Shown here piece by piece: positions 1 to 64,000 of a DNA stretch of 64,000 bases. A program made the translations under genes and the position numbers. Each line of letters opens with the position of its first letter. Positions within the stretch are counted from its first letter, which is position 1. The notes under the pieces were generated by a model. The model had not been told where the DNA came from. It saw only the letters and a program-made list of their open reading frames with translations, and did no database searches. This stretch comes from Oricola cellulosilytica. GTDB lineage: Bacteria; Pseudomonadota; Alphaproteobacteria; Rhizobiales; Rhizobiaceae. The stretch covers positions 124,001-188,000 of the forward strand of contig NZ_JAINFK010000003.1 in NCBI RefSeq assembly GCF_019966575.1, given 5' to 3'.

Positions 1-107
1 ACCGCGAGGCGGAATTCCAGGGCCGCGCCGGGCGGACGCCGGACTACGCCGAAGGCGTCACCGCTTTCTTCGACAAGCGCAAGCCAATCTTTTCGGGCAA
101 GGCGTAA
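1..107 (+). CDS. paaG: PaaG-like enoyl-CoA hydratase/isomerase, C-terminal fragment
   Basis: Only the last 34 residues are in the window, read from base 3 to the TAA at 105-107; the protein starts upstream of the left edge. The visible end has a crotonase-family tail: Arg-Glu-Ala-Glu-Phe-Gln, then Tyr-Ala-Glu-Gly-Val-Thr-Ala-Phe, then Lys-Arg-Lys-Pro-Ile-Phe. In phenylacetate catabolism PaaG isomerises the ring 1,2-epoxide of phenylacetyl-CoA to the oxepin. The assignment to PaaG rather than another crotonase rests on paaI and paaK following directly (paaI starts 8 bases after the stop). Confidence 0.7.
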   Translation, partial: REAEFQGRAGRTPDYAEGVTAFFDKRKPIFSGKA

Positions 108-115
108 GGCGAAGC

Positions 116-577
116 ATGGCGGCGAGCGATCAGGAACGCGCGGAGCGGAGCACAGCCGCGATGTGGGCGAGCGACAACGCGTCCAAGTGGTTCGGCATGA
201 CCATCGAGAGCGTCGGCAAGGGCACGGCCACACTGACGCTGACCGTCGAGAAGCACCACACCAATGGCCACGACAACTGCCACGGCGGGGTGATCTTCGC
301 GCTTGCAGACAGTGCGTTTGCCTTCGCCTGCAACAGCGGCAACGAGGCGACCGTCGCCCAGTCGAACAGCATCACCTATGTCGCCCCGGCCAGATCGGGA
401 GACCGTCTCACAGCAACCGCCGTTGAGATCGTGCGGCGGGGCCGCTCCGGGACATACGATGTCACCGTGAGGCGCGAGGACGGTACGGTGATAGCACTGT
501 TTCGCGGACTGGCGCGGGCCGTTGGCGGAACGCTCTACGATGAGGCGTCCCAGCAGGATGGAGAGACAGCATCATGA
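116..577 (+). CDS. paaI: PaaI hotdog-fold acyl-CoA thioesterase
   Basis: A 153-residue protein of the PaaI hotdog thioesterase family. The central helix carries the family signature His-Gly-Gly-Val-Ile-Phe-Ala-Leu-Ala-Asp-Ser-Ala (about residues 57-68); in this family the Asp and the preceding His-Gly turn form the active site. PaaI hydrolyses ring-hydroxylated phenylacetyl-CoA and dead-end CoA esters, freeing CoA when the pathway stalls. It lies between paaG and paaK, and its TGA overlaps the paaK ATG by four bases, so the two are probably translationally coupled. Length is normal for the family. Confidence 0.9.
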   Translation: MAASDQERAERSTAAMWASDNASKWFGMTIESVGKGTATLTLTVEKHHTNGHDNCHGGVIFALADSAFAFACNSGNEATVAQSNSITYVAPARSGDRLTATAVEIVRRGRSGTYDVTVRREDGTVIALFRGLARAVGGTLYDEASQQDGETAS

Positions 578-1884
578 AGGATATCGCGCCGGCCAAGAGC
601 GAGCTTGAATCGATCGAGATCGCCTCGCGCGACGAGATCGCGTCGGTGCAATTGGAGCGGATGCGCTGGACGTTGCGCCACGCCTACGAGAACGTTCCCT
701 TCTACCGCCAGAAATTCGACGGCGCGGGCGTTCACCCGGACGACCTGAAGGATCTTGCCGACCTTGCAAAGTTCCCGTTCACGACAAAGCCGGACCTGCG
801 TGACAACTATCCGTTCGGAATGTTTGCGGTCCCGCGCGACCAAGTCCTGCGCATCCATGCATCGTCCGGCACGACGGGCAAGCCCACGGTCGTCGGATAT
901 ACACATAAGGACATCGAAAACTGGGCGCATGTGGTGGCCCGGTCCATGCGCGCGGCAGGCACGCGGCCGGGCGATGTCGTTCACATCTCCTATGGCTATG
1001 GGCTCTTTACCGGCGGGCTCGGGGCCCATTACGGCGCCGAGAAGCTCGGATGTACGGTGGTGCCGGTATCGGGGGGCATGACGACCCGGCAGGTGACGCT
1101 GATTGAGGATTTAGGCGCATCGACCATCATGGTCACTCCCTCCTACATGCTGTCGATCCTCGACGAGTATCGGGCGCAGGGGCTCGACCCGCGAAGGAGC
1201 CCCTTGCAGGTCGGCATCTTCGGCGCCGAACCGTGGACCAACGCCATGCGGATCGAGATCGAACAGGCTTTCGATATGCATGCGGTGGACATATACGGCC
1301 TATCGGAAGTGATCGGGCCGGGCGTGGCCAACGAGTGTGTGGAGACCAAGGACGGACTGCACATTTGGGAAGATTTCTTCTATCCCGAGATCGTCGATCC
1401 GGAGACCGGGGCAGTGCTGCCCGATGGCGAGAAGGGCGAACTGGTGTTCACATCGCTCGCCAAGGAGGCGATGCCGATCATCCGCTATCGCACCCGCGAC
1501 CTTACACGCCTATTGCCGGGCACCGCGCGCACGATGAGGCGGATGGAGAAGATCACCGGCCGCTCCGACGACATGATGATCATTCGCGGCGTCAACGTGT
1601 TTCCAACGCAGATCGAAGAGCAAATCCTCAGGGTTCCGGCCTTGGCACCGCATTTCCAGATCGAACTGACCCGCGAAGGCCGGATGGACGAAATGACCGT
1701 CCATGTCGAAGCGACTGCAGGCCATGCCGACGAAGCCGCGCGGGCGGCCGCCGCAGCCGATCTTTCGGAACGGATAAAACAGGTGATCGGAATATCGTCC
1801 CGCATCGACGTGACCCCGCCCGAGCAGGTGGCCCGGAGCCAGGGCAAGGCCGTCCGCATCGTCGACAACCGTGCGAAAGGATAA
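574..1884 (+). CDS. paaK: Phenylacetate-CoA ligase
   Basis: A 436-residue adenylate-forming enzyme of normal PaaK length that converts phenylacetate, ATP and CoA to phenylacetyl-CoA, the entry step of the aerobic hybrid pathway. The nucleotide-binding P-loop Ser-Ser-Gly-Thr-Thr-Gly-Lys-Pro-Thr is near residue 97. A Tyr-Gly-Leu-Ser-Glu motif is near residue 232, and the Tyr-Arg-Thr-Arg-Asp-Leu / Gly-Arg-Ser-Asp-Asp-Met hinge region is at about 307-330, followed by the mobile C-terminal domain. The start overlaps the paaI stop (ATGA). A TetR-family regulator gene follows nine bases downstream. Confidence 0.95.
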   Translation: MKDIAPAKSELESIEIASRDEIASVQLERMRWTLRHAYENVPFYRQKFDGAGVHPDDLKDLADLAKFPFTTKPDLRDNYPFGMFAVPRDQVLRIHASSGTTGKPTVVGYTHKDIENWAHVVARSMRAAGTRPGDVVHISYGYGLFTGGLGAHYGAEKLGCTVVPVSGGMTTRQVTLIEDLGASTIMVTPSYMLSILDEYRAQGLDPRRSPLQVGIFGAEPWTNAMRIEIEQAFDMHAVDIYGLSEVIGPGVANECVETKDGLHIWEDFFYPEIVDPETGAVLPDGEKGELVFTSLAKEAMPIIRYRTRDLTRLLPGTARTMRRMEKITGRSDDMMIIRGVNVFPTQIEEQILRVPALAPHFQIELTREGRMDEMTVHVEATAGHADEAARAAAAADLSERIKQVIGISSRIDVTPPEQVARSQGKAVRIVDNRAKG

Positions 1885-1892
1885 CCGCCCCG

Positions 1893-2540
1893 TTGGCCCG
1901 CTCGATTGCCAGGAACCACGACGAGAAGCGCGCATCCCTGCTCAAGACGGCAGCGGCGTTCTTCGCGCGGCACGGCTACGACCGCGCCTCGATGAGCGAG
2001 CTTGCCAAGGCGAGCGGCGTGTCGAAGGCGCTCTTCTATCATTACTATGACAGCAAGGATGCGCTCCTGTTCGGCATTCTCGACGGGCATTTGCGAGGTC
2101 TGGCCGCCAGCCTCGAAGCGCTGGATCTGCCGGACGCTCCCGAGGCGCGCCTTCACCTGATCGCATTCTCGCTGCTCGATGCCTATCGGGACGCCGACGC
2201 CGAACACAAGCTCCAGCTCGACGCGATGGCCTCCCTGCCCGACGAAGCCCAGCGGGTTCTCAAGAGTCACCAGCGGCGATTGGTCGGAATCATGTCCGAT
2301 GCGATCGAAGCGGCCGCGCCCGAGCTCTTCGCCCGCCGCCCCGAATTGCTGAGACCGGTGACCATGTCCGCCTTCGGCATGCTCAACTGGTTCTACATGT
2401 GGCACCGTAGGGGTGCGGGTGTGACGCGTGAGGAGTATGCCGCTCTCGCCTCCGATCTCATTCTCGGCGGTCTGGCCCGCGTAGAACGGCAGCAACCGGG
2501 CATAACCAGAACGCACCAGCCAGGACAAGCCTATCCATGA
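1893..2540 (+). CDS. paaR: TetR/AcrR-family repressor, probably of the paa genes
   Basis: Starts at TTG 1893, as no ATG or GTG is available in frame near the domain start; an AAAGGA stretch at 1875-1880 could serve as ribosome site. The 215-residue protein has a TetR N-terminal helix-turn-helix: Ala-Ala-Ala-Phe-Phe-Ala-Arg-His-Gly-Tyr, then Met-Ser-Glu-Leu-Ala-Lys-Ala-Ser-Gly-Val-Ser-Lys and Leu-Phe-Tyr-His-Tyr-Tyr. The C-terminal ligand domain is typical. Its place between paaK and a beta-oxidation fusion gene suggests a phenylacetyl-CoA-responsive repressor (PaaR-like); the effector is inferred. The stop overlaps the next gene's ATG by four bases. Confidence 0.85.
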   Translation: MARSIARNHDEKRASLLKTAAAFFARHGYDRASMSELAKASGVSKALFYHYYDSKDALLFGILDGHLRGLAASLEALDLPDAPEARLHLIAFSLLDAYRDADAEHKLQLDAMASLPDEAQRVLKSHQRRLVGIMSDAIEAAAPELFARRPELLRPVTMSAFGMLNWFYMWHRRGAGVTREEYAALASDLILGGLARVERQQPGITRTHQPGQAYP

Positions 2541-4501
2541 CAGCACCGGTCAGCGTAACCGTCGACGAAAATATCGCGTACGTCACTATCGACAACCCTC
2601 CCGTCAACGCATTGTCGCAGGCGGTGCGCGCGGGTTTGAGCGATGCCGTCCGGCGACTGGACGCCGACGATGCAGTTCAGGCGGTGGTCTTGTTATGCAC
2701 CGGTCGAACCTTCGTCGCAGGCGCGGATATTCGCGAGTTCGGCAAGCCGCCGCAGCCGCCACATCTCCCCGACGTGATCGCGGAGATCGAGAATGCCCAC
2801 GTTCCTTGGGTTGCGGCAATCCATGGCACCGCGCTCGGCGGCGGGCTGGAACTGGCGCTCGGCTGTTCGGCGCGTGTCGTCGAGGCCGGCGCGAAACTCG
2901 GATTGCCTGAAGTCTCGCTCGGACTGATCCCCGGCGCCGGAGGAACGGTCCGCCTGCCCCGGCTCGTTCCCGTTGAGGAAGCGATCGCCATGATCACGAG
3001 CGGAAAGCCGGTCGATGCCGCCCAAGCCGTCTCGATCGGCCTGGCCGACCGGATCGCCAAAAATGATCGTGTCGAGGAAGCTGCGGAACTGGCGCGGGAA
3101 TTGGCCGCCAATGGGAAGCCGGATACGCTATCCGCGCGTCCGCCGGTCGGAAATCCTGACGAGACATTCTGGGCGAAGCAGAGAGCCTCCATCAAGGCAA
3201 AGGTGCGTGGACAGATTTCGCCGGTTGCGGGTCTCGAAGCCGTCCGCGACGCCGTCACGATGCCTGCGGCGGGCGCGTTTACCGCTGAGCGTGCGCGCTT
3301 CATGGCGCTGAAGGATACGGAGCAGTCCGCCGCCCTGCGCTACATGTTCTTTGCCGAGCGCAACACCGGCAGACCGGATGCGATCAAGAATGAGAAACCG
3401 GCGGAGATCCGATCGGTTGGTGTGATCGGCGGCGGAACGATGGGCGCGGGCATTGCCGCGTCGTTTCTGTTGGCCGGATTGCCGATCACCTTGATCGAGC
3501 GCGACGCCGAGGCCGTCGACCAGGCGATCGGCCGCGTCAAGGGCATTCTGGAGCAGAGCCGCAAGCGCGGCGTCCTGACCGACGAGACACTTGCCGAAAC
3601 GCTGGTGCGTTTTTCGGCGGAGACCAGCTACGAGACGCTGTCGGATTGCGATCTGGTCATCGAGGCGGTCTTCGAGGACATGAACGTCAAACACGCCGTA
3701 TTTGCCGATCTGGACAAGGTATGCAGGGCCGATGCGATTCTCGCCACCAACACCTCCTATCTCGACGTCAGCGCAATTGCCGACGCAACGAGCGATCCAT
3801 CACGCGTGGTCGGATTGCACTTCTTCTCGCCGGCCCATGTGATGAAGCTGCTGGAAATCGTCAAGACCGAAGCCGCCTCGCCGAAAACGCTGGAAACGGC
3901 CCTTTCCGTTGCGAAGATGCTTCACAAAATCCCAGTTATTGCAGGTGTTTGCGACGGTTTCATCGGAAACCGGATCTTCTCGGCATTCCGGCGCGAGTGC
4001 GACTTCATGCTGGAGGAAGGCGCACTGCCGGAGCAGATCGACGCGGCGATGCGCGGCTTCGGGTTCGCCATGGGCATTTATGCCGTCCAGGATCTTGCGG
4101 GCCTAGACATAGGCTGGGCGACGCGCAAGCGGCAGGCCGCGAGCCGCGACCCCGAGGCGCGCTATTCACGCATCGCCGACCGGATCTGCGAACTCGGCCG
4201 GTTCGGCCAGAAGACGGGAGCCGGCTGGTATTCCTATGCGGAGGGTTCGCGGACCGGCGACCCGGATCCGCTGGTCGAGCGGATCGTTCGCGAGGAAAGC
4301 GAGCGGCTTGGAATCCAACGCAAGGATTTCTCGGATGAGGACATCATGAACCGGATCATGGCCGCCATGCAGACCGAAGCGCGCGCCGTTCTGGACGAGG
4401 GCATTGCGCTTAAGCCCTCGGACATCGATGTGACGCTGGTGCACGGGTACGGATTTCCCCGCCATCAGGGCGGGCCGATGTTCAAGGCCGGCCAGACCTG
4501 A
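2537..4501 (+). CDS. Fused enoyl-CoA hydratase / 3-hydroxyacyl-CoA dehydrogenase, shortened C-terminus
   Basis: A 654-residue bifunctional beta-oxidation enzyme. Residues about 1-190 are a crotonase domain with Ala-Gly-Ala-Asp-Ile-Arg-Glu and the Gly-Gly-Gly-Leu-Glu-Leu-Ala oxyanion region. From about residue 292 there is a Rossmann NAD site (Gly-Val-Ile-Gly-Gly-Gly-Thr-Met-Gly), then the dehydrogenase motif His-Phe-Phe-Ser-Pro-Ala-His near 434. In the paa context it would serve the late beta-oxidation-like steps. It ends at Gly-Gly-Pro-Met-Phe-Lys-Ala-Gly-Gln-Thr, where relatives as I know them continue about 40 residues. The last 20 bases overlap the convergent hyi-like gene. Confidence 0.9.
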   Translation: MTAPVSVTVDENIAYVTIDNPPVNALSQAVRAGLSDAVRRLDADDAVQAVVLLCTGRTFVAGADIREFGKPPQPPHLPDVIAEIENAHVPWVAAIHGTALGGGLELALGCSARVVEAGAKLGLPEVSLGLIPGAGGTVRLPRLVPVEEAIAMITSGKPVDAAQAVSIGLADRIAKNDRVEEAAELARELAANGKPDTLSARPPVGNPDETFWAKQRASIKAKVRGQISPVAGLEAVRDAVTMPAAGAFTAERARFMALKDTEQSAALRYMFFAERNTGRPDAIKNEKPAEIRSVGVIGGGTMGAGIAASFLLAGLPITLIERDAEAVDQAIGRVKGILEQSRKRGVLTDETLAETLVRFSAETSYETLSDCDLVIEAVFEDMNVKHAVFADLDKVCRADAILATNTSYLDVSAIADATSDPSRVVGLHFFSPAHVMKLLEIVKTEAASPKTLETALSVAKMLHKIPVIAGVCDGFIGNRIFSAFRRECDFMLEEGALPEQIDAAMRGFGFAMGIYAVQDLAGLDIGWATRKRQAASRDPEARYSRIADRICELGRFGQKTGAGWYSYAEGSRTGDPDPLVERIVREESERLGIQRKDFSDEDIMNRIMAAMQTEARAVLDEGIALKPSDIDVTLVHGYGFPRHQGGPMFKAGQT

Positions 4502-5258
4502 AGATCGTCATCCACCCCAGTCCGTCTTCCGTGGTTCCTCGCGGGCGGTATTCCGCGCCGAGATAGCCGCCATAACCCATGTCGCGCAATGCGGCGGCGA
4601 CCACCCTATAATCGATTTCACCACGGTCCGGTTCGCCCCTATCCGGCGCCGCCGCGATCTGGATATGCCCGATCAGCGGCAGATGCCGCCGGATTTCGGA
4701 GACGGGGTCAACCCCCATCCGTTGCAGATGATAACAGTCGGCCAAGATCCGGAGATTGTTGTGTCCGAGCGCTTTGACGATGTCGGCAGCGCGATCCATT
4801 GACGACAGATGGTAGCCGGGGACGTCGATCGTGTTGATCGGCTCGATCAGAATCCGCAGCCCGGCCCCCGCCCCATGGGCGCAGGCGTGATCGAGATTGC
4901 GCCGAAAACTCCGTTCTGCTTTCGCGCTCCCGTCGGTCTTGCCGGCCATCACATGCACCGCCTGGCACTTGATAGCGGACGCATAGGCAATCGCCTCGTC
5001 TATCGCGGCTTGCGCTTCGTCCTCTCGGCCAGGTACGGCGCACACCCCAAAATCACCTGCTACAGGATCCCCCGGCCTCGTGTTCAGCACCAACATCGGA
5101 ATTCCGCTGTCAGCAAGCGCGAACCGAAGCACCGCCGGCGGGAAATCGAAAGGAAAATGGCACTCGACTGCACCAAAACCGGCAGCGGCCGCAGCCCGGA
5201 TCGCGTCGGGCAATGGTAGCTCCCGCCACAGAAAGCCGAGATTTGCAGAAAGTCTCAC
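4482..5258 (-). CDS. hyi: Hydroxypyruvate isomerase family protein (TIM barrel)
   Basis: A 258-residue AP-endonuclease-2-fold TIM barrel. It starts Met-Arg-Leu-Ser-Ala-Asn-Leu-Gly-Phe-Leu-Trp, as Hyi proteins do, and has Ile-Glu-Pro-Ile-Asn (about residue 139), Asp-Cys-Tyr-His (about 175) and a late Gly-Ala-Glu-Tyr strand; the acids and histidines at these places bind the divalent metal in the family. Hyi interconverts hydroxypyruvate and tartronate semialdehyde, but close paralogues act on other sugars, and no glyoxylate genes are nearby, so the substrate is open. It is divergent from the metal ABC operon and its 3' end overlaps the preceding gene. Confidence 0.8.
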   Translation of the reverse strand: MRLSANLGFLWRELPLPDAIRAAAAAGFGAVECHFPFDFPPAVLRFALADSGIPMLVLNTRPGDPVAGDFGVCAVPGREDEAQAAIDEAIAYASAIKCQAVHVMAGKTDGSAKAERSFRRNLDHACAHGAGAGLRILIEPINTIDVPGYHLSSMDRAADIVKALGHNNLRILADCYHLQRMGVDPVSEIRRHLPLIGHIQIAAAPDRGEPDRGEIDYRVVAAALRDMGYGGYLGAEYRPRGTTEDGLGWMTIFRSGRP

Positions 5259-5362
5259 CGTTGCCCCACCCGTGATTTACCACTCGTCTACGCGCGTATC
5301 GCGGAAGCGTCCACCTGCGGAATACCGACGGAAGGTGCAGTTGCAACTCATTCGCAAAAAGT

Positions 5363-5391
5363 TTGACTTTTGCAAATGGTTCTCATATTCA
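5363..5391 (+). promoter_or_regulatory. Candidate promoter with Fur-family operator upstream of the metal ABC operon
   Basis: A TTGACT -35-like hexamer at 5363-5368 is followed, 17 bases later, by a weak -10 (TATTCA, 5386-5391). The spacer and -10 hold an imperfect 21-base palindrome, TGCAAATGgttctCATATTCA (5371-5391; arms match at 6 of 8 positions). Its arm resembles operators of Fur-superfamily regulators (Fur, Mur) in rhizobia. An operator over the promoter of a metal importer suggests metal-dependent repression. Which regulator binds is not decided by the sequence. Confidence 0.45.
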
Positions 5392-5422
5392 ATCGTGTAA
5401 TCTAAACGGAGAAGGGTCTCAA

Positions 5423-6421
5423 ATGCCAACGCCCAAACACGCTTCCAAGCTGACCGCCCTGATGGCGACTTGCACAATCGCGGCGCTTTCCCTCGCCGGT
5501 CCGGCCCGCGCTGAAACCGTCAATGTCGTTTCAACGATCGGCATGATCGGTGATATAGTTACCAGCGTGGGTGGCGATTGCGTCGAATCGACCACCTTGA
5601 TGGGACCGGGGGTCGATCCACACCTTTACCAGGCGACCGCGCGCGACGTTCGCACCTTCCAGACCGCGGACTTGATCTTTTATTCCGGCTATTCGCTGGA
5701 AGGTCAGCTCGGCGAGGTGCTCGGCAAAATGTCGGAACGGATGCCTACAGTTGCTGTTTCCCCGACCGCGATCGAACCCGCCGAACTGATAAGCGTGCAG
5801 GACCTGTACGGCATCGATCCGCACTTGTGGATGGACGCTGCCCTATGGTCAAAGATCGTTCCGGTAATTGCGGACCATCTGAAGACGCTCGCGCCGGATT
5901 GCGCCGACAGGATCGACGCGAACGCGGATGACTATCGCCAACAGCTTGAAGCATTGGACGGGTGGGTTCGCGAAAGCATCGCGACGATTCCCGAGGCGCA
6001 ACGAATTCTGGTCACGGCACATGATGCATTCAACTATTACGGGCGCGCCTACGGCATAGAGGTTGCAGGGATTCAGGGGATCAGCACGGAATCGGAGGCC
6101 GGGGTTGCCGACATTCGCGACATGGCTAACGTTGTCGCCGAGCGACAGGTACCTGCGGTGTTTATCGAGAGCACCATTAATCCACGCACGATTCAGGCGG
6201 TCATCGACGCCGCCGCGCAGCAAGGCCATACGGTCGAGATCGGCGCCGAGCTTTTCTCCGACGCGATGGGAGAAGCAGGCACTGTGGGCGGCACCTATAT
6301 CGGCATGATCTACAACAATACCTACAACATCACCAAAGCGCTCGGCGGAACGCCGCCTCCCCTCCCGGAAACGTTGGCACGTTGGGCATCCGAATGGGAA
6401 CTCGCAGCGGCTGAGAACTGA
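5423..6421 (+). CDS. Zn/Mn ABC transporter substrate-binding protein (TroA/ZnuA family)
   Basis: ATG 5423 is chosen because it follows GGAGAAGGG and starts a proper signal peptide (Ala-rich core, cut after Pro-Ala-Arg-Ala at residue 30). The mature part is a cluster A-I metal-binding protein: Asp-Pro-His (His67), Asp-Pro-His-Leu-Trp (His134) and Thr-Ala-His-Asp-Ala-Phe (His200) supply three histidine ligands, and a late Asp in Phe-Ser-Asp-Ala is the likely fourth. A His at the third place is the TroA/ZnuA pattern; dedicated Mn binders such as PsaA have Glu there, so zinc is at least as likely as manganese. First gene of a four-gene importer operon. Confidence 0.92.
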   Translation: MPTPKHASKLTALMATCTIAALSLAGPARAETVNVVSTIGMIGDIVTSVGGDCVESTTLMGPGVDPHLYQATARDVRTFQTADLIFYSGYSLEGQLGEVLGKMSERMPTVAVSPTAIEPAELISVQDLYGIDPHLWMDAALWSKIVPVIADHLKTLAPDCADRIDANADDYRQQLEALDGWVRESIATIPEAQRILVTAHDAFNYYGRAYGIEVAGIQGISTESEAGVADIRDMANVVAERQVPAVFIESTINPRTIQAVIDAAAQQGHTVEIGAELFSDAMGEAGTVGGTYIGMIYNNTYNITKALGGTPPPLPETLARWASEWELAAAEN

Positions 6422-7267
6422 ATGAGCGCCAGGTCAGACACAGAAACCGGAATAACCGACATGACGACGACGCTGCACGAGCCCGACCTTGCGATTCATG
6501 TCGAGGATCTTACGGTCAGCTATCACTCCAAACCGGTCCTCTGGGACATTGACTTCGATGTACCGCCGGGCGTGATGGCCGCGATTGTCGGCCCCAACGG
6601 CGCAGGCAAGAGCACACTGATCAAGTCAATCCTCGGTCTCGTCAAGCCGACCGCCGGTCACGTCACGATTCACGGCCGCCCCTATCAGGCCCAGCGACGA
6701 CGGATAGGCTATGTGCCGCAACGCTCGAGCGTTGATTGGGATTTTCCCACCAACGCGCTCGACGTTGTCATGATGGGGCTTTACGGCCAACTCGGCTGGC
6801 TCCGCCGTCCGGGCCGCAGCGAACGCGCGGAAGCCATGCACGCGCTGGAACTGGTCGGGATGCAGGATTACGCGAGCCGGCAGATAAGTCAGCTCTCCGG
6901 CGGGCAGCAGCAGCGCGTCTTTCTCGCCCGCGCCCTGGTGCAGCAGGCCGACATCTATTTCCTCGATGAACCCATGGCCGGGGTGGATGCCACGACGGAA
7001 CGGGCGATTGTCGACATCCTGCGCAAGCTCCGGGACCAGGGCAAGACAGTAATTGTGGTCCACCACGATCTGCAGACGGTGCGCAGCTATTTCGACTGGC
7101 TGGTGATTTTGAACGTGCGCGTCATCGCCCAAGGACCGGTGCGTGACGTCTACAACGCCACCAATCTGCGCAAGGCCTATGGCGGCCAGATCGCCCTTCT
7201 CGAGCGCGATGCCGTTCTCGACGATGCCCCTGACGCCGAAGTGGTGCCCCTGCGCGGACCGAATTGA
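6422..7267 (+). CDS. Zn/Mn ABC transporter ATP-binding protein
   Basis: A 281-residue ABC ATPase. Walker A is Gly-Pro-Asn-Gly-Ala-Gly-Lys-Ser-Thr near residues 57-65, the signature Leu-Ser-Gly-Gly-Gln-Gln-Gln-Arg is near 159, and Walker B runs into Phe-Leu-Asp-Glu-Pro. The switch histidine is in Val-Val-His-His-Asp. It energises import through the two permeases that follow. ATG 6422 abuts the preceding stop; a second in-frame ATG at 6461, nearer the conserved domain, is an equally possible start. The stop shares one base with the next ATG. Confidence 0.92.
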   Translation: MSARSDTETGITDMTTTLHEPDLAIHVEDLTVSYHSKPVLWDIDFDVPPGVMAAIVGPNGAGKSTLIKSILGLVKPTAGHVTIHGRPYQAQRRRIGYVPQRSSVDWDFPTNALDVVMMGLYGQLGWLRRPGRSERAEAMHALELVGMQDYASRQISQLSGGQQQRVFLARALVQQADIYFLDEPMAGVDATTERAIVDILRKLRDQGKTVIVVHHDLQTVRSYFDWLVILNVRVIAQGPVRDVYNATNLRKAYGGQIALLERDAVLDDAPDAEVVPLRGPN

Positions 7268-8397
7268 TGCTGGGGTTCCTGAGCGACTACACGATCCAGA
7301 ATGTCGCGCTGGGCGCGGCATTGCTCGGCGTTATCAGCGGTGTGCTCGGCTGCTTCGCGGTTTTGCGCAAGCAAAGCCTATTGGGAGACACACTTTCCCA
7401 TGCCGCCCTTCCGGGCGTTTGCCTCGGCTTCATCATTGCCGGCGCTCGTCAGATCGGGTTCATCCTCGCCGGAGCCTTGGTCACCGGAGCGCTCGCGGCG
7501 CTCCTTATGCTGCTCCTCACCCGCAACAGCCGGCTGAAAACCGATGCCGGTCTCGGAATCGCATTGAGCGTGTTCTTTGCGCTCGGCGTTGTGCTGCTCA
7601 CCTTTATTCAAAGCACCGGAAACGCCTCTCAGGGCGGCCTCGATTCTTTCCTTTTCGGGCAGGCCGCTGCCATTCTGCGCAGCGATCTGTGGGTGATGGG
7701 CGTCGTCACGGCCGTCGCATTGAGCATCGTCTCCCTCCTCTGGAAAGAATTCAAACTCGTCTCGTTTGACCCGGTATTCGCCGCTTCGCTCGGCTATCCG
7801 GTGCTGGTGCTTGAGGTTGCACTCACCGTCATGATTGCGCTTGCGGTGGTCGTCGGGCTGCAGATGGTCGGAGTGGTCCTGATGGCCGCGATGGTGATCG
7901 CGCCTGCGGCGGCCGCGCGCCAATGGAGCGGACGCCTCGAAACAATGGTGATCCTGTCGGCCCTCATCGGAATGGCGTCCGGGATATCCGGCGCGCTGGT
8001 AAGCGCACTCGGCCCGGGTCTGGCAACCGGACCGCTGATCGTTCTTGCCGCATCGGCGGCCGTCGCAGTGTCGCTTTTGTTTGCGCCCGGTCGCGGACTG
8101 CTTTGGGAAATCATCCGCCGCGCCCGCAACCGGCGTAATCTGCGCGGCAAACGGGTGCTGACAACCCTCTACCGGCTGGCCGCGCATCACCATGACTCCG
8201 GCTATCCCTCGGAGCAGGGCATGGTCGACGCGTACCACGGCGTCGGCACCACGCCGGTGCTGAAACGGCTGCAAGCGCGCGGGCTGGTCGAACCCGTCAC
8301 CCACATACCCGAGACGACACCACACTGGACGCTGACACAGGCGGGGATCGAGGAAGCGGAGAGCATTCTCACAAATCTCGGCAAGCAGGAATCCTAA
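7267..8397 (+). CDS. Metal ABC permease with C-terminal winged-helix-like domain (first)
   Basis: Start ATG 7267 overlaps the previous TGA (TGATG). The first ~280 residues are an ABC-3 (TroC/ZnuB) permease with eight or so hydrophobic segments and the Ser-His-Ala-Ala-Leu-Pro-Gly motif near residue 43. After an Arg-rich linker (about 288-296) comes a soluble tail of about 80 residues that looks like a winged helix: Val-Leu-Thr-Thr-Leu-Tyr, Thr-Pro-Val-Leu-Lys-Arg-Leu-Gln-Ala-Arg-Gly-Leu-Val, Trp-Thr-Leu-Thr-Gln-Ala-Gly. TroC-type permeases are known to carry DtxR-like tails; what the tail does here is unknown. Confidence 0.88.
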   Translation: MLGFLSDYTIQNVALGAALLGVISGVLGCFAVLRKQSLLGDTLSHAALPGVCLGFIIAGARQIGFILAGALVTGALAALLMLLLTRNSRLKTDAGLGIALSVFFALGVVLLTFIQSTGNASQGGLDSFLFGQAAAILRSDLWVMGVVTAVALSIVSLLWKEFKLVSFDPVFAASLGYPVLVLEVALTVMIALAVVVGLQMVGVVLMAAMVIAPAAAARQWSGRLETMVILSALIGMASGISGALVSALGPGLATGPLIVLAASAAVAVSLLFAPGRGLLWEIIRRARNRRNLRGKRVLTTLYRLAAHHHDSGYPSEQGMVDAYHGVGTTPVLKRLQARGLVEPVTHIPETTPHWTLTQAGIEEAESILTNLGKQES

Positions 8398-8400
8398 CCC

Positions 8401-9540
8401 GTGCTTATGGCCCTTTTCCAGACCCCTTCCCTCATGATCGTGATGACCGGGGCTCTTGTCGGCATTGCCGCCAGCTTGCTCGGGACGTTCCTCGTGCTGC
8501 GTGGAAGCTCCATGCTGTCCGACGCAATCAGCCATTCAATCGTCTTCGGGATCGTCATCGTCTGGCTGCTGACCCGCCAGCAAACCGGCCCTTTTCAAAT
8601 TGCGGGCGCCGCATTGACGGGCATCTTTACGGTTTTCCTCAGCGAACTGCTGGCGTCGACCAAGCGGGTGAAGAACGACGCCGCCATCGGCCTCGTATTT
8701 CCGGTCCTGTTTTCGATCGGAGTGCTGTTGCTGAATGTCTACGCCCGTGACGTGCATATCGACGAGCATATGGTCCTTCTCGGCGAGATCGGATTCGTCT
8801 GGCTCAATACGCTCGACATCGCCGGTTATCCGGTCCCCCAAGCGCTCCTGTCGATGAGCTTAATGACGCTCCTCAATCTCGCTTTCGTGACGATCTTCTT
8901 CAAGGAGTTGAAGCTGGCGACCTTCGACGAAGCGCTGGCAAAGGCGCTCGGCTTCGCGCCCGTCGCGATCTTCTACGCGTTGCTGGCGCTGACAAGTGCA
9001 ACTGCCGTCGCCGCCTTCGATTCCGTCGGCGCTGTGCTGTTCATCGCCTTCGTGATCGTTCCCCCCTCCGCCGCTTACCTGCTGACGGACCGGCTGACGC
9101 TTATGCTGCTGTGCGGATCGATCATCTCAATCGCATCGAGCATCAGCGGTTATTTTCTTGCAGTCGCGTGGAATGTGTCGATCGGCGGCGTGATGGCCGT
9201 CATGACCGGCGTTTTTCTGATGGCGGCCTTCCTGCTCGGCCCGCGCTACGGGCTAGTTGCCCAGATCCTCCGCCGGCGGGGGTTGGAGCAGTCGAACGAA
9301 TGCCGCACGCTTGCCGTTCATCTCTACAACCATGAGGATCAGCCTGAACAGGCGGCAGAGAATGTCACCAGGGCGCTGCACGATCACCTGATGTGGGACG
9401 AGGCGCGTGCCACGCAGGTGCTGATACGCAGCATCGACCAGGGGCTTGTTACCCGCAATGGCGACCTTCTCCAGCTTACCGAGAAGGGACGTGCGGAGGC
9501 ACGTCGCATTCTCGAGCCGTGGCGAATGGCGGGGGCGTAA
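8401..9540 (+). CDS. Metal ABC permease with C-terminal winged-helix-like domain (second)
   Basis: A 379-residue second permease (TroD/ZnuB type) starting at GTG 8401 or ATG 8407, three bases after the first permease. It has the Ser-Asp-Ala-Ile-Ser-His motif near residue 39 and about eight membrane segments up to residue ~285. The remaining ~95 residues are again soluble and winged-helix-like: Ala-Thr-Gln-Val-Leu-Ile-Arg-Ser-Ile-Asp-Gln-Gly-Leu-Val, then Leu-Gln-Leu-Thr-Glu-Lys-Gly-Arg-Ala-Glu. The two permeases probably form the heterodimeric channel. Last gene of the importer operon. Confidence 0.88.
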   Translation: MLMALFQTPSLMIVMTGALVGIAASLLGTFLVLRGSSMLSDAISHSIVFGIVIVWLLTRQQTGPFQIAGAALTGIFTVFLSELLASTKRVKNDAAIGLVFPVLFSIGVLLLNVYARDVHIDEHMVLLGEIGFVWLNTLDIAGYPVPQALLSMSLMTLLNLAFVTIFFKELKLATFDEALAKALGFAPVAIFYALLALTSATAVAAFDSVGAVLFIAFVIVPPSAAYLLTDRLTLMLLCGSIISIASSISGYFLAVAWNVSIGGVMAVMTGVFLMAAFLLGPRYGLVAQILRRRGLEQSNECRTLAVHLYNHEDQPEQAAENVTRALHDHLMWDEARATQVLIRSIDQGLVTRNGDLLQLTEKGRAEARRILEPWRMAGA

Positions 9541-9636
9541 GTGCGAACTGAACGGGCAGTCCTGCAAATTATGGTTGCAGGTGTGGACCGGATTTGGCAG
9601 CAACCCGTACGGAAGCAACGCCGGTCGAGGAACGCC

Positions 9637-10971
9637 ATGAACCTGTTTGCGAAGCTGAACGAGCGCGCGGAAAACGCAAACCCGATCCGGGTAGGCCTGA
9701 TCGGCGCGGGCAAGTTCGGCTCGATGTTTCTCTCGCAGGTGTTGAAGCTGGACGGCATCCACCTGATTGGCATAGCGGACCTGTCGCCCGAGAACGCCAT
9801 GTCGAACATGAAGTATGTCGGCTGGTCGCCAGAACGGTTCTCGGCGCAGTCGCTCGACGATGCGGCCGCAAGCGGGAAGACCCATGTCGGCGATGACTGG
9901 GAAAAGCTGGTCTCCCACCCCGCGATCGACATCGTCATCGAATGCACCGGTTCGCCGGTTCATGCCATCAACCATGCGCTCGAAGCGTTTCGAAACGGCA
10001 AGCATGTCCTCAACGTCACGGTCGAGGCCGACGCCTTTTGCGGCTACGCGCTCGCGGCCAAGGCGAAGGAGGCCGGTGTCATCTACTCCATGGCATACGG
10101 GGATCAGCCCGCGCTGACATGCGATCTGGTCGACTGGGCGCGTGCCTGTGGATTCGACGTTGTCGCGGCTGGGCGGGGGCACAAATGGCTGCCGGAATAC
10201 AGGAAGTCGACGCCAGATACCGTGTGGGATCATTGGGGCATCAGCCGGACACATGCCGAACGCGGGCGGCTCAATCCCAAGATGTTCAACTCGTTTCTGG
10301 ACGGCTCCAAGCCGGCGATCGAGTCTTCGGCGATTGCCAATGCGACCGGCCTGGACGTACCGGCCGACGGATTGCGGTTTCCCGTCGGCGGCGCGGAAGA
10401 TCTCGCAAACATAATGCGCCCGAGGTCCGAAGGCGGCGCTCTGGATCACAAGGGGATGGTGGAGGTCGCATCCTCGCTCACGCGCGAGGGCGAACCGGTA
10501 CCCTATGACATCCGCCAAGGCGTTTGGGTTGTCTTCGAGGGAGAGACGGAATACCAGCGCAACTGCTTTCAGGAATACCACGTCAAGACGGACACGAGCG
10601 GGCGCTACGCGTCGCTCTACAAGCGCTGGCACCTGATTGGCCTCGAACTGCCGATTTCCGTCGCGTCGGTCGGTTTGCGCGGCGAAGCGACTGGCGTTGC
10701 CACGACATGCAAGGGAGATGTTGTGGCGATCGCCAAGCGCGATCTGAGCGCGGGAGAAATCCTCGATGGCGAGGGCGGATTTACCGTCACGGGCGGTCTG
10801 CGGCCCATGAAGGCGTCAATTGCCGCCGGTTACCTGCCTCTCGGCCTTGCACACGATGTCAAGCTGAAGAACCCGATCAACGATGGCACGCCGATCAAAT
10901 TCGGTGACGTGGAGGTCGACGAGACGACCACGGCCTACAAGCTGAGAAAATGGATGGAAGAGCTGGTTTGA
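9637..10971 (+). CDS. NAD(P)-dependent oxidoreductase with SAF-type C-terminal domain
   Basis: ATG 9637 is preferred over GTG 9541 because a GAGGA ribosome site stands seven bases upstream and the Rossmann fold starts soon after. The 444-residue protein has the dinucleotide-binding turn Gly-Leu-Ile-Gly-Ala-Gly-Lys-Phe-Gly near residue 20 and a homoserine-dehydrogenase-like Ile-Glu-Cys-Thr-Gly-Ser-Pro near 107. A C-terminal SAF-like module (from about 345: Cys-Lys-Gly-Asp-Val-Val-Ala-Ile-Ala-Lys-Arg-Asp-Leu) follows. Such fusions are often misnamed as FlgA or homoserine dehydrogenase. The substrate is not known; a sugar-acid or polyol derivative is a guess. It lies 96 bases after the importer and may be separately transcribed. 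Confidence 0.7.
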   Translation: MNLFAKLNERAENANPIRVGLIGAGKFGSMFLSQVLKLDGIHLIGIADLSPENAMSNMKYVGWSPERFSAQSLDDAAASGKTHVGDDWEKLVSHPAIDIVIECTGSPVHAINHALEAFRNGKHVLNVTVEADAFCGYALAAKAKEAGVIYSMAYGDQPALTCDLVDWARACGFDVVAAGRGHKWLPEYRKSTPDTVWDHWGISRTHAERGRLNPKMFNSFLDGSKPAIESSAIANATGLDVPADGLRFPVGGAEDLANIMRPRSEGGALDHKGMVEVASSLTREGEPVPYDIRQGVWVVFEGETEYQRNCFQEYHVKTDTSGRYASLYKRWHLIGLELPISVASVGLRGEATGVATTCKGDVVAIAKRDLSAGEILDGEGGFTVTGGLRPMKASIAAGYLPLGLAHDVKLKNPINDGTPIKFGDVEVDETTTAYKLRKWMEELV

Positions 10972-11125
10972 GTGGCCCTGTCACGCCGGCCATCACCGCA
11001 CCCCGGTGAAGCCATCGCGGCGCCAGTTTCTCACATCCACCCGCCGTAGGCGCTGCCCGGGTTGTATCCCCGCCGCCGCGGAACCCCATGTTATGCTGAG
11101 ATAGTTTAGCACTTGGAGGACCGTC

Positions 11126-11923
11126 ATGGCAGTTGCCGAGATCGGGGAAGCTCACATTCACTTCACGGAAGCCGGAAGCGGCGAGAACACGATGGTATTT
11201 TCTCATGGTCTGCTCATGAGCGGCGAAATGTTTGCAAATCAGATTGCGCATTTCAAAGATCGATATCGCTGCATCACGTTTGACCATCGCGGCCAGGGAA
11301 AAAGCAGCGTCACGAAAAGCGGCTATGACATCGATACCCTGACTGAAGACGCAATCAGGTTAATTGAGCGATTGGACGCGGCACCTTGCCACTTCGTCGG
11401 CCTTTCAATGGGCGGAATGGTGGGCATGCGCATCGCGCTTCGCAGGCCGGACTTGCTCAATTCGCTGATACTTATAGATACGTCGGCTGAACCGGAACCG
11501 CCGGAAAATCTTCCTCGATATCGGCTGTTGAACCTCGTCGCCAGATGGCTTGGAGTGGGTTTCGTCGTGGGCCGCGTAATGCCGATACTTTTTGGAAGAA
11601 CTTTCATGAACGATCCCTCGCGGGTCGACGAGCGTGCCTATTGGCGCAAGGAGCTAGCCTCTCGGGACAGAACCGGGATTACGCGCGCGGTGAAGGGCGT
11701 GATCAACCGCCAAGGTATCCTCGACCAAATTTCCGGTATCACCGCCAGGACGCTCATTATTGTCGGGGAAGAAGATACCGCGACGGTGCCTGAGAGGTCG
11801 AAGCGCATGCATGCCGCGATATCGACGTCGAAATTAGCGAAGATACCGAATGCGGGTCATTCCTCGCCAATCGAGAGTCCTGAAGCAGTCAACGCGGCGA
11901 TGGAGAATTTTCTGGCTACGTGA
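11126..11923 (+). CDS. Alpha/beta-fold hydrolase
   Basis: A 265-residue alpha/beta hydrolase. The nucleophile elbow Gly-Leu-Ser-Met-Gly-Gly places Ser at about residue 93, His-Gly at 27-28 contributes the oxyanion hole, and the catalytic Asp (Glu-Glu-Asp-Thr, about 216) and His (Asn-Ala-Gly-His-Ser-Ser, about 244) follow in order. The layout resembles PcaD-like enol-lactonases and homologous esterases, but the substrate cannot be read from the sequence. TTGGAGGA stands just upstream of the ATG. The gene is a single transcription unit with the convergent xylA on its right. Confidence 0.85.
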   Translation: MAVAEIGEAHIHFTEAGSGENTMVFSHGLLMSGEMFANQIAHFKDRYRCITFDHRGQGKSSVTKSGYDIDTLTEDAIRLIERLDAAPCHFVGLSMGGMVGMRIALRRPDLLNSLILIDTSAEPEPPENLPRYRLLNLVARWLGVGFVVGRVMPILFGRTFMNDPSRVDERAYWRKELASRDRTGITRAVKGVINRQGILDQISGITARTLIIVGEEDTATVPERSKRMHAAISTSKLAKIPNAGHSSPIESPEAVNAAMENFLAT

Positions 11924-11945
11924 TTGGCGACATTCTTGCCATACC

Positions 11946-13256
11946 TTACACATACCTGTTGACGATATTCTCCAGCAGTTCCTGCCGGCCCGACTTCGGT
12001 TGCGGATTGATCCCGGACTCGTCGACATGGCGCGCGATCTCTTCAAGCGTGTAGCCGCCGCTCAACATCTTCTGCGCTTCTTCACTGCTCCATCCGGAAT
12101 ACCGTTCCTCGACGATCGATGAGAGCGCGCCATCTTCCAGCATCTTTGCCGCGGCCTTCAGGCCGCGCGCGCAACAATCCATACCGCCAATATGGGCGAT
12201 CAGAAGATCGCCCGGTTCGATCGACTGCCGCCGCAGCTTGGCATCGAAATTCGTACCGCCGGTCTTGAAACCTCCGCCCTTCAGGACTTCGTAGTAGGCG
12301 AGCGCCATTTCCGGCACGTTGTTCGGAAACTGGTCGGTGTCCCAGCCGGACTGGTAGTCGTTCCGGTTCATGTCGATGGAGCCGAAAATTCCGAGCGCGT
12401 TGGCGAGCGCCAGCTCGTGCTCGAAGGAATGGCCGGCGAGAATGGCATGGCCCTGCTCGATATTGACCTTCACCTCGTCTTCCAGGCCGTGGCGCTTCAG
12501 GAAGCCGAACACCGTGGCCACGTCGTAGTCGTACTGGTGTTTGGTGGGCTCCTGCGGCTTAGGCTCGATCAGGATCGTGCCTTCGAAACCGCTGTTATGC
12601 TTATACTCGACAACCATGTTGAGGAACCGGCCCATTTGCGCATCCTCACGCTTCAGGTCGGTGTTGAGCAACGTCTCGTAACCTTCGCGCCCGCCCCATA
12701 AAACGTAATTCGCACCGCCAAGCATGCGGGTTGCGTCCATGCACGTCTTCACCGTCGCGGCGGCAAACGCGAACACGTCCGGATCGGGATTTGTCGCCGC
12801 GCCCGACATGTAGCGCCGGTGCGAAAATAGGTTCGCCGTGCCCCAAAGCAGCTTGATGCCCGTGGCCTGCTGCTTCTCCGCTAAATAGTCGACGATCTCG
12901 TTCAGGTTGCGGGTGTTTTCAGCAAAGTTTGCCCCTTCCGGACGCACATCGGCGTCATGGAAACAGTAGAACGGCACACCCAGCGCCGTGAACATTTCAA
13001 ACGCAACATCGGCTTTCAGCTTCGCGGCTTCCATCGTGTCGGAATACCACGGTCGTTCGAACGTCCGGCCGCCGAACGGGTCGCCGCCCTCCCAAGCGAA
13101 GGAGTGCCAGTAGGCGACGGAAAAGCGCAGATGGTCTTCCAACCGCTTGCCCATGACGATCTCGTCGGGGTTGTAGAAGCGGAAGGCTAGCGGGTTGGCG
13201 CTCTCCGGCCCCTCGTATTTGATTTCGCCGATGTCGCCGAAAAAGCCAGTGCTCAT
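11946..13256 (-). CDS. xylA: Xylose isomerase
   Basis: A 436-residue enzyme, the standard length of proteobacterial XylA, converting D-xylose to D-xylulose. Motifs: Phe-His-Asp-Ala-Asp near residue 99 (catalytic His), Trp-Gly-Gly-Arg-Glu-Gly-Tyr-Glu near 188, Ile-Glu-Pro-Lys-Pro near 231 and Asn-Ile-Glu-Gln-Gly-His-Ala near 267; these carry the metal-binding acids and His. The ATG at 13256 overlaps the xylB stop by four bases; a longer reading frame upstream runs over xylB and is rejected. Expressed as the second gene of xylBA. Confidence 0.97.
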
Positions 13257-14707
13257 GCCAGTGCTCCCTTGATGGCGGGGTAGAGGGACCGGTAACGGCT
13301 GTAGGCGTCGCCGAATGCCTGTTCGAGATCGCGCACCGGTTCGTGAACTTGTTCGATGGAGGGCGGCGTGCAGACCGCTGCCGGATCGGGATCTTCCGCG
13401 GCCAGCAGGCCAAGTCGCGCCGCGCCGAACGCGGCACCGAATTCGCCGTCCGCAGGCACCTCGACGGGGATGCCGAGGACGGTCGCAAGGAGTGTCAGCC
13501 AATACGAAGAACGCGATCCGCCGCCAACCGCCGTCACGCGATCCAGCCTAGTGCCGGCTTCCTTTAGCGCTTCGAGCGAGTCGCGAAATGCAAATGTCAC
13601 GCCTTCAAGCACGGCGCGCGTCAGCGTCTTCGTATCGCTTTCATGACCCAAGCCGACGAAGACCCCGCGGATCGAGGCGTCGTTGTGCGGCGTTCGTTCA
13701 CCGGAAAGGTACGGCAGGAATGTCGGACCCGACGGAGCTTGCAGAACCTCGCCAAGCGCTCCGGACAGCGAGGCCGCGTCCTGGCCGACGAGTTTCGCAT
13801 ACCAGTTGAGCGCGTCGGTCGCCGACAGGATGACGCCCATCTGGTGCCAAGTGTTTGGCAACGCATGACAGAACGCGTGAACCGCGCTTTCGGGATTGGG
13901 TAAATAAGCGTCGTTTGCGGCAAACAGGACCCCTGAGGTGCCGAGCGAGGCAAACGCAGCGCCATCTTGGATCGTTCCCACGCCGATGGCCGCGGCGGCG
14001 TTGTCCCCTGCCCCGCCCGCGAGGGGTATTCCCGAAGTCATTCCGAAGCGGTTTGCGATCTCGGCTCGCAATCGACCTCCCGCCTCACTTCCTTCAACAA
14101 GACCCGGCATCTGCTCTTCAGTGAGGTCGGTCGCTGCGAGCAGCTCAGACGACCAGAGGCGCTTTCCAGTGTCGAGCCAGCTCGTACCCGCGGAGTCCGA
14201 CATCTCCGAGATATGCTCGCCGGTCAGCCAGAGGCGAAGATAGTCCTTCGGCAGCAATACCTTCCTTGTCTTGGCAAAAAGATCCGGCTCGTTTCTCGCC
14301 ACCCAAACGAGCTTTGGCGCGGTGAATCCTGGAAAGACGATATTGCCGGTTATGCCGCGAAACCTCGGGTCGGCGTCGAGTTCGGCGGCTTCCGCGTGGC
14401 TGCGGGTATCGTTCCACATGATGCAGGAGCGCAGAACCGCATCATCGTCTCCGAGCAGCGTTGCGCCGTGCATGTGGCCGGAAAGCCCGATGCCGCGCAC
14501 GGCCCCCAGCGCATCCGCGTGATCCGCATGGAGGACGGACAGAGCCTGTTCCGTCGCCCTGATCCAGTCGGCAGGGTCCTGCTCCGACCAGCCCGGGTGA
14601 GGACGGGACACGGCGACGCTTGCAGTTCCCGAACCGACTACGTGCTGATCGCCGTCGATGAGCAGCGCCTTCACGCTCGACGTGCCGAGGTCGATCCCCA
14701 GATACAT
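13253..14707 (-). CDS. xylB: Xylulokinase
   Basis: A 484-residue FGGY-family sugar kinase that phosphorylates D-xylulose to xylulose 5-phosphate. It begins with the ATP-binding strand [11 protein letters not shown], has Trp-Asn-Asp-Thr-Arg near residue 103 and the FGGY C-terminal nucleotide motif Ala-Val-Gly-Gly-Gly-Ser-Arg-Ser near 391. First gene of the xylBA unit; its stop overlaps the xylA start. No xylose transporter or xylR is in the window. The upstream AT-rich region carries a repeated nonamer listed separately. Confidence 0.96.
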
Positions 14708-14750
14708 TTATGCTCCCTCCCCTCACCGCCTCCGATGGCCCGGCGCGCGA

Positions 14751-14795
14751 ATTAAATCGGTTCACCACCTTTTCTTCAAGGATTAAATTAAATCA
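14751..14795 (-). promoter_or_regulatory. Repeated AATTAAATC boxes upstream of xylB
   Basis: The 9-base word AATTAAATC occurs twice in the same orientation, at 14751-14759 and 14787-14795 (36 bases apart), in an AT-rich stretch 44-88 bases upstream of the xylB start. On the minus strand it reads GATTTAATT. The second copy is part of GATTAAATTAAATC (14782-14795), itself nearly palindromic. Such paired boxes upstream of a sugar-kinase gene look like operator half-sites or AT-rich promoter elements; the regulator is not identified. Confidence 0.35.
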
Positions 14796-14934
14796 CCCTC
14801 TACGTGGCAGGCCGAAAATTGCCTATGAATTAGGCAACCTCAACCGGATAGCCATTCCTGCACATTACACTTGCACTTTCAGCGGGATTTTTTCACGATG
14901 CGCCAACTCCAAGCCGACATCACCGGACCGTCTG

Positions 14935-15237
14935 ATGAACCTGACACCGCGCGAAAAGGACAAGCTGCTCGTCGCCATGGCGGCGGAAGTCGCACGCAAA
15001 CGTCTGGCCCGTGGCGTCAAGCTAAACCATCCCGAGGCAGTCGCGCTGATCACCGACTTCGTGGTCGAAGGCGCCCGGGACGGACGCTCGGTGTCGGACC
15101 TGATGGCTGCAGGTGCCCACGTCATCACGCGCGATCAGGTGATGGAGGGCATTCCCGAGATGATCCACGACATCCAGGTCGAGGCGACCTTTCCGGACGG
15201 CACCAAGCTTGTCACGGTACACGAGCCGATCCGGTAG
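14935..15237 (+). CDS. ureA: Urease subunit gamma
   Basis: A 100-residue UreA, the standard length. It begins [11 protein letters not shown] and ends with the typical [14 protein letters not shown] tail, with Leu-Asn-His-Pro-Glu-Ala-Val-Ala in the middle. It forms the (UreABC)3 urea amidohydrolase with ureB and ureC. In many rhizobia ureD lies just upstream; here the upstream gene is divergent xylB and there is no ureD. The next gene, on the opposite strand, separates ureA from ureB. The ribosome site is weak. Confidence 0.96.
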
Positions 15238-15265
15238 CCGATGACCGGCACAAATACCTGCAGAC

Positions 15266-15296
15266 ACAAAAAGGACGCGGGCCGAAACCCGCGTCC
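15266..15296 (-). terminator. Rho-independent terminator of the 15322-15927 gene
   Basis: A perfect 9-base-pair stem, GGACGCGGG (15273-15281) with CCCGCGTCC (15288-15296) around a 6-base loop. Read on the minus strand it is followed by a run of five T. It sits 26 bases past the stop of the minus-strand secreted-protein gene. The hairpin would also form in a ureA transcript read the other way, but without a T-run there. Confidence 0.85.
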
Positions 15297-15321
15297 AGTG
15301 GGAGTGGGGCGTTACCCGGGC

Positions 15322-15927
15322 TTACTGAACGTAGACGGTGAGCTTGCCATCCACGTCGGTGCGCGCAGCCACGACGCTGGAGAGATCCACGCCTTCAGCT
15401 TCCAGCTTGCTCGCCAGTTCTGCGTTGGCCTCGATCGAGGTGCGGAGTTCGTCGATCTGGGCCTGGTTGTCGCGAATGGCGTTATCGATCGCCTTCATCG
15501 AGGCATCCGACGCAGAGTCGATCCGGACCACAGCAACGTCATTGATGGCGGTCACAGCGCTCAGATCGGCGGTAGCTTTCTTGTTGGAACGGATCAGGGA
15601 GACGATCTCGCCCTGATTGTTTGCGCTGTTGATGCTACCGGTGGTTTTCATGTCCGTGGACATGCCGCCGGACATGTTCCCTTTCGTTCCGGATTTCGAG
15701 GCATTGGCCGAACCCTCAACACCGACGCTGACGCCCTGGCCAGCGACGTCAAGCCCGGCATCAGCGCTTGCGCCGGCTTTCTTGTTTCCTTTCTTCGGAA
15801 GAATATCCGTGCTGGCGCCCGCTTCCGCGCCAAGCTTCAGTTTGCTGTTGGAGTCGGCGATCGCCGGAGCCGCCACAACGGTGGTGGCCATAAGGGCGGC
15901 GGTAAGCATCCTGGTCATGCGTTTCAT
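15322..15927 (-). CDS. Secreted alanine/serine-rich protein of unknown function inside the urease locus
   Basis: A 201-residue protein with a clear signal peptide (Met-Lys-Arg-Met-Thr-Arg, hydrophobic Ala/Val core, cut after Ala-Ile-Ala-Asp at about 24). The mature part has a low-complexity Gly/Ala/Ser/Lys-rich half (about 30-100). A more regular C-terminal half follows (about 105-201), with alternating charged helix-like segments and a final strand Asp-Gly-Lys-Leu-Thr-Val-Tyr-Val-Gln. I do not recognise a domain. It has a good AAAGGAG site seven bases before the ATG and its own terminator, so it is an independent unit on the strand opposite to urease, between ureA and ureB. Confidence 0.8.
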   Translation of the reverse strand: MKRMTRMLTAALMATTVVAAPAIADSNSKLKLGAEAGASTDILPKKGNKKAGASADAGLDVAGQGVSVGVEGSANASKSGTKGNMSGGMSTDMKTTGSINSANNQGEIVSLIRSNKKATADLSAVTAINDVAVVRIDSASDASMKAIDNAIRDNQAQIDELRTSIEANAELASKLEAEGVDLSSVVAARTDVDGKLTVYVQ

Positions 15928-16127
15928 CGAATTGCTCCTTTCGCATTTCGGTTCGCCAAACGCTTGCTAGCGAATGGTCCGGTGAGAACGGCGCCGACCG
16001 CCGATGGTTTCACCGAATGCCAAGGTCATTTCGCGGAGATTTCATGGCGCGAAAGCGACACAAATCTGCAACGCTGCCTCAATCGAGAACCTGCCCCAAG
16101 GGCACGTTAGGCTGACAGGAGAAACCC

Positions 16128-16433
16128 ATGATTCCTGGCGAGATCATCACCGGCGATGGAGACATCATTCTCAATGCCGAAGCGGACGTGGTTACGCTGA
16201 AGGTCGCCAACACCGGCGACCGCCCGGTGCAGGTCGGGTCGCATTATCACTTCGCCGAAACCAATCCGGCGCTGACATTCGATCGTGAAAGAGCGCGCGG
16301 TATGCGGCTCGACATCGCGGCCGGAACAGCGGTGCGGTTCGAGCCCGGACAGGAACGCGATGTCACCCTTGTGCCCCTAGGAGGGAACCGGCGCGTTTAC
16401 GGATTTCGCAGCGCTGTTATGGGCGGACTTTGA
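16128..16433 (+). CDS. ureB: Urease subunit beta
   Basis: A 101-residue UreB of normal length: Met-Ile-Pro-Gly-Glu-Ile start, [15 protein letters not shown] in the centre and [10 protein letters not shown] late in the chain. It is separated from ureA by an antisense gene, so it needs a promoter in the 200 bases upstream or read-through from ureA. An AGGAG site lies in front of the ATG. Its stop shares a base with the start of the LprI-like gene. Confidence 0.96.
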
Positions 16434-16837
16434 TGCTCCGGCCCGCAGCCGTAGCCGGTATGGCGTGCGCTTTGATTGCGCCAGCCACCGCGCAGGACTG
16501 GGACTGCACGAAGGCCGACGACCTTCCCCAACAAGGCATGAACTGGTGCGCCATGCGGGATTACGAAGCCGCCGACCGCGCGCTCAACGAAGCCTGGCCC
16601 AAGATCCGCGCGCGGATGAAAGAAGTCGATTCATGGCAGGAGGACCGATTGAAGGGGGCGGAGGCCGCCTTGCTGAAATCGCAGCGTGCCTGGATCGATT
16701 ATCGCGACGGTCAATGCGAAGTCGAGGGTTTCTACGCGCGCGGAGGAACGCTCGAACCGCTGATCGTCTCGGGCTGCCTTGCCCGAATGACCCGGAAGCG
16801 TACGGAAGAACTCCTGCTGCTGATGGAAGAAAACTGA
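16433..16837 (+). CDS. LprI-like (DUF1311) secreted protein between ureB and ureC
   Basis: ATG 16433 overlaps the ureB stop (TGATG). The 134-residue product has a signal peptide ending near Ala-Thr-Ala-Gln (about 20). It then has a DUF1311/LprI-type domain: four cysteines (in Asp-Cys-Thr, Trp-Cys-Ala, Gln-Cys-Glu and Gly-Cys-Leu) and the conserved Leu-Lys-Ser-Gln-Arg-Ala-Trp-Ile-Asp-Tyr-Arg-Asp segment. LprI of mycobacteria inhibits lysozyme; whether this protein does is unknown. Accessory reading frames between rhizobial urease genes have been seen before, so the position may be conserved. It is co-transcribed with ureB and ureC. Confidence 0.8.
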   Translation: MLRPAAVAGMACALIAPATAQDWDCTKADDLPQQGMNWCAMRDYEAADRALNEAWPKIRARMKEVDSWQEDRLKGAEAALLKSQRAWIDYRDGQCEVEGFYARGGTLEPLIVSGCLARMTRKRTEELLLLMEEN

Positions 16838-16851
16838 ACAAGGAATAGCGC

Positions 16852-18564
<1,713 letters not shown>

Positions 18565-18621
18565 GCCTGCCTCCCGGTGGTCCCTGACTGGGCGCATCAT
18601 CGCATGGATATGTCGGAAAGG

Positions 18622-18641
18622 CGGTTGCCGCACTGCAACCG
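18622..18641 (+). terminator. Stem-loop after ureC
   Basis: A perfect 7-base-pair hairpin, CGGTTGC (18622-18628) with GCAACCG (18635-18641), lies 57 bases beyond the ureC stop. It is followed by GTGCTTTCCT, which is not a convincing T-run, so this is a weak terminator or a transcript-stabilising hairpin rather than a clear end of transcription. Confidence 0.35.
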
Positions 18642-18694
18642 GTGCTTTCCTCTCGCGTTGAGGGGGAATAAGATGCACAGAAGGGAGATCATCG

Positions 18695-19147
18695 ATGGCG
18701 GGCATTCAACTCAAGCACGACGGCTGGCTGGTAGTCGCAGATGGCGAAAAGGCGCTGTTTCTGCGCAACGAGGGAGATGAGAAGTATCCGAACCTCGACG
18801 TCTTTCGCGAACTAGAACAGGAAAATCCGCCGAACCGCGAGCAAGCGGCGAACCGCCGCGGCCGGTTCAATGACGGGCCGAACGCTCATCGCAGCGCCGT
18901 CGAGGACACGGACTGGCATCGTCTCGGCAAGGAACGTTTCGCCAAGGATATAGCCGAGCGGCTCTACAAGCATGCCCATGCAGGCAAATTCGACCACCTC
19001 GTGCTGGTCGCCTCCCCGATGGTGCTGGGCGAAATCCGCAAGGAACTGCATCAGGAAGTCGAAAAGCGCATCGTCGCCGAGGTCGACAAGGATCTGACGA
19101 ACCATCCGATGGATGAGATTGAGAAGATCGTTTTCGAAAAGAGCTGA
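18695..19147 (+). CDS. Host attachment protein family
   Basis: A 150-residue protein matching the family annotated as 'protein required for attachment to host cells'. The N-terminus has Trp-Leu-Val-Val-Ala-Asp-Gly-Glu-Lys-Ala, the middle has a glycine/asparagine/arginine linker, and the second half has Phe-Ala-Lys-Asp-Ile-Ala-Glu-Arg-Leu and Leu-Val-Leu-Val-Ala-Ser-Pro-Met-Val-Leu-Gly-Glu-Ile-Arg. The fold resembles ribosome-hibernation/eRF1-like proteins; the family name comes from an Agrobacterium phenotype and the molecular role is not settled. It sits between ureC and ureE, preceded by AAGGGAG. Confidence 0.8.
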   Translation: MAGIQLKHDGWLVVADGEKALFLRNEGDEKYPNLDVFRELEQENPPNREQAANRRGRFNDGPNAHRSAVEDTDWHRLGKERFAKDIAERLYKHAHAGKFDHLVLVASPMVLGEIRKELHQEVEKRIVAEVDKDLTNHPMDEIEKIVFEKS

Positions 19148-19254
19148 CCGGCGGGCGCCAGTTTCCGTAATTTTGCATGGCTGCCATGGCAAACCGGCCG
19201 TTGTTGCTTTGCACAACGCCGCCTAGCTTGTCATTGACAGGAAAGGAAATCGCT

Positions 19255-19422
19255 ATGGCACGTTTCTCGGAAACCCGCATCGGGCGCGCGCTCTCTGCAA
19301 CCGGGGGTGCAATCGTTCGCGCGCGCCATGCCGAGGCTCTCAGTAGACTCCCGGATCACATCTTCGAGGAACGCGGCACAACGCGGGAAAGCGAACTGCG
19401 CGATCTCTTTGGCCTGCGCTAA
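19255..19422 (+). CDS. Small basic hypothetical protein between ureC and ureE
   Basis: A 55-residue open frame with a strong ribosome site (AGGAAAGGA) seven bases before the ATG. The peptide starts Met-Ala-Arg-Phe-Ser-Glu-Thr-Arg and is rich in Arg and Ala, with a Pro-Asp-His-Ile-Phe-Glu-Glu centre and a final Arg-Asp-Leu-Phe-Gly-Leu-Arg. No signal peptide or membrane segment is visible and I recognise no family. The good start signal is the main reason to call it. Confidence 0.55.
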   Translation: MARFSETRIGRALSATGGAIVRARHAEALSRLPDHIFEERGTTRESELRDLFGLR

Positions 19423-19501
19423 AGTCTGCGTAAATCGGGCCTACAAAGCCGCCTCCGATCGCGGTAAAAGGAGCTTAAGCTCAGACCGTGGACCGAAGCC
19501 T

Positions 19502-19957
19502 TTGTTGCGCTGCACTTCGATAGTTCGCCATTTTCATGATCCGGCGGACATCATCACGCTTGACGAGGCCGCGCGCCATCGCAGGCGCGTTGTGATGACG
19601 TCTGACGACGGCGTCGAGTTTCTGCTTGATCTTCCGGAAGCCCGGCTGCTTCGCCACGGCGACGGGCTGTTATTGGAAGACGGACGGATCATCGTGGTCC
19701 AGGCTGCACCAGAGAAATTGTGCGAAGTACGCGGCGGTGACGCCCGGCACCTGCTTTCGCTGGCGTGGCAGCTAGGCAACCGCCACTTGCCCGCCCAGAT
19801 TCTCGACGACCGCATCCTGATCCGCCGCGACCCTGTGATCGCCGCGATGCTTCTGGGTTTGGGTGCAACGGTGCAGGATGTGGAGGCCCCCTTCGACCCG
19901 GAAGGCGGCGCCTATGGCAATACGCATCATTTCCACCCTCCCCGTCACAATCATTGA
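19502..19957 (+). CDS. ureE: Urease accessory protein UreE (nickel metallochaperone)
   Basis: No ATG or GTG fits; TTG 19502 gives Met-Leu-Arg-Cys-Thr-Ser-Ile-Val, matching where UreE proteins begin. The 151-residue protein has the first domain with Asp-Glu-Ala-Ala-Arg-His-Arg-Arg-Arg and Asp-Leu-Pro-Glu-Ala, then the metal-binding domain with Leu-Ala-Trp-Gln-Leu-Gly-Asn-Arg-His. It ends in a short His-rich tail (Thr-His-His-Phe-His-Pro-Pro-Arg-His-Asn-His) suited to nickel. A purine-rich AAAAGGAG lies about 30 bases upstream, too far to be ideal. Confidence 0.88.
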   Translation: MLRCTSIVRHFHDPADIITLDEAARHRRRVVMTSDDGVEFLLDLPEARLLRHGDGLLLEDGRIIVVQAAPEKLCEVRGGDARHLLSLAWQLGNRHLPAQILDDRILIRRDPVIAAMLLGLGATVQDVEAPFDPEGGAYGNTHHFHPPRHNH

Positions 19958-19968
19958 GAGGCGGTCAG

Positions 19969-20250
19969 ATGACCTTTTTCGATCCCGGAAACCGCCGCAA
20001 GACGGAACAGCACAAGCGCATTTATGCCGCCTACGAACTTGCATTCACGTTCATCGAATTTGCCGCCGGTTTGCTGTTTCTGGTCGGCTCATTCATGTTC
20101 TTCTACAAGTCTTTGGAGAACGCGGCGATCTGGTGCTTCGTGGTCGGCTCGGCGTGCTTTGTGGTCGGGCCCGGCCTCAAGCTGGCGCGTGAAGTCCATT
20201 ATGCGGCAATCGGTGACGTGAACGACCTTGCAGAGCGCGCCGGACCGTGA
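19969..20250 (+). CDS. YrhK-like small membrane protein between ureE and ureF
   Basis: A 93-residue protein with two hydrophobic segments (about 28-49 and 56-73), preceded by a charged N-terminus with Asn-Arg-Arg-Lys-Thr-Glu-Gln-His-Lys and Tyr-Glu-Leu-Ala-Phe-Thr-Phe-Ile-Glu-Phe-Ala-Ala-Gly. This is the pattern of YrhK-domain proteins, whose function is unknown. GAGAGGCGG precedes the ATG and its stop shares a base with the ureF ATG (TGATG), so it is co-expressed with urease maturation genes. A role in urea or nickel handling is only a guess from context. Confidence 0.7.
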   Translation: MTFFDPGNRRKTEQHKRIYAAYELAFTFIEFAAGLLFLVGSFMFFYKSLENAAIWCFVVGSACFVVGPGLKLAREVHYAAIGDVNDLAERAGP

Positions 20251-20909
20251 TGAGCAGCACCACTGACCTCCTTCGCCTGATGTCGTGGCTGTCGCCAGTG
20301 TTCCCGACGGGCGGATATGCGTATTCCGGCGGATTGGAGCAGATGGTCCATGGGGGTGCGATTCACGACGCCCAAAGCCTGAAGGGCCGCATCGCCGCCC
20401 TGCTGAAAGACGGGCCGCCGTGGAACGACGCGGTTCTCTTCGCCGCCGCCTTCCGCTCGTCGGCGGATGGGGAGACGATCGAGGAACTTTCCGAACTGGC
20501 GCGCGCCATGGCCGGCTCGCTCGAACGCCACCGCGAAGCCCTCGATCAGGGCGCGGCATTTCTCGCGGCGGCAGCCAACTGGTTCGAGGCCGGAGCGCTT
20601 CCTGCGTCACCTACTCCCTTGTGCGTCGCGGTCGGCGCGGCCTGCGGCCTGCAATCAATGCCTGCCGAGGAAGCGCTCGCAGCCTTCCTGCATGCCTGGG
20701 TGAGCAACCAGTTGCAGGCAGCGATCCGGCTTTCCGTCGTCGGCCAGTCCGGCGCCGCGCGCCTGCTGTCAGAACTCGAACCGGCGATTGCCGAAACCGC
20801 CGCGCGCGCGAAAGCTTCGACCCCGGGCGACCTTGGCAGTTGCACGATCCTCGCCGACATTGCCGCGATGAACCACGAAACGCTCGAACCGAGGCTGTTT
20901 TTGTCATGA
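20250..20909 (+). CDS. ureF: Urease accessory protein UreF
   Basis: A 219-residue all-helical UreF. Family marks are [20 protein letters not shown] near the N-terminus and Gln-Ala-Ala-Ile-Arg-Leu near residue 153. UreF normally bridges UreD and UreG in the nickel-insertion complex; no ureD is present in this window. The start could also be GTG 20247. Four-base overlap with ureG. Confidence 0.94.
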
Positions 20910-21529
20910 CCTGCTCCCCCCACGGTCCTCTTCGCGTCGGGATTGGCGGCCCCGTCGGTTCGGGCAAGACGACCCTGACGGCCGAACTTTGCAAGGCGAT
21001 GCGCGACCGCTACTCCGTCGGCGTCGTCACCAATGATATCTACACGCGCGAGGACGCCGAGGCGCTCACCCGCATGCAGGCGCTGTCCGCGGACCGGATC
21101 GAGGGTGTGGAGACCGGCGGTTGCCCGCATACCGCCATCCGGGAAGACGCCTCGATCAACCTGCGCGCCATCGAGCGGCTGTGCGAGCGGGTGCCTGACC
21201 TCGATATCGTTTTCATCGAATCCGGCGGCGACAATCTGGCAGCGACCTTCTCCCCCGATCTCGCGGATATCAGCCTCTATGTCATTTCGGTGTGCCAAGG
21301 CGACGACATTCCGCGCAAGGGCGGCCCCGCGATCACCCGTTCCGACCTCCTGATCATCAACAAGACCGACCTGGCGCCACACGTCGACGCGGATCTCGAG
21401 CGGATGCGCCGCGACGCCGAGGCCGGCCGCGGGGAAAACCCGTTCCTGTTCACCGATCTCAAACGCGGCATGGGCACAGAGAGCGTTGCGGATTTCGTGA
21501 TCGGACGGGGCGGGCTGGCGGCAACGTGA
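20906..21529 (+). CDS. ureG: Urease accessory GTPase UreG
   Basis: A 207-residue SIMIBI GTPase. The P-loop Gly-Gly-Pro-Val-Gly-Ser-Gly-Lys-Thr is near residues 14-22, the nickel motif Cys-Pro-His near 74, Glu-Ser-Gly-Gly-Asp-Asn-Leu near 104 and the guanine motif Asn-Lys-Thr-Asp near 152. It powers nickel delivery to apo-urease. The stop overlaps the GTG of the MarR gene, which extends the operon by one. Confidence 0.97.
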
Positions 21530-21963
21530 CCCTCGACCTCCATCGCTTCCTGCCCTATCGCATCGATCGCCTGAGCGACGCGGTCAGCCGGCACTTCTCC
21601 GACGTCTACCGCGATGCCCACGCGATGGCCCGGCCCGAGTGGAAGGTGTTCGCGCATCTCGGTCAGGAAGAGTCGCTCACGGCGCGTGAGATCGTGCGAC
21701 GCACCGGCCTCCACAAGACCAAGGTCAGCCGCGCCGTCGCATCTCTGGAAAAGCGGCGCTGGATCGCGCGCAGCCGTGATGATGACGATCGCCGGATCGA
21801 GCATCTTTCGCTGACGAAGCTCGGCAGTTCACATTACGACCGCCTCACCGACCGCATGAGAGAACGCGAGGTTGGGCTGCTTGAACAACTGTCGGACGGC
21901 GAACGCGAGGCGGTCGATGACGCCCTCGCGATCCTGGAGCGCGTTATGAAACCGGACCGCTGA
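21526..21963 (+). CDS. MarR-family transcriptional regulator
   Basis: Starts at GTG 21526, overlapping the ureG stop (GTGA). The 145-residue protein has the MarR winged helix: Pro-Glu-Trp-Lys-Val-Phe-Ala-His-Leu, [19 protein letters not shown] and the wing Asp-Asp-Asp-Asp-Arg-Arg. Its place at the end of the urease operon suggests it might control urease or respond to a related signal, but nothing in the sequence shows the target. Convergent with the MBL gene. Confidence 0.85.
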
Positions 21964-21970
21964 GATCACG

Positions 21971-22834
21971 TCAGGACAAGTCGATCCGCAATCCGTCCGT
22001 GCCGATGAACAGAGGCCCGTCCCATGTCGCACGGACGGACTCTTCCCAGTCGGCAGGGCCGATCTGCGGATCATCGCTGGGAACGAGATGGTGGAGGGCC
22101 AGCCGCTTGACGCCTGCTTTCGTGGCGATCCGTCCCGCCTCTGCGGCCGGCGTGTGGCTGGCGACCAGATGCTCGCGAAGCCGCCTTCCGTTGCCGACGC
22201 GGGCGACCAGACGGTCGACGCCATCCTCGTGCATCGCCTCGTGCACCAGAAGATCGGCGCCTGCGGCAAACTCTGAAAAGCCCTCGAACGGCGCGGTGTC
22301 GCCCGAAAACACGACCTTCCTTCCATCCGCCGCGAACGAGAGCGCATAGCTCTCGGTGACCGGCGGATGGCGATTGAGAAGACCGGCGCCGACCACCGCG
22401 CCGGAGGTCATGAAAACACCCTCGCCCATCGCTCGGATATCGACGAGACGAACGAGATCGGGTCTCCCCTCGTCGGCGATGCGGGTTTCGATGTCGAACG
22501 CCATGGAGGCAAGGAAATGCCGCCAGTATTCGGCGAGAGCGGCTGGCCCGTAGACGGCGACCCTGTCCTTCAGCCCCGCCGTCCACGCCGTATGGAGCAG
22601 CGGCCCGAGTTCGAGATAGTGGTCGGAATGCAGATGCGTGATGACGATGGTACGCAGGTCCGGAAGGCGCACGCCTTGTTCGGCGAGCGCACGCGTCACG
22701 CCCAGTCCGCAATCGACGACGATCTGCAGTCCCGCCATTTCAACCAGACTCGATGTCGGCATCGGGCTATCCGGATAGATCGCGGGACCGCCCTTCGTGC
22801 CGAGCAAGGTGACAGCGGCGGCGGGTGAAGCCAC
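21971..22834 (-). CDS. MBL-fold metallo-hydrolase (RNase Z/arylsulfatase-like)
   Basis: A 287-residue metallo-beta-lactamase fold protein starting at GTG 22834, two bases after the glpK stop. It has the metal motif Thr-His-Leu-His-Ser-Asp-His (about 66-72), Ser-Gly-Asp-Thr-Ala near 180, Val-His-Glu-Ala-Met-His near 198, Ser-His-Thr near 227 and a final Leu-His-His. These match the long-form RNase Z-like group that includes phosphodiesterases and arylsulfatases; the substrate is unknown. It is likely co-transcribed with glpK. Confidence 0.85.
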   Translation of the reverse strand: MASPAAAVTLLGTKGGPAIYPDSPMPTSSLVEMAGLQIVVDCGLGVTRALAEQGVRLPDLRTIVITHLHSDHYLELGPLLHTAWTAGLKDRVAVYGPAALAEYWRHFLASMAFDIETRIADEGRPDLVRLVDIRAMGEGVFMTSGAVVGAGLLNRHPPVTESYALSFAADGRKVVFSGDTAPFEGFSEFAAGADLLVHEAMHEDGVDRLVARVGNGRRLREHLVASHTPAAEAGRIATKAGVKRLALHHLVPSDDPQIGPADWEESVRATWDGPLFIGTDGLRIDLS

Positions 22835-22835
22835 G

Positions 22836-24332
22836 TCAGCGATTGCTCAGTGTGCGGGACACGGCATCCTGCCAGCCATCGTATTTGCGAGCCCGCTCTT
22901 CCGCGCTCATTTCCGGCGTGAATTGGCGCTGAAGCGCCCAGGTCTTGGCGAAGCCGTCGCGATCCGGCCATACGCCGGCCCGGGATCCGGCGAGCCACGC
23001 CGCGCCGAGGGCGGTGGTCTCCAGCACCTGCGGACGGTCCACGGGCGCATCGAGAATGTCGGCAAGGCACTGCATCGTCCAGTCGGAGGCCACCATGCCG
23101 CCATCGACGCGCAGCGTTGTGGACGCATGCGCATCCGAGCCCCAATCCTTGCGCATCGCTTCAAGCAGGTCGCGCGTCTGGTAGCAGACGGACTCCAGTG
23201 TTGCCCTTGCGAACTCGTTCGGACCCGAAGCCCGCGTCAGCCCGAAGATTGCGCCCCTCGCATTGGCGTCCCAATGCGGCGCGCCCAGCCCCACGAAGGC
23301 AGGCACCAGATAAACGTCCTGCTCCGGATCGGCCATCGCGGCCATCTCGCCGCTTTTCGCCGCATCATCGAGAATGCCGAGTCCGTCGCGCAGCCATTGC
23401 ACCGACGCTCCTGCCATGAAGATCGAACCTTCCAGCGCATAGGTCGTCTTGCCGTCGAGACGATAGGCGATGGTGGTCAGCATCCGGTTCTTCGAGATGA
23501 CCTGGTCCTCGCCGGTGTTGAGAAGCGCGAAACATCCCGTCCCGTAAGTCGATTTGAACATGCCCGGCTCGAAACACGCCTGCCCTATAGTCGCCGCCTG
23601 CTGATCGCCGGCAACGCCATAGACGGGGATTTCAGCCCCGAGAACGTCGTATTTTGCGACACCAAAATCTGCTGCACTATCCAGCACCTCTGGAAGCATG
23701 CTCGCCGGGATTCTCAGGATATCGAGCAGTTCCTCGTCCCATTTGTTTTCGGCGATGTTGTAGATCAGCGTGCGCGACGCGTTGGTCGCGTCGGTCACAT
23801 GTCGCGCGCCGCCGGTCAGCCGCCAGATCAGAAACGCGTCAATCGTGCCGAACACGATTTCGCCGGCTTCCGCGCGGGCCCGCAACCCGTCCGCATTGTC
23901 GAGCAGCCAGGCGATCTTCGTTCCGGAGAAATAGGGATCGAGCAGCAGTCCGGTCTTTTCGGTGAAGACCGTCTCATGGCCCTTTCCCTTCAACTCATCA
24001 CAGAATGACGCGGTGCGCCTGTCCTGCCAGACAATCGCCTTGTGAACCGGGTCCCCGGTCTTGCGATCCCACAGGGCAACTGTCTCGCGCTGGTTGGTGA
24101 TGCCAATGGCAGCGATGTCGGAAGGGCCGATCCCGGCTTCCTCGATCGCGGTCCGGCACGTTTCGACGACGCTGGTCCAGATATCATCGAGATCATGTTC
24201 CACCCAGCCGGACTTCGGAAAATGCTGCGGAAACTCCTTTTGTCCGACCCCTGCAATCTTCTGGTTCTTGTCGAACACGATCGCGCGGGACGACGTGGTC
24301 CCCTGATCGATCGCAAGCACATAGTCGCCCAT
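22836..24332 (-). CDS. glpK: Glycerol kinase
   Basis: A 498-residue FGGY kinase of normal GlpK length. It starts with [12 protein letters not shown] and has Gly-Ile-Thr-Asn-Gln-Arg-Glu-Thr near residue 79. Phe-Ser-Gly-Thr-Lys (about 135), Tyr-Gly-Thr-Gly-Cys-Phe near 264 and the C-terminal Leu-Arg-Val-Asp-Gly-Gly-Met also fit. It makes glycerol 3-phosphate from glycerol and ATP. An aquaporin-family gene lies just upstream on the same strand, 64 bases away, an arrangement that fits glycerol uptake plus trapping. Confidence 0.97.
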
Positions 24333-24396
24333 GTGGCGCCTCCTCCCGGGATATCGAAAATTTCCGGGCGATTAAGACCAGATTGAAGGTGGCCCT

Positions 24397-25074
24397 TCAA
24401 GCCGCCCCGGCGTTTTCCGCGCTCTCCGCATAAAGCCAGCGGCAAAATGCCCAAGCAGCCACCGCGCCTGTCAATTGCATCCCAATGAACCAGGGGACAT
24501 CCAATGGACGAATGCCGGAAAAAGTGTCGGAAAAGCCGCGCGCGACGGTGACCGCGGGGTTGGCGAATGAGGTCGAGGCCGTGAACCAGTAGGCGGCGGT
24601 AATGTAGAGACCGACCGCCATCGGGACGGCGGAAGGGCGTGCGCGCAGCGTGGCCAGGATGGTGAACACGAGCCCGAAGGTCGCGACGGTCTCCGCGAAC
24701 CACTGAGCCCCGCCGGTACGCACCGTTGCGGACGCCTGGAAGATACGCTCGGCGAACATCGCGTGAGCGGCCCAGACGCCGATCAATCCCCCGGCAATCT
24801 GCACGAGCACGTAAATGAGGGCATCGCCGAAGCCAATGTCGCCGCGAAGGCGAAACGCGAGCGTGACCGCCGGGTTGAAATGAGCGCCGGAGACCGGACC
24901 AAGCATAGTGATCAGGACGACCAGGATCGCGCCTGTGGGCAGGGTGTTGCCGAGAAGTGCGATCGCCACGTTCCCGCCTGCCAACCGCTCGGCCATGATG
25001 CCCGAGCCAACAACGGTCGCCAGCAGAAACGCGGTTCCTGTGAATTCGGCGGCATATTTTCGCGAGCCGTTCAT
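24397..25074 (-). CDS. Aquaporin/MIP-family channel
   Basis: A 225-residue MIP channel with six membrane segments and both half-helix motifs, His-Phe-Asn-Pro-Ala-Val-Thr (about 66-72) and Phe-Ala-Asn-Pro-Ala-Val-Thr (about 177-183). The short length and the Ser-Phe-Ala-Asn-Pro-Ala-Val-Thr-Val-Ala-Arg-Gly-Phe-Ser-Asp-Thr-Phe stretch resemble the AqpS/AqpZ-like group, some members of which move arsenite, rather than the longer GlpF. Upstream of glpK, so glycerol passage is the contextual guess. No ars genes are nearby. Confidence 0.9.
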   Translation of the reverse strand: MNGSRKYAAEFTGTAFLLATVVGSGIMAERLAGGNVAIALLGNTLPTGAILVVLITMLGPVSGAHFNPAVTLAFRLRGDIGFGDALIYVLVQIAGGLIGVWAAHAMFAERIFQASATVRTGGAQWFAETVATFGLVFTILATLRARPSAVPMAVGLYITAAYWFTASTSFANPAVTVARGFSDTFSGIRPLDVPWFIGMQLTGAVAAWAFCRWLYAESAENAGAA

Positions 25075-25148
25075 CGCCCCAACCCCAACATATCGACTTA
25101 TCGTGAATTATCGATGGGAATCCCGTGCGTCAATCGAACTGTGACGAA

Positions 25149-26687
25149 TCAGCCGCCCTTGCCGACGACACGGGTGTCGATTTCGAGCGGATAGCGGCGG
25201 CCCGCCGCCTGCCACCGCTGCAACACGGTATCGCGAACCTTTTCGACCCGCCGCGATGCAAGTTCCTCCGATTCGCGATTGGCGAAATATGTGAGCCGCA
25301 GGAGCGAGGGCTGTCTGTCGAGCACCGAGATCAATCGGGTGATGTCCTCCGCTAGGCTCGTATCCGGCTCTTCGGTCTCGCCGATGAAGGCTGCAGCGTT
25401 GACGTCCACGCGGACGATTTGGGCGCTCGCCGCGCCGAAGGCCATGCGGGCAGTCTCGCCGCGCCCCACGCGGACGCGCATCGGATTTGGAGTGGTCACG
25501 AAATAACCGTCGGGCAGGGTTTCGGCTTCGAGCTTGAGTTCAAGATCGACTCCGCCGAGACGCGATGCGGTTACGCAGGGGGACGCGTAACGTCCATCTT
25601 GTGCGGTCGTCATCGGCAATCCGATCTCCGGCGCAATACGGACACCGGCGATTCCCGGTTCCCCGTCATCAAGTTCGCCATCGCGATCCGCATCGTCAAA
25701 TACGTGCAGGGCGACGCCGGCACATGACGGCTCGGCATCGGGCGCCGTCCTCACCGAAGCATCCGCTTCCGGTATCAGTCTGATTTCGGTGCGCCGATCG
25801 AGCAAAGCGGCCCTCACGGTGAGAACGGAGGGCGGCAGGTCGTTCTTGACGCGCGCCGAAAAGCGCATTTCTCCGGTGCTGTTCGCCGGAACGGCGAGGT
25901 TGTTGGCGATCAGGCGGCCGGCCTCTGTCCGCAGATGAAGCCGGCCTGCGCCGGCCTCCCCCGAGGTGGCGGAATATTCCATCCCCTCCGGAAATTCGAC
26001 TACAAGCATCGCGTTCATATCGACCGCGCTGCGGTTAAAGGCGGTGACGGCGAAATCGACAGTTCCGCCTGGAAGGACCTCCTCCTCCCCGGCCGTAAGC
26101 GCGATCGCCAGGTCAGACGGATCGATGCCGAGAAGTGGCGGCAGCGCTATGCGCGCGAAAGTTTCCGCAAGCACCCGCTCTCCGGCAGCGGTTCCGGACA
26201 CCGCTACGCGCAGCGTGATGTCGTCCCCGCTTTCAATATTCATGCGCGACAGCTCGTGCCGGACTGCAAACGTACGAGTTGCCCCGACGGCCAAGCCGCC
26301 TGCGGCAGCTTGATCCTTTGCGGCCACGGAAGGGTCCGGCTGTGGACGCCCGGACTGATCGGCTTCGGTCTCGAACGTCAGTTCGCTGACGGCAATGTCA
26401 CCGATATTTTCCACGGTCAGTTCCAGAACGACGCTGTCGCCGGGTGAGAGTCCCTCCTGGCCGTCATCGTCGATGATCTTCGAATTACTGACGGCCCGGA
26501 TCCTCGGCGACGCCGGCGAAACCTCGATCTCCACCCGAGCCACGGGCGATGACAGCGACTGACCGGCATAAACTCCCGCCGCCGTCGCCTCATTGGTGAT
26601 ATCGGCGGCCGCGACCGCAACAGAGGCAAAGGTCGACAGTGCACCGAGGACCAGCCGGCGGACGGCGCGATAAGATCGCGGCGCCAT
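25149..26687 (-). CDS. Exported DUF11/SdrD-B-type repeat protein with OmpA-like C-terminus
   Basis: ATG 26687 is preferred because it begins a signal peptide (Arg-Arg-Leu-Val-Leu-Gly-Ala-Leu, cut near Val-Ala-Ala-Ala). The 512-residue protein has immunoglobulin-like segments of the DUF11 type (about 50-160 and 190-300). Next is an SdrD-B/CnaB-like unit (about 325-400) with a perfect EF-hand-type loop, Asp-Asp-Ala-Asp-Arg-Asp-Gly-Glu-Leu-Asp-Asp-Gly-Glu. The last ~100 residues, with Leu-Thr-Tyr-Phe-Ala-Asn-Arg-Glu-Ser-Glu-Glu-Leu-Ala-Ser-Arg-Arg, look like an OmpA-type module. It is probably a surface or periplasmic structural protein; the role is unknown. Pairs with the next upstream gene. 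Confidence 0.75.
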   Translation of the reverse strand: MAPRSYRAVRRLVLGALSTFASVAVAAADITNEATAAGVYAGQSLSSPVARVEIEVSPASPRIRAVSNSKIIDDDGQEGLSPGDSVVLELTVENIGDIAVSELTFETEADQSGRPQPDPSVAAKDQAAAGGLAVGATRTFAVRHELSRMNIESGDDITLRVAVSGTAAGERVLAETFARIALPPLLGIDPSDLAIALTAGEEEVLPGGTVDFAVTAFNRSAVDMNAMLVVEFPEGMEYSATSGEAGAGRLHLRTEAGRLIANNLAVPANSTGEMRFSARVKNDLPPSVLTVRAALLDRRTEIRLIPEADASVRTAPDAEPSCAGVALHVFDDADRDGELDDGEPGIAGVRIAPEIGLPMTTAQDGRYASPCVTASRLGGVDLELKLEAETLPDGYFVTTPNPMRVRVGRGETARMAFGAASAQIVRVDVNAAAFIGETEEPDTSLAEDITRLISVLDRQPSLLRLTYFANRESEELASRRVEKVRDTVLQRWQAAGRRYPLEIDTRVVGKGG

Positions 26688-26739
26688 GGTTCGGCCTAGT
26701 CCGTAATCCGGATTATCGGCGAAATCGCGATGGATGCCC

Positions 26740-27726
26740 TCACTGCGCCTCGAACTCGGCCTGAGTGACCGTGTGGTTATAGGTGAAGGTAATCGCGCCT
26801 CCTGCTCCGAGGACGTCCCACGATCCGTTGGTTCCGCTTGTGTCGTCATTCAGTTCAAGCACATCGGCCTTCAGTTCGGTTTCATTCCACGGCCCGGTCT
26901 CGACGCCACCGGCCTCAGCCGATAGCAGGGTGCTTCCCTCATGCAAATCGGAAATAGTGACGGCGGTGATCGCCACGTTGCCGATATTCGAAACGGTGTA
27001 GACATATGAAATCGTGTCGCCCGTCTCTGCGCCGGTGCCGGAATTGCCATCGGCCTTGGCAAGAGTGGCCTCCTTGGTCAGCGACAGGCGTGGATTTGCC
27101 ATGACCGCTACCGAAGCCGACGCATCAGCCGCTACCGCACCCGAAGGACCATCGCCGGCGGCGGACGCCGTGGCAAGAATGCCATCCTCGCGCCCGGCCG
27201 AACGGAACACGTCCGCCGCACTCAGCGTAAAGGAGGCCGTAAATTCCTGGGCCGCTCCCGGTTCGATTGCTGCGGAGGATGGATCGAACTCAGACAGCGT
27301 TCCCGTTGCGGCAACGCCGTCAATGGAGAATATTGCGGCCGCCTGCACGCCGGTGACGCTAACGTTGCCCTCATTGCGCACGCTGACGGAAACGATGACG
27401 CGGTCGCCCGCATCCGCGGCGTCCGAATCCTCTCCGCCCGACACATCGAGCACGCCGGTGGCTGTTGCTGAAAGCGTCGCGACCGCCGGCTCGACATCAA
27501 CGGCGGCAGGCGCGTCCGGCGTTTCGACGGTCGTTCCCTCGTGAGTGCCCGCAGCCCTGGCGACGTTGTCGATGGCGGCATAAGCGGTGGACGCGGGGAA
27601 AGCCGCGGGCAATATCAATACGAGGACCGCGGGCAGATCCTTGAGGGATCTCACCGCTGCGTCGACAGGTGGCAAGACGTGAAAGTTCAAAAAGCCTTGG
27701 CAAGTCGCCGCTATCAAAGTCCCCAT
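26740..27726 (-). CDS. Exported DUF11-type repeat protein
   Basis: Start 27726 is chosen because GGGAGG lies seven bases upstream. The N-terminus then has a hydrophobic stretch ending Phe-Pro-Ala-Ser-Thr-Ala-Tyr-Ala-Ala (about residue 50), an unusually long signal peptide or anchor. The mature part is acidic, rich in Ala, Thr, Val and Asp, and poor in Cys. It has two repeats of the type Asp-Thr-Ile-Ser-Tyr-Val-Tyr-Thr-Val-Ser-Asn-Ile-Gly-Asn-Val, which mark DUF11-like immunoglobulin domains (about 120-220 and 230-325). It is likely an extracellular matrix or adhesion component, co-transcribed with the DUF11/OmpA gene 52 bases downstream. Confidence 0.7.
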   Translation of the reverse strand: MGTLIAATCQGFLNFHVLPPVDAAVRSLKDLPAVLVLILPAAFPASTAYAAIDNVARAAGTHEGTTVETPDAPAAVDVEPAVATLSATATGVLDVSGGEDSDAADAGDRVIVSVSVRNEGNVSVTGVQAAAIFSIDGVAATGTLSEFDPSSAAIEPGAAQEFTASFTLSAADVFRSAGREDGILATASAAGDGPSGAVAADASASVAVMANPRLSLTKEATLAKADGNSGTGAETGDTISYVYTVSNIGNVAITAVTISDLHEGSTLLSAEAGGVETGPWNETELKADVLELNDDTSGTNGSWDVLGAGGAITFTYNHTVTQAEFEAQ

Positions 27727-27869
27727 CGACACATCCTCCCAGACAAACACGGGCATGGCGCCGCGCAACGGCGCGGGCTGCACCTCTATATTGCCATGAA
27801 AGAAGATGAATGGCGAAACAGACCTTTACGGCGGTCCTTTGCGCCAATTGATGAAGTGCCCGGAGTCGC

Positions 27870-28331
27870 CTACTGAGCGATCGCGGCGGCTTCCAGCTTG
27901 TCGAGACCAAGCAGCAGCGTGATGTTGTCGCTCGGCCGCGCGAGATCGGCGACGGTGTAGCGGTCGAGGACTGCAAAAAAAGCGTTCAACGCCTCGCGCA
28001 GCGCGGAAGACAACCGGCAGGAATCCATCAGCGGGCAGTCGGCATCCTCGTTCTCGAAGCACTCGGCCATGTTGAAGTTGTCTTCGGTGAGACGAACGAC
28101 ATCGAGCAGAGTAATCTCGGTCGCCGGACGCGCCAGTTTGAGGCCTCCGTTTCTTCCCCTAACTGTCGTGATCAGCCCGCCCTCGTTAAGGGGCTGAAGG
28201 ATTTTGAACAAAAACGGCTCCGAGACCGCATAGGAACGCGCAATATCGGCAACGCGGCTCAGTCGACGGTCGTTGGCGGCGCAGTAGATCAGTATCCGAA
28301 AGGCATAATTCGTCTGTTTTGTCAGGCGCAT
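27870..28331 (-). CDS. rirA: Rhizobial iron regulator RirA (Rrf2 family)
   Basis: A 153-residue Rrf2 protein starting Met-Arg-Leu-Thr-Lys-Gln-Thr-Asn-Tyr-Ala, as RirA does. It has the winged helix Phe-Leu-Phe-Lys-Ile-Leu-Gln-Pro-Leu with Val-Arg-Gly-Arg-Asn-Gly-Gly and the three cysteines that bind the iron-sulfur cluster (Cys91, Cys99, Cys105). RirA represses iron-uptake genes when iron is plentiful. A GGAG site is seven bases before the ATG, and an Irr-type ICE palindrome overlaps the promoter region. The adjacent divergent gene is an iron-binding protein with a RirA-type operator. Confidence 0.96.
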   Translation of the reverse strand: MRLTKQTNYAFRILIYCAANDRRLSRVADIARSYAVSEPFLFKILQPLNEGGLITTVRGRNGGLKLARPATEITLLDVVRLTEDNFNMAECFENEDADCPLMDSCRLSSALREALNAFFAVLDRYTVADLARPSDNITLLLGLDKLEAAAIAQ

Positions 28332-28364
28332 GGGTCTCTCCGTTAGGCCCTATATAGCCCATAG

Positions 28365-28381
28365 TTTGGAATCATTCCAGA
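28365..28381. promoter_or_regulatory. Irr-box/ICE-like palindrome between rirA and fbpA
   Basis: TTTGGAATCATTCCAGA fits the rhizobial iron control element TTTAGAAnnnTTCTAAA, with a G/C pair replacing A/T symmetrically in the third-from-outer position; the inner 13 bases TGGAATcATTCCA are a perfect palindrome. It lies 34-50 bases upstream of the rirA start and over its probable promoter, downstream of a minus-strand TTGACA. In related rhizobia Irr represses rirA when iron is low. Binding is inferred from sequence. Confidence 0.7.
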
Positions 28382-28445
28382 TAACCAAACTTTTTTTGTC
28401 AACTTTATTCTTGACACCGCGAAGCGCTATGAGGCAGTTGAAACA

Positions 28446-28460
28446 TGAGTGCAATACTCA
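28446..28460. promoter_or_regulatory. RirA-type iron-responsive operator (IRO) upstream of fbpA
   Basis: TGAGTGCAATACTCA matches the TGA-N9-TCA core of the RirA operator and has perfect 5-base arms. It lies between a TTGAAA -35-like hexamer (28438-28443) and a TTTAAA -10-like hexamer (28463-28468), 28 bases before the fbpA ATG, where a bound repressor would block transcription. The promoter hexamers would give a very short leader and are less certain than the operator. Confidence 0.7.
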
Positions 28461-28487
28461 CCTTTAAACCAACAACGGAGCCTTTCC

Positions 28488-29513
28488 ATGGCACTGCGTA
28501 TGCGCGTCCTAACAGCCGCACTATCCGCTTCAGTCGCACTTTCCGCCACGGCGGCCTTCGCCGACGGCGAACTGAACCTCTACTCCTCACGCCATTACGA
28601 CACCGACGAGCGTCTCTACTCCGATTTCGAGAAAGAGACCGGCATCAAGATCAACCGCATCGAAGGCAAGGCCGACGAGCTGATCGAACGCCTCAAGGCC
28701 GAAGGCGAAAACAGTCCGGCGGACGTGCTGCTGACGGTCGATGCCGGCCGCATATGGCGCGCCGCCGACGCGGAGCTTCTCGCTCCGGTCGAGAGCGAAG
28801 TGCTCGAGGAACGTATTCCGGAAGCGCTTCAGCATCCGGATAATCTGTGGTTCGGCTTCTCGACCCGCGCCCGCCTCGTCTTCTACAGCAAGGAACGCGT
28901 CTCCGAACCGCCACAGACCTATGCCGATCTCGCCGACCCGAAATACCAGGGGCAGGTCTGCGCGCGTTCGAGCTCGAATATCTACATGCTTTCGCTACTG
29001 GCGTCGCGGATCGCCAAGGACGGCGAGGAAGCTGCCGAGGCGTGGGCCCGGGGCCTGAAGGACAATCTCGCACGTGATCCCCAGGGTGGCGATACCGACC
29101 AGCTTCGCGGCATCGTGTCGGGCGAGTGCGACATTGCTGTCGCCAACAGCTATTACTTCGCCCGCGCCCTTCGCTCCGAAGTCGATGGACTTTCCGGCTC
29201 GATCGACCAGATCGGATGGGTTTTCCCCGATCAGGACGGTGACGGGACCCACATCAACGTATCGGCCGGCGCAGTCGTCAAGAATGCCCCGAACCGGGAA
29301 AATGCGGTCAAGTTCCTCGAATACCTCGCATCGGATTCGGCACAGGAATACTTTGCCGCCGGCAATGACGAGTATCCCGCAGTCGAGGGAGTGGGTCGGT
29401 CGGCTTCGGTCACCAAGCTCGGCGATTTCAAGGCAGACGATCTCAACCTGTCGGCGCTCGGCGAATATCAGGCCGCGGCGCAGGATATCTACAACAAGGT
29501 TGGCTACAAGTAG
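28488..29513 (+). CDS. fbpA: Periplasmic ferric-iron-binding protein (FbpA/FutA type)
   Basis: ATG 28488 follows AACGGAG and starts a signal peptide cut after Ala-Phe-Ala (about 22). The 341-residue protein is a class II periplasmic iron-binding protein: Leu-Asn-Leu-Tyr-Ser-Ser-Arg-His-Tyr-Asp at the mature N-terminus. Arg-Ala-Arg-Leu-Val-Phe-Tyr follows near residue 125 and Asn-Ser-Tyr-Tyr-Phe-Ala-Arg-Ala-Leu near 223, the paired tyrosines being typical iron ligands. It delivers Fe3+ to an inner-membrane permease. A RirA operator precedes it and a terminator follows; the permease gene is convergent rather than in the same operon. Confidence 0.92.
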   Translation: MALRMRVLTAALSASVALSATAAFADGELNLYSSRHYDTDERLYSDFEKETGIKINRIEGKADELIERLKAEGENSPADVLLTVDAGRIWRAADAELLAPVESEVLEERIPEALQHPDNLWFGFSTRARLVFYSKERVSEPPQTYADLADPKYQGQVCARSSSNIYMLSLLASRIAKDGEEAAEAWARGLKDNLARDPQGGDTDQLRGIVSGECDIAVANSYYFARALRSEVDGLSGSIDQIGWVFPDQDGDGTHINVSAGAVVKNAPNRENAVKFLEYLASDSAQEYFAAGNDEYPAVEGVGRSASVTKLGDFKADDLNLSALGEYQAAAQDIYNKVGYK

Positions 29514-29541
29514 GGCCTGACATCGCGTCCCAGAGCGAGAG

Positions 29542-29567
29542 CGCCCGGCTTCGGTCGGGCGTTTTTT
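29542..29567 (+). terminator. Rho-independent terminator of fbpA
   Basis: Stem CGCCCG (29542-29547) with CGGGCG (29556-29561), extended by a G-T pair and a C-G pair around a TTCG tetraloop, then six T (29562-29567). It begins 28 bases past the fbpA stop, and the T-run and following bases reach into the 3' end of the convergent permease gene. Confidence 0.88.
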
Positions 29568-31236
29568 ATGCCTCTATGATCGAGGGAACCGCGGCTTCGG
29601 GGCGCGCGGCGGGAAGCGAGGACGAACGCGCGATCGTTCGGCACAGAACAATCACGGGAAGCAGACCGAAAGCCACGATAACCAGCGAGGGGACGGCGGC
29701 CTGGGCCAGCCGCTCGTCCGATGCCAGCCGGTACGCCTGTACCGCAAGCGTGTCGAAGTTGAACGGACGCAGGATCAGCGTCGCCGGCAACTCCTTCATC
29801 GTGTCGACGAAGACGATCAGCACGGCCGTCAGCAGGCTGGTGCGCATTAGCGGCAAGTGAACCCGTATCAGCATCCCTCCCGTAGTGGCGCCGAGCGTGC
29901 GGGCGACCGCATCAAGATTCGGCCGGATGGAGCTCATGCCCGTGTCGAAGGCGGACAAGGCGGCGGCCATGAAACGCACCATGTAGGCGATCAGCAATAG
30001 CGCGATCGAGCCGGTGAAGAGAAGCCCGACGGAAACATCGAGGTTTGCGCGGAAAAAACCGTCTATGGCGTTGTCCAGACGCGCGAACGGAACGAGGAGC
30101 CCGACGGCGATGACCGCGCCTGGCAGCGCGTAGCCGATACCCGCAAGCGTTTTGGTGAGGCCGGCCGCCCTGCCCGGTGCAAGCCGCACCCGGTAGCCGA
30201 CGAAGACCGCCCCTGTGACCGTCAGCACGGCCGCCACCGCGGAGAGGAACAGCGAGTTCTGAATGAACGACAGATAGCGCGGGGCGAAAGGATTCTGGCC
30301 CGATGACACGGCCATTTCGAAGAGGACGGCCAGGGGGATCACGAATCCGGCGAGAACGGGGATCGCACAGGCCAGGAAGGCGGCCAGCGCACGCCAGCCC
30401 GATAGCGTATGCGGCTTCATGACTTCGTGCCTGTTGCTGGCGTGGTGGTGCTTCGCCTTGCCGCGCTGCGCCGTTTCAAGGACGACAAGCAGGAGCGCCG
30501 CAAGCATCAGATAGAATGCAAGCTGCGATGCCGCGGGACGGTCGCCCATCGAGAACCATGCCTGATAGACGCCGGTAGCGAAGGTCTGCACGCCGAAATG
30601 CGCCACGGTGCCGAAATCGGCGATGGTCTCCATCAGGCACAGGATCACTCCCCCGGCAATCGCCGGGCGCGCGATGGGGAGGCTGACCCGGAAGAACGCA
30701 CTCCACGGACCGTGTCCCATCGTGCGCGCCGCGAAATAGGCAGTCGGCGACTGGCGAAGGAAAGCAGCCCGCGCGAGCAGGTAGACGTAGGGATAGAGAA
30801 CCAGGATGAGCATCAGCGACGCGCCGCCCAGCGAACGGATTTCCGGGAACCAATAGTCGCGGGGTCCCCATCCCGTCACGGCACGGAGGAAGGTCTGGAC
30901 CGGTCCCGGATGATCGAGAAGATCAGTGTACGCATAGGCCAGAACGTAGGCCGGAAACGCCAGAGGAAGCGCCAGCACGATCTCGAAGACCCGCCGTCCC
31001 GGGAACCGGCAAAGCGTGACAAGCCAGGCGGTGGACGTTCCGACGAGCGCAGTGCCAACTCCGACGAAAAGCACCAGTTGCAACGTGTTCCAGATGAAAC
31101 GCGGCATCACCGTGTCCCATAACCGAAGCCAGGTTTCCAGTGTGCCGCCGGCGGCAGCAACGCCGACCGCGGCGATCGGCAGGATGCAGAGCCCGGCGAA
31201 GAACCAGGCGAGTGTTTTCAGCGGAAGGCGGGGCAA
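29566..31236 (-). CDS. fbpB: Iron(III) ABC transporter permease, two fused permease domains (FbpB type)
   Basis: About 556 residues with some 12 membrane segments in two halves, each with a binding-protein-dependent permease motif (Ala-Arg-Thr-Met-Gly-His-Gly-Pro-Trp near 170 and Ala-Arg-Thr-Leu-Gly-Ala-Thr near 446). This is the fused FbpB/CysT-like arrangement. It probably imports the iron bound by the adjacent FbpA. The start is uncertain: no ATG or GTG is in frame, TTG 31236 is the first usable codon and its ribosome site is weak. The ATPase gene fbpC is not in the window. Confidence 0.88.
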   Translation of the reverse strand: MPRLPLKTLAWFFAGLCILPIAAVGVAAAGGTLETWLRLWDTVMPRFIWNTLQLVLFVGVGTALVGTSTAWLVTLCRFPGRRVFEIVLALPLAFPAYVLAYAYTDLLDHPGPVQTFLRAVTGWGPRDYWFPEIRSLGGASLMLILVLYPYVYLLARAAFLRQSPTAYFAARTMGHGPWSAFFRVSLPIARPAIAGGVILCLMETIADFGTVAHFGVQTFATGVYQAWFSMGDRPAASQLAFYLMLAALLLVVLETAQRGKAKHHHASNRHEVMKPHTLSGWRALAAFLACAIPVLAGFVIPLAVLFEMAVSSGQNPFAPRYLSFIQNSLFLSAVAAVLTVTGAVFVGYRVRLAPGRAAGLTKTLAGIGYALPGAVIAVGLLVPFARLDNAIDGFFRANLDVSVGLLFTGSIALLLIAYMVRFMAAALSAFDTGMSSIRPNLDAVARTLGATTGGMLIRVHLPLMRTSLLTAVLIVFVDTMKELPATLILRPFNFDTLAVQAYRLASDERLAQAAVPSLVIVAFGLLPVIVLCRTIARSSSLPAARPEAAVPSIIEA

Positions 31237-31430
31237 CGGTGCGGATATCTGGCGAGCGGTGACATGGTAAAAGTGGAGTATGGCAAACAGGTTTTATCGT
31301 CAATCATTCTCCGTTTCCCTGGCCGCGCGTCGTTTTCCGACACGTCTGCTTCTCAATTCCGCATGGTCAAGCGATGGCGATCCTCGCAGAATCGTCTCGG
31401 AACGCGCACAATCGAGCGGAGGACATACCG

Positions 31431-32582
31431 ATGGACCAGAGGCACCCCGACGGGCAGTTCGATCCGGTCATGCAGCCGATCGAACATGCCCACGGTCTCT
31501 CCAACCGGCATTATGTCGACCCTCAATGGTTCGAAGTGGAGAAAGACGCGCTCTTTTTTGACACCTGGGCGGCAGTCGGATTCTCAAAGGATGTGCCGGC
31601 AAAGGGTGACGCCAAACCGCTGGAATTCCTCGGTCAGCCGCTGGTCATCATCCGCGGGCGAGACGGGAAGGTGCGCGTGTTCCAGAACATCTGCCGGCAC
31701 CGCGGCATGATCCTTGTCGGCGAGCCGAAACGCATATCCGGCGCCATCCGCTGTCCTTATCATTCCTGGTGCTACGATCTTGACGGGTCTCTGAAGGCGA
31801 CGCCGCATGTGGGAGGGCCAGGCCGCAACGCCCACGCCGCGATCGACCGTGGTTCCCTCGGGCTTATCGAGATCCGATCTCATGTCTGGCGCGATGTCAT
31901 ATTCGTCAACATGTCCGGGGAAGCGCCGCCGTTCGAGACCGTTCATGAAAAGGCGCTCGAGCGCTGGAAGGAATTCGAGCATCCGCTGTTCCACTCGGGA
32001 GACGATTCGAGCTTCGAACTGAAGGTTGCGACGAACTGGAAGCTGGCCGTGGAGAACTATTGCGAAAGCTACCACCTCCCCTGGGTCCATCCGGGACTGA
32101 ACAGCTATTCGCGGCTCGAGGATCATTACCACATCGAGGAACCGGGCGCGTTTTCGGGACAGGGGACGCTCGTTTACCGCCAACTTGAGGGCGAAAACGG
32201 ACAAGTTTTCGAGGACGCACCGGATCTCGGCGAAAAATGGGCCACAGCCGCAGAATACATTTCGCTTTTTCCAAACCTGCTGCTTGGCGTGCATCGCAAT
32301 CACTCGTTCGCAATCCTGCTCGAGCCCACGAGTCTGGAAAGCACGGTCGAGCATGTCGAAATCTACTACCACGCCCAAAGCGCGCTGGATGAGGCCTATG
32401 CCGGATTGCGGGCGCGGAACGCGGCGCAGTGGAAGACCGTCTTCGAAGAGGATATCTTCGTCGTCGAAGGCATGCAGCGCGGCCGCCATGCGATGCGTTT
32501 CGACGGCGGGCGATTTTCTCCCGTGATGGACAACCCGACCCACATGTTTCACCGTTGGGTCGCCGCCCGGCTCGCACCCTGA
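31431..32582 (+). CDS. Rieske non-haem iron oxygenase, large subunit
   Basis: ATG 31431 is chosen for the GGAGG eight bases upstream (an in-frame ATG at 31374 is less likely). The 383-residue protein has the Rieske [2Fe-2S] site Cys88-x-His90 and Cys108-x2-His111, then the mononuclear iron site in Glu-Asn-Tyr-Cys-Glu-Ser-Tyr-His-Leu-Pro-Trp-Val-His (His215, His220), with an Asp/Glu expected near residue 335. The overall form is close to quaternary-amine or betaine-demethylating oxygenases (GbcA-like) as well as aromatic ones. No reductase gene is next to it. Confidence 0.9.
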   Translation: MDQRHPDGQFDPVMQPIEHAHGLSNRHYVDPQWFEVEKDALFFDTWAAVGFSKDVPAKGDAKPLEFLGQPLVIIRGRDGKVRVFQNICRHRGMILVGEPKRISGAIRCPYHSWCYDLDGSLKATPHVGGPGRNAHAAIDRGSLGLIEIRSHVWRDVIFVNMSGEAPPFETVHEKALERWKEFEHPLFHSGDDSSFELKVATNWKLAVENYCESYHLPWVHPGLNSYSRLEDHYHIEEPGAFSGQGTLVYRQLEGENGQVFEDAPDLGEKWATAAEYISLFPNLLLGVHRNHSFAILLEPTSLESTVEHVEIYYHAQSALDEAYAGLRARNAAQWKTVFEEDIFVVEGMQRGRHAMRFDGGRFSPVMDNPTHMFHRWVAARLAP

Positions 32583-32585
32583 TCG

Positions 32586-32813
32586 GTGGAACCGTTCGAC
32601 CAAATCGACAGTGCGATCATCGCGGCCGACGCCGCTGGGGATCCGCGTGCCCTGTCCGTCCTGTATGGCAAGGCCGCGCTTGCCCTCGAACAGAAGGGCG
32701 ACATCGAGTCGGCATGTTTCTTCTACACGCACGCGTTCGTATTCGCCCTCGAAGCCGGCAGCGAGGCCGCGAAAACCTACAGGGCCGCATTGCTGCGCCA
32801 CGGCAGGATCTAG
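32586..32813 (+). CDS. 75-residue TPR-like companion of the Rieske oxygenase
   Basis: GTG 32586 is three bases past the oxygenase stop, implying coupled translation. The product is all-helical in appearance: Ala-Ile-Ile-Ala-Ala-Asp-Ala-Ala-Gly-Asp, Ala-Leu-Ser-Val-Leu-Tyr-Gly-Lys-Ala-Ala-Leu-Ala-Leu-Glu-Gln-Lys-Gly-Asp and Ala-Cys-Phe-Phe-Tyr-Thr-His-Ala-Phe-Val-Phe-Ala-Leu-Glu. This spacing resembles a pair of tetratricopeptide-like helices. No family is recognised with confidence. It may be an adaptor or assembly factor for the oxygenase; that is inference from position. Confidence 0.6.
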   Translation: MEPFDQIDSAIIAADAAGDPRALSVLYGKAALALEQKGDIESACFFYTHAFVFALEAGSEAAKTYRAALLRHGRI

Positions 32814-32905
32814 GGTCATGGCATTCCGATTTGTCGCAGCCGGACGCTTTATCCAGCGCCTCAACTAGGCTAACCAGCATTGTGGTTTCGGCCGCGAGGG
32901 GATGG

Positions 32906-33427
32906 ATGTATCAGACGATCGACAGATGGGTCTTCCGGCTGGCCGCAGCAATGGCCTTGCTTGGCGGCGCCGTGCTCGTCGCACTGGTGTTTCTGACCGT
33001 CATCTCCGTGACCGGCAGAGCTCTCGTCTTCGCCGGATTGGGACCCGTGCCGGGCGATTTCGAACTGGTCGAAGCAGGGACCGCCTTCGCCGTCTTTGCC
33101 TTTCTGCCGTGGTGCCAGCTCACGCGAGCCCACGCATCGGTCGAAATCTTCACCATGGGTTTGCCTGCATCATTCAACCGTGCACTGCTGATTCTGTCCG
33201 ATCTGCTGATGCTTGCAATCGCCTTGCTCTTCTTCTGGCGTCACGGGCTGGGAACGCTTGACGCCCGGCGTTACGGTGAGACCACCTTCATTCTGCAGTT
33301 TCCCCTCTGGTGGGCCTATGCGGCATCGATGATCGGCGCGGCGGTATTCGTCATCGTAGCGGTCTGGTGCTTTATCACTCATATAAGAAGCAGCGAACCC
33401 GCCGGGAGTGAACCGGCCCTCTCATGA
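32906..33427 (+). CDS. TRAP transporter small permease (DctQ type)
   Basis: ATG 32906 follows GAGGGGATGG and starts Met-Tyr-Gln-Thr-Ile-Asp-Arg-Trp-Val. The 173-residue protein has four membrane segments (about 11-38, 50-67, 88-108, 133-153) and the DctQ-type Glu-Leu-Val-Glu-Ala-Gly-Thr-Ala-Phe-Ala-Val-Phe-Ala-Phe-Leu-Pro stretch. It pairs with the DctM subunit, which overlaps its stop by four bases. No binding-protein (DctP) gene is present upstream. Confidence 0.88.
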   Translation: MYQTIDRWVFRLAAAMALLGGAVLVALVFLTVISVTGRALVFAGLGPVPGDFELVEAGTAFAVFAFLPWCQLTRAHASVEIFTMGLPASFNRALLILSDLLMLAIALLFFWRHGLGTLDARRYGETTFILQFPLWWAYAASMIGAAVFVIVAVWCFITHIRSSEPAGSEPALS

Positions 33428-34746
33428 CGAATCTCGAAATCGGACTCTGGTCCTTTCCCGCGCTTCTGCTGCTCATCTTTCTGCGTGTTCCGATCGGGCT
33501 CGCCATGCTTCTCGTCGGCATGGTCGGCAATTATCTGATCAGCGGGACGACGCTGATGATATTGTCGCAGTTGAAGACCCTGCCCTATTCGACCTTCTCA
33601 AGCTATTCGCTGTCGATCGTTCCGCTTTTTCTTCTGATGGGGCAGTTCGCCACGCTCGGCGGGATGAGTCAGGCACTGTTCCGCGCGGCGGAAACCTGGC
33701 TTGGACATCGCAAGGGCGGCATCGCCATGGCGTCGGTCGGCGCGTGCGCCGGCTTTGGCGCGATCTGCGGGTCCTCGCTCGCCACTGCCGCGACGATGGG
33801 CCAGGTCGCCCTGCCCGAACTCAAGCGCTACGGCTATTCCGGCGCGCTGGCCACGGCGACGCTGGCAGCGGGCGGAACCCTCGGGATTCTCATTCCACCG
33901 TCGGTCATTCTGGTGATCTATGCCATTCTGACCGAGCAGAACATTGCCAAGCTGTTCGTGGCCGCCGTCATTCCGGGCCTGCTGGCCGCGCTCGGATATC
34001 TGATTACGATCGCGGTCTACGTGCGATTGCGGCCGAAAAGCTATCAACTGCGCGAACGGGCTCCCTACGTCGAACGGTTCCGGGCGCTCGTCGCGGTGTG
34101 GCCCGTGCTGCTCGTCTTTATTGCCGTGGTCGGCGGAATCTATCAGGGGATATTCACACCGACAGAGGCAGCCGCAGTCGGCGCATTCGGCACAGGGCTG
34201 ATCGCCATCGTCAATGGCGGGATGACCTTAACGAGTCTGAAACAATCGCTGCTCGCGACCGCCAGCGCGACCGCCATGATCTTTTTCATTGTTTTCGGCG
34301 CGGCGGTCTACAACAGCTTTCTGGCCTTGTCACAACTGCCCCAGGAAGCAGCGCTCTTCGTTACCCAACAAGGGCTCTCGCCATGGCTCGTGCTCGCCTG
34401 CATCCTTGTTATCTATCTGATTTTCGGGTGCGTGATGGATTCGCTGTCGATGATCCTTCTAACGATTCCGATTTTCTTTCCGGTGATGACCGCGCTCGAC
34501 TTCGGGCTGACACAGGAAGAGTTTGCGCTCTGGTTCGGCGTGCTGGTGCTGATCGTCGTGGAGGTGGGATTGATAACGCCGCCGGTTGGAATGAATCTTT
34601 TCGTCATCAACAAGCTGTCGAGCGAGACCCCGTTGGGACACACCTATCGCGCTGTGTCCGCCTTCGTCCTCAGCGACATCATCCGTGTCGTCATTCTGGC
34701 GGCATTCCCATTCATCACGCTTTTTGCCGTCCGTCAGTTGTTCTGA
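33424..34746 (+). CDS. TRAP transporter large permease (DctM type)
   Basis: A 440-residue DctM with about 12 hydrophobic segments and the conserved stretches Pro-Leu-Phe-Leu-Leu-Met-Gly-Gln-Phe near 63 and Gly-Thr-Leu-Gly-Ile-Leu-Ile-Pro-Pro-Ser near 151. Asp-Ser-Leu-Ser-Met-Ile-Leu-Leu-Thr-Ile-Pro-Ile is near 339 and Thr-Pro-Pro-Val-Gly-Met-Asn-Leu near 385. It is the Na+-coupled transport subunit. The substrate is normally set by DctP, which is missing here, so it cannot be assigned. Confidence 0.95.
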   Translation: MTNLEIGLWSFPALLLLIFLRVPIGLAMLLVGMVGNYLISGTTLMILSQLKTLPYSTFSSYSLSIVPLFLLMGQFATLGGMSQALFRAAETWLGHRKGGIAMASVGACAGFGAICGSSLATAATMGQVALPELKRYGYSGALATATLAAGGTLGILIPPSVILVIYAILTEQNIAKLFVAAVIPGLLAALGYLITIAVYVRLRPKSYQLRERAPYVERFRALVAVWPVLLVFIAVVGGIYQGIFTPTEAAAVGAFGTGLIAIVNGGMTLTSLKQSLLATASATAMIFFIVFGAAVYNSFLALSQLPQEAALFVTQQGLSPWLVLACILVIYLIFGCVMDSLSMILLTIPIFFPVMTALDFGLTQEEFALWFGVLVLIVVEVGLITPPVGMNLFVINKLSSETPLGHTYRAVSAFVLSDIIRVVILAAFPFITLFAVRQLF

Positions 34747-34755
34747 CCGCGGCTG

Positions 34756-35463
34756 CTAGGCAATCCGGCGATTTTTGGAAGCGGCGAGTTCAAACATCTC
34801 CTGGAGTACAAATGGAGCGCCCTCCTCGGGTTCTCTATAGATGGCGATCCGGTCGATCTCCAGCGGAGCTGAAAGAGCCTCGGCGAAATGCTCCTCAAGC
34901 GCTGCTGCGACACGCCCGCGATCCGCGGCATCAACGGGACCGGTGAGCGTCATGTGAAAGCGGAACTCGTCAAAGACAGAGGGGTATCCCCAGTTCTGCA
35001 GATTACGCAGTTGGGCTGCTGACAAGCTGTCGGGTTCGCGGCGCTGGAACTCGCGCTCCGACAAGGGGGCCCGGAACTTGTCGAAGACCGCGACGACACG
35101 CGCAGCAAGAGCGTCCAACTTCTCGATCCTGTTTTCCGACGTAATGGCGAAGAACGCGCCCAGGCGTTCGATCCTCGCGGTCGGAACAATGACCGGTTCG
35201 ACCTCCCTGCAGAACCGCTCTGCCATTCGTGACAGTGCGTCGGCGGTGAAGTGCTCTGCAAGCCGGAACGGCGCCTTGAGAGTGGCATGAAATCCGTAGC
35301 GGCGGGGCGCCACCGTGAGACAGGCAACTTCGTTTTGCGTCATCCCGGCGACCTTCGGGTGTGGCCACGACACGCCGGTAACCGCGTCGCGGCCGAGCCA
35401 CGACGATGCAACCCTCGTCAGAAAGAGATCGCTCGGGGGGGTGAAATAGATCGCATAGCGCAT
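34756..35463 (-). CDS. DUF1045 protein, 2H-phosphoesterase-like
   Basis: A 235-residue DUF1045 protein, a family often found in phosphonate (phn) loci. Two His-x-Thr motifs, His-Ala-Thr-Leu-Lys-Ala-Pro-Phe near residue 59 and His-Met-Thr-Leu-Thr-Gly-Pro-Val near 169, are the pattern of 2H phosphoesterases. It begins Met-Arg-Tyr-Ala-Ile-Tyr-Phe. No phosphonate gene lies near it here, so a C-P lyase link is not supported by context. Convergent with dctM. Confidence 0.8.
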   Translation of the reverse strand: MRYAIYFTPPSDLFLTRVASSWLGRDAVTGVSWPHPKVAGMTQNEVACLTVAPRRYGFHATLKAPFRLAEHFTADALSRMAERFCREVEPVIVPTARIERLGAFFAITSENRIEKLDALAARVVAVFDKFRAPLSEREFQRREPDSLSAAQLRNLQNWGYPSVFDEFRFHMTLTGPVDAADRGRVAAALEEHFAEALSAPLEIDRIAIYREPEEGAPFVLQEMFELAASKNRRIA

Positions 35464-35583
35464 GACGAAAATTGGCGGTTGGCGGCCCTGGTGGGCCCTA
35501 CAAGTCCCTCATGACAAACATCCGGCGCGCGGTAGAACAATGCCGCGCGATTCCGCGTTGATATACGTCCGGGAGCGGCCGCC

Positions 35584-36222
35584 TCACGCCCTTGCAGACG
35601 ATGCCACGGCAGCCCGATCAACCCTGTCCGTGAACTCCTTGCGGAATTCGATCCAGGCGTTCAAAATTGAATTCTCGACGATCTCGGCGTCGAGCTTTTT
35701 GAGATCCTCGGCAATCGGCGCCCAGCGCACCAGCGCCTTCGGGCTGTCAGTAAAATGCGCCGGGCCATTGGTGTGCCAAACGGTTCTCGCGAGCCGGTCA
35801 TCGAATGCAGCCCGCCATTTGTCCGCAGCTCCCGTGCCGCAGCTTCCGTCGTCATTGGCCGCAATTCCTCGCTCGTAGCACTCTGCTGCTATCCCCCCCA
35901 TGACATCGTTGCCCACCTCCGCCTCGACCAGACTGTTGGCAACGCAAAAACAGGTCATGTCTGCGAGGCAGGCTGCGAAGACTTCGAGTTTTGCAATATT
36001 AAGGGATCGAACGAAGATTTCGTCGTCCATCAGTTTCGGGAAACGGGTTCCGACACGGGTTTTTACGTAGCCATAGAGTTTTTTCTGGCAGACGAAGGCA
36101 GCCCTTGTCGAGGCAAAATCGCAAACCGAATCGACCGAATCGATCGGATCGCTTCGACGGAGATAACTGAATCTCGGAAGATACCGCAGCGCCGTTTGAC
36201 CGACTTCCGCCCAGAAAGTCAT
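35584..36222 (-). CDS. Conserved hypothetical protein, 212 aa
   Basis: Starts Met-Thr-Phe-Trp-Ala-Glu-Val-Gly at 36222. The protein is mostly helical in appearance, with scattered cysteines (six or so) in the N-terminal and middle parts, including Cys-Leu-Ala-Asp-Met-Thr-Cys-Phe-Cys-Val-Ala-Asn-Ser. The C-terminus is charged, with Glu-Phe-Arg-Lys-Glu-Phe. No signal peptide or membrane segment is visible and I do not recognise a family. Divergent from the sodium symporter genes; the 152-base gap would hold both promoters. Confidence 0.65.
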   Translation of the reverse strand: MTFWAEVGQTALRYLPRFSYLRRSDPIDSVDSVCDFASTRAAFVCQKKLYGYVKTRVGTRFPKLMDDEIFVRSLNIAKLEVFAACLADMTCFCVANSLVEAEVGNDVMGGIAAECYERGIAANDDGSCGTGAADKWRAAFDDRLARTVWHTNGPAHFTDSPKALVRWAPIAEDLKKLDAEIVENSILNAWIEFRKEFTDRVDRAAVASSARA

Positions 36223-36374
36223 TTGATTTCAGTTCTTTCTGTGGACGCTACCAATGTATGAATTCCCCTGCGCCAGGTTCCGGAGTATCCCTTATGTCGG
36301 ACGGTTGCGGCTTTCAAGAGCGCTCGTCCTTGGAGGGTCGGCAATAGTGCCGGAAATTAGGAAGGGAGGATGGC

Positions 36375-36638
36375 ATGTCTTCTGAACTTGCTGGGCGAAA
36401 CGCGCAGCATTGGGCCAAAACGCGCAGTCTCACGATACTCGTGCTCGCGATCTGGTTCATTTTCGCCATGGTCGTTCCATGGTTCGCAAAGGAGTTGAAC
36501 TCCTTCACATTCCTGGGTTTCCCACTTGGATACTACATGTGTGTCCAAGGCTCGCTCATCGTCTTCGTCGCACTGATCTGGTTCCAGAATTTCCGTCAGG
36601 ACGCGATCGACGATGAGTTCGGCGTCGGCGAAGAATAG
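36375..36638 (+). CDS. Sodium/solute symporter small subunit (DUF4212)
   Basis: An 87-residue protein with two membrane segments (about 18-36 and 47-70) and the family pattern Trp-Ala-Lys-Thr-Arg at the start, Phe-Ala-Met-Val-Val-Pro-Trp-Phe-Ala in helix one and a final acidic tail. DUF4212 proteins are always found just upstream of VC_2705-type symporters and are thought to be a second subunit. A GGGAGG site precedes the ATG. The large subunit starts nine bases downstream. Confidence 0.88.
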   Translation: MSSELAGRNAQHWAKTRSLTILVLAIWFIFAMVVPWFAKELNSFTFLGFPLGYYMCVQGSLIVFVALIWFQNFRQDAIDDEFGVGEE

Positions 36639-36647
36639 GGGGTTCAG

Positions 36648-38453
36648 ATGCAAGGTGGTTTCACTCAGAATCTGGGCAAGGTCTACGGCCTCTATACCCT
36701 CGGGTTCCTCGTCTTCTTCGGCCTGATGGCCGTCCTCGAAAGCATGGGTGTCGGTGCTCGCACCATCGGTATCCTCTTCCTCTGTTTCACCATCGCGATT
36801 TACGCCATCATCGGCTATCTGTCGCGGACGATGGATGTCAGCGCCTATTACGTCGCGGGTCGCGAAGTGCCGGCGCTGTACAACGGCATGGCCACAGCGG
36901 CCGACTGGATGTCGGGCGCATCGTTCGTGGCGCTTGCCGGCGGCATCTATTTCGGTGGTTATCCGTATCTCGGCTTCATCGTGGGCTGGACAGGCGGTTA
37001 TGTGCTGGTCAACTCACTAATGGCGCCGTATCTGCGGAAATTCGGCTGCTATACGGTCCCCGACTTCGTCGGTACGCGTTACGGCGGCAACCTCGCCCGC
37101 CTGTGTGCTGTCATCATCCTCGTGGTTGCATCCTTCACTTATGTGACGGCGCAAATCAACGCCACCGGGACGATTGCGGCGCGCGCACTTGGCATTCCGT
37201 TCGAGATCGGCGTGTGGCTGGGCGTGGCCTCCATCCTGCTTTGCTCGATGCTGGGCGGCATGCGAGGCGTGACATGGACACAGGTCGCTCAGTACATCGT
37301 GCTGATCATCGCCTACCTCGTGCCGGTCATCTGGATGTCGAACAAGCAGGGCTTCGGCCTCATTCCGCACTTCTCCTACGGTGATGCCGTGCAGAAGATT
37401 GCAGAGTTGGAAACGACGTACGGGCTCAATTCGGCCGCCGAATCGGTCGCCGGCCTTTCGGTCCTGACGACACCGCACAACGCGCCGGCAGGCGGCCTGG
37501 ACTCCTGGAAGATGGTGACGCTGGCGGTCGCGATGATGACCGGTACTGCGTCGCTCCCGCACATCCTGATGCGCTACTTCACGACGCCGTCCGTGCGTCA
37601 GGCTCGTCGGTCCGTGGGCTGGTCGCTGTTGTTCATCTTCTTGCTGTACTTCACGGCGCCGGCGCTGGCCACGCTGTCGAAGCTGCAGTTGCTCGACCCG
37701 GCGTTGGCCACGTCAGTGATCGGTAAGAGCATCGAGGATGTGCTCGCCCTCGAATGGGTGCAGAACTGGAGCGCGGTCGGCATGCTTGCCGTCGTGGACC
37801 AAAGCGGTGACGGGCTGGTTCAGTTGAACGAGTTCTTCATGCGGCCGGATATCGTTGTGCTTGCCACCCCAGAAATCGCGGGTCTTCCCTATGTGATTTC
37901 GGGTCTGGTTGCTGCCGGCGGTCTCGCTGCGGCAATGTCGACGGCCGACGGCCTGCTGCTGGCAATCGCCAACGCGCTGTCGCACGATCTTTACTACAAG
38001 ATCATCGACCCGAAGGCAGACACACGCCGCCGCTTGATTGTGGCACGTGTTCTCCTGCTGGGCATCGCAGCACTGGCAGCCTTGGTGGCCTCTTTGAAGC
38101 TGACCGGGATTCTGGGAGCCGTGGCCTGGGCGTTCTGCTTCGCGAACTCCGGCCTGTTCTTCCCGCTGGTGCTTGGCATCTGGTGGAAACGCGCGAACAC
38201 GCCGGGAGCGGTTGCCGGCATGGTCGTCGGCTTCACTGTGGGATCCTGGTACCTCTACATGGTCTATGCCGCTGGCATGACCCCGTGGTTCGGGCTCGAC
38301 CATCTGCGGTTCGGCATCGTCGGCATGGCCGCCAGCCTGATCGCGATGATCGTCGTCACCCTGGCGACGAAGGCTCCGAGCCAGGAAGTCCAAGATATGG
38401 TGGACGAAGTTCGAATTCCTTCGGGCGGAACCATCCTCTCCGCCGACCACTAG
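36648..38453 (+). CDS. Sodium:solute symporter, VC_2705 family (acetate-permease-like), with EF-hand-like loop
   Basis: A 601-residue SSS-family transporter with 13 or so membrane segments and the core stretch Ala-Thr-Ala-Ala-Asp-Trp-Met-Ser-Gly-Ala-Ser-Phe near 81. Tyr-Val-Ile-Ser-Gly-Leu-Val-Ala-Ala-Gly-Gly-Leu-Ala-Ala is near 415, as in ActP-type carboxylate symporters. Residues 384-395 form Asp-Gln-Ser-Gly-Asp-Gly-Leu-Val-Gln-Leu-Asn-Glu, an EF-hand-type calcium loop inserted between membrane segments. Substrate is likely a short carboxylate. A strong terminator follows. Confidence 0.92.
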   Translation: MQGGFTQNLGKVYGLYTLGFLVFFGLMAVLESMGVGARTIGILFLCFTIAIYAIIGYLSRTMDVSAYYVAGREVPALYNGMATAADWMSGASFVALAGGIYFGGYPYLGFIVGWTGGYVLVNSLMAPYLRKFGCYTVPDFVGTRYGGNLARLCAVIILVVASFTYVTAQINATGTIAARALGIPFEIGVWLGVASILLCSMLGGMRGVTWTQVAQYIVLIIAYLVPVIWMSNKQGFGLIPHFSYGDAVQKIAELETTYGLNSAAESVAGLSVLTTPHNAPAGGLDSWKMVTLAVAMMTGTASLPHILMRYFTTPSVRQARRSVGWSLLFIFLLYFTAPALATLSKLQLLDPALATSVIGKSIEDVLALEWVQNWSAVGMLAVVDQSGDGLVQLNEFFMRPDIVVLATPEIAGLPYVISGLVAAGGLAAAMSTADGLLLAIANALSHDLYYKIIDPKADTRRRLIVARVLLLGIAALAALVASLKLTGILGAVAWAFCFANSGLFFPLVLGIWWKRANTPGAVAGMVVGFTVGSWYLYMVYAAGMTPWFGLDHLRFGIVGMAASLIAMIVVTLATKAPSQEVQDMVDEVRIPSGGTILSADH

Positions 38454-38473
38454 GCCGGCCGGAGACAAATTTT

Positions 38474-38505
38474 CGGGGGCGGGCTTTTCCGCCCCCGTTT
38501 TCTTT
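38474..38505 (+). terminator. Rho-independent terminator of the symporter operon
   Basis: Perfect 9-base-pair stem CGGGGGCGG (38474-38482) with CCGCCCCCG (38489-38497), a 6-base loop and TTTTCTTT after it. It begins 21 bases past the symporter stop and separates that operon from the YggT-like gene. Confidence 0.92.
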
Positions 38506-38535
38506 GACAGAACGACAGGAAACCAAAGGTTGCCC

Positions 38536-38898
38536 ATGCCGGAATCAATTGCACCATTCCCGTTCTGGATTGTCGCGCTCGATTACATTCTCGGTGTCGT
38601 GATGTGGACCCTGATCGGCCGAGCAGCGATGAGTATCTTCCTGCCCGAGGACTCGGACTGGTTTTTCATGCGGATCTTCGTGAAAGCGACCAACCCGATC
38701 CTGAAGGTTTTTTCCCCGCTTACGCCCGGCTTCCTGATCCAACCCTTGGTGCCGCTTTACGTCGCTTGGTTTATTTTCATGTTCCGTTTCTACCTCATGC
38801 CTTGGCTGCTGGGATATTCGGTGATGGGAATGCTGTCGTTTCCGCTCGAAAGCGATGTCACGCGTTTCCTTTACGATGTCCTGTATCCCGGGCAGTAG
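38536..38898 (+). CDS. YggT-like small membrane protein
   Basis: About 120 residues from ATG 38536 (a TTG six bases earlier is also in frame). Two or three hydrophobic stretches (about 8-29, 65-85, 87-105) flank Lys-Ala-Thr-Asn-Pro-Ile-Leu-Lys-Val-Phe-Ser-Pro-Leu-Thr-Pro, the kind of membrane-adjacent loop seen in YggT proteins. The match to YggT is by eye and moderate. It lies 12 bases upstream of kdgK; no role in sugar metabolism is known for such proteins. Confidence 0.6.
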   Translation: MPESIAPFPFWIVALDYILGVVMWTLIGRAAMSIFLPEDSDWFFMRIFVKATNPILKVFSPLTPGFLIQPLVPLYVAWFIFMFRFYLMPWLLGYSVMGMLSFPLESDVTRFLYDVLYPGQ

Positions 38899-38909
38899 GA
38901 CGGCGCGCA

Positions 38910-39833
38910 ATGCTGCACAGGATCGTGTCCATCGGCGAGTGCATGATCGAGTTGTCGGGCAAGTCTGATGACGGATGGCGGCAAGGATTCGCCGGCGACA
39001 CCTTCAACACATTGTGGTACCTGCGAGCGCTCTCGAGCCCTGAAACGTCGACCGACTATGTCTCCGCATTCGGAGACGATCCGTTCTCGCGTCAGCAAAT
39101 AGAATTCCTCGACAGGAACCGGATTGGAATTGCCGAGAGCCCGATCATTGAGGGGAAGACGCCGGGGCTCTACGCGATCACCCTCGACGCGGCCGGAGAA
39201 CGATCCTTCACCTACTGGCGCAATGATGCCGCGGCCCGGATGCTGGCCGACGATCCGAAGCGTCTCACCCAAAGCCTTTCGGGCGCGAGCCTGATCTACT
39301 TTTCGGGCATTACCCTTGCCATTCTGGCGGATGCCGCGCGCGAGACGTTGCTGTCTGCGATTTCGGATGCACGTGACGAGAACGCCTCGATCGCATTCGA
39401 CCCGAATTATCGCCCTCGCCTGTGGCCAAGACCGGAAGCCGCACGCACAGCGATTCGGCAGGGCTATTGGACCGCCTCGATCGTTCTGCCCACCTTCGAC
39501 GACGAGCGCGCGCTGTTCGGCGACAAGACCCCGGGCGAAACGCTTGAGCGGATTATCGCCGAGGGGCCGGGAGAGATCGTGGTAAAATCAGGCGGTGAGG
39601 CCGCGCTGGTCTATCACGGCGGCGAGGGGGTCGAGGTCGCTCCACCGGAAAGCGTCGAGCCCATCGACACGACGGGGGCCGGCGACAGCTTCAACGGCGC
39701 ATATCTCGCCGGTCGGTTGGCCGGCATGACTGCCGAGGCCGCTGCGCTTTACGCTCACAAGATCGCCGGCAAGGTGATACGTCATCATGGTGCGCTGTTG
39801 CCGATGAAATCCCTCGCCATACTCCGCCCCTGA
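38910..39833 (+). CDS. kdgK: 2-dehydro-3-deoxygluconokinase (PfkB family)
   Basis: A 307-residue PfkB kinase. It begins Val-Ser-Ile-Gly-Glu-Cys-Met-Ile-Glu-Leu and has the N-terminal substrate loop Gly-Asp-Thr-Phe-Asn-Thr, as in KdgK proteins. The catalytic Asp lies in the anion-hole motif Asp-Thr-Thr-Gly-Ala-Gly-Asp-Ser-Phe-Asn-Gly-Ala (about 251-262). KdgK phosphorylates KDG to KDPG for the Entner-Doudoroff route. ATG 38910 is preferred for the AGGA site nine bases upstream; an upstream extension overlaps the YggT-like gene. Convergent with galM. Confidence 0.92.
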   Translation: MLHRIVSIGECMIELSGKSDDGWRQGFAGDTFNTLWYLRALSSPETSTDYVSAFGDDPFSRQQIEFLDRNRIGIAESPIIEGKTPGLYAITLDAAGERSFTYWRNDAAARMLADDPKRLTQSLSGASLIYFSGITLAILADAARETLLSAISDARDENASIAFDPNYRPRLWPRPEAARTAIRQGYWTASIVLPTFDDERALFGDKTPGETLERIIAEGPGEIVVKSGGEAALVYHGGEGVEVAPPESVEPIDTTGAGDSFNGAYLAGRLAGMTAEAAALYAHKIAGKVIRHHGALLPMKSLAILRP

Positions 39834-39847
39834 AGACGTACCCGGCT

Positions 39848-40840
39848 TTACGCGCGTTGGTGCCTGCTGAAGCGGTAGACCGTCCGCTGTTCGCGAATGT
39901 CACCCGGCCTGAGAACCGCGCCGGGATACTCCGGCCGGTTCGGCGAATCCGGCCATATCTGTGTCTCGAGACAGACTCCCGCATGATGGCCGTAGCGCCG
40001 CCCGCCAAGACCTGGAACCGGTATGTTCAATTCGGGAGACGTAAAAAACTGCAGCCCGGGCTCGGCGGTGATGACCTCCATCGCCACTCCCGAACGCGGT
40101 GCGCGCAATCGGGCGACCAAGCGTTCTGAACCGGCAGCGGCGCCGATGCAAAAATTGTGGTCGTATGAGGCCGCCGGATCGCGCGCGTTAAGCCGCTTGG
40201 AAGTGCGAAAATCGAAGGCCGTTCCCTCGACCGGCGCGGGATTGCCGAGGGGGATCAGCGCGTCATCGACAGGCAGATAGCGATCGGCGCTGATCATGAC
40301 CTCGTGATCCGTCGCTGCGCGCGCGCCACCGTCCTCGAGATTGAAATAGCTATGATGCGCCATCGAGCAGACAGTTGGTGCATCGGTGACCGCCGATAGC
40401 GCTACCCCCAAGGCACCGCCTGCCGACAGCTCATACCGGCATCGTGCCCGGAGCGCACCGGGAAATCCCATATCCCCGTCCAGGCTGTCCAGAGCCAGTT
40501 CGACATGTGACGGACCGCAATCTTCGATTTCCCAGATCCGGCTGGAAAAACCGTCTACGCCACCGTGCAGACAATGGCCGCCATTGTTGCGGCTCAGTTC
40601 GTGGGTCTGACCGTCAAGCTTGAAGCGTCCGTTCGCGATGCGGTTCGCGAATCGCCCGACAATCGCCCCGAAATAGGGGGAGTGCCGTGCGTAGTTCTCA
40701 AGCGTCTCGAAACCCAGCACAAGCGGATCTTCGTGACCTTCGAGCCGCAAATCCTGAACGATCGCCCCGAGAGTGAGGATATGAGCTGTCAAGCCGCCGG
40801 CGCGGATTCGGATCCTCTCGACCGGCATCCCCGACGCCAT
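39848..40840 (-). CDS. galM: Aldose 1-epimerase
   Basis: A 330-residue mutarotase-type protein. It has Gly-Arg-Phe-Ala-Asn-Arg-Ile-Ala-Asn-Gly-Arg-Phe near residue 60, Asn-Asn-Gly-Gly-His-Cys-Leu-His-Gly-Gly near 85, Met-Ala-His-His-Ser-Tyr-Phe-Asn-Leu near 160 (catalytic His) and a late Cys-Leu-Glu-Thr-Gln (catalytic Glu). It interconverts alpha and beta aldoses. ATG 40840 (with GGGG just upstream) is chosen over TTG 40858. It might serve xylose, galactose or arabinose. Confidence 0.92.
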   Translation of the reverse strand: MASGMPVERIRIRAGGLTAHILTLGAIVQDLRLEGHEDPLVLGFETLENYARHSPYFGAIVGRFANRIANGRFKLDGQTHELSRNNGGHCLHGGVDGFSSRIWEIEDCGPSHVELALDSLDGDMGFPGALRARCRYELSAGGALGVALSAVTDAPTVCSMAHHSYFNLEDGGARAATDHEVMISADRYLPVDDALIPLGNPAPVEGTAFDFRTSKRLNARDPAASYDHNFCIGAAAGSERLVARLRAPRSGVAMEVITAEPGLQFFTSPELNIPVPGLGGRRYGHHAGVCLETQIWPDSPNRPEYPGAVLRPGDIREQRTVYRFSRHQRA

Positions 40841-41073
40841 ATTTCCCCAGAAAGTCAAGGGCAGTTCCTCGTACTCTGCGACCCGGGATGTTGTTGCGAC
40901 GCGCCTTCGCGTAGCCGCATCCGATGGTGCGTCAATGTAGCCTCATTGGAGTCGGGTATGGCCTTTTCCTGAAGCGTCAAAAAGGTTAGAGAGCGCGCAA
41001 CGGAACAGTCAATGGTAAGACTGCTGTTCGACCGGGCGCGGCGGGCAGACCAGTCGACATGAAGGAACGAGAC

Positions 41074-41358
41074 GTGACCACAACATTCGACAAAGTCGCC
41101 GATATCATTGCCGATACCAGTGAAATCGATCGCGAATCGATCACGCCGGAAAGCCATACAATTGATGATCTCGGTATCGATAGTCTCGATTTTCTCGACA
41201 TCGTGTTTGCGATCGACAAGGAGTTCGGCATCAAGATTCCACTCGAACAATGGACGCAGGACGTCAACGACGGCAAGGTCGCGACCGAGGAGTACTTCGT
41301 GCTGAAAAACCTCTGCGCCAAAATTGACGCCTTGGTCGCCGCAAAGGCCGCAGCCTGA
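41074..41358 (+). CDS. acpXL: Acyl carrier protein AcpXL
   Basis: GTG 41074, seven bases after AAGGA, gives a 94-residue protein beginning [10 protein letters not shown]; the ATG 15 bases earlier would add five residues not seen in relatives. Ser37 in Gly-Ile-Asp-Ser-Leu-Asp-Phe carries the 4'-phosphopantetheine. AcpXL holds the growing very-long-chain acyl chain, later placed on lipid A by LpxXL. The long C-terminal part with Ile-Pro-Leu-Glu-Gln-Trp-Thr-Gln is diagnostic. First gene of the cluster; the fabZXL gene usually next is absent. Confidence 0.96.
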
Positions 41359-41400
41359 TCCGATTCTCCCCCAGCAGTCGAGCATCCTTCGAGGCCCGGT

Positions 41401-42609
41401 TTGAAGGCACCTGTTGCAAATGATGTCGTGATCACCGGCATAGGCCTCGTTTCCTCGCTTGGCGAAGGGGCGGATGCGAATTGGAAAGCGCTGACGAATT
41501 TCGCCGGTCCGGTGCTCGAGCGGGAGCGTTTCGCTCCTTACACAGTGCATCCCCTTCCCGAAGTCGACTGGTCTCAGCAGATCGCCAAACGCGATCAGCG
41601 CCAGATGGAAGCGTGGCAGCGGATCGGGACCTATGCAGCAGGACTTGCCCTGGAGGACGCCGGCATAAAGGACGACGAGGCGCTTTGCGCTTCAATGGAC
41701 ATGATCGTCGCGGCCGGGGGCGGCGAGCGCGACACCGCTGTCGACACGATGATCCTCAATCGGATCGCCGACGGAGTGCCCGACCGGGAGGTGCTCATCA
41801 ACGAAGTGCTGACGACGGAACTGCGCCCGACGCTCTTTCTCGCCCAACTGTCGAATCTCCTCGCAGGAAATATATCCATCGTCCACAAGGTCACGGGGTC
41901 CTCGCGCACGTTCATGGGAGAGGAAGGTGCGGGTATTTCCGCCCTGCAGACGACGATTGCACGGATACGCTCCGGGCAAAGCACCCACGCTCTCGTTGGC
42001 GGCGCCTATAATGCCGAACATCCCGACATGCTACTTGGCTACGAGCTTGGTCATCATTTGCATCGGGACGCGTGGATGCCCGTATGGCAGCGTGACCGAT
42101 GCGAAGGAGGCGGCGTCATCACCGGCTCGGGCGGCGTGTTCCTCGTATTGGAAAGCCGAGCCCGTGCGGAGCGACGAGGCGTTCCGGTCTACGCATTGCT
42201 TGGAAACGTTGCCGCCGACCAAGGGCCTCTGGACGCAACAAAGACACATCATCGGCTCTCCCAAATGGCGGACGAAGCAGATATTGGATCAGTCGATGTG
42301 ATTATCTCCGCCGCATCCGGCAGCCACGCCCGCACTTCGGCGGAACGCAGCTTTTTGAGCGACAATCTTACCGATATCCCGTTCCGCGGAATCTCGACAG
42401 CCACTGGCCACCTGCGCGACGCCCAGTTCCCGCTGGCTGTGGCTGTGGCGGCCCTGGCGTTGCGGCATGGATCCACCCCCGCGCCGTTCGATCCCGAGAT
42501 CGAAAGGCCGGCAGAAAGAGCTCCGACGTCGGTCGGTGTCATCGCGCTCGGCTACAATGCCGGCGAAGGGATGGTGCGCGTTTCACGCGCCGAAGGAGAC
42601 GGATCATGA
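41401..42609 (+). CDS. fabF2XL: FabF2XL, ketosynthase-like subunit without the catalytic cysteine
   Basis: A 402-residue thiolase-fold protein starting at TTG 41401 behind GAGG. It has the N-terminal Asp-Val-Val-Ile-Thr-Gly-Ile-Gly-Leu-Val-Ser-Ser-Leu-Gly of KAS enzymes. The nucleophile loop reads Thr165-Gly-Ser-Ser-Arg-Thr-Phe instead of Ala-Cys-Ala-Ser, and the first His motif is Ser-Gly-Ser-His (306-309) rather than His-Gly-Thr; only the second His (His337) is kept. It should not condense by itself and may act like a chain-length-factor partner of FabF1XL. Four-base overlap with fabF1XL. Confidence 0.9.
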   Translation: MKAPVANDVVITGIGLVSSLGEGADANWKALTNFAGPVLERERFAPYTVHPLPEVDWSQQIAKRDQRQMEAWQRIGTYAAGLALEDAGIKDDEALCASMDMIVAAGGGERDTAVDTMILNRIADGVPDREVLINEVLTTELRPTLFLAQLSNLLAGNISIVHKVTGSSRTFMGEEGAGISALQTTIARIRSGQSTHALVGGAYNAEHPDMLLGYELGHHLHRDAWMPVWQRDRCEGGGVITGSGGVFLVLESRARAERRGVPVYALLGNVAADQGPLDATKTHHRLSQMADEADIGSVDVIISAASGSHARTSAERSFLSDNLTDIPFRGISTATGHLRDAQFPLAVAVAALALRHGSTPAPFDPEIERPAERAPTSVGVIALGYNAGEGMVRVSRAEGDGS

Positions 42610-43889
42610 GCGGCTTCACCGATCAAGCGGGGCGGCCCGTGATCGCCATCACCGGCTCCGGTGTCGTTTCGTCGCTCGGCAATGGCAAGAAGGACAACTG
42701 GGCCCGTCTCACCAATGGCGAGTCCGGCATCCACGCTATCAAACGCTTCCCGAGCGATCATCTACGCACCACGATGGCCGGAACCGTGGATTTCATGACG
42801 CCGGTCGATGCCGGGTCGACCGCCCTGACGTTCGCGCTCGCTGAAGCTGCCGCAGTCGAAGCAATTGCCGAATCCGGGTTCAAGATTGGAGATTTCGGTG
42901 GGCCGCTGTTCCTGGCCGCGCCGCCCGTCGAACTGGAATGGTGGCAACGTCTGGATCTGGACGGAGACGGCGGCGAAAACGGCGTGAACGAACCCGGCTA
43001 CGAAAGGATTCTGCACGCGGCACGTAATCGCGCCCACGAGGAGTTTTTCAGGTCGGCGCAGTTCGCCACGATCGGCTCGAAACTGCGCGAACGTCTCGGA
43101 ACGCGGGGACTGCCGATCACCCTTTCGACGGCCTGCGCATCGGGCGCGACCGCGATCCAGCTGGGCGTTGAAGCGATACGGCGCGGCGAGACCGAGCGTG
43201 TCATCGCGGTGGCGACCGACGGCTCGGTAACGGCCGAGGCGCTTGTGCGTTTTTCGCTTCTTTCCGCGCTTTCGACGCAAAATGAAGCGCCGGAAAAGGC
43301 CTCCAAACCCTTCTCGAAGGATCGCGACGGCTTTGTGATGGCCGAGGGGGCGGCCGCGTTTGTGATGGAATCCCTGGAGAGCGCGAGGGCCCGTGGCGCG
43401 ACAGTGCTCGGGATTCTCGAGGGTTGCGGCGAGTGCGCCGACGATTTTCACCGCACCCGCTCCAAACCCGACGGTTCCCCGGCGATCGCGGCCGTGCGTG
43501 CCGCGCTAGACGATGCGGGCGTTTCGACCGACGACATCGATTATGTGAACGCGCACGGAACGTCGACGCCGGAAAACGACAAGATGGAGTATCTGTCACT
43601 TTCAGCGGTCTTCGGCGAGAAGATGAAGTCGGTCCCGATCTCGTCCAACAAGTCGATGATCGGCCACACGCTCACCGCGGCGGGCGCGATCGAGGCGGTC
43701 TTCTCCTTAATGACGATCCGCAGCGGAACACTGCCGCCGACGATCAATCACGTCACTCCCGACCCGGCGATCGAACTGGACGTCGTGCCCAACACCAAGC
43801 GCGATGCCACAGTGAACCGGGTTTTATCGAACTCGTTCGGCTTCGGCGGGCAGAACACCTGCCTTGTCATCGCTGCGGAACCTGCTTAA
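42606..43889 (+). CDS. fabF1XL: FabF1XL, active 3-oxoacyl-ACP synthase
   Basis: A 427-residue KAS with a complete Cys-His-His triad: Cys177 in Ser-Thr-Ala-Cys-Ala-Ser-Gly, His317 in Asn-Ala-His-Gly-Thr-Ser-Thr-Pro and His354 in Met-Ile-Gly-His-Thr-Leu-Thr-Ala-Ala-Gly. It should perform decarboxylative condensation of malonyl-AcpXL with the growing acyl chain. The ATG overlaps the fabF2XL stop (ATGA), consistent with a stoichiometric pair. A longer upstream frame is off-frame fabF2XL and is rejected. Confidence 0.95.
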   Translation: MSGFTDQAGRPVIAITGSGVVSSLGNGKKDNWARLTNGESGIHAIKRFPSDHLRTTMAGTVDFMTPVDAGSTALTFALAEAAAVEAIAESGFKIGDFGGPLFLAAPPVELEWWQRLDLDGDGGENGVNEPGYERILHAARNRAHEEFFRSAQFATIGSKLRERLGTRGLPITLSTACASGATAIQLGVEAIRRGETERVIAVATDGSVTAEALVRFSLLSALSTQNEAPEKASKPFSKDRDGFVMAEGAAAFVMESLESARARGATVLGILEGCGECADDFHRTRSKPDGSPAIAAVRAALDDAGVSTDDIDYVNAHGTSTPENDKMEYLSLSAVFGEKMKSVPISSNKSMIGHTLTAAGAIEAVFSLMTIRSGTLPPTINHVTPDPAIELDVVPNTKRDATVNRVLSNSFGFGGQNTCLVIAAEPA

Positions 43890-43931
43890 GCCCTCCCCAC
43901 CGCACCTTGAACTCCCTTTGAAGGATAAGCC

Positions 43932-44960
43932 ATGCGCGCGCTGCAGCTCGTGGAAGACCGAAAGCTCGAGCAGGTGGACCTGCCGCCTCCCCCGCCGCCG
44001 GGCTACGGGGAGGCCACCATTCGCATACGCAAGGTTGCTCTCAACCATATCGATGTATGGGGATGGCGCGGCATGGCATTCGCAAAGCGCAAGATGCCGC
44101 TGGTCGTCGGCGCGGAAGCTTCCGGCGTCGTCGATGCGATCGGCGCGGGCGTGGCCGGTCTGCAGCCCGGTCAGCTCGTGGCGATTTTCGGCGCTCAGAC
44201 CTGCGGACTTTGCGGTCCGTGCAGGGAGGGCCGTGACAACCTCTGCGAGAATGTCGCCGGTGTGCACGGTTTCCATCTCGACGGCTTCGCGCAGGAGATG
44301 ATCAACCTTCCAGCGCGTAATCTCGTCCCCGCGCCGCCGGGCGTGGACGCTACGGGCGCGGCGGTCGCGCCGATCACGTTCGGCACGGTCGAGCACATGC
44401 TCTTTGACAACGCAAGACTGCAACCCGGAGAAACGATCCTCGTCCATGCGGGCGGATCGGGTATCGGCTCGGCCGCAATTCAGCTTGCAAAGAAGATGGG
44501 CTGTACGGTCATCACGACCGTCGGAGCCGAGGCCAAGATCGAACCGGCGAAGGCCCTCGGCGCCGATTACGTGATCAACTACCGCGAGGACCGGTTCGAA
44601 GGCGTCGTCCGCAAACTGACGAAGAAGAAAGGCGTCGACGTCGTGTTCGAGCATGTCGGCGCTGACACCTGGGCGGGTTCGATGTTGGCGTTAAAACGCG
44701 GCGGGCGCCTTGTGACGTGCGGCTCGACCTCGGGCGTTTCGACCAGCGTGAACCTCATGATGCTGTTCCAGCAGCAATTGCGGCTGATCGGCTCTTTCGG
44801 CTGCCGGATGGAAAACATGACGAACGCCATGCAGAAGATGGCGCGCGGAATTGTCCATCCGGTCATCGATTGCGAAGTCGACTTCGACGGCATCGGCGAT
44901 GCACTGGCGCGAATGGAAACGCGCGAAGTCTTCGGAAAGATATTGCTTCGCGTCAGCTGA
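43932..44960 (+). CDS. adhXL: AdhXL, zinc-type alcohol dehydrogenase-like reductase of the VLCFA cluster
   Basis: A 342-residue MDR-family protein: a GroES-like N-terminal domain and four cysteines in the structural-zinc lobe, Cys-Gly-Leu-Cys-Gly-Pro-Cys with a later Leu-Cys-Glu near residue 95. The Rossmann motif is His-Ala-Gly-Gly-Ser-Gly-Ile-Gly-Ser-Ala-Ala near 172. In rhizobial clusters this position is held by adh2XL/fabXL, proposed to reduce an intermediate in VLCFA extension. A GAAGGA site precedes the ATG, 42 bases after fabF1XL. Confidence 0.92.
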   Translation: MRALQLVEDRKLEQVDLPPPPPPGYGEATIRIRKVALNHIDVWGWRGMAFAKRKMPLVVGAEASGVVDAIGAGVAGLQPGQLVAIFGAQTCGLCGPCREGRDNLCENVAGVHGFHLDGFAQEMINLPARNLVPAPPGVDATGAAVAPITFGTVEHMLFDNARLQPGETILVHAGGSGIGSAAIQLAKKMGCTVITTVGAEAKIEPAKALGADYVINYREDRFEGVVRKLTKKKGVDVVFEHVGADTWAGSMLALKRGGRLVTCGSTSGVSTSVNLMMLFQQQLRLIGSFGCRMENMTNAMQKMARGIVHPVIDCEVDFDGIGDALARMETREVFGKILLRVS

Positions 44961-44970
44961 GCAGCCCCTC

Positions 44971-45888
44971 ATGCGACAGAATATCTACCGCCTCTGGAAA
45001 AACGCGAACCGGACCCGCTACTGGGTTGAAGCACAAATTGTCTTTGCCTTGCTGGGACTTGCGAGGCTCCTTCCAGCCAGAACCGCCATCGAACTGGCGG
45101 CCTCGATCGGCCGGAAGGTCGGACCGCTGACAGGACGCCACAAACTCGCGCTCGAAAACCTCCGACAGGCCTTTCCTGAAAAGTCGGACGAGGAGCGCGA
45201 AAGGATCGCCCTCGGCATGTGGGGCAACATGTTCCGGCTGGGCGCTGAATATGTCTATCTGGAAAAGATATTCGACTTCGATCCGGACGCCCGCACCCAT
45301 GGCCGCATCGAAGTGGAAGGCGAGGAAATCTTTCGGCGGCTTCGGGACGGCAACGCCTCGTGCATATTTTTCACCGCCCACACCGGAAACTTCGAGTTGC
45401 TTCCGGTCTGCGCCGCCACGTTCGGCCTCAATGTGACCGCGCTGTTTCGCCCGCCGAACAACCCCTATGTCGCAAAGAAACTACTGTCGGCGCGACACAC
45501 CGCGATGGGTCATCTCGTCCCGTCGAAAGCCGGGGCGGCATGGGGACTGGCCAAGGCGCTGGATGACGGCGGCTCAGTCGGCATGCTCGTCGACCAGAAA
45601 TTTCATCGCGGCGCACTGGGGACTTTTTTCGGTCGGCCGGTGAAAACCAACCCCCTTTTGCCGAAGCTGGTACGACAATTCGACCGTGCGGTTCACCCGG
45701 CGCGCTGCATCCGGCTGCCGGATGGACGTTTCCGTCTCGAACTCAGCGAGGCTATCAGCCTGCCGCGCAACGGCGATGGTGACATCGATGTTCCCGCCTC
45801 CACCCAGATGCTGAACGATATCGTCGAGCGTTGGGTACGCGAATATCCCGAGCAGTGGATGTGGTTTCACCGCCGCTGGGATGTCTAA
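44971..45888 (+). CDS. lpxXL: LpxXL, very-long-chain acyl transferase for lipid A
   Basis: A 305-residue LpxL/HtrB-family acyltransferase. The catalytic motif His-Thr-Gly-Asn-Phe-Glu (His-x4-Glu) is near residue 132. An Asp-Gln-Lys-Phe-His motif follows near 208, and the C-terminus ends Gln-Trp-Met-Trp-Phe-His-Arg-Arg-Trp, as in the family. A hydrophobic N-terminal helix (about 22-36) anchors it to the inner membrane. It transfers the C28-type acyl group from AcpXL to lipid A. ATG 44971 begins ten bases after adhXL. Last gene of the cluster. Confidence 0.95.
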   Translation: MRQNIYRLWKNANRTRYWVEAQIVFALLGLARLLPARTAIELAASIGRKVGPLTGRHKLALENLRQAFPEKSDEERERIALGMWGNMFRLGAEYVYLEKIFDFDPDARTHGRIEVEGEEIFRRLRDGNASCIFFTAHTGNFELLPVCAATFGLNVTALFRPPNNPYVAKKLLSARHTAMGHLVPSKAGAAWGLAKALDDGGSVGMLVDQKFHRGALGTFFGRPVKTNPLLPKLVRQFDRAVHPARCIRLPDGRFRLELSEAISLPRNGDGDIDVPASTQMLNDIVERWVREYPEQWMWFHRRWDV

Positions 45889-45893
45889 GGCCG

Positions 45894-46829
45894 TCAGCCC
45901 CCATAATAGTTCATGACCGCGTGGCGCGCCTCCGCAAAGAACAGCCAGCGTTCGACGAACATGCCGATAGTGTGGAACACAAGCGAGAGGCCGGCGCTCA
46001 CAGCGTACCACGCAGAAAAACCCGCGAATGTCAGGCCGACAAGCACCAGCGTGACCATGATAATGGGCAACAGGTAAGCCATGATCAAATGCAGCCGAAA
46101 CAGCTTTGCCGCGTGTTTTCGCGCGATACGAAAGCCCATTTCCCGGGTCAGGTAATTGTCGTTGACATGCGGCCGCTCCAGCAACCGCACCGCACCGATA
46201 TGCCCAAGTCCTGTGGCCGTTTCCGGTGTAGAGTTAGGAACTTGCAAATGAACTCTTGCGCGCCACTGTAACTTGAGTGCTAGTGCGCCGGCAATTGCCG
46301 CACCGCTGAGAAGCGAGAGCTGGAGCGCATTACTCCCGGTGGACAATAGATCGAAAAACAGAGTCCAAAGCGTTCCGCCGAGCGCGGCAAAAGCCAGATA
46401 GCACGCCGGCGTCAGGCGGGTATGCCATGCGTCAACCGTGCGCAACGAAGCGTAGATCATCGCCGTGCTGTAGACGGTGATCGCCGCGCCCACGGTGCCC
46501 GCAATGCCGAGCGGCAGGCTCTGTATATCGAAGAGCACGCAGAGCGCGGCATTGGTAGTGAGAGGTATGAAAGTCAGGATTGCCATCACGCCCTCGCGGG
46601 ACAGCCAGCTCGATCGCCATTGCGAAAAAGCCCGCCATGCCCGATGCGGATTCTTCAGATGAAATGTCGATGAGATGAGCCCCGCCCCTATCATGCCCAG
46701 CGCCGACAAGTAGGCCGCCTTGGCTGCCATGGTTGCAGGGTCGAGAAGCCCGATCCCGAGGAAAAAGGCCAGCCCGTAGCCCATGCCGGAGACGACCGTA
46801 AAAAAGATGACCGAATAGGCTGGATGCAT
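45894..46829 (-). CDS. soeC: Membrane anchor subunit of the molybdoenzyme (DmsC/SoeC type)
   Basis: A 311-residue integral membrane protein with eight or so hydrophobic segments, starting Met-His-Pro-Ala-Tyr-Ser-Val-Ile-Phe-Phe-Thr-Val-Val-Ser-Gly-Met-Gly. The loop Ser-Ser-Thr-Phe-His-Leu-Lys-Asn-Pro-His-Arg-Ala-Trp-Arg-Ala near residue 52 is the conserved DmsC-family signature; Trp-Arg-Ser-Ser-Trp-Leu-Ser-Arg-Glu-Gly follows. It passes electrons between the iron-sulfur subunit and the quinone pool. It begins four bases after the soeB stop; third gene of the operon. Confidence 0.88.
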   Translation of the reverse strand: MHPAYSVIFFTVVSGMGYGLAFFLGIGLLDPATMAAKAAYLSALGMIGAGLISSTFHLKNPHRAWRAFSQWRSSWLSREGVMAILTFIPLTTNAALCVLFDIQSLPLGIAGTVGAAITVYSTAMIYASLRTVDAWHTRLTPACYLAFAALGGTLWTLFFDLLSTGSNALQLSLLSGAAIAGALALKLQWRARVHLQVPNSTPETATGLGHIGAVRLLERPHVNDNYLTREMGFRIARKHAAKLFRLHLIMAYLLPIIMVTLVLVGLTFAGFSAWYAVSAGLSLVFHTIGMFVERWLFFAEARHAVMNYYGG

Positions 46830-46833
46830 TGCG

Positions 46834-47610
46834 TCAGATCCGGTCCAGCGCCACGTCAAGCCAGCGCAGGAAGCCCGTGGCACCCTCGGTGCTTTCCTCT
46901 TCCGGCTGGCCCGGCTTCAAGGCGGCTGCCCCCGCAAGAGCGGTTCTCGGCCGTGGCGGCAGGTATTTGTTGACCGGCCGGTTGCCCTGCTCCGGCATCA
47001 GGTCGAACCCGCCACGTTCGGCGACCAGTTTGGAAACATCCGAATGCGGATCGCCGAGATCGCCGAAATGCCGTGCATTGGCCGGGCATGTACGCACGCA
47101 GGCCGGTACACGGTCCACTTCCTCAAACGTGTCGTTGTAAATTCGGTCGACACATAGCGTGCACTTTTTCATGACTCCGGCAGCGAGATCCATTTCGCGC
47201 GCCCCGTAGGCGCAGGCCCACGCGCACAACCCGCACCCGATGCACTTATCCTCATCGACTAGGACGATGCCGTCCTCTGCACGCTTGTAGGAGGCGCCCG
47301 TCGGACAGACGGTCACGCATGGCGCATCCTCGCAGTGCAGACAGGATTTCGGAAAGTGGACGATGCGCGCCTCCCCCGCCTCCCCGATCACCTCTCCACC
47401 CTCGGGAATGACCTCGAACGTGTGGACGCGGTTCAGCCAGGCACCCGAGACGTCCGCCCCATACGGGTCCTGGTCGGAGAGTGCACTGCCGTAGCCGCCG
47501 GTGTTCCATTCCTTGCAGCTCACCACGCACGCATGGCAGCCCACGCAGGTGTCGAGATCGATAACAAGTCCAAGTTTTCTGGAGCTGGAGCCTTGTGGCA
47601 GCGATGTCAT
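46834..47610 (-). CDS. soeB: Four-cluster ferredoxin subunit of the molybdoenzyme (DmsB/SoeB type)
   Basis: ATG 47610 overlaps the large-subunit stop (ATGA). The 258-residue protein has four cysteine groups for [4Fe-4S] clusters: Cys-Val-Gly-Cys-His-Ala-Cys, Cys-Leu-His-Cys...Cys-Val-Thr-Val-Cys-Pro, Cys-Ile-Gly-Cys-Gly-Leu-Cys-Ala-Trp-Ala-Cys, and Cys-Thr-Leu-Cys with Cys-Val-Arg-Thr-Cys-Pro. It links the molybdenum subunit and the membrane anchor. The C-terminus carries a proline-rich extension (Pro-Pro-Arg-Pro-Arg-Thr) after about residue 210. Confidence 0.92.
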   Translation of the reverse strand: MTSLPQGSSSRKLGLVIDLDTCVGCHACVVSCKEWNTGGYGSALSDQDPYGADVSGAWLNRVHTFEVIPEGGEVIGEAGEARIVHFPKSCLHCEDAPCVTVCPTGASYKRAEDGIVLVDEDKCIGCGLCAWACAYGAREMDLAAGVMKKCTLCVDRIYNDTFEEVDRVPACVRTCPANARHFGDLGDPHSDVSKLVAERGGFDLMPEQGNRPVNKYLPPRPRTALAGAAALKPGQPEEESTEGATGFLRWLDVALDRI

Positions 47611-50459
47611 CTTTTGCCACTCCACTCCTGTCCGTAGCGCAATTCGTCCGGCACCTCACCGTTCCGGTGCCACGTCGGCTCGAATTGCGGAAGACTCGCC
47701 GCGGGGGGCGGCCCCTCGGCTTTTTCGACCCGCACGCGCAGATCGAACCACGCAGCCTGCCCCGTCACCGGATCGGAGTTCGACCAGCGCATGCCGTCGC
47801 CCTTCGGAGGCAGAAGTTCATGGATCAAATGGTTGAGAAGAAAACCCTTTTTGACCTCCGGCGCGTCGCGGTCCAGAGCCCACGCGCCGCCGCGCTTGCC
47901 GATCGCGTTCCATGTCCACATCGTTTTGCCATTGACGGCATCCATCCGCTTAACCGGCACGCAGATGCGGCCATGCGGCGAGATGATCCATGCCCAGTCG
48001 CTGTCGTCCAGTCCCGCCTCGTCACATATTGGAGCGGGAAGAAACATCGGATTGGCTGTGTGGATCTGCCGAAGCCATGCGTTCATCGACCCCCAGGAAT
48101 GATACATCGCCGCCGGACGCTGGGTGATCGCATGGTATGGATAGGTCTCGCTGTCGACCGCAGCCTCCTCCAGAGGCGCATACCATTCCGGCAGGGGCAT
48201 GAACGCCTGAAGCACTCGCTCGCGAAACATCTCCGGCGGCTGGTTCTCACCATGGCCGAGCGCCGCCAGCCGGAACTTCTGCTGCACCTCGCAATAGAGC
48301 TGAAACGTGACCGGCGAAGGTTTGTCGAAGAAACCCATGCGGACGGCGAAATCCTGGTAGGCCGCGTTCGCGTGTTTGAAGTATTGCGCCTCCGGCGGAA
48401 TGTGCGCTGAGAAGAACGCGCCGTTTTCCTTGTAGCGGTCGATCTGTTCCGGACTCGGTTCGCCCCGCCCCCTCGCCTTGCCGTCCTCACCGCGAAACCC
48501 GGCAAGCGGTCCGACGCCGGGCTTGCGCAGGTGGCGAACAATATAATCGGCATAATCCCTGTAGAGCGGTTCGCCATCCTTGCCGACGAAACCGGGCAGC
48601 TTCAGCCGCCCTCCAAGGTCAATCAGAACGGACTGGAATCCGCGAACATCGCGATCCGGTTCGACGACCGGCCAGCGGATCGCGTCGTTCACGCTGTCCG
48701 GCTCGGAAATCGGCCTGTCGAGCAGCGAGATGCAATCGTGCCGCTCGAGATAGGTCGTGTCCGGCAGGACGAGATCTGCATAGGCGACCATTTCGGAGTT
48801 GTACGCGTCGGAATAGATGATCTTCGGAATGACGTATTCGCCGGTCTTTTCGTCCTTGTCCTCCAGCATCTGGATGACCGCGCGTGTGTTCATCGACGAA
48901 TTCCACGCCATGTTCGCCATGTAGAGGAACAGGACCTCGATCCCGTACGGGTCTCGGGCATGGGCGTTCGATATGACCATGTGCATCAACCCGTGCGCCG
49001 ACAGCGGCGCATGCCAGGAAAACGCCTTGTCGATCCGGTTTGCCCGCCCGTCGGCGCTGATCGCGAGATCTTCGGGGCCACGCGGAAATCCCAGATGCGG
49101 ACCCATCAGAGGAGTATTGGGCCGCACATTGATCAGCTTGCCGTGCGGCACCGGATGGGCGTCGACCGGTTTCGGATAAGGAGGCTTGTAGCGATAGCCT
49201 CCGGGACAATCCACCGAACCGATCAGCACCTGCAGCAGGTGTAGCGCACGGCAGGTCTGGAAGCCGTTGGAATGGGCCGATATCCCGCGCATGGCGTGAA
49301 ACGAGACGGGTCGCCCGATCATCTTTTCGTGCCGCTCGCCCTTCATGTCGGTCCAGGGCTGATCGACGACGACTTCCTCCTCGAATGCGATGCGTGCGAT
49401 CTCGCGGGCAAGCCCGCGTATCGTGTCGGCGCTGACGCCGGTCGCCCCTGCAGCCTTCTCGGGAGCGTATTGCTCATCGAGATATTTTTCCGCCAGCAGT
49501 TGGAACGACGGCACGGCCTTGCGCCCGTCGGGAAGCGTGAATTCGCCGGACAGCGAAACGTTCCGGCCGGCATTGCCGGCGGCTGTCACCTCGCCCGCCG
49601 CGCGGTCGTGAACCAGCGGTTCGCCATCGGCGTCTCGTGCGAAGAGACCGTCATCGGCCGCGCCCGGATCGCGGATGACCAGCCACGGCGCGTTGGTGTA
49701 GCGGATGAGATAGTCGACATCGATCCGCCTGGATTTCAGCAACTCATGGATGGTGGCGAGAATGAGCAGGCCGTCCGTTCCAGGCCGGATGCCAACCCAA
49801 TTGTCGGCCACGGCTGAATAGCCGGTACGCACGGGATTGACCGAGACGAACCGGGTGCCGTTCTTCTTCAGCTTGGCGATGCCCATCTTGATCGGGTTGG
49901 AATCGTGGTCCTCTGCAACGCCGAAGAGAATGAAGAGTTTAGTTCGGTCCCAATCGGGAGAGCCGAATTCCCAAAACGCACCGCCGATCGTATAGATACC
50001 TGCCGTCGCCATGTTGACCGAGCAGAACCCGCCATGGGCAGCATAGTTGGGCGTGCCGAAATTCTGGGCAAAGAAGCTGGTCAGCGATTGCGACTGATCG
50101 CGTCCTGTGAAAAAGGCGAGCTCTTCCGGCGCGCGGCACCGGATGTCGCCGAGCCACTTCGTTGCCAGTGACAGCGCTTCCTCCCAGGAAATTTCCTTGA
50201 ACTGCCCGGACCCGCGCGGCCCTGTCCTCAGCAACGGCGCCTTCAGCCGAGCCGGGGCGTAGTGCTGCATGATGCCGGCCGAGCCCTTTGCGCACAACAC
50301 CCCCTTGTTCACCGGGTGATCGCGGTTGCCCTCGATGTAACGGATCTTACCGTCACGCAAATGGACGTTGATCCCACATCGGCAGGCGCACATGTAGCAC
50401 GTCGTCTTGCGAACCTCGTCGCCGATCGGCTCGGACAAATTAAGCGCAGGCTCGCGCAT
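47607..50459 (-). CDS. soeA: Molybdopterin oxidoreductase large subunit, sulfite-dehydrogenase-like (SoeA type)
   Basis: A 950-residue CISM/DMSO-reductase-family protein. The N-terminal [4Fe-4S] motif Cys-Tyr-Met-Cys-Ala-Cys-Arg-Cys-Gly with Val-Leu-Cys-Ala-Lys-Gly near 55 is followed by the molybdopterin domains. There is no twin-arginine signal, so the enzyme should face the cytoplasm, as cytoplasmic SoeABC sulfite dehydrogenase does; periplasmic DmsA and PsrA normally carry one. The Cys-Tyr-Met-Cys-Ala-Cys-Arg-Cys form is typical of SoeA. Start 50459 has GGGAGGGAGCGGGA upstream. The reaction (sulfite to sulfate) is inferred from family and is not certain. Confidence 0.82.
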   Translation of the reverse strand: MREPALNLSEPIGDEVRKTTCYMCACRCGINVHLRDGKIRYIEGNRDHPVNKGVLCAKGSAGIMQHYAPARLKAPLLRTGPRGSGQFKEISWEEALSLATKWLGDIRCRAPEELAFFTGRDQSQSLTSFFAQNFGTPNYAAHGGFCSVNMATAGIYTIGGAFWEFGSPDWDRTKLFILFGVAEDHDSNPIKMGIAKLKKNGTRFVSVNPVRTGYSAVADNWVGIRPGTDGLLILATIHELLKSRRIDVDYLIRYTNAPWLVIRDPGAADDGLFARDADGEPLVHDRAAGEVTAAGNAGRNVSLSGEFTLPDGRKAVPSFQLLAEKYLDEQYAPEKAAGATGVSADTIRGLAREIARIAFEEEVVVDQPWTDMKGERHEKMIGRPVSFHAMRGISAHSNGFQTCRALHLLQVLIGSVDCPGGYRYKPPYPKPVDAHPVPHGKLINVRPNTPLMGPHLGFPRGPEDLAISADGRANRIDKAFSWHAPLSAHGLMHMVISNAHARDPYGIEVLFLYMANMAWNSSMNTRAVIQMLEDKDEKTGEYVIPKIIYSDAYNSEMVAYADLVLPDTTYLERHDCISLLDRPISEPDSVNDAIRWPVVEPDRDVRGFQSVLIDLGGRLKLPGFVGKDGEPLYRDYADYIVRHLRKPGVGPLAGFRGEDGKARGRGEPSPEQIDRYKENGAFFSAHIPPEAQYFKHANAAYQDFAVRMGFFDKPSPVTFQLYCEVQQKFRLAALGHGENQPPEMFRERVLQAFMPLPEWYAPLEEAAVDSETYPYHAITQRPAAMYHSWGSMNAWLRQIHTANPMFLPAPICDEAGLDDSDWAWIISPHGRICVPVKRMDAVNGKTMWTWNAIGKRGGAWALDRDAPEVKKGFLLNHLIHELLPPKGDGMRWSNSDPVTGQAAWFDLRVRVEKAEGPPPAASLPQFEPTWHRNGEVPDELRYGQEWSGKR

Positions 50460-50644
50460 CAAGTCCCGCTCCCTCCCCGGACTGCCAGATGGCAACGCTG
50501 GCATGACATGTATCAGGATGATCAGTTAGGTCCAAACCCGGCGAAATATATAGCCAGTATTGTCCGGAAAGACGAAGACCAGTTGGCCATTCGATCCGCG
50601 AATTGTCTCTTGCCCTCTGAAATCCGTTTGTGATCAATGAGACG

Positions 50645-51913
50645 ATGCAAGAAAAGACATTGCAGGCGATCGCCGACAGCCGTGACGCCCTCACCGAACT
50701 GACCAGGGAACTGATCCGTTTTCCGACCGTCAATCCGCCTGGTGAGGCCTACACGCCGTGCGCAGAATTCATCGGCGAAAGGCTGAAGACATCCGGTTTC
50801 GCGATCGAATACATACGCGGAGAAGGCACGCCCGGAGACAACGACACTTTTCCGCGGACCAATGTCGTTGCCCGCCGTGAAGGCAAAAGGAACGGCCCAT
50901 GCGTTCATTTCAATTCGCATATCGATGTCGTGGAAGCGGGGGACGGCTGGACAGTCGATCCGTTCGACGGGGTCGTGCGCGATGGCCGGATCTATGGCCG
51001 CGGCGCATGCGACATGAAAGGAGGGCTTGCCGCCTCCATTATCGCTGTCGAGACGTTCCTCATGCACAATTCGGACTATACGGGCGCGATCGAGATATCC
51101 GGCACTGTGGACGAGGAATCCGGCGGCTTCGGGGGCGTGGCTCATCTCGCCTCCAAGGGGTATTTCTCGAAACCCCGCGTCGACCACGTCATCATCCCCG
51201 AACCGCTCAACAAGGACCGCGTGTGTCTTGGGCATCGCGGCGTCTGGTGGGCGGAAATCGAGACCAAGGGCGAGATCGCGCATGGCTCGATGCCGTTTCT
51301 GGGCGACTGCGCGGTGCGGCACATGGGCGCTCTGCTACACGAGTTCGAACAAACGTTGTTCCCCGCGCTTGACCGCAAACAGACACGCATGCCCGTCGTT
51401 CCGGAGGGCGCGCGCCGCTCGACCATGAACATCAATTCGATCCACGGCGGCCAAACCGACGACTATACCGGCCTGCCCTCGCCTAACGTGCCCGACCGTT
51501 GCAAGCTTACTATCGACAGGCGGTTCCTACTTGAGGAAGCCATCACGGACGTTAAGGACGAGGTCATCGATATCCTGAACGGCCTTAAAGAAACCCGCCC
51601 GAACTTCGATTACGAAATCCGCGACATCATGGAGGTCATGCCGCTAATGACCGAAAAGGACACGCCGGTGGCATCGGCAGTCGCGAGCGGCATTCGCGAA
51701 ATATTCGACCGCGAGCCGGATTACGTGATCTCGCCGGGAACCTATGATCAAAAACACATCGCGCGCCTCGGCCATCTTTACGACTGCGTCGCTTACGGTC
51801 CGGGAATCCTGGACCTCGCCCATCGTCCCGACGAATGGATCGGCATCGACGACATGGTCCAGTCAGCCCAGGTCATGGCGCTGGCGCTGGGACAGTTGCT
51901 TTCGGAAGGATGA
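50645..51913 (+). CDS. M20-family metallopeptidase (ArgE/DapE type)
   Basis: About 422 residues from ATG 50645 (GTG 50630 is also in frame). Metal ligands are visible: Asn-Ser-His-Ile-Asp near residue 90, Gly-Ala-Cys-Asp-Met-Lys-Gly-Gly near 120, Thr-Val-Asp-Glu-Glu-Ser-Gly-Gly (about 155) and Ile-Pro-Glu-Pro near 182. It hydrolyses an amide bond in a small peptide or N-acyl amino acid. Immediately downstream is a complete oligopeptide-type importer, so the likely job is to process what that importer brings in. Divergent from the soe operon. Confidence 0.88.
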   Translation: MQEKTLQAIADSRDALTELTRELIRFPTVNPPGEAYTPCAEFIGERLKTSGFAIEYIRGEGTPGDNDTFPRTNVVARREGKRNGPCVHFNSHIDVVEAGDGWTVDPFDGVVRDGRIYGRGACDMKGGLAASIIAVETFLMHNSDYTGAIEISGTVDEESGGFGGVAHLASKGYFSKPRVDHVIIPEPLNKDRVCLGHRGVWWAEIETKGEIAHGSMPFLGDCAVRHMGALLHEFEQTLFPALDRKQTRMPVVPEGARRSTMNINSIHGGQTDDYTGLPSPNVPDRCKLTIDRRFLLEEAITDVKDEVIDILNGLKETRPNFDYEIRDIMEVMPLMTEKDTPVASAVASGIREIFDREPDYVISPGTYDQKHIARLGHLYDCVAYGPGILDLAHRPDEWIGIDDMVQSAQVMALALGQLLSEG

Positions 51914-52006
51914 CGAATACACGCAAGGGGGGCATTCGGCGTTGTATGCTGACAAGGCGGCCGCTTCCTGCTTAGTATCCACCAGCGATTTTCGGGAGCC
52001 TCGTAA

Positions 52007-53491
52007 ATGACAATGACCATCAAATCAATTCTGGCCGGCACAGCGCTTGTATTCGCGCTTTCGACGCAAGCCTTCGCTGCAAAAACCGACCTCACCCTCG
52101 GTGTGGCACTGGAACCGCCGCATCTCGACCCTACCGCCGGGGCCGCGGCGGCCATCGATGAAATTGTTTACGCCAACATCTTCGAGGGACTCACCCGCAT
52201 CGGGCCGAATGGAACAGTCGAGCCTGCCTTGGCCGAAAGCTGGAGCCTATCGGACGATGAACTGGTCTATACGTTCAATCTCCACGACGGCGTGACCTTT
52301 CACGACGGCACTTCCTTGGATGCCGGCGACGTCGTCTTTTCGCTCGACCGCGCCCGCGCCGAAGATTCGACCAATGCGCAGAAAGCTCTGTTTGCCGCCA
52401 TCGACACGGTCGAAGCCGTGGACGACCTGACGGTGATGGTTACGCTGAAACAGCCATCCGGTTCGTTCCTGTACAACATGGGTTGGGGCGACGCAGTTAT
52501 CGTCGCGCCTGAGACGGCAGAGACCAACAAGGAAAATCCGGTCGGCACCGGTCCCTTCAGGTTCGACAGCTGGGCGAAAGGATCGTCGGTCTCCATCGTC
52601 AGGAATCCCGACTATTGGGGAGACCAAGTCGCACTTGAGAAGGCCATGTTCAGGTTCATCAGCGATCCCGCGGCCGCAACGGCCTCGCTGCTCGCGGGCG
52701 ACGTCCAGGCTTTTCCGAACTTCCCAGCACCGGAAGCCGTTCCGCAATTCGAGGCCGACCCGCGCTTTGCGGTCGTGATCGGGTCCACCGAGGGCGAGAC
52801 GATCCTCTCCACCAACAATGGCAAACCGCCCTTCGACAAGCTCGAAGTTCGCCAGGCCATTGCCCACGCGATTGACCGTCAGGCGATCATCGATGGCGCC
52901 ATGTTCGGTCAGGGGACGCCGATCGGTTCGCATTTCGCGCCCCATCATCCCGCCTATGTCGAACTGGTCGAAACCTATCCCTACGACCCCGAACGTGCAA
53001 AGGAACTGCTTGCCGAAGCCGGATTCCCCGATGGCATCAAGGCGACAATCAAGCTTCCCCCGCCGAGCTATGCCCGGCGCGGCGGCGAGATCGTCGCGGC
53101 GCAGTTGCGCGAAGTGGGCATAGACCTCGAGATCATCCCGGTAGAGTGGGCGCAATGGCTCGATCAGGTGTTCAAGGCGAAGGACTACGATCTGACGATC
53201 GTTTCGCACACCGAGCCGAACGACATCGGGATCTACGCGCGGGACGACTACTATTTCCAGTACCGCAATCCCGAATTCAATGACGTCATGGCGAAGCTGG
53301 ATGCGACTGCCGGGGAAGAGGAGCGCTACGCCTTGATGCGGCAGGCGCAGGAGATCCTCGCCAACGACGCCGTTAACGGCTTCATGTTCCAACTCGCGAA
53401 AACCGGAATCTGGGACGCCGATATCGAGGGCCTGTGGGAAAACTCGCCGGTCCAGGCCAACGACCTGACCGAGGTCCGCTGGACGAACTGA
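52007..53491 (+). CDS. Family-5 extracellular solute-binding protein (dipeptide/oligopeptide type)
   Basis: A 494-residue SBP with signal peptide cut after Gln-Ala-Phe-Ala (about 24). It has the family-5 landmarks Asn-Ile-Phe-Glu-Gly-Leu-Thr near 59, Ala-Glu-Ser-Trp near 77, Pro-Val-Gly-Thr-Gly-Pro-Phe near 180 and Val-Arg-Gln-Ala-Ile-Ala-His-Ala-Ile-Asp near 282. It binds a peptide or similar solute for the DppBC permease below. It is followed by a hairpin that could favour its higher expression over downstream genes. Confidence 0.93.
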   Translation: MTMTIKSILAGTALVFALSTQAFAAKTDLTLGVALEPPHLDPTAGAAAAIDEIVYANIFEGLTRIGPNGTVEPALAESWSLSDDELVYTFNLHDGVTFHDGTSLDAGDVVFSLDRARAEDSTNAQKALFAAIDTVEAVDDLTVMVTLKQPSGSFLYNMGWGDAVIVAPETAETNKENPVGTGPFRFDSWAKGSSVSIVRNPDYWGDQVALEKAMFRFISDPAAATASLLAGDVQAFPNFPAPEAVPQFEADPRFAVVIGSTEGETILSTNNGKPPFDKLEVRQAIAHAIDRQAIIDGAMFGQGTPIGSHFAPHHPAYVELVETYPYDPERAKELLAEAGFPDGIKATIKLPPPSYARRGGEIVAAQLREVGIDLEIIPVEWAQWLDQVFKAKDYDLTIVSHTEPNDIGIYARDDYYFQYRNPEFNDVMAKLDATAGEEERYALMRQAQEILANDAVNGFMFQLAKTGIWDADIEGLWENSPVQANDLTEVRWTN

Positions 53492-53513
53492 GCGCGTCGC
53501 GACACCTGAGCGG

Positions 53514-53534
53514 AGGCGGGCGCTGTGCCCGCCT
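53514..53534 (+). terminator. Stem-loop after the solute-binding protein
   Basis: A perfect 8-base-pair stem AGGCGGGC (53514-53521) with GCCCGCCT (53527-53534), 5-base loop, 22 bases past the binding-protein stop. TGATTTG follows, a poor T-run, so it is more likely a partial terminator or RNA-stabilising hairpin. Confidence 0.5.
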
Positions 53535-53554
53535 TGATTTGTCCGGAAAGGGAA

Positions 53555-54028
53555 ATGTACGTTTTAAAACCGGGCATCAAGCGCGATCCGGAAAGGCGCT
53601 GGGCGCTTCCCGACCGGATATTTTTCGGCCACGGTGCATGCCACATTCTTGCCGGAACTTACCTTGCCAGCCCGCCACTCCTGGCCTTTCGCGCCGAACG
53701 CATTGTTCCGGAAGATGGCCTGGCGGGCAACCACGTCTATGTTACAAACGGCGAAATCGCGTTCGACCATCGTGGCTATTCTACGCTCGAGCGCTTGCTC
53801 GAACATCATCGCAGGGGTTGGTCTCGCCGGCATCCCGAATGGGACTGCATGATCGAGACCGTGGATTTCGACCTGCTGAGCACCGGCGAATTGAACCGAC
53901 GCAAGATGCTCGGTCCAGACCAATACTTGCATCACCCGGTCCCGCGTGCCCGCCGCTTCATTGCCCGGATCGACCACATTGCCGCTGCCGAAAAGGCTGC
54001 GCGCCTTCTTCGCGTGAAGCGTGCATGA
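53555..54028 (+). CDS. 157-residue hypothetical protein in the peptide importer operon
   Basis: ATG 53555 has a GGAAAGGGA site directly before it (GTG 53525 is an alternative). The protein has no signal peptide or membrane segment. The N-terminal half holds Arg-Trp-Ala-Leu-Pro-Asp-Arg-Ile-Phe-Phe-Gly-His-Gly-Ala-Cys-His-Ile-Leu-Ala (about 14-32), in which Cys and two His might be catalytic or metal-binding. The remainder is rich in His and Arg. I recognise no family. It lies between the binding protein and permease genes, which suggests a role with the imported compound. Confidence 0.7.
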   Translation: MYVLKPGIKRDPERRWALPDRIFFGHGACHILAGTYLASPPLLAFRAERIVPEDGLAGNHVYVTNGEIAFDHRGYSTLERLLEHHRRGWSRRHPEWDCMIETVDFDLLSTGELNRRKMLGPDQYLHHPVPRARRFIARIDHIAAAEKAARLLRVKRA

Positions 54029-54080
54029 AATGAACGGTCCCAAGATGGCCTTCCCGCCGGCCAAAAGGTAAACCCGATCC

Positions 54081-55025
54081 ATGCTCTTCTACGCGCTGCG
54101 ACGACTCTTCCTCGTCTCGATAACATTGCTGGTCGCCAGCATCGTCGTCTTCGCGGTGCTGGAAATCGTGCCGGGCGATCCGGCCCGGCTGATGCTCGGC
54201 ATCAACGCCACCGAAGACGCCGTCGCCGCCCTTCGCCTGCAGATGGGCCTCGATAAACCGCTGGTCACCCGTTATTTTTCATGGATTGGCGGGATGTTGA
54301 CCGGCGATTTCGGCCGGTCCTACACCTACTCCGTTCCGGTCATGGAACTGGTGCGTGAGCGGATGGTGGTTTCGCTCCCGCTGGCGCTGCTTGCGCTGAT
54401 CCTTTCGACCACCATCGCTATCCCCGTTGGCATTTTTTCGGCCGCAAGACGCGGAACGTCGGCCGATGCCGGCGTCATGGCGGCAACGCAGGTGGGCATC
54501 GCTATTCCCAATTTCTGGTTCGCGCTGCTGCTCGTCTATCTCTTCGCGGTCACCTTCCGCCTCGTTCCCGCCGGCGGTTTCCCCGGCTGGGACGCCGGAT
54601 TGGGCCCCGCCCTCGCCTCCCTGGTGTTGCCGGCCATTGCGCTGGCGCTTCCGCAGGCCGCGATCCTGTCGCGCGTCACCCGGTCCGCCCTGCTCGACGT
54701 GATGAGCGAAGACTACATCCGCACGGCCCGCGCCAAGGGATTGCCCGCAAACACCGTGCTCTGGCGCCACGCGCTACGCAACGCGCTGATCCCGGTCCTC
54801 ACCATCCTCGGCCTGCAATTCGCATTCCTGCTCGCCGGAACCATCATCATCGAGAACGTGTTCTACCTGCCGGGTCTCGGCCGTTTGGTCTTTCAGGCGA
54901 TCACCCAGCGCGATCTGATTGTGGTCGAGAGCGTGGTGGTTCTGCTTGTCGCCACCGTCATCGTGGTGAACTTCCTGGTCGATCTCGCCTATGGTTGGGC
55001 GGATCCGCGACTGAGAACCCGATAA
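54081..55025 (+). CDS. Peptide ABC transporter permease (DppB type)
   Basis: A 314-residue permease with six membrane segments. It starts Met-Leu-Phe-Tyr-Ala-Leu-Arg-Arg-Leu-Phe and has the typical early Val-Pro-Gly-Asp-Pro-Ala and Met-Gly-Leu-Asp-Lys-Pro-Leu stretches. The cytoplasmic coupling loop Tyr-Ile-Arg-Thr-Ala-Arg-Ala-Lys-Gly-Leu-Pro is near 212. It pairs with the DppC-type protein that starts one base after its stop. Confidence 0.95.
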   Translation: MLFYALRRLFLVSITLLVASIVVFAVLEIVPGDPARLMLGINATEDAVAALRLQMGLDKPLVTRYFSWIGGMLTGDFGRSYTYSVPVMELVRERMVVSLPLALLALILSTTIAIPVGIFSAARRGTSADAGVMAATQVGIAIPNFWFALLLVYLFAVTFRLVPAGGFPGWDAGLGPALASLVLPAIALALPQAAILSRVTRSALLDVMSEDYIRTARAKGLPANTVLWRHALRNALIPVLTILGLQFAFLLAGTIIIENVFYLPGLGRLVFQAITQRDLIVVESVVVLLVATVIVVNFLVDLAYGWADPRLRTR

Positions 55026-55026
55026 G

Positions 55027-55899
55027 ATGACAACCGGACTCGTCGCCCCCGAGCATGAGGATTGGCGCCATTTCGCGCGCAAAGCGCTCGCCAACCGGTC
55101 CTTCCTCACTGGCGCCGTCATCACCGCCTTCGTGGTAGCCGTGGCGTTGGTCTCGTTTGTCTGGACCCCCTATGATGTGACGAAGCTGGTAATCGCCGAC
55201 CGGCTGCAGGCGCCAACCGCAAGCCACTGGTTCGGTACAGATCATTTTGGCCGCGACATACTCTCGATGGTTATGGTCGGCAGCCGCAATTCGATCGCCG
55301 TCGCGCTGATCGCCGTCGGCATCGGCATGGCCGCCGGCGTACCGCTAGGCTGCTGGGCCGCGGCCAAGCGCGGCGTCGCCGACGAAATACTGATGCGCAC
55401 CTCCGACATCATCTTCGCCTTTCCCGCGCTGCTCTCGGCGGTGATGATTACCGCGATCTTCGGCCCCGGCGCGGTCAACGCGATCATCGCCATCGGCATC
55501 TTCAATATCCCGGTATTTGCCCGCGTCGCACGCGGTGGCGCGCTCGCACTCTGGCCGCGTGAGTTCATCCTCGCGGCCCGCGCCGCCGGTAAGGGCGCGG
55601 GTCTGATCACGGTGCAGCACATCCTGCCCAACATCGCCAATTTGCTGCTCGTTCAGGGCACGATCCAGTTCTCGCTCGGCATCCTCGCCGAAGCCGGTCT
55701 CTCCTATGTCGGCCTTGGAACGCAGCCGCCGGCGCCGAGCTGGGGGCGGATGCTGTTCGAGGCGCAGACGATGATGTCGATCGCGCCCCATATGGCGATC
55801 GTTCCGGGCATGGCGATCATCATTACCGTGCTCGGCCTCAATCTGCTCGGCGACGGACTGCGAGATGTGCTGGATCCGAAGCTCCGGAGGGAGCATTGA
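55027..55899 (+). CDS. Peptide ABC transporter permease (DppC type)
   Basis: A 290-residue permease with six membrane segments and an N-terminal OppC-like cytoplasmic part. Characteristic stretches are His-Trp-Phe-Gly-Thr-Asp-His-Phe-Gly-Arg-Asp-Ile near residue 65, the coupling loop Glu-Phe-Ile-Leu-Ala-Ala-Arg-Ala-Ala-Gly-Lys-Gly near 178 and Gly-Leu-Gly-Thr-Gln-Pro-Pro-Ala-Pro-Ser-Trp-Gly near 232. It overlaps the ATPase gene at its stop. Confidence 0.95.
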   Translation: MTTGLVAPEHEDWRHFARKALANRSFLTGAVITAFVVAVALVSFVWTPYDVTKLVIADRLQAPTASHWFGTDHFGRDILSMVMVGSRNSIAVALIAVGIGMAAGVPLGCWAAAKRGVADEILMRTSDIIFAFPALLSAVMITAIFGPGAVNAIIAIGIFNIPVFARVARGGALALWPREFILAARAAGKGAGLITVQHILPNIANLLLVQGTIQFSLGILAEAGLSYVGLGTQPPAPSWGRMLFEAQTMMSIAPHMAIVPGMAIIITVLGLNLLGDGLRDVLDPKLRREH

Positions 55900-57536
55900 T
55901 CGTGCCATCGCCTGTTCTCGATATTCGCGGCTTGTCCGTTTCGATTGGCACCAAGCCGATCCTGAAGGACGTGAACCTGACGATAGCCAACGGCGAGACC
56001 GTGGGGCTTGTCGGCGAATCTGGTTCCGGCAAGTCGATGACCGCACTCACCGTCATGCGCCTTCTGCCACACGCCGCCGGAACTTCGGGCCGTCTCTTTT
56101 TTCGCGGCGAGGACCTTCTCGGCACAAGCGAGGAGCGGATGTGCCAATTGAGGGGCGACGAGATCGGCATGGTGTTCCAGGAACCGATGACCGCCCTCAA
56201 CCCCGTCAAAATGATCGGAGAGCAGGTCGCCGAAGGCATCCGCTGGCATCGCGGGGCCTCCAGGGCCGAGGCGGAAGACAGGGCCCGGCGCATTCTCGAG
56301 CGTGTCGGTCTTCCGGAAAGCCGCTTTCCCCTGACACGTTACCCGCACGAACTCTCCGGCGGCCAGCGCCAGCGCGTCGTCATCGCCATGGCCTGTGCCC
56401 TGGATCCCAAGCTTCTGATAGCCGACGAGCCGACGACCGCGCTCGATGTGGTGTTACAGGCGCAGATCCTCGAACTGCTCCGCGAACTCGTCGCCGAGAA
56501 CGACATGGGGCTGTTGCTGATCAGCCATGATCTGGGCGTCGTTGCCGACATGGCAGACCGCATTACCATCCTGCGCCATGGCGAGGTTCAGGATGAAGGC
56601 GAAACGACGCGCATACTGCGCGAGCAGAAACATCCCTACACCCGCAAATTGGCCGAAGCGTCGACCCATGTTCCGGTGTGGGAAAACGCCGCAGTACCAA
56701 ATGACGGCAAGCAAGAATTACTGAAGCTCACCGAGGTCTCCCGCCATTTCCCCGGCTCTCGCAGAGGACTGTTCGCGCGCGGCGAGCCGGTTCGCGCGGT
56801 CGACGGGGTCTCATTTGAGGTAAAGGCCGGCCACTCGGTGGCGCTTGTCGGTCAGTCAGGCTGCGGAAAATCGACCCTCGCGCGTATGATCCTCGCCCTC
56901 GACCGTCCGACGGCAGGCGCCATCACCTTCAGGGGCATGGAAACGTCATCTCTCGGCGAGCACGAGCTGCGCGCCGCACGCTGCGAGATGCAGGTCGTCT
57001 TTCAGGACCCTTACGGCTCCTTTGATCCGCGGCAGACGATTGAAGGGTCCGTAACGGAACCGCTGCATCTGGTGGACAAACGCATCAGCCGCAGGGAACG
57101 CCGCGAACGTGCCACCGAGGCACTGGTGGAGGTCGGTATGCAGCCAGCCGACATGCACAAATATCCCCACGAGTTTTCCGGCGGACAGCGCCAGCGTCTC
57201 GCCATTGCCCGCGCCATCATCACACGGCCCAAACTGGTAGTTTGCGACGAGCCGGTGTCAGCGCTCGATGTTTCGATCCGCGCGCAGATCCTCGATCTCT
57301 TTGCCAAGCTGAACGACGATCTGGGCGTCGCCTACCTGTTCATCACGCACGACCTGACGGTCGCCCGCGCCATCACCCACGATGTACTTGTGATGGACCA
57401 TGGCCGAATCGTCGAAACGGGCCGCACGGCGGACGTGCTGGATGCGCCGAAAACCGACACCACGCGCCGCCTGCTCGCCGCCGCGCCGGACCTTCAGCGG
57501 GCGATCGAACGGCGGTCCACGGCGCTAGGCGGCTAG
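55896..57536 (+). CDS. Peptide ABC transporter, fused ATPases (DppD-DppF type)
   Basis: A 546-residue protein with two complete ABC domains in one chain. Walker A is Gly-Glu-Ser-Gly-Ser-Gly-Lys-Ser near 40 and Gly-Gln-Ser-Gly-Cys-Gly-Lys-Ser near 322. Signatures Leu-Ser-Gly-Gly-Gln-Arg-Gln and Phe-Ser-Gly-Gly-Gln-Arg-Gln, and Walker B Ala-Asp-Glu-Pro and Cys-Asp-Glu-Pro, are in order. Start may be TTG 55896 (five bases after GGAGG) or GTG 55902. The end overlaps cobD by 12 bases on the opposite strand. Confidence 0.94.
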
Positions 57537-58505
57537 CAAGGCCAAACCGGCCACCACGCCCGCAAATACAGTCATAGCTCGCCAGTATATGCGAAGCGCC
57601 ATGTCGAGTTCGGCCTGGCCCACGTCGCGCCGCCCGGCGGCATTGAGGAAAGGCTCGTCGGCGATATCGTCTGCATAGACGCGCGGCCCGCCAAGCGAAA
57701 TACCGAGCGCACCGGCCATGGCGCTCTCCGGCCAGCCGGCGTTGGGCGACCGGTGCAGGTTTGCATCTTGCCGCATCACCTCATACGTCTTCTTTGCATT
57801 TTCGGTGCCGCGCAGCATCGCATCCGCCGTGACGATCAACATTCCGCTCAGCCGCGCCGGAACCCAGTTGGCAAGATCATCGAGCTTGGCCGATGCCTTC
57901 CCGAAAGCGCGGTACTTTTCGCTCTTGTGACCGATCATCGAGTCGGCCGTGTTCAGCATCTTGTAGGCAAACAATCCGGGCAGGCCGAACACCCCATACC
58001 AGAATGCCGGAGCGACCACGCCGTCGGACGCATTCTCCGCAAGGCTTTCGATCGCCGCGCGCGAAATTCCCGCTTCGTCCAGCGTGGCCGGATCGCGCCC
58101 GACGATCATCGAGACAGCCTTGCGGCCTCCCTCAAGCCCGCCATCGCGAAGACCGGCGGCGACCGCGCCAACGTGATCTGCAAGAGACTTCTGCGCAAGG
58201 AAAACGGCGACCACCGCCACCTCGGCAATCATGCCGACAATGCCCAGAAAATCGAAGATGTCGGCAAGCCACGCGCCAACGATCGATGCCACGACCAGAA
58301 GGCCGGCAATCGACAGGAACCCGGATTTCTCGCGCCAGTCGTCTGAACGATCCGGTCTGTTGAACCTCTCGTCGCAAAAGCCGATCAGCCTTCCGAAGAC
58401 GACCACCGGATGCGGAATCCTGTCCCAAACGCCCTCGGGGTCGCCGGCGATACGGTCGGCAATCAGCGCGGCGAGCAGAATGACGAGATTGGTCGAGAGG
58501 GTCAT
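57525..58505 (-). CDS. cobD: Adenosylcobinamide-phosphate synthase (CobD/CbiB)
   Basis: A 326-residue membrane protein with several hydrophobic stretches. Family motifs are Ala-Asp-Arg-Ile-Ala-Gly-Asp-Pro-Glu near residue 16, Ile-Pro-His-Pro-Val-Val, Gly-Arg-Asp-Pro near 128, Glu-Ser-Leu-Ala-Glu-Asn-Ala-Ser-Asp-Gly near 147, Asn-Thr-Ala-Asp-Ser-Met-Ile-Gly near 182 and Ser-Pro-Asn-Ala-Gly-Trp-Pro-Glu-Ser near 250. It attaches the aminopropanol arm to cobyric acid. Three-prime end overlaps the ATPase gene. Last gene of the minus-strand cobA-B-C-D unit. Confidence 0.95.
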   Translation of the reverse strand: MTLSTNLVILLAALIADRIAGDPEGVWDRIPHPVVVFGRLIGFCDERFNRPDRSDDWREKSGFLSIAGLLVVASIVGAWLADIFDFLGIVGMIAEVAVVAVFLAQKSLADHVGAVAAGLRDGGLEGGRKAVSMIVGRDPATLDEAGISRAAIESLAENASDGVVAPAFWYGVFGLPGLFAYKMLNTADSMIGHKSEKYRAFGKASAKLDDLANWVPARLSGMLIVTADAMLRGTENAKKTYEVMRQDANLHRSPNAGWPESAMAGALGISLGGPRVYADDIADEPFLNAAGRRDVGQAELDMALRIYWRAMTVFAGVVAGLALLAA

Positions 58506-58514
58506 GGCGCGCGT

Positions 58515-59519
58515 TCACTGCGTGCGTAAGGCAAGTTCTGCAAGTGCCGATTCCAATCGCACGAAACCGTCCTCGGACCCCGGCAAGCCGAACCGCAACC
58601 ATGTCGCATTATATTCGAAGCTTCGAACGAGAATATGCTTTTCGGCAAGCCACCCAGCGATGCTGCTGGCCTTGTCGTGATTGGCCAGAACAAACAGATC
58701 GGTACCGCCGACAACCGCCATACCGGATTTTTGCACGATGGTTGCGAGGCGCTCACGGTCGGCACCAAGGCGCGCGCGTGTATTGTCAATCCATTGGCCG
58801 TCCCGAAAAGCCATGGTTGCCAGATGCAATGCCGGGCCGGGCGCTGCCCACGGCCCGAGCATGAGGCCGAGACTTTCGATCACGTCCGGATCGCCGATGG
58901 CAAATCCGAGGCGCATTCCGGCCAGCCCGAAAAATTTGCCGAATGAGCGCAACACCAGAAGCCCCGGCTTCCCCGAATACGGCACGAGCGAGTGCGCAGG
59001 GGTTATGTCGCAAAACGCCTCGTCAGCGACCACCATCCGAAATCCGTTGCGGGAAAGCGCGGAGGCTTGCTCTGCCGGCCATTGACGTCCATCGGGATTG
59101 TTGGGCTGTCCGAAGATCAGGAGACCGCCGGTGTGCTCCGGTCCCGGCATTTCCCCAAGTGCCGTCACATGCGCGCCGGCGTTTCGAAAGACCCGCGCAT
59201 ATTCGCCATAGGCAGGCGAAACAACACAGACATCGTCGAGATAATTGAATAGCAGAGGGAGCCACTGGATAATCGCCTGCGTGCCCGGCGCGGCGAGGAT
59301 CCCGGCATTCTTCGGCACTCGGTAAAAGTCGCGGGCAGCCGCAAGGCACTCGCTCACAAGGCCTTCGTCGGGGAGGCGGTGCCAGACATCCGTGGGGATA
59401 TCGGGAACCGGATAGGGAACGGGATTGATGCCGGTCGACAGATCGAGCCAATCCGCGCGACAGCCCCCGTGTTGCGCAATTGCCCGGTCGAGCGCGCCGC
59501 CATGGGAAAGACCTTCCAT
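58515..59519 (-). CDS. cobC: CobC, threonine-phosphate decarboxylase-like
   Basis: A 334-residue class I PLP enzyme. The PLP lysine is in Ser-Phe-Gly-Lys-Phe-Phe-Gly-Leu-Ala-Gly (about 189-198) and an early Leu-Ser-Thr-Gly-Ile-Asn-Pro is a CobC hallmark. It provides the (R)-1-amino-2-propanol phosphate arm of cobalamin. ATG 59519 shares one base with the cobB stop (TGATG). The cobD gene follows nine bases downstream. Confidence 0.93.
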   Translation of the reverse strand: MEGLSHGGALDRAIAQHGGCRADWLDLSTGINPVPYPVPDIPTDVWHRLPDEGLVSECLAAARDFYRVPKNAGILAAPGTQAIIQWLPLLFNYLDDVCVVSPAYGEYARVFRNAGAHVTALGEMPGPEHTGGLLIFGQPNNPDGRQWPAEQASALSRNGFRMVVADEAFCDITPAHSLVPYSGKPGLLVLRSFGKFFGLAGMRLGFAIGDPDVIESLGLMLGPWAAPGPALHLATMAFRDGQWIDNTRARLGADRERLATIVQKSGMAVVGGTDLFVLANHDKASSIAGWLAEKHILVRSFEYNATWLRFGLPGSEDGFVRLESALAELALRTQ

Positions 59520-60817
59520 CAATCCGCCCTGTCGATGACGTGCATATAAGAGCCTGATACCGACCCGCGCCGCAGTCCTGCATCGTCGTGCCTTTTGCCG
59601 AGGGCATCGGTCACGCGAAACAGCTTCTCACCCTCACCCTCAACCACATGGGTGGAGTAGTGAAACTCGTGCGCCGTCAACGGCATGGTCCAGGGCGATC
59701 CGGCAAGCGCCGTCAGCCTGCGATAGCCGAGATGGCGCTTCCGTTTGGCATAGCTGGTGACGACCGGCAGCAGTCCCGCCATCTCGTGGCGCTTTCCTTC
59801 CTCGTCCACTAGCCCCTCGCCGAGCACCATGTAGCCGCCGCATTCGCCATAGACAGGCACGCCGTTCTTCGCTTTGCCGCGAACGGCTTCGAGGAAGGCC
59901 GAAGCGGCGGCGATCCTTCCTGCATGAAGTTCGGGATACCCGCCCGGCAAATAGACCGCATCGGCATCTTTGCCGGGCGTTTCATCGGCAAGCGGCGAAA
60001 AGAAGGATATCTCCGCGCCGCGCCTCCGCCATCCGTCGAGAACATGGTGATAACTGAAGGCGAACGCCGCATCGTGCGCAACGGCAATCCGTTGGCCGAG
60101 CGGCGGCACCCGGCTGACCGCGGCCATTACATCACCGCCCTCCCTGAAGGTGCTCAACGACGCTATCGCATCGAGGTCGAGGCCACTTGCCACCGCAAAG
60201 GCGGCGTCTGTCACGAAGCGTTCGAGATCGGAATGTTCTTCGGCTTGAACCAGTCCGAGATGACGGGATCGCAGTTCAAGAGCCGGATCGGTGCGGATGG
60301 CGCCGAGGACATCGACACCTGCCGGTTCCAGCGCATTGCGCAACATCGCCTCGTGGCGGGCGCTTCCAACCCGGTTCAGGACGAGCCCCGCGAGGATCAC
60401 GTCGCGGCGATAGTCGTTGAAGCCCTTGGCCAGAGCGGCGATCGATTGCGACATACGCGCACAGTCAACGACGAGGAGGACCGGCAATCCGAGCATTGCC
60501 GCCAAATCTGCAGCGGAACCCTTTCCGTCGGCCGCGCCGTCGAAGAGCCCCATCATTCCCTCGACAGCGAGAAGCTTCCCGCCCGCGCTATGGCGTTCCG
60601 CCAGAATACGGACGAGTTCCGGCCGCATGGCCCATGGATCCAGATTGACACAAGTCTTGCCGCTGGCAACTGTATGGAACGCCGGATCGATATAGTCAGG
60701 GCCGGCCTTGGCGGGAGCCAGCGCGGCGCCCCGGTCGCGCAATGCGCGAAGCAACCCGAGAGTGACGGTCGTCTTGCCCGAGCCGGATTGCGGCGCGGCG
60801 ACGAGAAATCCTTTCAT
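59519..60817 (-). CDS. cobB: Cobyrinic acid a,c-diamide synthase (CobB)
   Basis: A 432-residue enzyme with an N-terminal ATP-binding P-loop, Ala-Pro-Gln-Ser-Gly-Ser-Gly-Lys-Thr-Thr (residues 8-17), and a C-terminal glutaminase domain with the nucleophile Cys in Gly-Glu-Cys-Gly-Gly-Tyr-Met (about 324-330). It amidates the a and c side chains of hydrogenobyrinic acid. ATG 60817 overlaps the cobA stop by four bases; a longer upstream frame is off-frame cobA. Second gene of the unit. Confidence 0.95.
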   Translation of the reverse strand: MKGFLVAAPQSGSGKTTVTLGLLRALRDRGAALAPAKAGPDYIDPAFHTVASGKTCVNLDPWAMRPELVRILAERHSAGGKLLAVEGMMGLFDGAADGKGSAADLAAMLGLPVLLVVDCARMSQSIAALAKGFNDYRRDVILAGLVLNRVGSARHEAMLRNALEPAGVDVLGAIRTDPALELRSRHLGLVQAEEHSDLERFVTDAAFAVASGLDLDAIASLSTFREGGDVMAAVSRVPPLGQRIAVAHDAAFAFSYHHVLDGWRRRGAEISFFSPLADETPGKDADAVYLPGGYPELHAGRIAAASAFLEAVRGKAKNGVPVYGECGGYMVLGEGLVDEEGKRHEMAGLLPVVTSYAKRKRHLGYRRLTALAGSPWTMPLTAHEFHYSTHVVEGEGEKLFRVTDALGKRHDDAGLRRGSVSGSYMHVIDRAD

Positions 60818-61695
60818 GCAGACCGGTCCCGCGCGCGTTTTTTGAGCGGATCGACCGTAAGCGTCCGGCCGTCCTGAAGCGCTCCGCGCCAATCGAGTGC
60901 GGCGCGAAGACGCACGACCTCGCCGACAACGACGATCGCCGGGGGCGAAAGCCCGGCGGCGGCAACATCCGTTTCGGCCCGTGCAAGCGTTGTCTCGAGT
61001 ACCTGTTGCTGAGCCGTGGTGGCATTACACACGAACGCCACCGGTTCGTCCGGTGACCGCCCCTCGGCGACAAGCCGCGCTGCAATGGTCCCGATATGCT
61101 TCATCGCCATGTACATCACGATCACCGGCGACCCGCACGCAACGCCCGCCCAGTCGATGGCGTCCGGCATGACGCCCGTGGCATCGTGCCCGGTGAGAAA
61201 AGTAACGTTGTGGTTGGTGTCGCGGTGAGTTACCGGAATACCGGCGTAGGAAAGTCCGCCGATTCCTGCCGTCACGCCCGGCACGATCCGAAACGGAATG
61301 CCATGCTCGACCAGCGACAATGCTTCTTCACCTCCGCGCCCGAAGACGAACGGATCGCCGCCTTTCAGTCGCAAGACCCGCTTTCCGGCGCGCGCCAATT
61401 CCACCAGCCGGAGCGAGATGTCCCGCTGCTTCGGAGACGGCTTGCCGCCGCGCTTGCCAGCATATTCCAGGGCTGCGTCATCGGCTGCAAGCGCCAGACA
61501 GTCGGCGTTCACCAGGGCATCGTGCACGATTACGTCCGCTGTTCTCAGCGCGTTGATCGCATGCAGTGTCAGCAGGCCGGGATCGCCTGGTCCGGCGCCA
61601 ACGAGCCAGACATGCCCCGGCTCGAACCGCGGCAATGCATCGGTGATGGCGGCCAGATCCATACCGTCTGTTCTTCCCGCTTCCGCGTTACTCAT
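60814..61695 (-). CDS. cobA: Uroporphyrinogen-III C-methyltransferase (CobA)
   Basis: A 293-residue SUMT. The SAM-binding features are Val-Gly-Ala-Gly-Pro-Gly-Asp-Pro-Gly-Leu-Leu-Thr near residue 31 and Leu-Lys-Gly-Gly-Asp-Pro-Phe-Val-Phe-Gly-Arg-Gly-Gly-Glu-Glu near 113. It makes precorrin-2 from uroporphyrinogen III. There is no fused oxidase/ferrochelatase (as in CysG), so it is a cobalamin-type CobA. Divergent from cbiD, only 20 bases away. Confidence 0.95.
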   Translation of the reverse strand: MSNAEAGRTDGMDLAAITDALPRFEPGHVWLVGAGPGDPGLLTLHAINALRTADVIVHDALVNADCLALAADDAALEYAGKRGGKPSPKQRDISLRLVELARAGKRVLRLKGGDPFVFGRGGEEALSLVEHGIPFRIVPGVTAGIGGLSYAGIPVTHRDTNHNVTFLTGHDATGVMPDAIDWAGVACGSPVIVMYMAMKHIGTIAARLVAEGRSPDEPVAFVCNATTAQQQVLETTLARAETDVAAAGLSPPAIVVVGEVVRLRAALDWRGALQDGRTLTVDPLKKRARDRSA

Positions 61696-61715
61696 GCCTC
61701 ACCTATAAGACGCTC

Positions 61716-62837
61716 ATGGTCACGGGCAAAGCGGAAATGGGAAGCGCCAAGCGGAAGCCGGACGGTCAGCTGAGGCGGGGCTGGACGACCGGCGCGTGCG
61801 CCACGGCGGCGACGAAGGCCGCCCTTTCCGCCCTGCTCTTGGGGCGCTTTCCCGATCCCGTGACGATCACGCTTCCGAAGGGCGAAACGCCTTCTTTCCC
61901 GCTCGCGCACCGACACCTCGCCGAGGCGTACGCGGAAGCGGCCGTCGTCAAGGACGCCGGCGATGATCCGGATGTGACTCATGGCGCGACCATAGAGGTG
62001 AGGGTGAGCTTCGCACCACCTGGAACCGGCATAGTTTTTCGTTCCGGCGACGGAGTCGGCACGGTGACGAGGGCAGGCCTTCCCGTGCCGGTTGGCGAAC
62101 CGGCGATCAACCCGGCGCCGCGCGCGATGATGATCGCGGAGGTGGAGGTCCTCTGTGCGGCGCACCGCGTCGCTGCTGATTTGGAAATCACTGTCTCGGT
62201 TCCCGGCGGTGAGGCGCTCGCCAAGCAGACCTGGAACCCCCGGCTGGGGATCGTAGGCGGCCTCTCGATCCTGGGCACGACCGGCATCGTCCATCCATTC
62301 TCATGCTCGGCGTGGATCCATTCGATCCATCGCGGCATCGATGTCGCCCGGGCGGCAAGCCTATCCCACGTGCTGGCCGCGACTGGTTCAACCTCCGAGA
62401 ATGCCGCTCAGGCGATTTACGGACTTCCGGAGATAGCCCTCCTCGATATGGGAGATTTTGCCGGCGGCGTTCTAAAATATCTGAGAGCGCATCCGGTCCC
62501 CCGGCTGACCATCGCCGGCGGTTTCGCCAAGATCACGAAGCTGGCGCAAGGCTCCCTTGACCTGCACTCCGGCCGAAGCCAAGTCGACATGCAGTTCCTG
62601 CTGGATCACGCCCTGGAGGCTGGCCTCCATCAATCTCTGAGCGACCGGATTCTCTCCGCCAACACCGCGCTCGAAGCACTTGAATTGACTCGCCAAAACG
62701 GACTCACTCTCGCGCCGCTGATCGCGTTGAAGGCGCGCGAAGTCGCACACATGGCGCTTCAGCAGGCGCCGGTGGCGGTCGAAGTGATCATAGTCGATCG
62801 CAAGGGCGAAATACTTGCGCGGACCGGCTTCGAATGA
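61716..62837 (+). CDS. cbiD: Cobalt-precorrin-5B C1-methyltransferase (CbiD)
   Basis: A 373-residue CbiD with Leu-Arg-Arg-Gly-Trp-Thr-Thr-Gly-Ala-Cys-Ala-Thr-Ala-Ala near residue 18, Leu-Pro-Lys-Gly-Glu near 52 and a glycine-rich Val-Gly-Glu-Pro-Ala-Ile-Asn-Pro near 126. CbiD performs the C1 methylation in the anaerobic pathway; the aerobic counterpart is CobF. The rest of the locus uses Cob names and an aerobic-type CobK. Four-base overlap with cobK. Confidence 0.94.
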   Translation: MVTGKAEMGSAKRKPDGQLRRGWTTGACATAATKAALSALLLGRFPDPVTITLPKGETPSFPLAHRHLAEAYAEAAVVKDAGDDPDVTHGATIEVRVSFAPPGTGIVFRSGDGVGTVTRAGLPVPVGEPAINPAPRAMMIAEVEVLCAAHRVAADLEITVSVPGGEALAKQTWNPRLGIVGGLSILGTTGIVHPFSCSAWIHSIHRGIDVARAASLSHVLAATGSTSENAAQAIYGLPEIALLDMGDFAGGVLKYLRAHPVPRLTIAGGFAKITKLAQGSLDLHSGRSQVDMQFLLDHALEAGLHQSLSDRILSANTALEALELTRQNGLTLAPLIALKAREVAHMALQQAPVAVEVIIVDRKGEILARTGFE

Positions 62838-63508
62838 AGGAAATCATACTCATTCTCGGCGGCACGCGGGAAGCCTCGGAACTGGCGGACCGCCTCGTCC
62901 GCGATCACCCCGACGCGCGCGTCATCACGTCGCTCGCCGGCCGCACCCGCGAACCCGATCCGGTCGCCGGAGAGGTTCGGATCGGCGGCTTCGGCGGCGT
63001 CGTCGGCCTTGCCGCCTACATTCGCGCCGAAGGCGTGACGCGACTCATCGATGCCACCCACCCCTTTGCGAGACAAATCTCCGCCAACGCGAATGCGGCG
63101 TCCCGCCTGACCGGCGCGCCTCTCGAATCCCTTACGCGACCGCCCTGGAAAAGACAGCCGGGCGACGAATGGATCGAGGTCGCGACGCTCGAGGAAGCGT
63201 GCGACGCGATCCCCGCTGGCGCGCGTGTCCTGCTGGCGCTTGGCAGCCAGCACATCGCTCCTTTCGGTTCGCGTACCGATGTGCATTTCACCGTTCGCAT
63301 GGTGGATCCGCCGAATGCTCCGTTGCCGCTGCCTGATCATGATCTGCTCATCGGCAAGCCTGGCGCCGCGTCCTCGGAAGAAGCCGCGATGCTGGAACGC
63401 CACGCGATCACGCATATCGTCTGCCGAAACTCCGGCGGCCCGGGAGCCTACGCGAAGATCGAGGCCGCCCGCGCGCTCGGCCTCCCGGTTATCGTGATCG
63501 GACGCTGA
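62834..63508 (+). CDS. cobK: Precorrin-6A reductase (CobK/CbiJ)
   Basis: A 224-residue reductase: Ile-Leu-Gly-Gly-Thr-Arg-Glu-Ala-Ser-Glu-Leu-Ala near the N-terminus, Ile-Asp-Ala-Thr-His-Pro-Phe-Ala near 76, Leu-Ala-Leu-Gly-Ser-Gln near 135 and a C-terminal Asn-Ser-Gly-Gly-Pro-Gly-Ala-Tyr-Ala-Lys. It reduces precorrin-6A with NADPH, or its cobalt analogue. The ATG overlaps the cbiD stop. Convergent with the LysR gene at the window edge. Confidence 0.94.
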   Translation: MKEIILILGGTREASELADRLVRDHPDARVITSLAGRTREPDPVAGEVRIGGFGGVVGLAAYIRAEGVTRLIDATHPFARQISANANAASRLTGAPLESLTRPPWKRQPGDEWIEVATLEEACDAIPAGARVLLALGSQHIAPFGSRTDVHFTVRMVDPPNAPLPLPDHDLLIGKPGAASSEEAAMLERHAITHIVCRNSGGPGAYAKIEAARALGLPVIVIGR

Positions 63509-63535
63509 CTCCGTACGAGGCGACTTTCAGAAGCC

Positions 63536-64000
63536 TCACGCCAATTCGGCCTTCAACCAGTCCCGAAACGCCATTGCGTGCCGGCTCGGTTTGTGGCGCT
63601 TCGCCGTGATGAACCAGTAGGCGAGACCGGTGGAGCGCCTGTCGTCAAAAGGCGCGACCAGTCTGCCTGCGTCCAGCGCGTCGCTGGCCAGCGTTTCCCA
63701 CGCAAGGAAAACGCCCTGCCCGGCGATTGCCGCATCGAGACACAAAGCCCCGTCGGAGTAGACGGGACCGTCGCAGAGCGACGCTTCGTCGACGCCGTTC
63801 GGTTCGAGCCAGACTCGCCAGTCGAACAGCGACTTTGTCTCGCGGATGACTGGTACGTTGACCAAATCCGCTGGTGCCTTCAAGCGTTGGCCGATTTCCG
63901 GACTGCAAACGGGGAACACCCGGTGATCGAGCAGATGCTCGACATTTACGCCCGGATAGTCGCCGTTGCCGACCCGGATGCAAACATCAACATCCGAAGT
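63536..64000 (-). CDS. LysR-family regulator (GcvA-like), C-terminal part
   Basis: The frame is open from the right edge to the stop at 63536 (154 residues visible). It holds the second half of a LysR effector domain: Val-Asp-Val-Cys-Ile-Arg-Val-Gly-Asn-Gly-Asp-Tyr-Pro-Gly, Phe-Pro-Val-Cys-Ser-Pro-Glu, Leu-Cys-Leu-Asp-Ala-Ala-Ile-Ala-Gly-Gln-Gly-Val-Phe-Leu-Ala and a final Phe-Arg-Asp-Trp-Leu. The pattern is GcvA/AmpR-like. The DNA-binding domain lies beyond the window, so its target is unknown. Confidence 0.88.
   Translation of the reverse strand, partial: TSDVDVCIRVGNGDYPGVNVEHLLDHRVFPVCSPEIGQRLKAPADLVNVPVIRETKSLFDWRVWLEPNGVDEASLCDGPVYSDGALCLDAAIAGQGVFLAWETLASDALDAGRLVAPFDDRRSTGLAYWFITAKRHKPSRHAMAFRDWLKAELA

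Follow-up and report, generated by a model that had tools for sequence, protein, structure and literature searches.

A Gene Pair of Oricola cellulosilytica Predicted to Encode a Fibre Joined through a Split DUF7507 Immunoglobulin-Like Domain

The Gene Pair and Its Surroundings

The window analysed here is a stretch of 64,000 nucleotides of Oricola cellulosilytica (assembly GCF_019966575.1, contig NZ_JAINFK010000003.1, positions 124,001 to 188,000 of the forward strand). Two adjacent minus-strand genes for exported immunoglobulin- (Ig-) repeat proteins are present where the initial annotation placed them, and their description as DUF11-type proteins is borne out by Pfam, gene 1 matching DUF7507 and gene 2 matching DUF11. 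Their features are collected in Table 1. As had also been stated, the pair is next to rirA: an Rrf2-family (rirA-type) gene lies upstream of gene 1 on the same strand. No promoter-like site was found in a sigma-70-type scan. Both proteins look exported, with signal-peptidase sites judged by eye. An alternative GTG start of gene 1 at 27654 would give a more typical signal peptide (by eye), and the mechanical open reading frame (ORF) of gene 2 begins at 26849, within gene 1.

Table 1. Features of gene 1 and gene 2; positions are those of the window.
Feature	Position	Strand	Length
Gene 1, putative exported shaft-like subunit with a donor hairpin, a complete Ig domain and an acceptor Ig domain that is incomplete	26740..27726	minus	328 aa
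Gene 1 donor hairpin (predicted), residues 51-78 (AIDNVARAAG...), from the signal-peptidase site by eye	27493..27576	minus	
N54 of gene 1 donor, candidate isopeptide Asn	27565-27567	minus	
Gene 1 complete Ig domain, covering positions 13-102 of the 105-position DUF7507 model	27130..27426	minus	
Gene 1 acceptor domain, DUF7507 model positions 1-83 of 105, cut beside the stop codon	26743..27096	minus	
K218 of gene 1 acceptor, candidate isopeptide residue	27073-27075	minus	
D260 of gene 1 acceptor, candidate catalytic residue	26947-26949	minus	
Conserved C-terminal HTVTQAEFEAQ with its stop codon, at the place where a final hairpin would be expected	26740..26775	minus	
Gene 2, putative exported cap/anchor made up of a donor hairpin, two Ig domains, an SdrD-B unit and a C-terminal alpha/beta domain	25149..26687	minus	512 aa
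Gene 2 donor hairpin (predicted), residues 29-56 (DITNEATAAG...)	26520..26603	minus	
N32 of gene 2 donor, candidate Asn	26592-26594	minus	
Gene 2 first Ig domain, DUF7507-like (under Pfam cut-off)	26181..26456	minus	
Gene 2 second Ig domain, DUF11/CLIPPER-like	25848..26114	minus	
Gene 2 SdrD-B-like unit	25587..25706	minus	
EF-hand-type loop DADRDGELDDGE in the SdrD-B-like unit	25659-25694	minus	
Gene 2 C-terminal domain, predicted beta-alpha-beta-alpha-beta, OmpA-like by topology only	25152..25424	minus	

The two genes are adjacent, in the same order and at one locus in all six of the Oricola (Hyphomicrobiales) genomes compared, and a separation of the two, which had been named as one observation that would speak against the pair, was not seen. 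This conservation supports the view that the two products belong together. A joint surface structure, as proposed, is likely. A Pfam search of the genome matched no other DUF7507 gene and gave two further, weak DUF11 matches (E 0.03). The genome yielded no usher (PF00577) match at E 0.01, the E. coli control genome being positive; PADLOC returned no match pointing to a defence function; and an LPXTG-type C-terminal sortase signal is absent by eye, gene 1 ending in EFEAQ and gene 2 in VVGKGG.

Domains of the Two Proteins

Gene 1 as a whole protein scores 69.8 bits against DUF7507 (CLIPPER_2, PF24346; cut-off 27 bits), and its last domain alone scores 39.9 bits in the genome search. This last domain stops before its final hairpin. 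The incomplete Ig domain, together with the predicted N-terminal hairpins of both proteins, is the main feature of the locus and had been missed by the initial annotation. An intramolecular isopeptide domain has Lys, Asp, and Asn in one domain; the last domain of gene 1 contains K218 and D260 without the Asn position. Fold searches with the gene 1 model returned integrin and antibody Ig domains and no specific relative, and a sequence search of the PDB with the acceptor alignment as query gave no useful match.

Gene 2 matches DUF11 at 25.1 bits, just above the cut-off, while DUF7507 (21.6 bits) and SdrD_B (18.0 bits; cut-off 29.7) remain below theirs. For its second Ig domain, the model aligns over 119 residues with 9ifr, a CLIPPER crystal structure (Z 12.7). 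The SdrD-B-like unit with an EF-hand-type loop that had been proposed for gene 2 is confirmed by a profile of gene 2 and five relatives, which matches the B region of S. aureus SdrD at E 1.1e-8 with the calcium loop DxDxDGxxDxxE included. This is the usual loop of SdrD-B units, so the special calcium role suggested earlier, a calcium-stabilised structure, is not supported.

The C-terminus of gene 2 had been called OmpA-like and taken as a possible tie to peptidoglycan. The likeness is one of predicted topology, the AlphaFold2 model having the beta-alpha-beta-alpha-beta order of the OmpA-like fold. Sequence profiles do not find it: the Pfam OmpA model (PF00691) finds five OmpA domains in the genome and none in gene 2, and hhalign of the C-terminus against those five gives a probability of 0.3%. 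In a PDB profile search with this C-terminus the OmpA-like part of OprF came up at E 0.34, ranked below a designed protein, which leaves OmpA identity by sequence unsupported together with the two preceding searches. Ig domains fill the 50 matches listed in a fold search with the whole gene 2 model, and no OmpA structure is among them. The Asp of the OmpA 'TD' position is absent from gene 2; with this and the profile results the peptidoglycan tie is unsupported. The PDB lists the solved CLIPPER protein as OmpA-like domain-containing.

A Conserved Stop Position

The point at which gene 1 ends was compared with domain ends in related loci by means of a domain model of 100 positions, for which 291 intact domains were taken from 60 loci that have no split proteins. 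Whereas 693 of 741 internal domains end at model positions 95-100, the 28 ORFs (of 85 ending in a stop) whose last domain lies within 6 aa of the stop have that domain end at positions 84-86 without exception. With more loci the number rose to 43 ORFs, all ending at 84-86, or 44 with the window gene. These counts are to be read with the model in mind, as it stops short of the very last strand of the domain, and complete terminal domains therefore escape a count 'within 6 or 8 aa'. In six ORFs the last domain and the stop are separated by 7-24 aa, the domain ending at model positions 94, 94, 94, 99, 82, and 47; at least four of these are apparently complete, and the ORF ending at 47 has masked bases. 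Gene 1 and seven aligned relatives end at [VL][TS]Q[AE]E[FYI][ED]AQ-stop. The DUF7507 model of Pfam is in agreement, its match to the gene 1 acceptor ending at position 83 of 105.

Since the closing domain of gene 1 is unfinished and the N-termini of both proteins resemble the piece it lacks, a head-to-tail joint is probable. The short last domain could alternatively be a stable variant and the hairpin a cap, so that both products would be separate monomeric surface proteins without strand exchange. This view is considered quite improbable given the tight stop position in 44 proteins, the retention of Lys and Asp in a domain that offers them no partner Asn, and the finding that the donors complete the domain. 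If the split reading is right, 'DUF11 domain' proteins with arbitrary-looking C-termini gain a meaning, and the parts may be recognised by a rule: a stop after VTQxxxDxxQ or xG, and a donor at the signal-peptidase site.

Complementation by the N-Terminal Hairpins

By Pfam, the gene 1 acceptor alone scores 49.5 bits, rising to 61.8 bits with the gene 1 donor and to 63.4 bits with the gene 2 donor, compared with 48.4 bits with one shuffled donor. Joining the acceptor of the window with either donor thus completes the predicted domain. In a scan the true donor took the top rank in both proteins, among 302 sequence windows for gene 1 and among 486 for gene 2. Across 34 acceptor-donor pairs the true donor was unmatched by any of 200 shuffles in 30 and failed or nearly failed in four; the failures include two L070 joins with scores lower than that of the acceptor by itself, probably through HMMER splitting that domain in two. 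By sequence only, gene 1 has the make-up of a donor-strand polymer subunit, with an N-terminal complementing segment and an incomplete Ig domain.

With the gene 2 donor the score is as good as with that of gene 1, and the genes are neighbours in all six Oricola genomes. This would also fit a simple heterodimer, in which the gene 2 donor fills the gene 1 acceptor 1:1, the gene 1 donor being unused or meant for an unseen partner, and no long fibre forms. Such a limited complex seems unlikely, as the gene 1 donor fits its own acceptor equally and the genome has no other DUF7507-matching gene for it to serve.

The register of the donors was examined in 30 rows, whose motifs were chosen by pattern and by eye. 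From the donor Asn to the Lys column of the first domain, 34-36 residues were found in 17 of the 20 rows that allowed the measurement, or in 16 of 19 proteins, as L070_6921 and L187_5083 appear to be one protein, a spacing shared by 351 of 566 internal steps. The remaining 10 rows, both window genes included, have no such distance; in the window genes the distance from Asn to NxGN is 64 and 62, within a broad internal range of 49-81. The donor list excludes the G737 anchor (Asp at the Asn position) and the G601 shaft and anchor, and up to eight further split-acceptor genomes lay outside the donor search, namely L074/L087, L077, L083, L091, L095, L097, L100, and L112, some of which may be the same as genomes with G handles.

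Structure models are of monomers and not of joints. In that of gene 1 the hairpin is modelled as strands with pLDDT of about 95, although the first Ig domain is aligned in fold matches mostly from about residue 31 (from residue 1 in 2 of the 50 listed). Such confidence outside the aligned Ig part suggests that the hairpin may be docked in its own chain, and in the model it could occupy its own C-terminal domain. The model of gene 2 begins at residue 37, eight residues inside a donor that starts at residue 29; its low N-terminal confidence is therefore no control for the gene 1 hairpin and was left unused. Gene 1 could accordingly be a closed, circularly permuted monomer that polymerises never or on activation only; of TasA, PMC9715654 reports that it polymerises only on activation. 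Self-closure of this kind is nonetheless held to be improbable, since acceptor-only clients coexist with donor-only anchors in relatives and the donor-to-domain linker has the length of a tandem array in those 17 of 20 rows. A one-domain protein of 181 aa (L185) has the same linker and would seem to have little room to close.

The Isopeptide Triad

CLIPPER domains are described in PMC12617251 as bearing a Lys/Asp/Asn bond. The triad columns used here were equated with the residues published there on the grounds of position and conservation rather than a structural alignment. Intact domains hold Lys, Asp, and Asn together in 744 of 792 cases. A MAFFT alignment of 31 acceptors has Lys in 28 and Asp in 27, with both in 27; the HMM alignment gives both in 40 of 44 acceptors but shifts the Lys column in two relatives, where MAFFT was used. 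Of the 30 donor rows, 25 carry the partner Asn; counted by distinct protein, the figure is 24 of 29. Since Lys and Asp are kept in 27 of 31 acceptors and Asn in most donors, the joint may lock covalently, through an intermolecular isopeptide bond like that of a natural tag/catcher pair. Both acceptor residues are lost in three relatives within the genus (T/V, T/V, and S/V), a further relative has Lys without Asp, and Ser replaces Asn in the gene 2 donor of two relatives that retain Lys and Asp. Given these losses and the Ser in gene 2, the Lys-Asn bond cannot be general.

A wider proposal is tentative and rated at slightly under even odds: an isopeptide-forming Ig domain naturally split into an acceptor with Lys and Asp and a donor with Asn would become covalent without sortase, chaperone, or usher, and in relatives would act as a socket in which unlinked adhesins compete for one anchored donor. 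If right, this would be the natural counterpart of engineered tag/catcher tools.

Proposed Assembly and Known Systems

Gene 1 and gene 2 are best read as a two-component fibre formed by trans complementation of an Ig domain, with a probability of roughly 0.7. Both products would be exported by Sec and lose their signal peptides. Each gene 1 molecule would then insert its N-terminal hairpin into the open C-terminal domain of its neighbour, so that a head-to-tail polymer forms, and gene 2, with a donor and no acceptor, would terminate the chain and hold the fibre at the cell. With less certainty, a Lys-Asn isopeptide bond would lock the joint where the acceptor has Lys and Asp and the donor Asn, as here. 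The function is probably adhesion or biofilm formation. If correct, this adds a further donor-strand fibre route in a two-membrane bacterium whose genome has no usher match.

Chaperone-usher pili follow a logic of tip adhesin, shaft, and base which the proposed system shares; they differ in that here no usher is found in the genome, the domain is DUF7507, and a hairpin of two strands would act as donor. TasA/TapA fibres have a fold different from that of the DUF7507 system, belong to a different type of organism, and are not known to have an isopeptide triad. Likenesses to both appear in PMC9715654: the incomplete Ig domain completed by the N-terminus of the next pilus subunit, and the secreted TasA/TapA subunit with donor-strand exchange, a subject also of PMC9674648. 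PMC9715654 further describes the archaeal thread Saci_0406/0405, a head-to-tail donor-strand filament that starts at the signal-peptidase site; it has an isopeptide bond between subunits, and its putative cap carries a donor and no acceptor. In that thread the N-terminal amine bonds an Asn two subunits away and the subunit is different, whereas in the Oricola pair, from a two-membrane bacterium, a hairpin would be the donor, the triad of Lys, Asn, and Asp would lie in a CLIPPER_2 domain, and the anchor would end in an alpha/beta domain.

The fibrillar adhesins with CLIPPER/CLIPPER_2 (DUF11/DUF7507) domains share the domain family and the same kind of Lys/Asp/Asn residues, but in PMC12617251 domain and bond lie within one chain, and here they would be split between chains. 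F-ENA spore appendages also have DUF11 domains in the fibre anchor; their fibre-anchor joint is made through DUF4183 domains, and in PMC11952670 'donor strand' occurs solely in the references. SpyTag/SpyCatcher and related split isopeptide domains (PMC6539128, PMC5487036) likewise supply part of an isopeptide domain in trans and are engineered, in contrast to the natural arrangement proposed here. Among the open-licence PMC papers listed in literature searches, none dealt with a DUF11/DUF7507 domain divided between chains or with a comparable donor-strand fibre.

Distribution in Relatives

In relatives, donor-only anchors and acceptor-only, adhesin-like clients coexist within one genome, and a barrel-like protein can stand beside the anchor. 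The barrel-like protein is present in 7 of the 61 relatives searched and has no relative in the six Oricola genomes. In G054 the clients are present and the donor-bearing N-terminus lies at a contig edge. A phmmer search with a relative's anchor as query gave no match.

The N-terminal and anchor parts are fused as one long protein in L057, L060, and L061, as would be expected if the pair were a long repeat protein broken by stop codons. Such gene decay was already unlikely and is scarcely credible against the signal-peptide-like stretch found immediately before the donor in every listed donor protein and the persistence of the split over several genera.

At the strict cut-off of 1e-10 the class sample gave one of 385 genomes, the window's own only. 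The phylum sample gave 10 of 398 at 1e-8; in the returned loci a stop was visible in only 6 of 31 domain ORFs, none of them at the split position, and one genome has ORFs in which the domain ends at model position 47, with 10 aa left to the stop. In the order sample 17 of 397 genomes matched at 1e-6, and seven of these, the window's included, carry a split protein in the fetched loci.

The gene pair and its locus

The sequences of the pair show the layout of a donor-complemented fibre, in which gene 1 would be the repeating unit and gene 2 the cap and anchor. The two adjacent genes of the initial annotation were confirmed at the places given in the table. In Pfam, gene 1 matches DUF7507 over the cut-off and gene 2 matches DUF11 barely over it; SdrD_B and DUF7507 also match gene 2, both under the cut-off.

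Features of the window and of related loci
Feature	Sequence	Coordinates	Strand
Gene 1	window	26740-27726	minus
Gene 2	window	25149-26687	minus
Region of the Rrf2-family (rirA-type) and solute-binding protein genes	window	27870-29513	
Barrel-like protein	L057	11713-15366	
Barrel-like protein	L185	2523-6077	
2736-aa client	L195	2725-10932	

Relatives within the genus were taken by lineage assignment (Oricola nitratireducens, O. indica, and two MAGs). The same pair was found side by side in 6/6 genomes of the genus examined, always upstream of glpK and downstream of an Rrf2-type regulator gene, the rirA neighbour noted initially; in the window, an aquaporin gene stands between the pair and glpK. 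Gene 1 and the rirA-type gene share a strand, the latter being the immediate upstream neighbour, and a solute-binding protein gene runs divergently from it. The fibre genes may be under iron control.

The open last domain of gene 1

Gene 1 ends in ...ITFTYNHTVTQAEFEAQ-stop, at the point where intact tandem repeats continue with the consensus xxENTATATG..., the beginning of the final hairpin. The stop is at the identical place in gene 1 and seven aligned relatives. Public genomes were scanned with this alignment, and the best 80 of 86 relatives, at 75 loci, were used; a domain model was made from 291 intact copies at 60 loci without any split protein. The last domain lies within 6 aa of the stop in 28 of 85 domain ORFs with a real stop, and its model end falls at position 84-86 of 100 in 28/28; internal domains end at 95-100 in 693/741 cases. 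When more loci were included, the count rose to 43 terminal domains no more than 8 aa from the stop, or 44 if the window gene is added, all of them at 84-86; complete terminal domains fall outside this count because the model stops short of the last strand. The loci were retrieved via the motif immediately before the cut, and the presence of a stop codon played no part. The evidence for the split is the tight clustering at 84-86, rather than "44 of 44". In six further ORFs the last domain lies 7-24 aa before the stop, with model ends at 94, 94, 94, 99, 82, and 47.

Putative donor hairpins

Once mature, gene 1 and gene 2 each start with a stretch (AIDNVARAAG... and DITNEATAAG..., respectively) that resembles the absent hairpin, and in both, as in relatives, this donor begins at the signal-peptidase site, judged by eye. 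The gene 1 acceptor scores 49.5 bits against Pfam DUF7507 alone, 61.8 with the gene 1 donor, 63.4 with the gene 2 donor, and 48.4 with one shuffled donor. In 30 of 34 acceptor-donor pairs, 0/200 shuffled donors equalled the true one; the four exceptions are 2/200, 1/200, and two joins of locus L070, which fail (170/200 and 181/200). Of the 302 windows of 26 residues in gene 1 and the 486 in gene 2, the true donor comes out first each time, and the next independent window of gene 1 is the equivalent hairpin of its first, complete domain.

The distance from the donor Asn to the Lys column of the first domain is 34-36 residues in 17/20 measurable donor rows (16/19 distinct proteins), a spacing also present in 351/566 internal steps; the other three rows, from relatives without that Lys, have 41-43. 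The window genes are outside these 20 rows and by another landmark give 64 and 62 residues, within a broad internal range of 49-81. The spacing fits a donor that would be a portion of the preceding bead carried on a different chain.

Structure models

The AlphaFold2 model of mature gene 1 has a pLDDT of 91 and a pTM of 0.75, with about 95 in the N-terminal hairpin. Its fold matches begin at residue 27 or later in 48/50 rows, so that in the model the hairpin seems to lie outside the first Ig domain. The gene 2 model, begun 8 residues late, has a pLDDT of 79.5. Its Ig domain matches the CLIPPER structure 9ifr (Z 12.7, 119 residues) and, at Z about 13, pilins of Gram-positive bacteria, EbpB and LrpA among them, and its C-terminal domain is predicted as beta-alpha-beta-alpha-beta.

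Putative polymer and precedents

In this genome DUF7507 was matched in no other gene, and DUF11 gave two more matches, both weak and under the cut-off; the gene 1 donor would therefore most likely go into the gene 1 acceptor, giving a homopolymer. A genome search found no usher. The nearest working precedent is the archaeal threads (PMC9715654), whose subunit and bond differ from those of the Oricola pair. No report of a fibre system of this kind was found in the open-licence papers searched. The assembled fibre, its covalent joint, its place at the surface, and its role are all inferred.

A possible isopeptide bond

According to PMC12617251, an isopeptide bond joins Lys to Asn in DUF11 and DUF7507 domains (CLIPPER and CLIPPER_2), Asp being the catalyst; this is solved for DUF11 and predicted for DUF7507, and the Asn is near the domain end. 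Columns were assigned here by position and conservation rather than structural alignment. All three residues occur together in 744/792 intact domains. The 31 aligned acceptors have Lys in 28 and Asp in 27, and the Asn position is absent; donor rows have Asn (25/30) or Ser (5/30). The window has every candidate: K218 and D260 in the gene 1 acceptor, N54 in its donor, and N32 in the gene 2 donor. Several cases speak against the bond. Both Lys and Asp are lost in three genus relatives, and in two of these the gene 1 donor carries Ser as well. In two relatives whose acceptors keep both residues, the gene 2 donor carries Ser. Genome G006 keeps Lys but not Asp, and the donor of its anchor has Ser. 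The correlation between acceptors and donors, with few lineages behind it, is suggestive.

Parts in relatives

At least five acceptor-only clients are present in genome G026, among them a protein with a LamG lectin domain, and four in G054; further clients bear SpaA prealbumin arrays of up to 20 copies. The L195 client has 20 SpaA_4 prealbumin stretches, and its last domain is again the cut DUF7507 domain. Three consecutive genes in L072, L185, and L186 encode shafts, which bear both a donor and an acceptor; one of these shafts is a single-domain protein of 181 aa. The three shaft genes of L185 and L186 are different and have two C-terminal end types (xG; LQ/RQ), which may give an ordered heteropolymer.

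Anchors in relatives combine a donor with an OmpA-like end. Both ends were inspected in 16 genomes (G000-G006, G026, G030, G054, G520, G601, G679, G695, G737, and that of L072), and a donor-like N-terminus was found on an anchor or possible anchor fragment in 16/16, interrupted by a contig edge in G006, G054, and G695. The donor of G054 was searched for because clients are present there, and then found. At the position of the Asn found in most donors, the G737 anchor carries Asp.

In G679, G520, G601, and G737 one or more shafts are followed by the anchor and then by a barrel-like protein of about 1200 aa, with clients on other contigs. This family also lies directly downstream of long anchors, as in L057, L185, and the neighbourhoods of other anchors. 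The L185 copy has no Pfam match at 1e-3, two other copies have weak matches only, and no relative was found in the six Oricola genomes searched. The protein is a candidate export or docking partner. The same parts also occur fused: some relatives (L057, L060, L061) have N-terminal domains and anchor in one long chain, and L062 has a single protein made of the anchor and the barrel-like protein.
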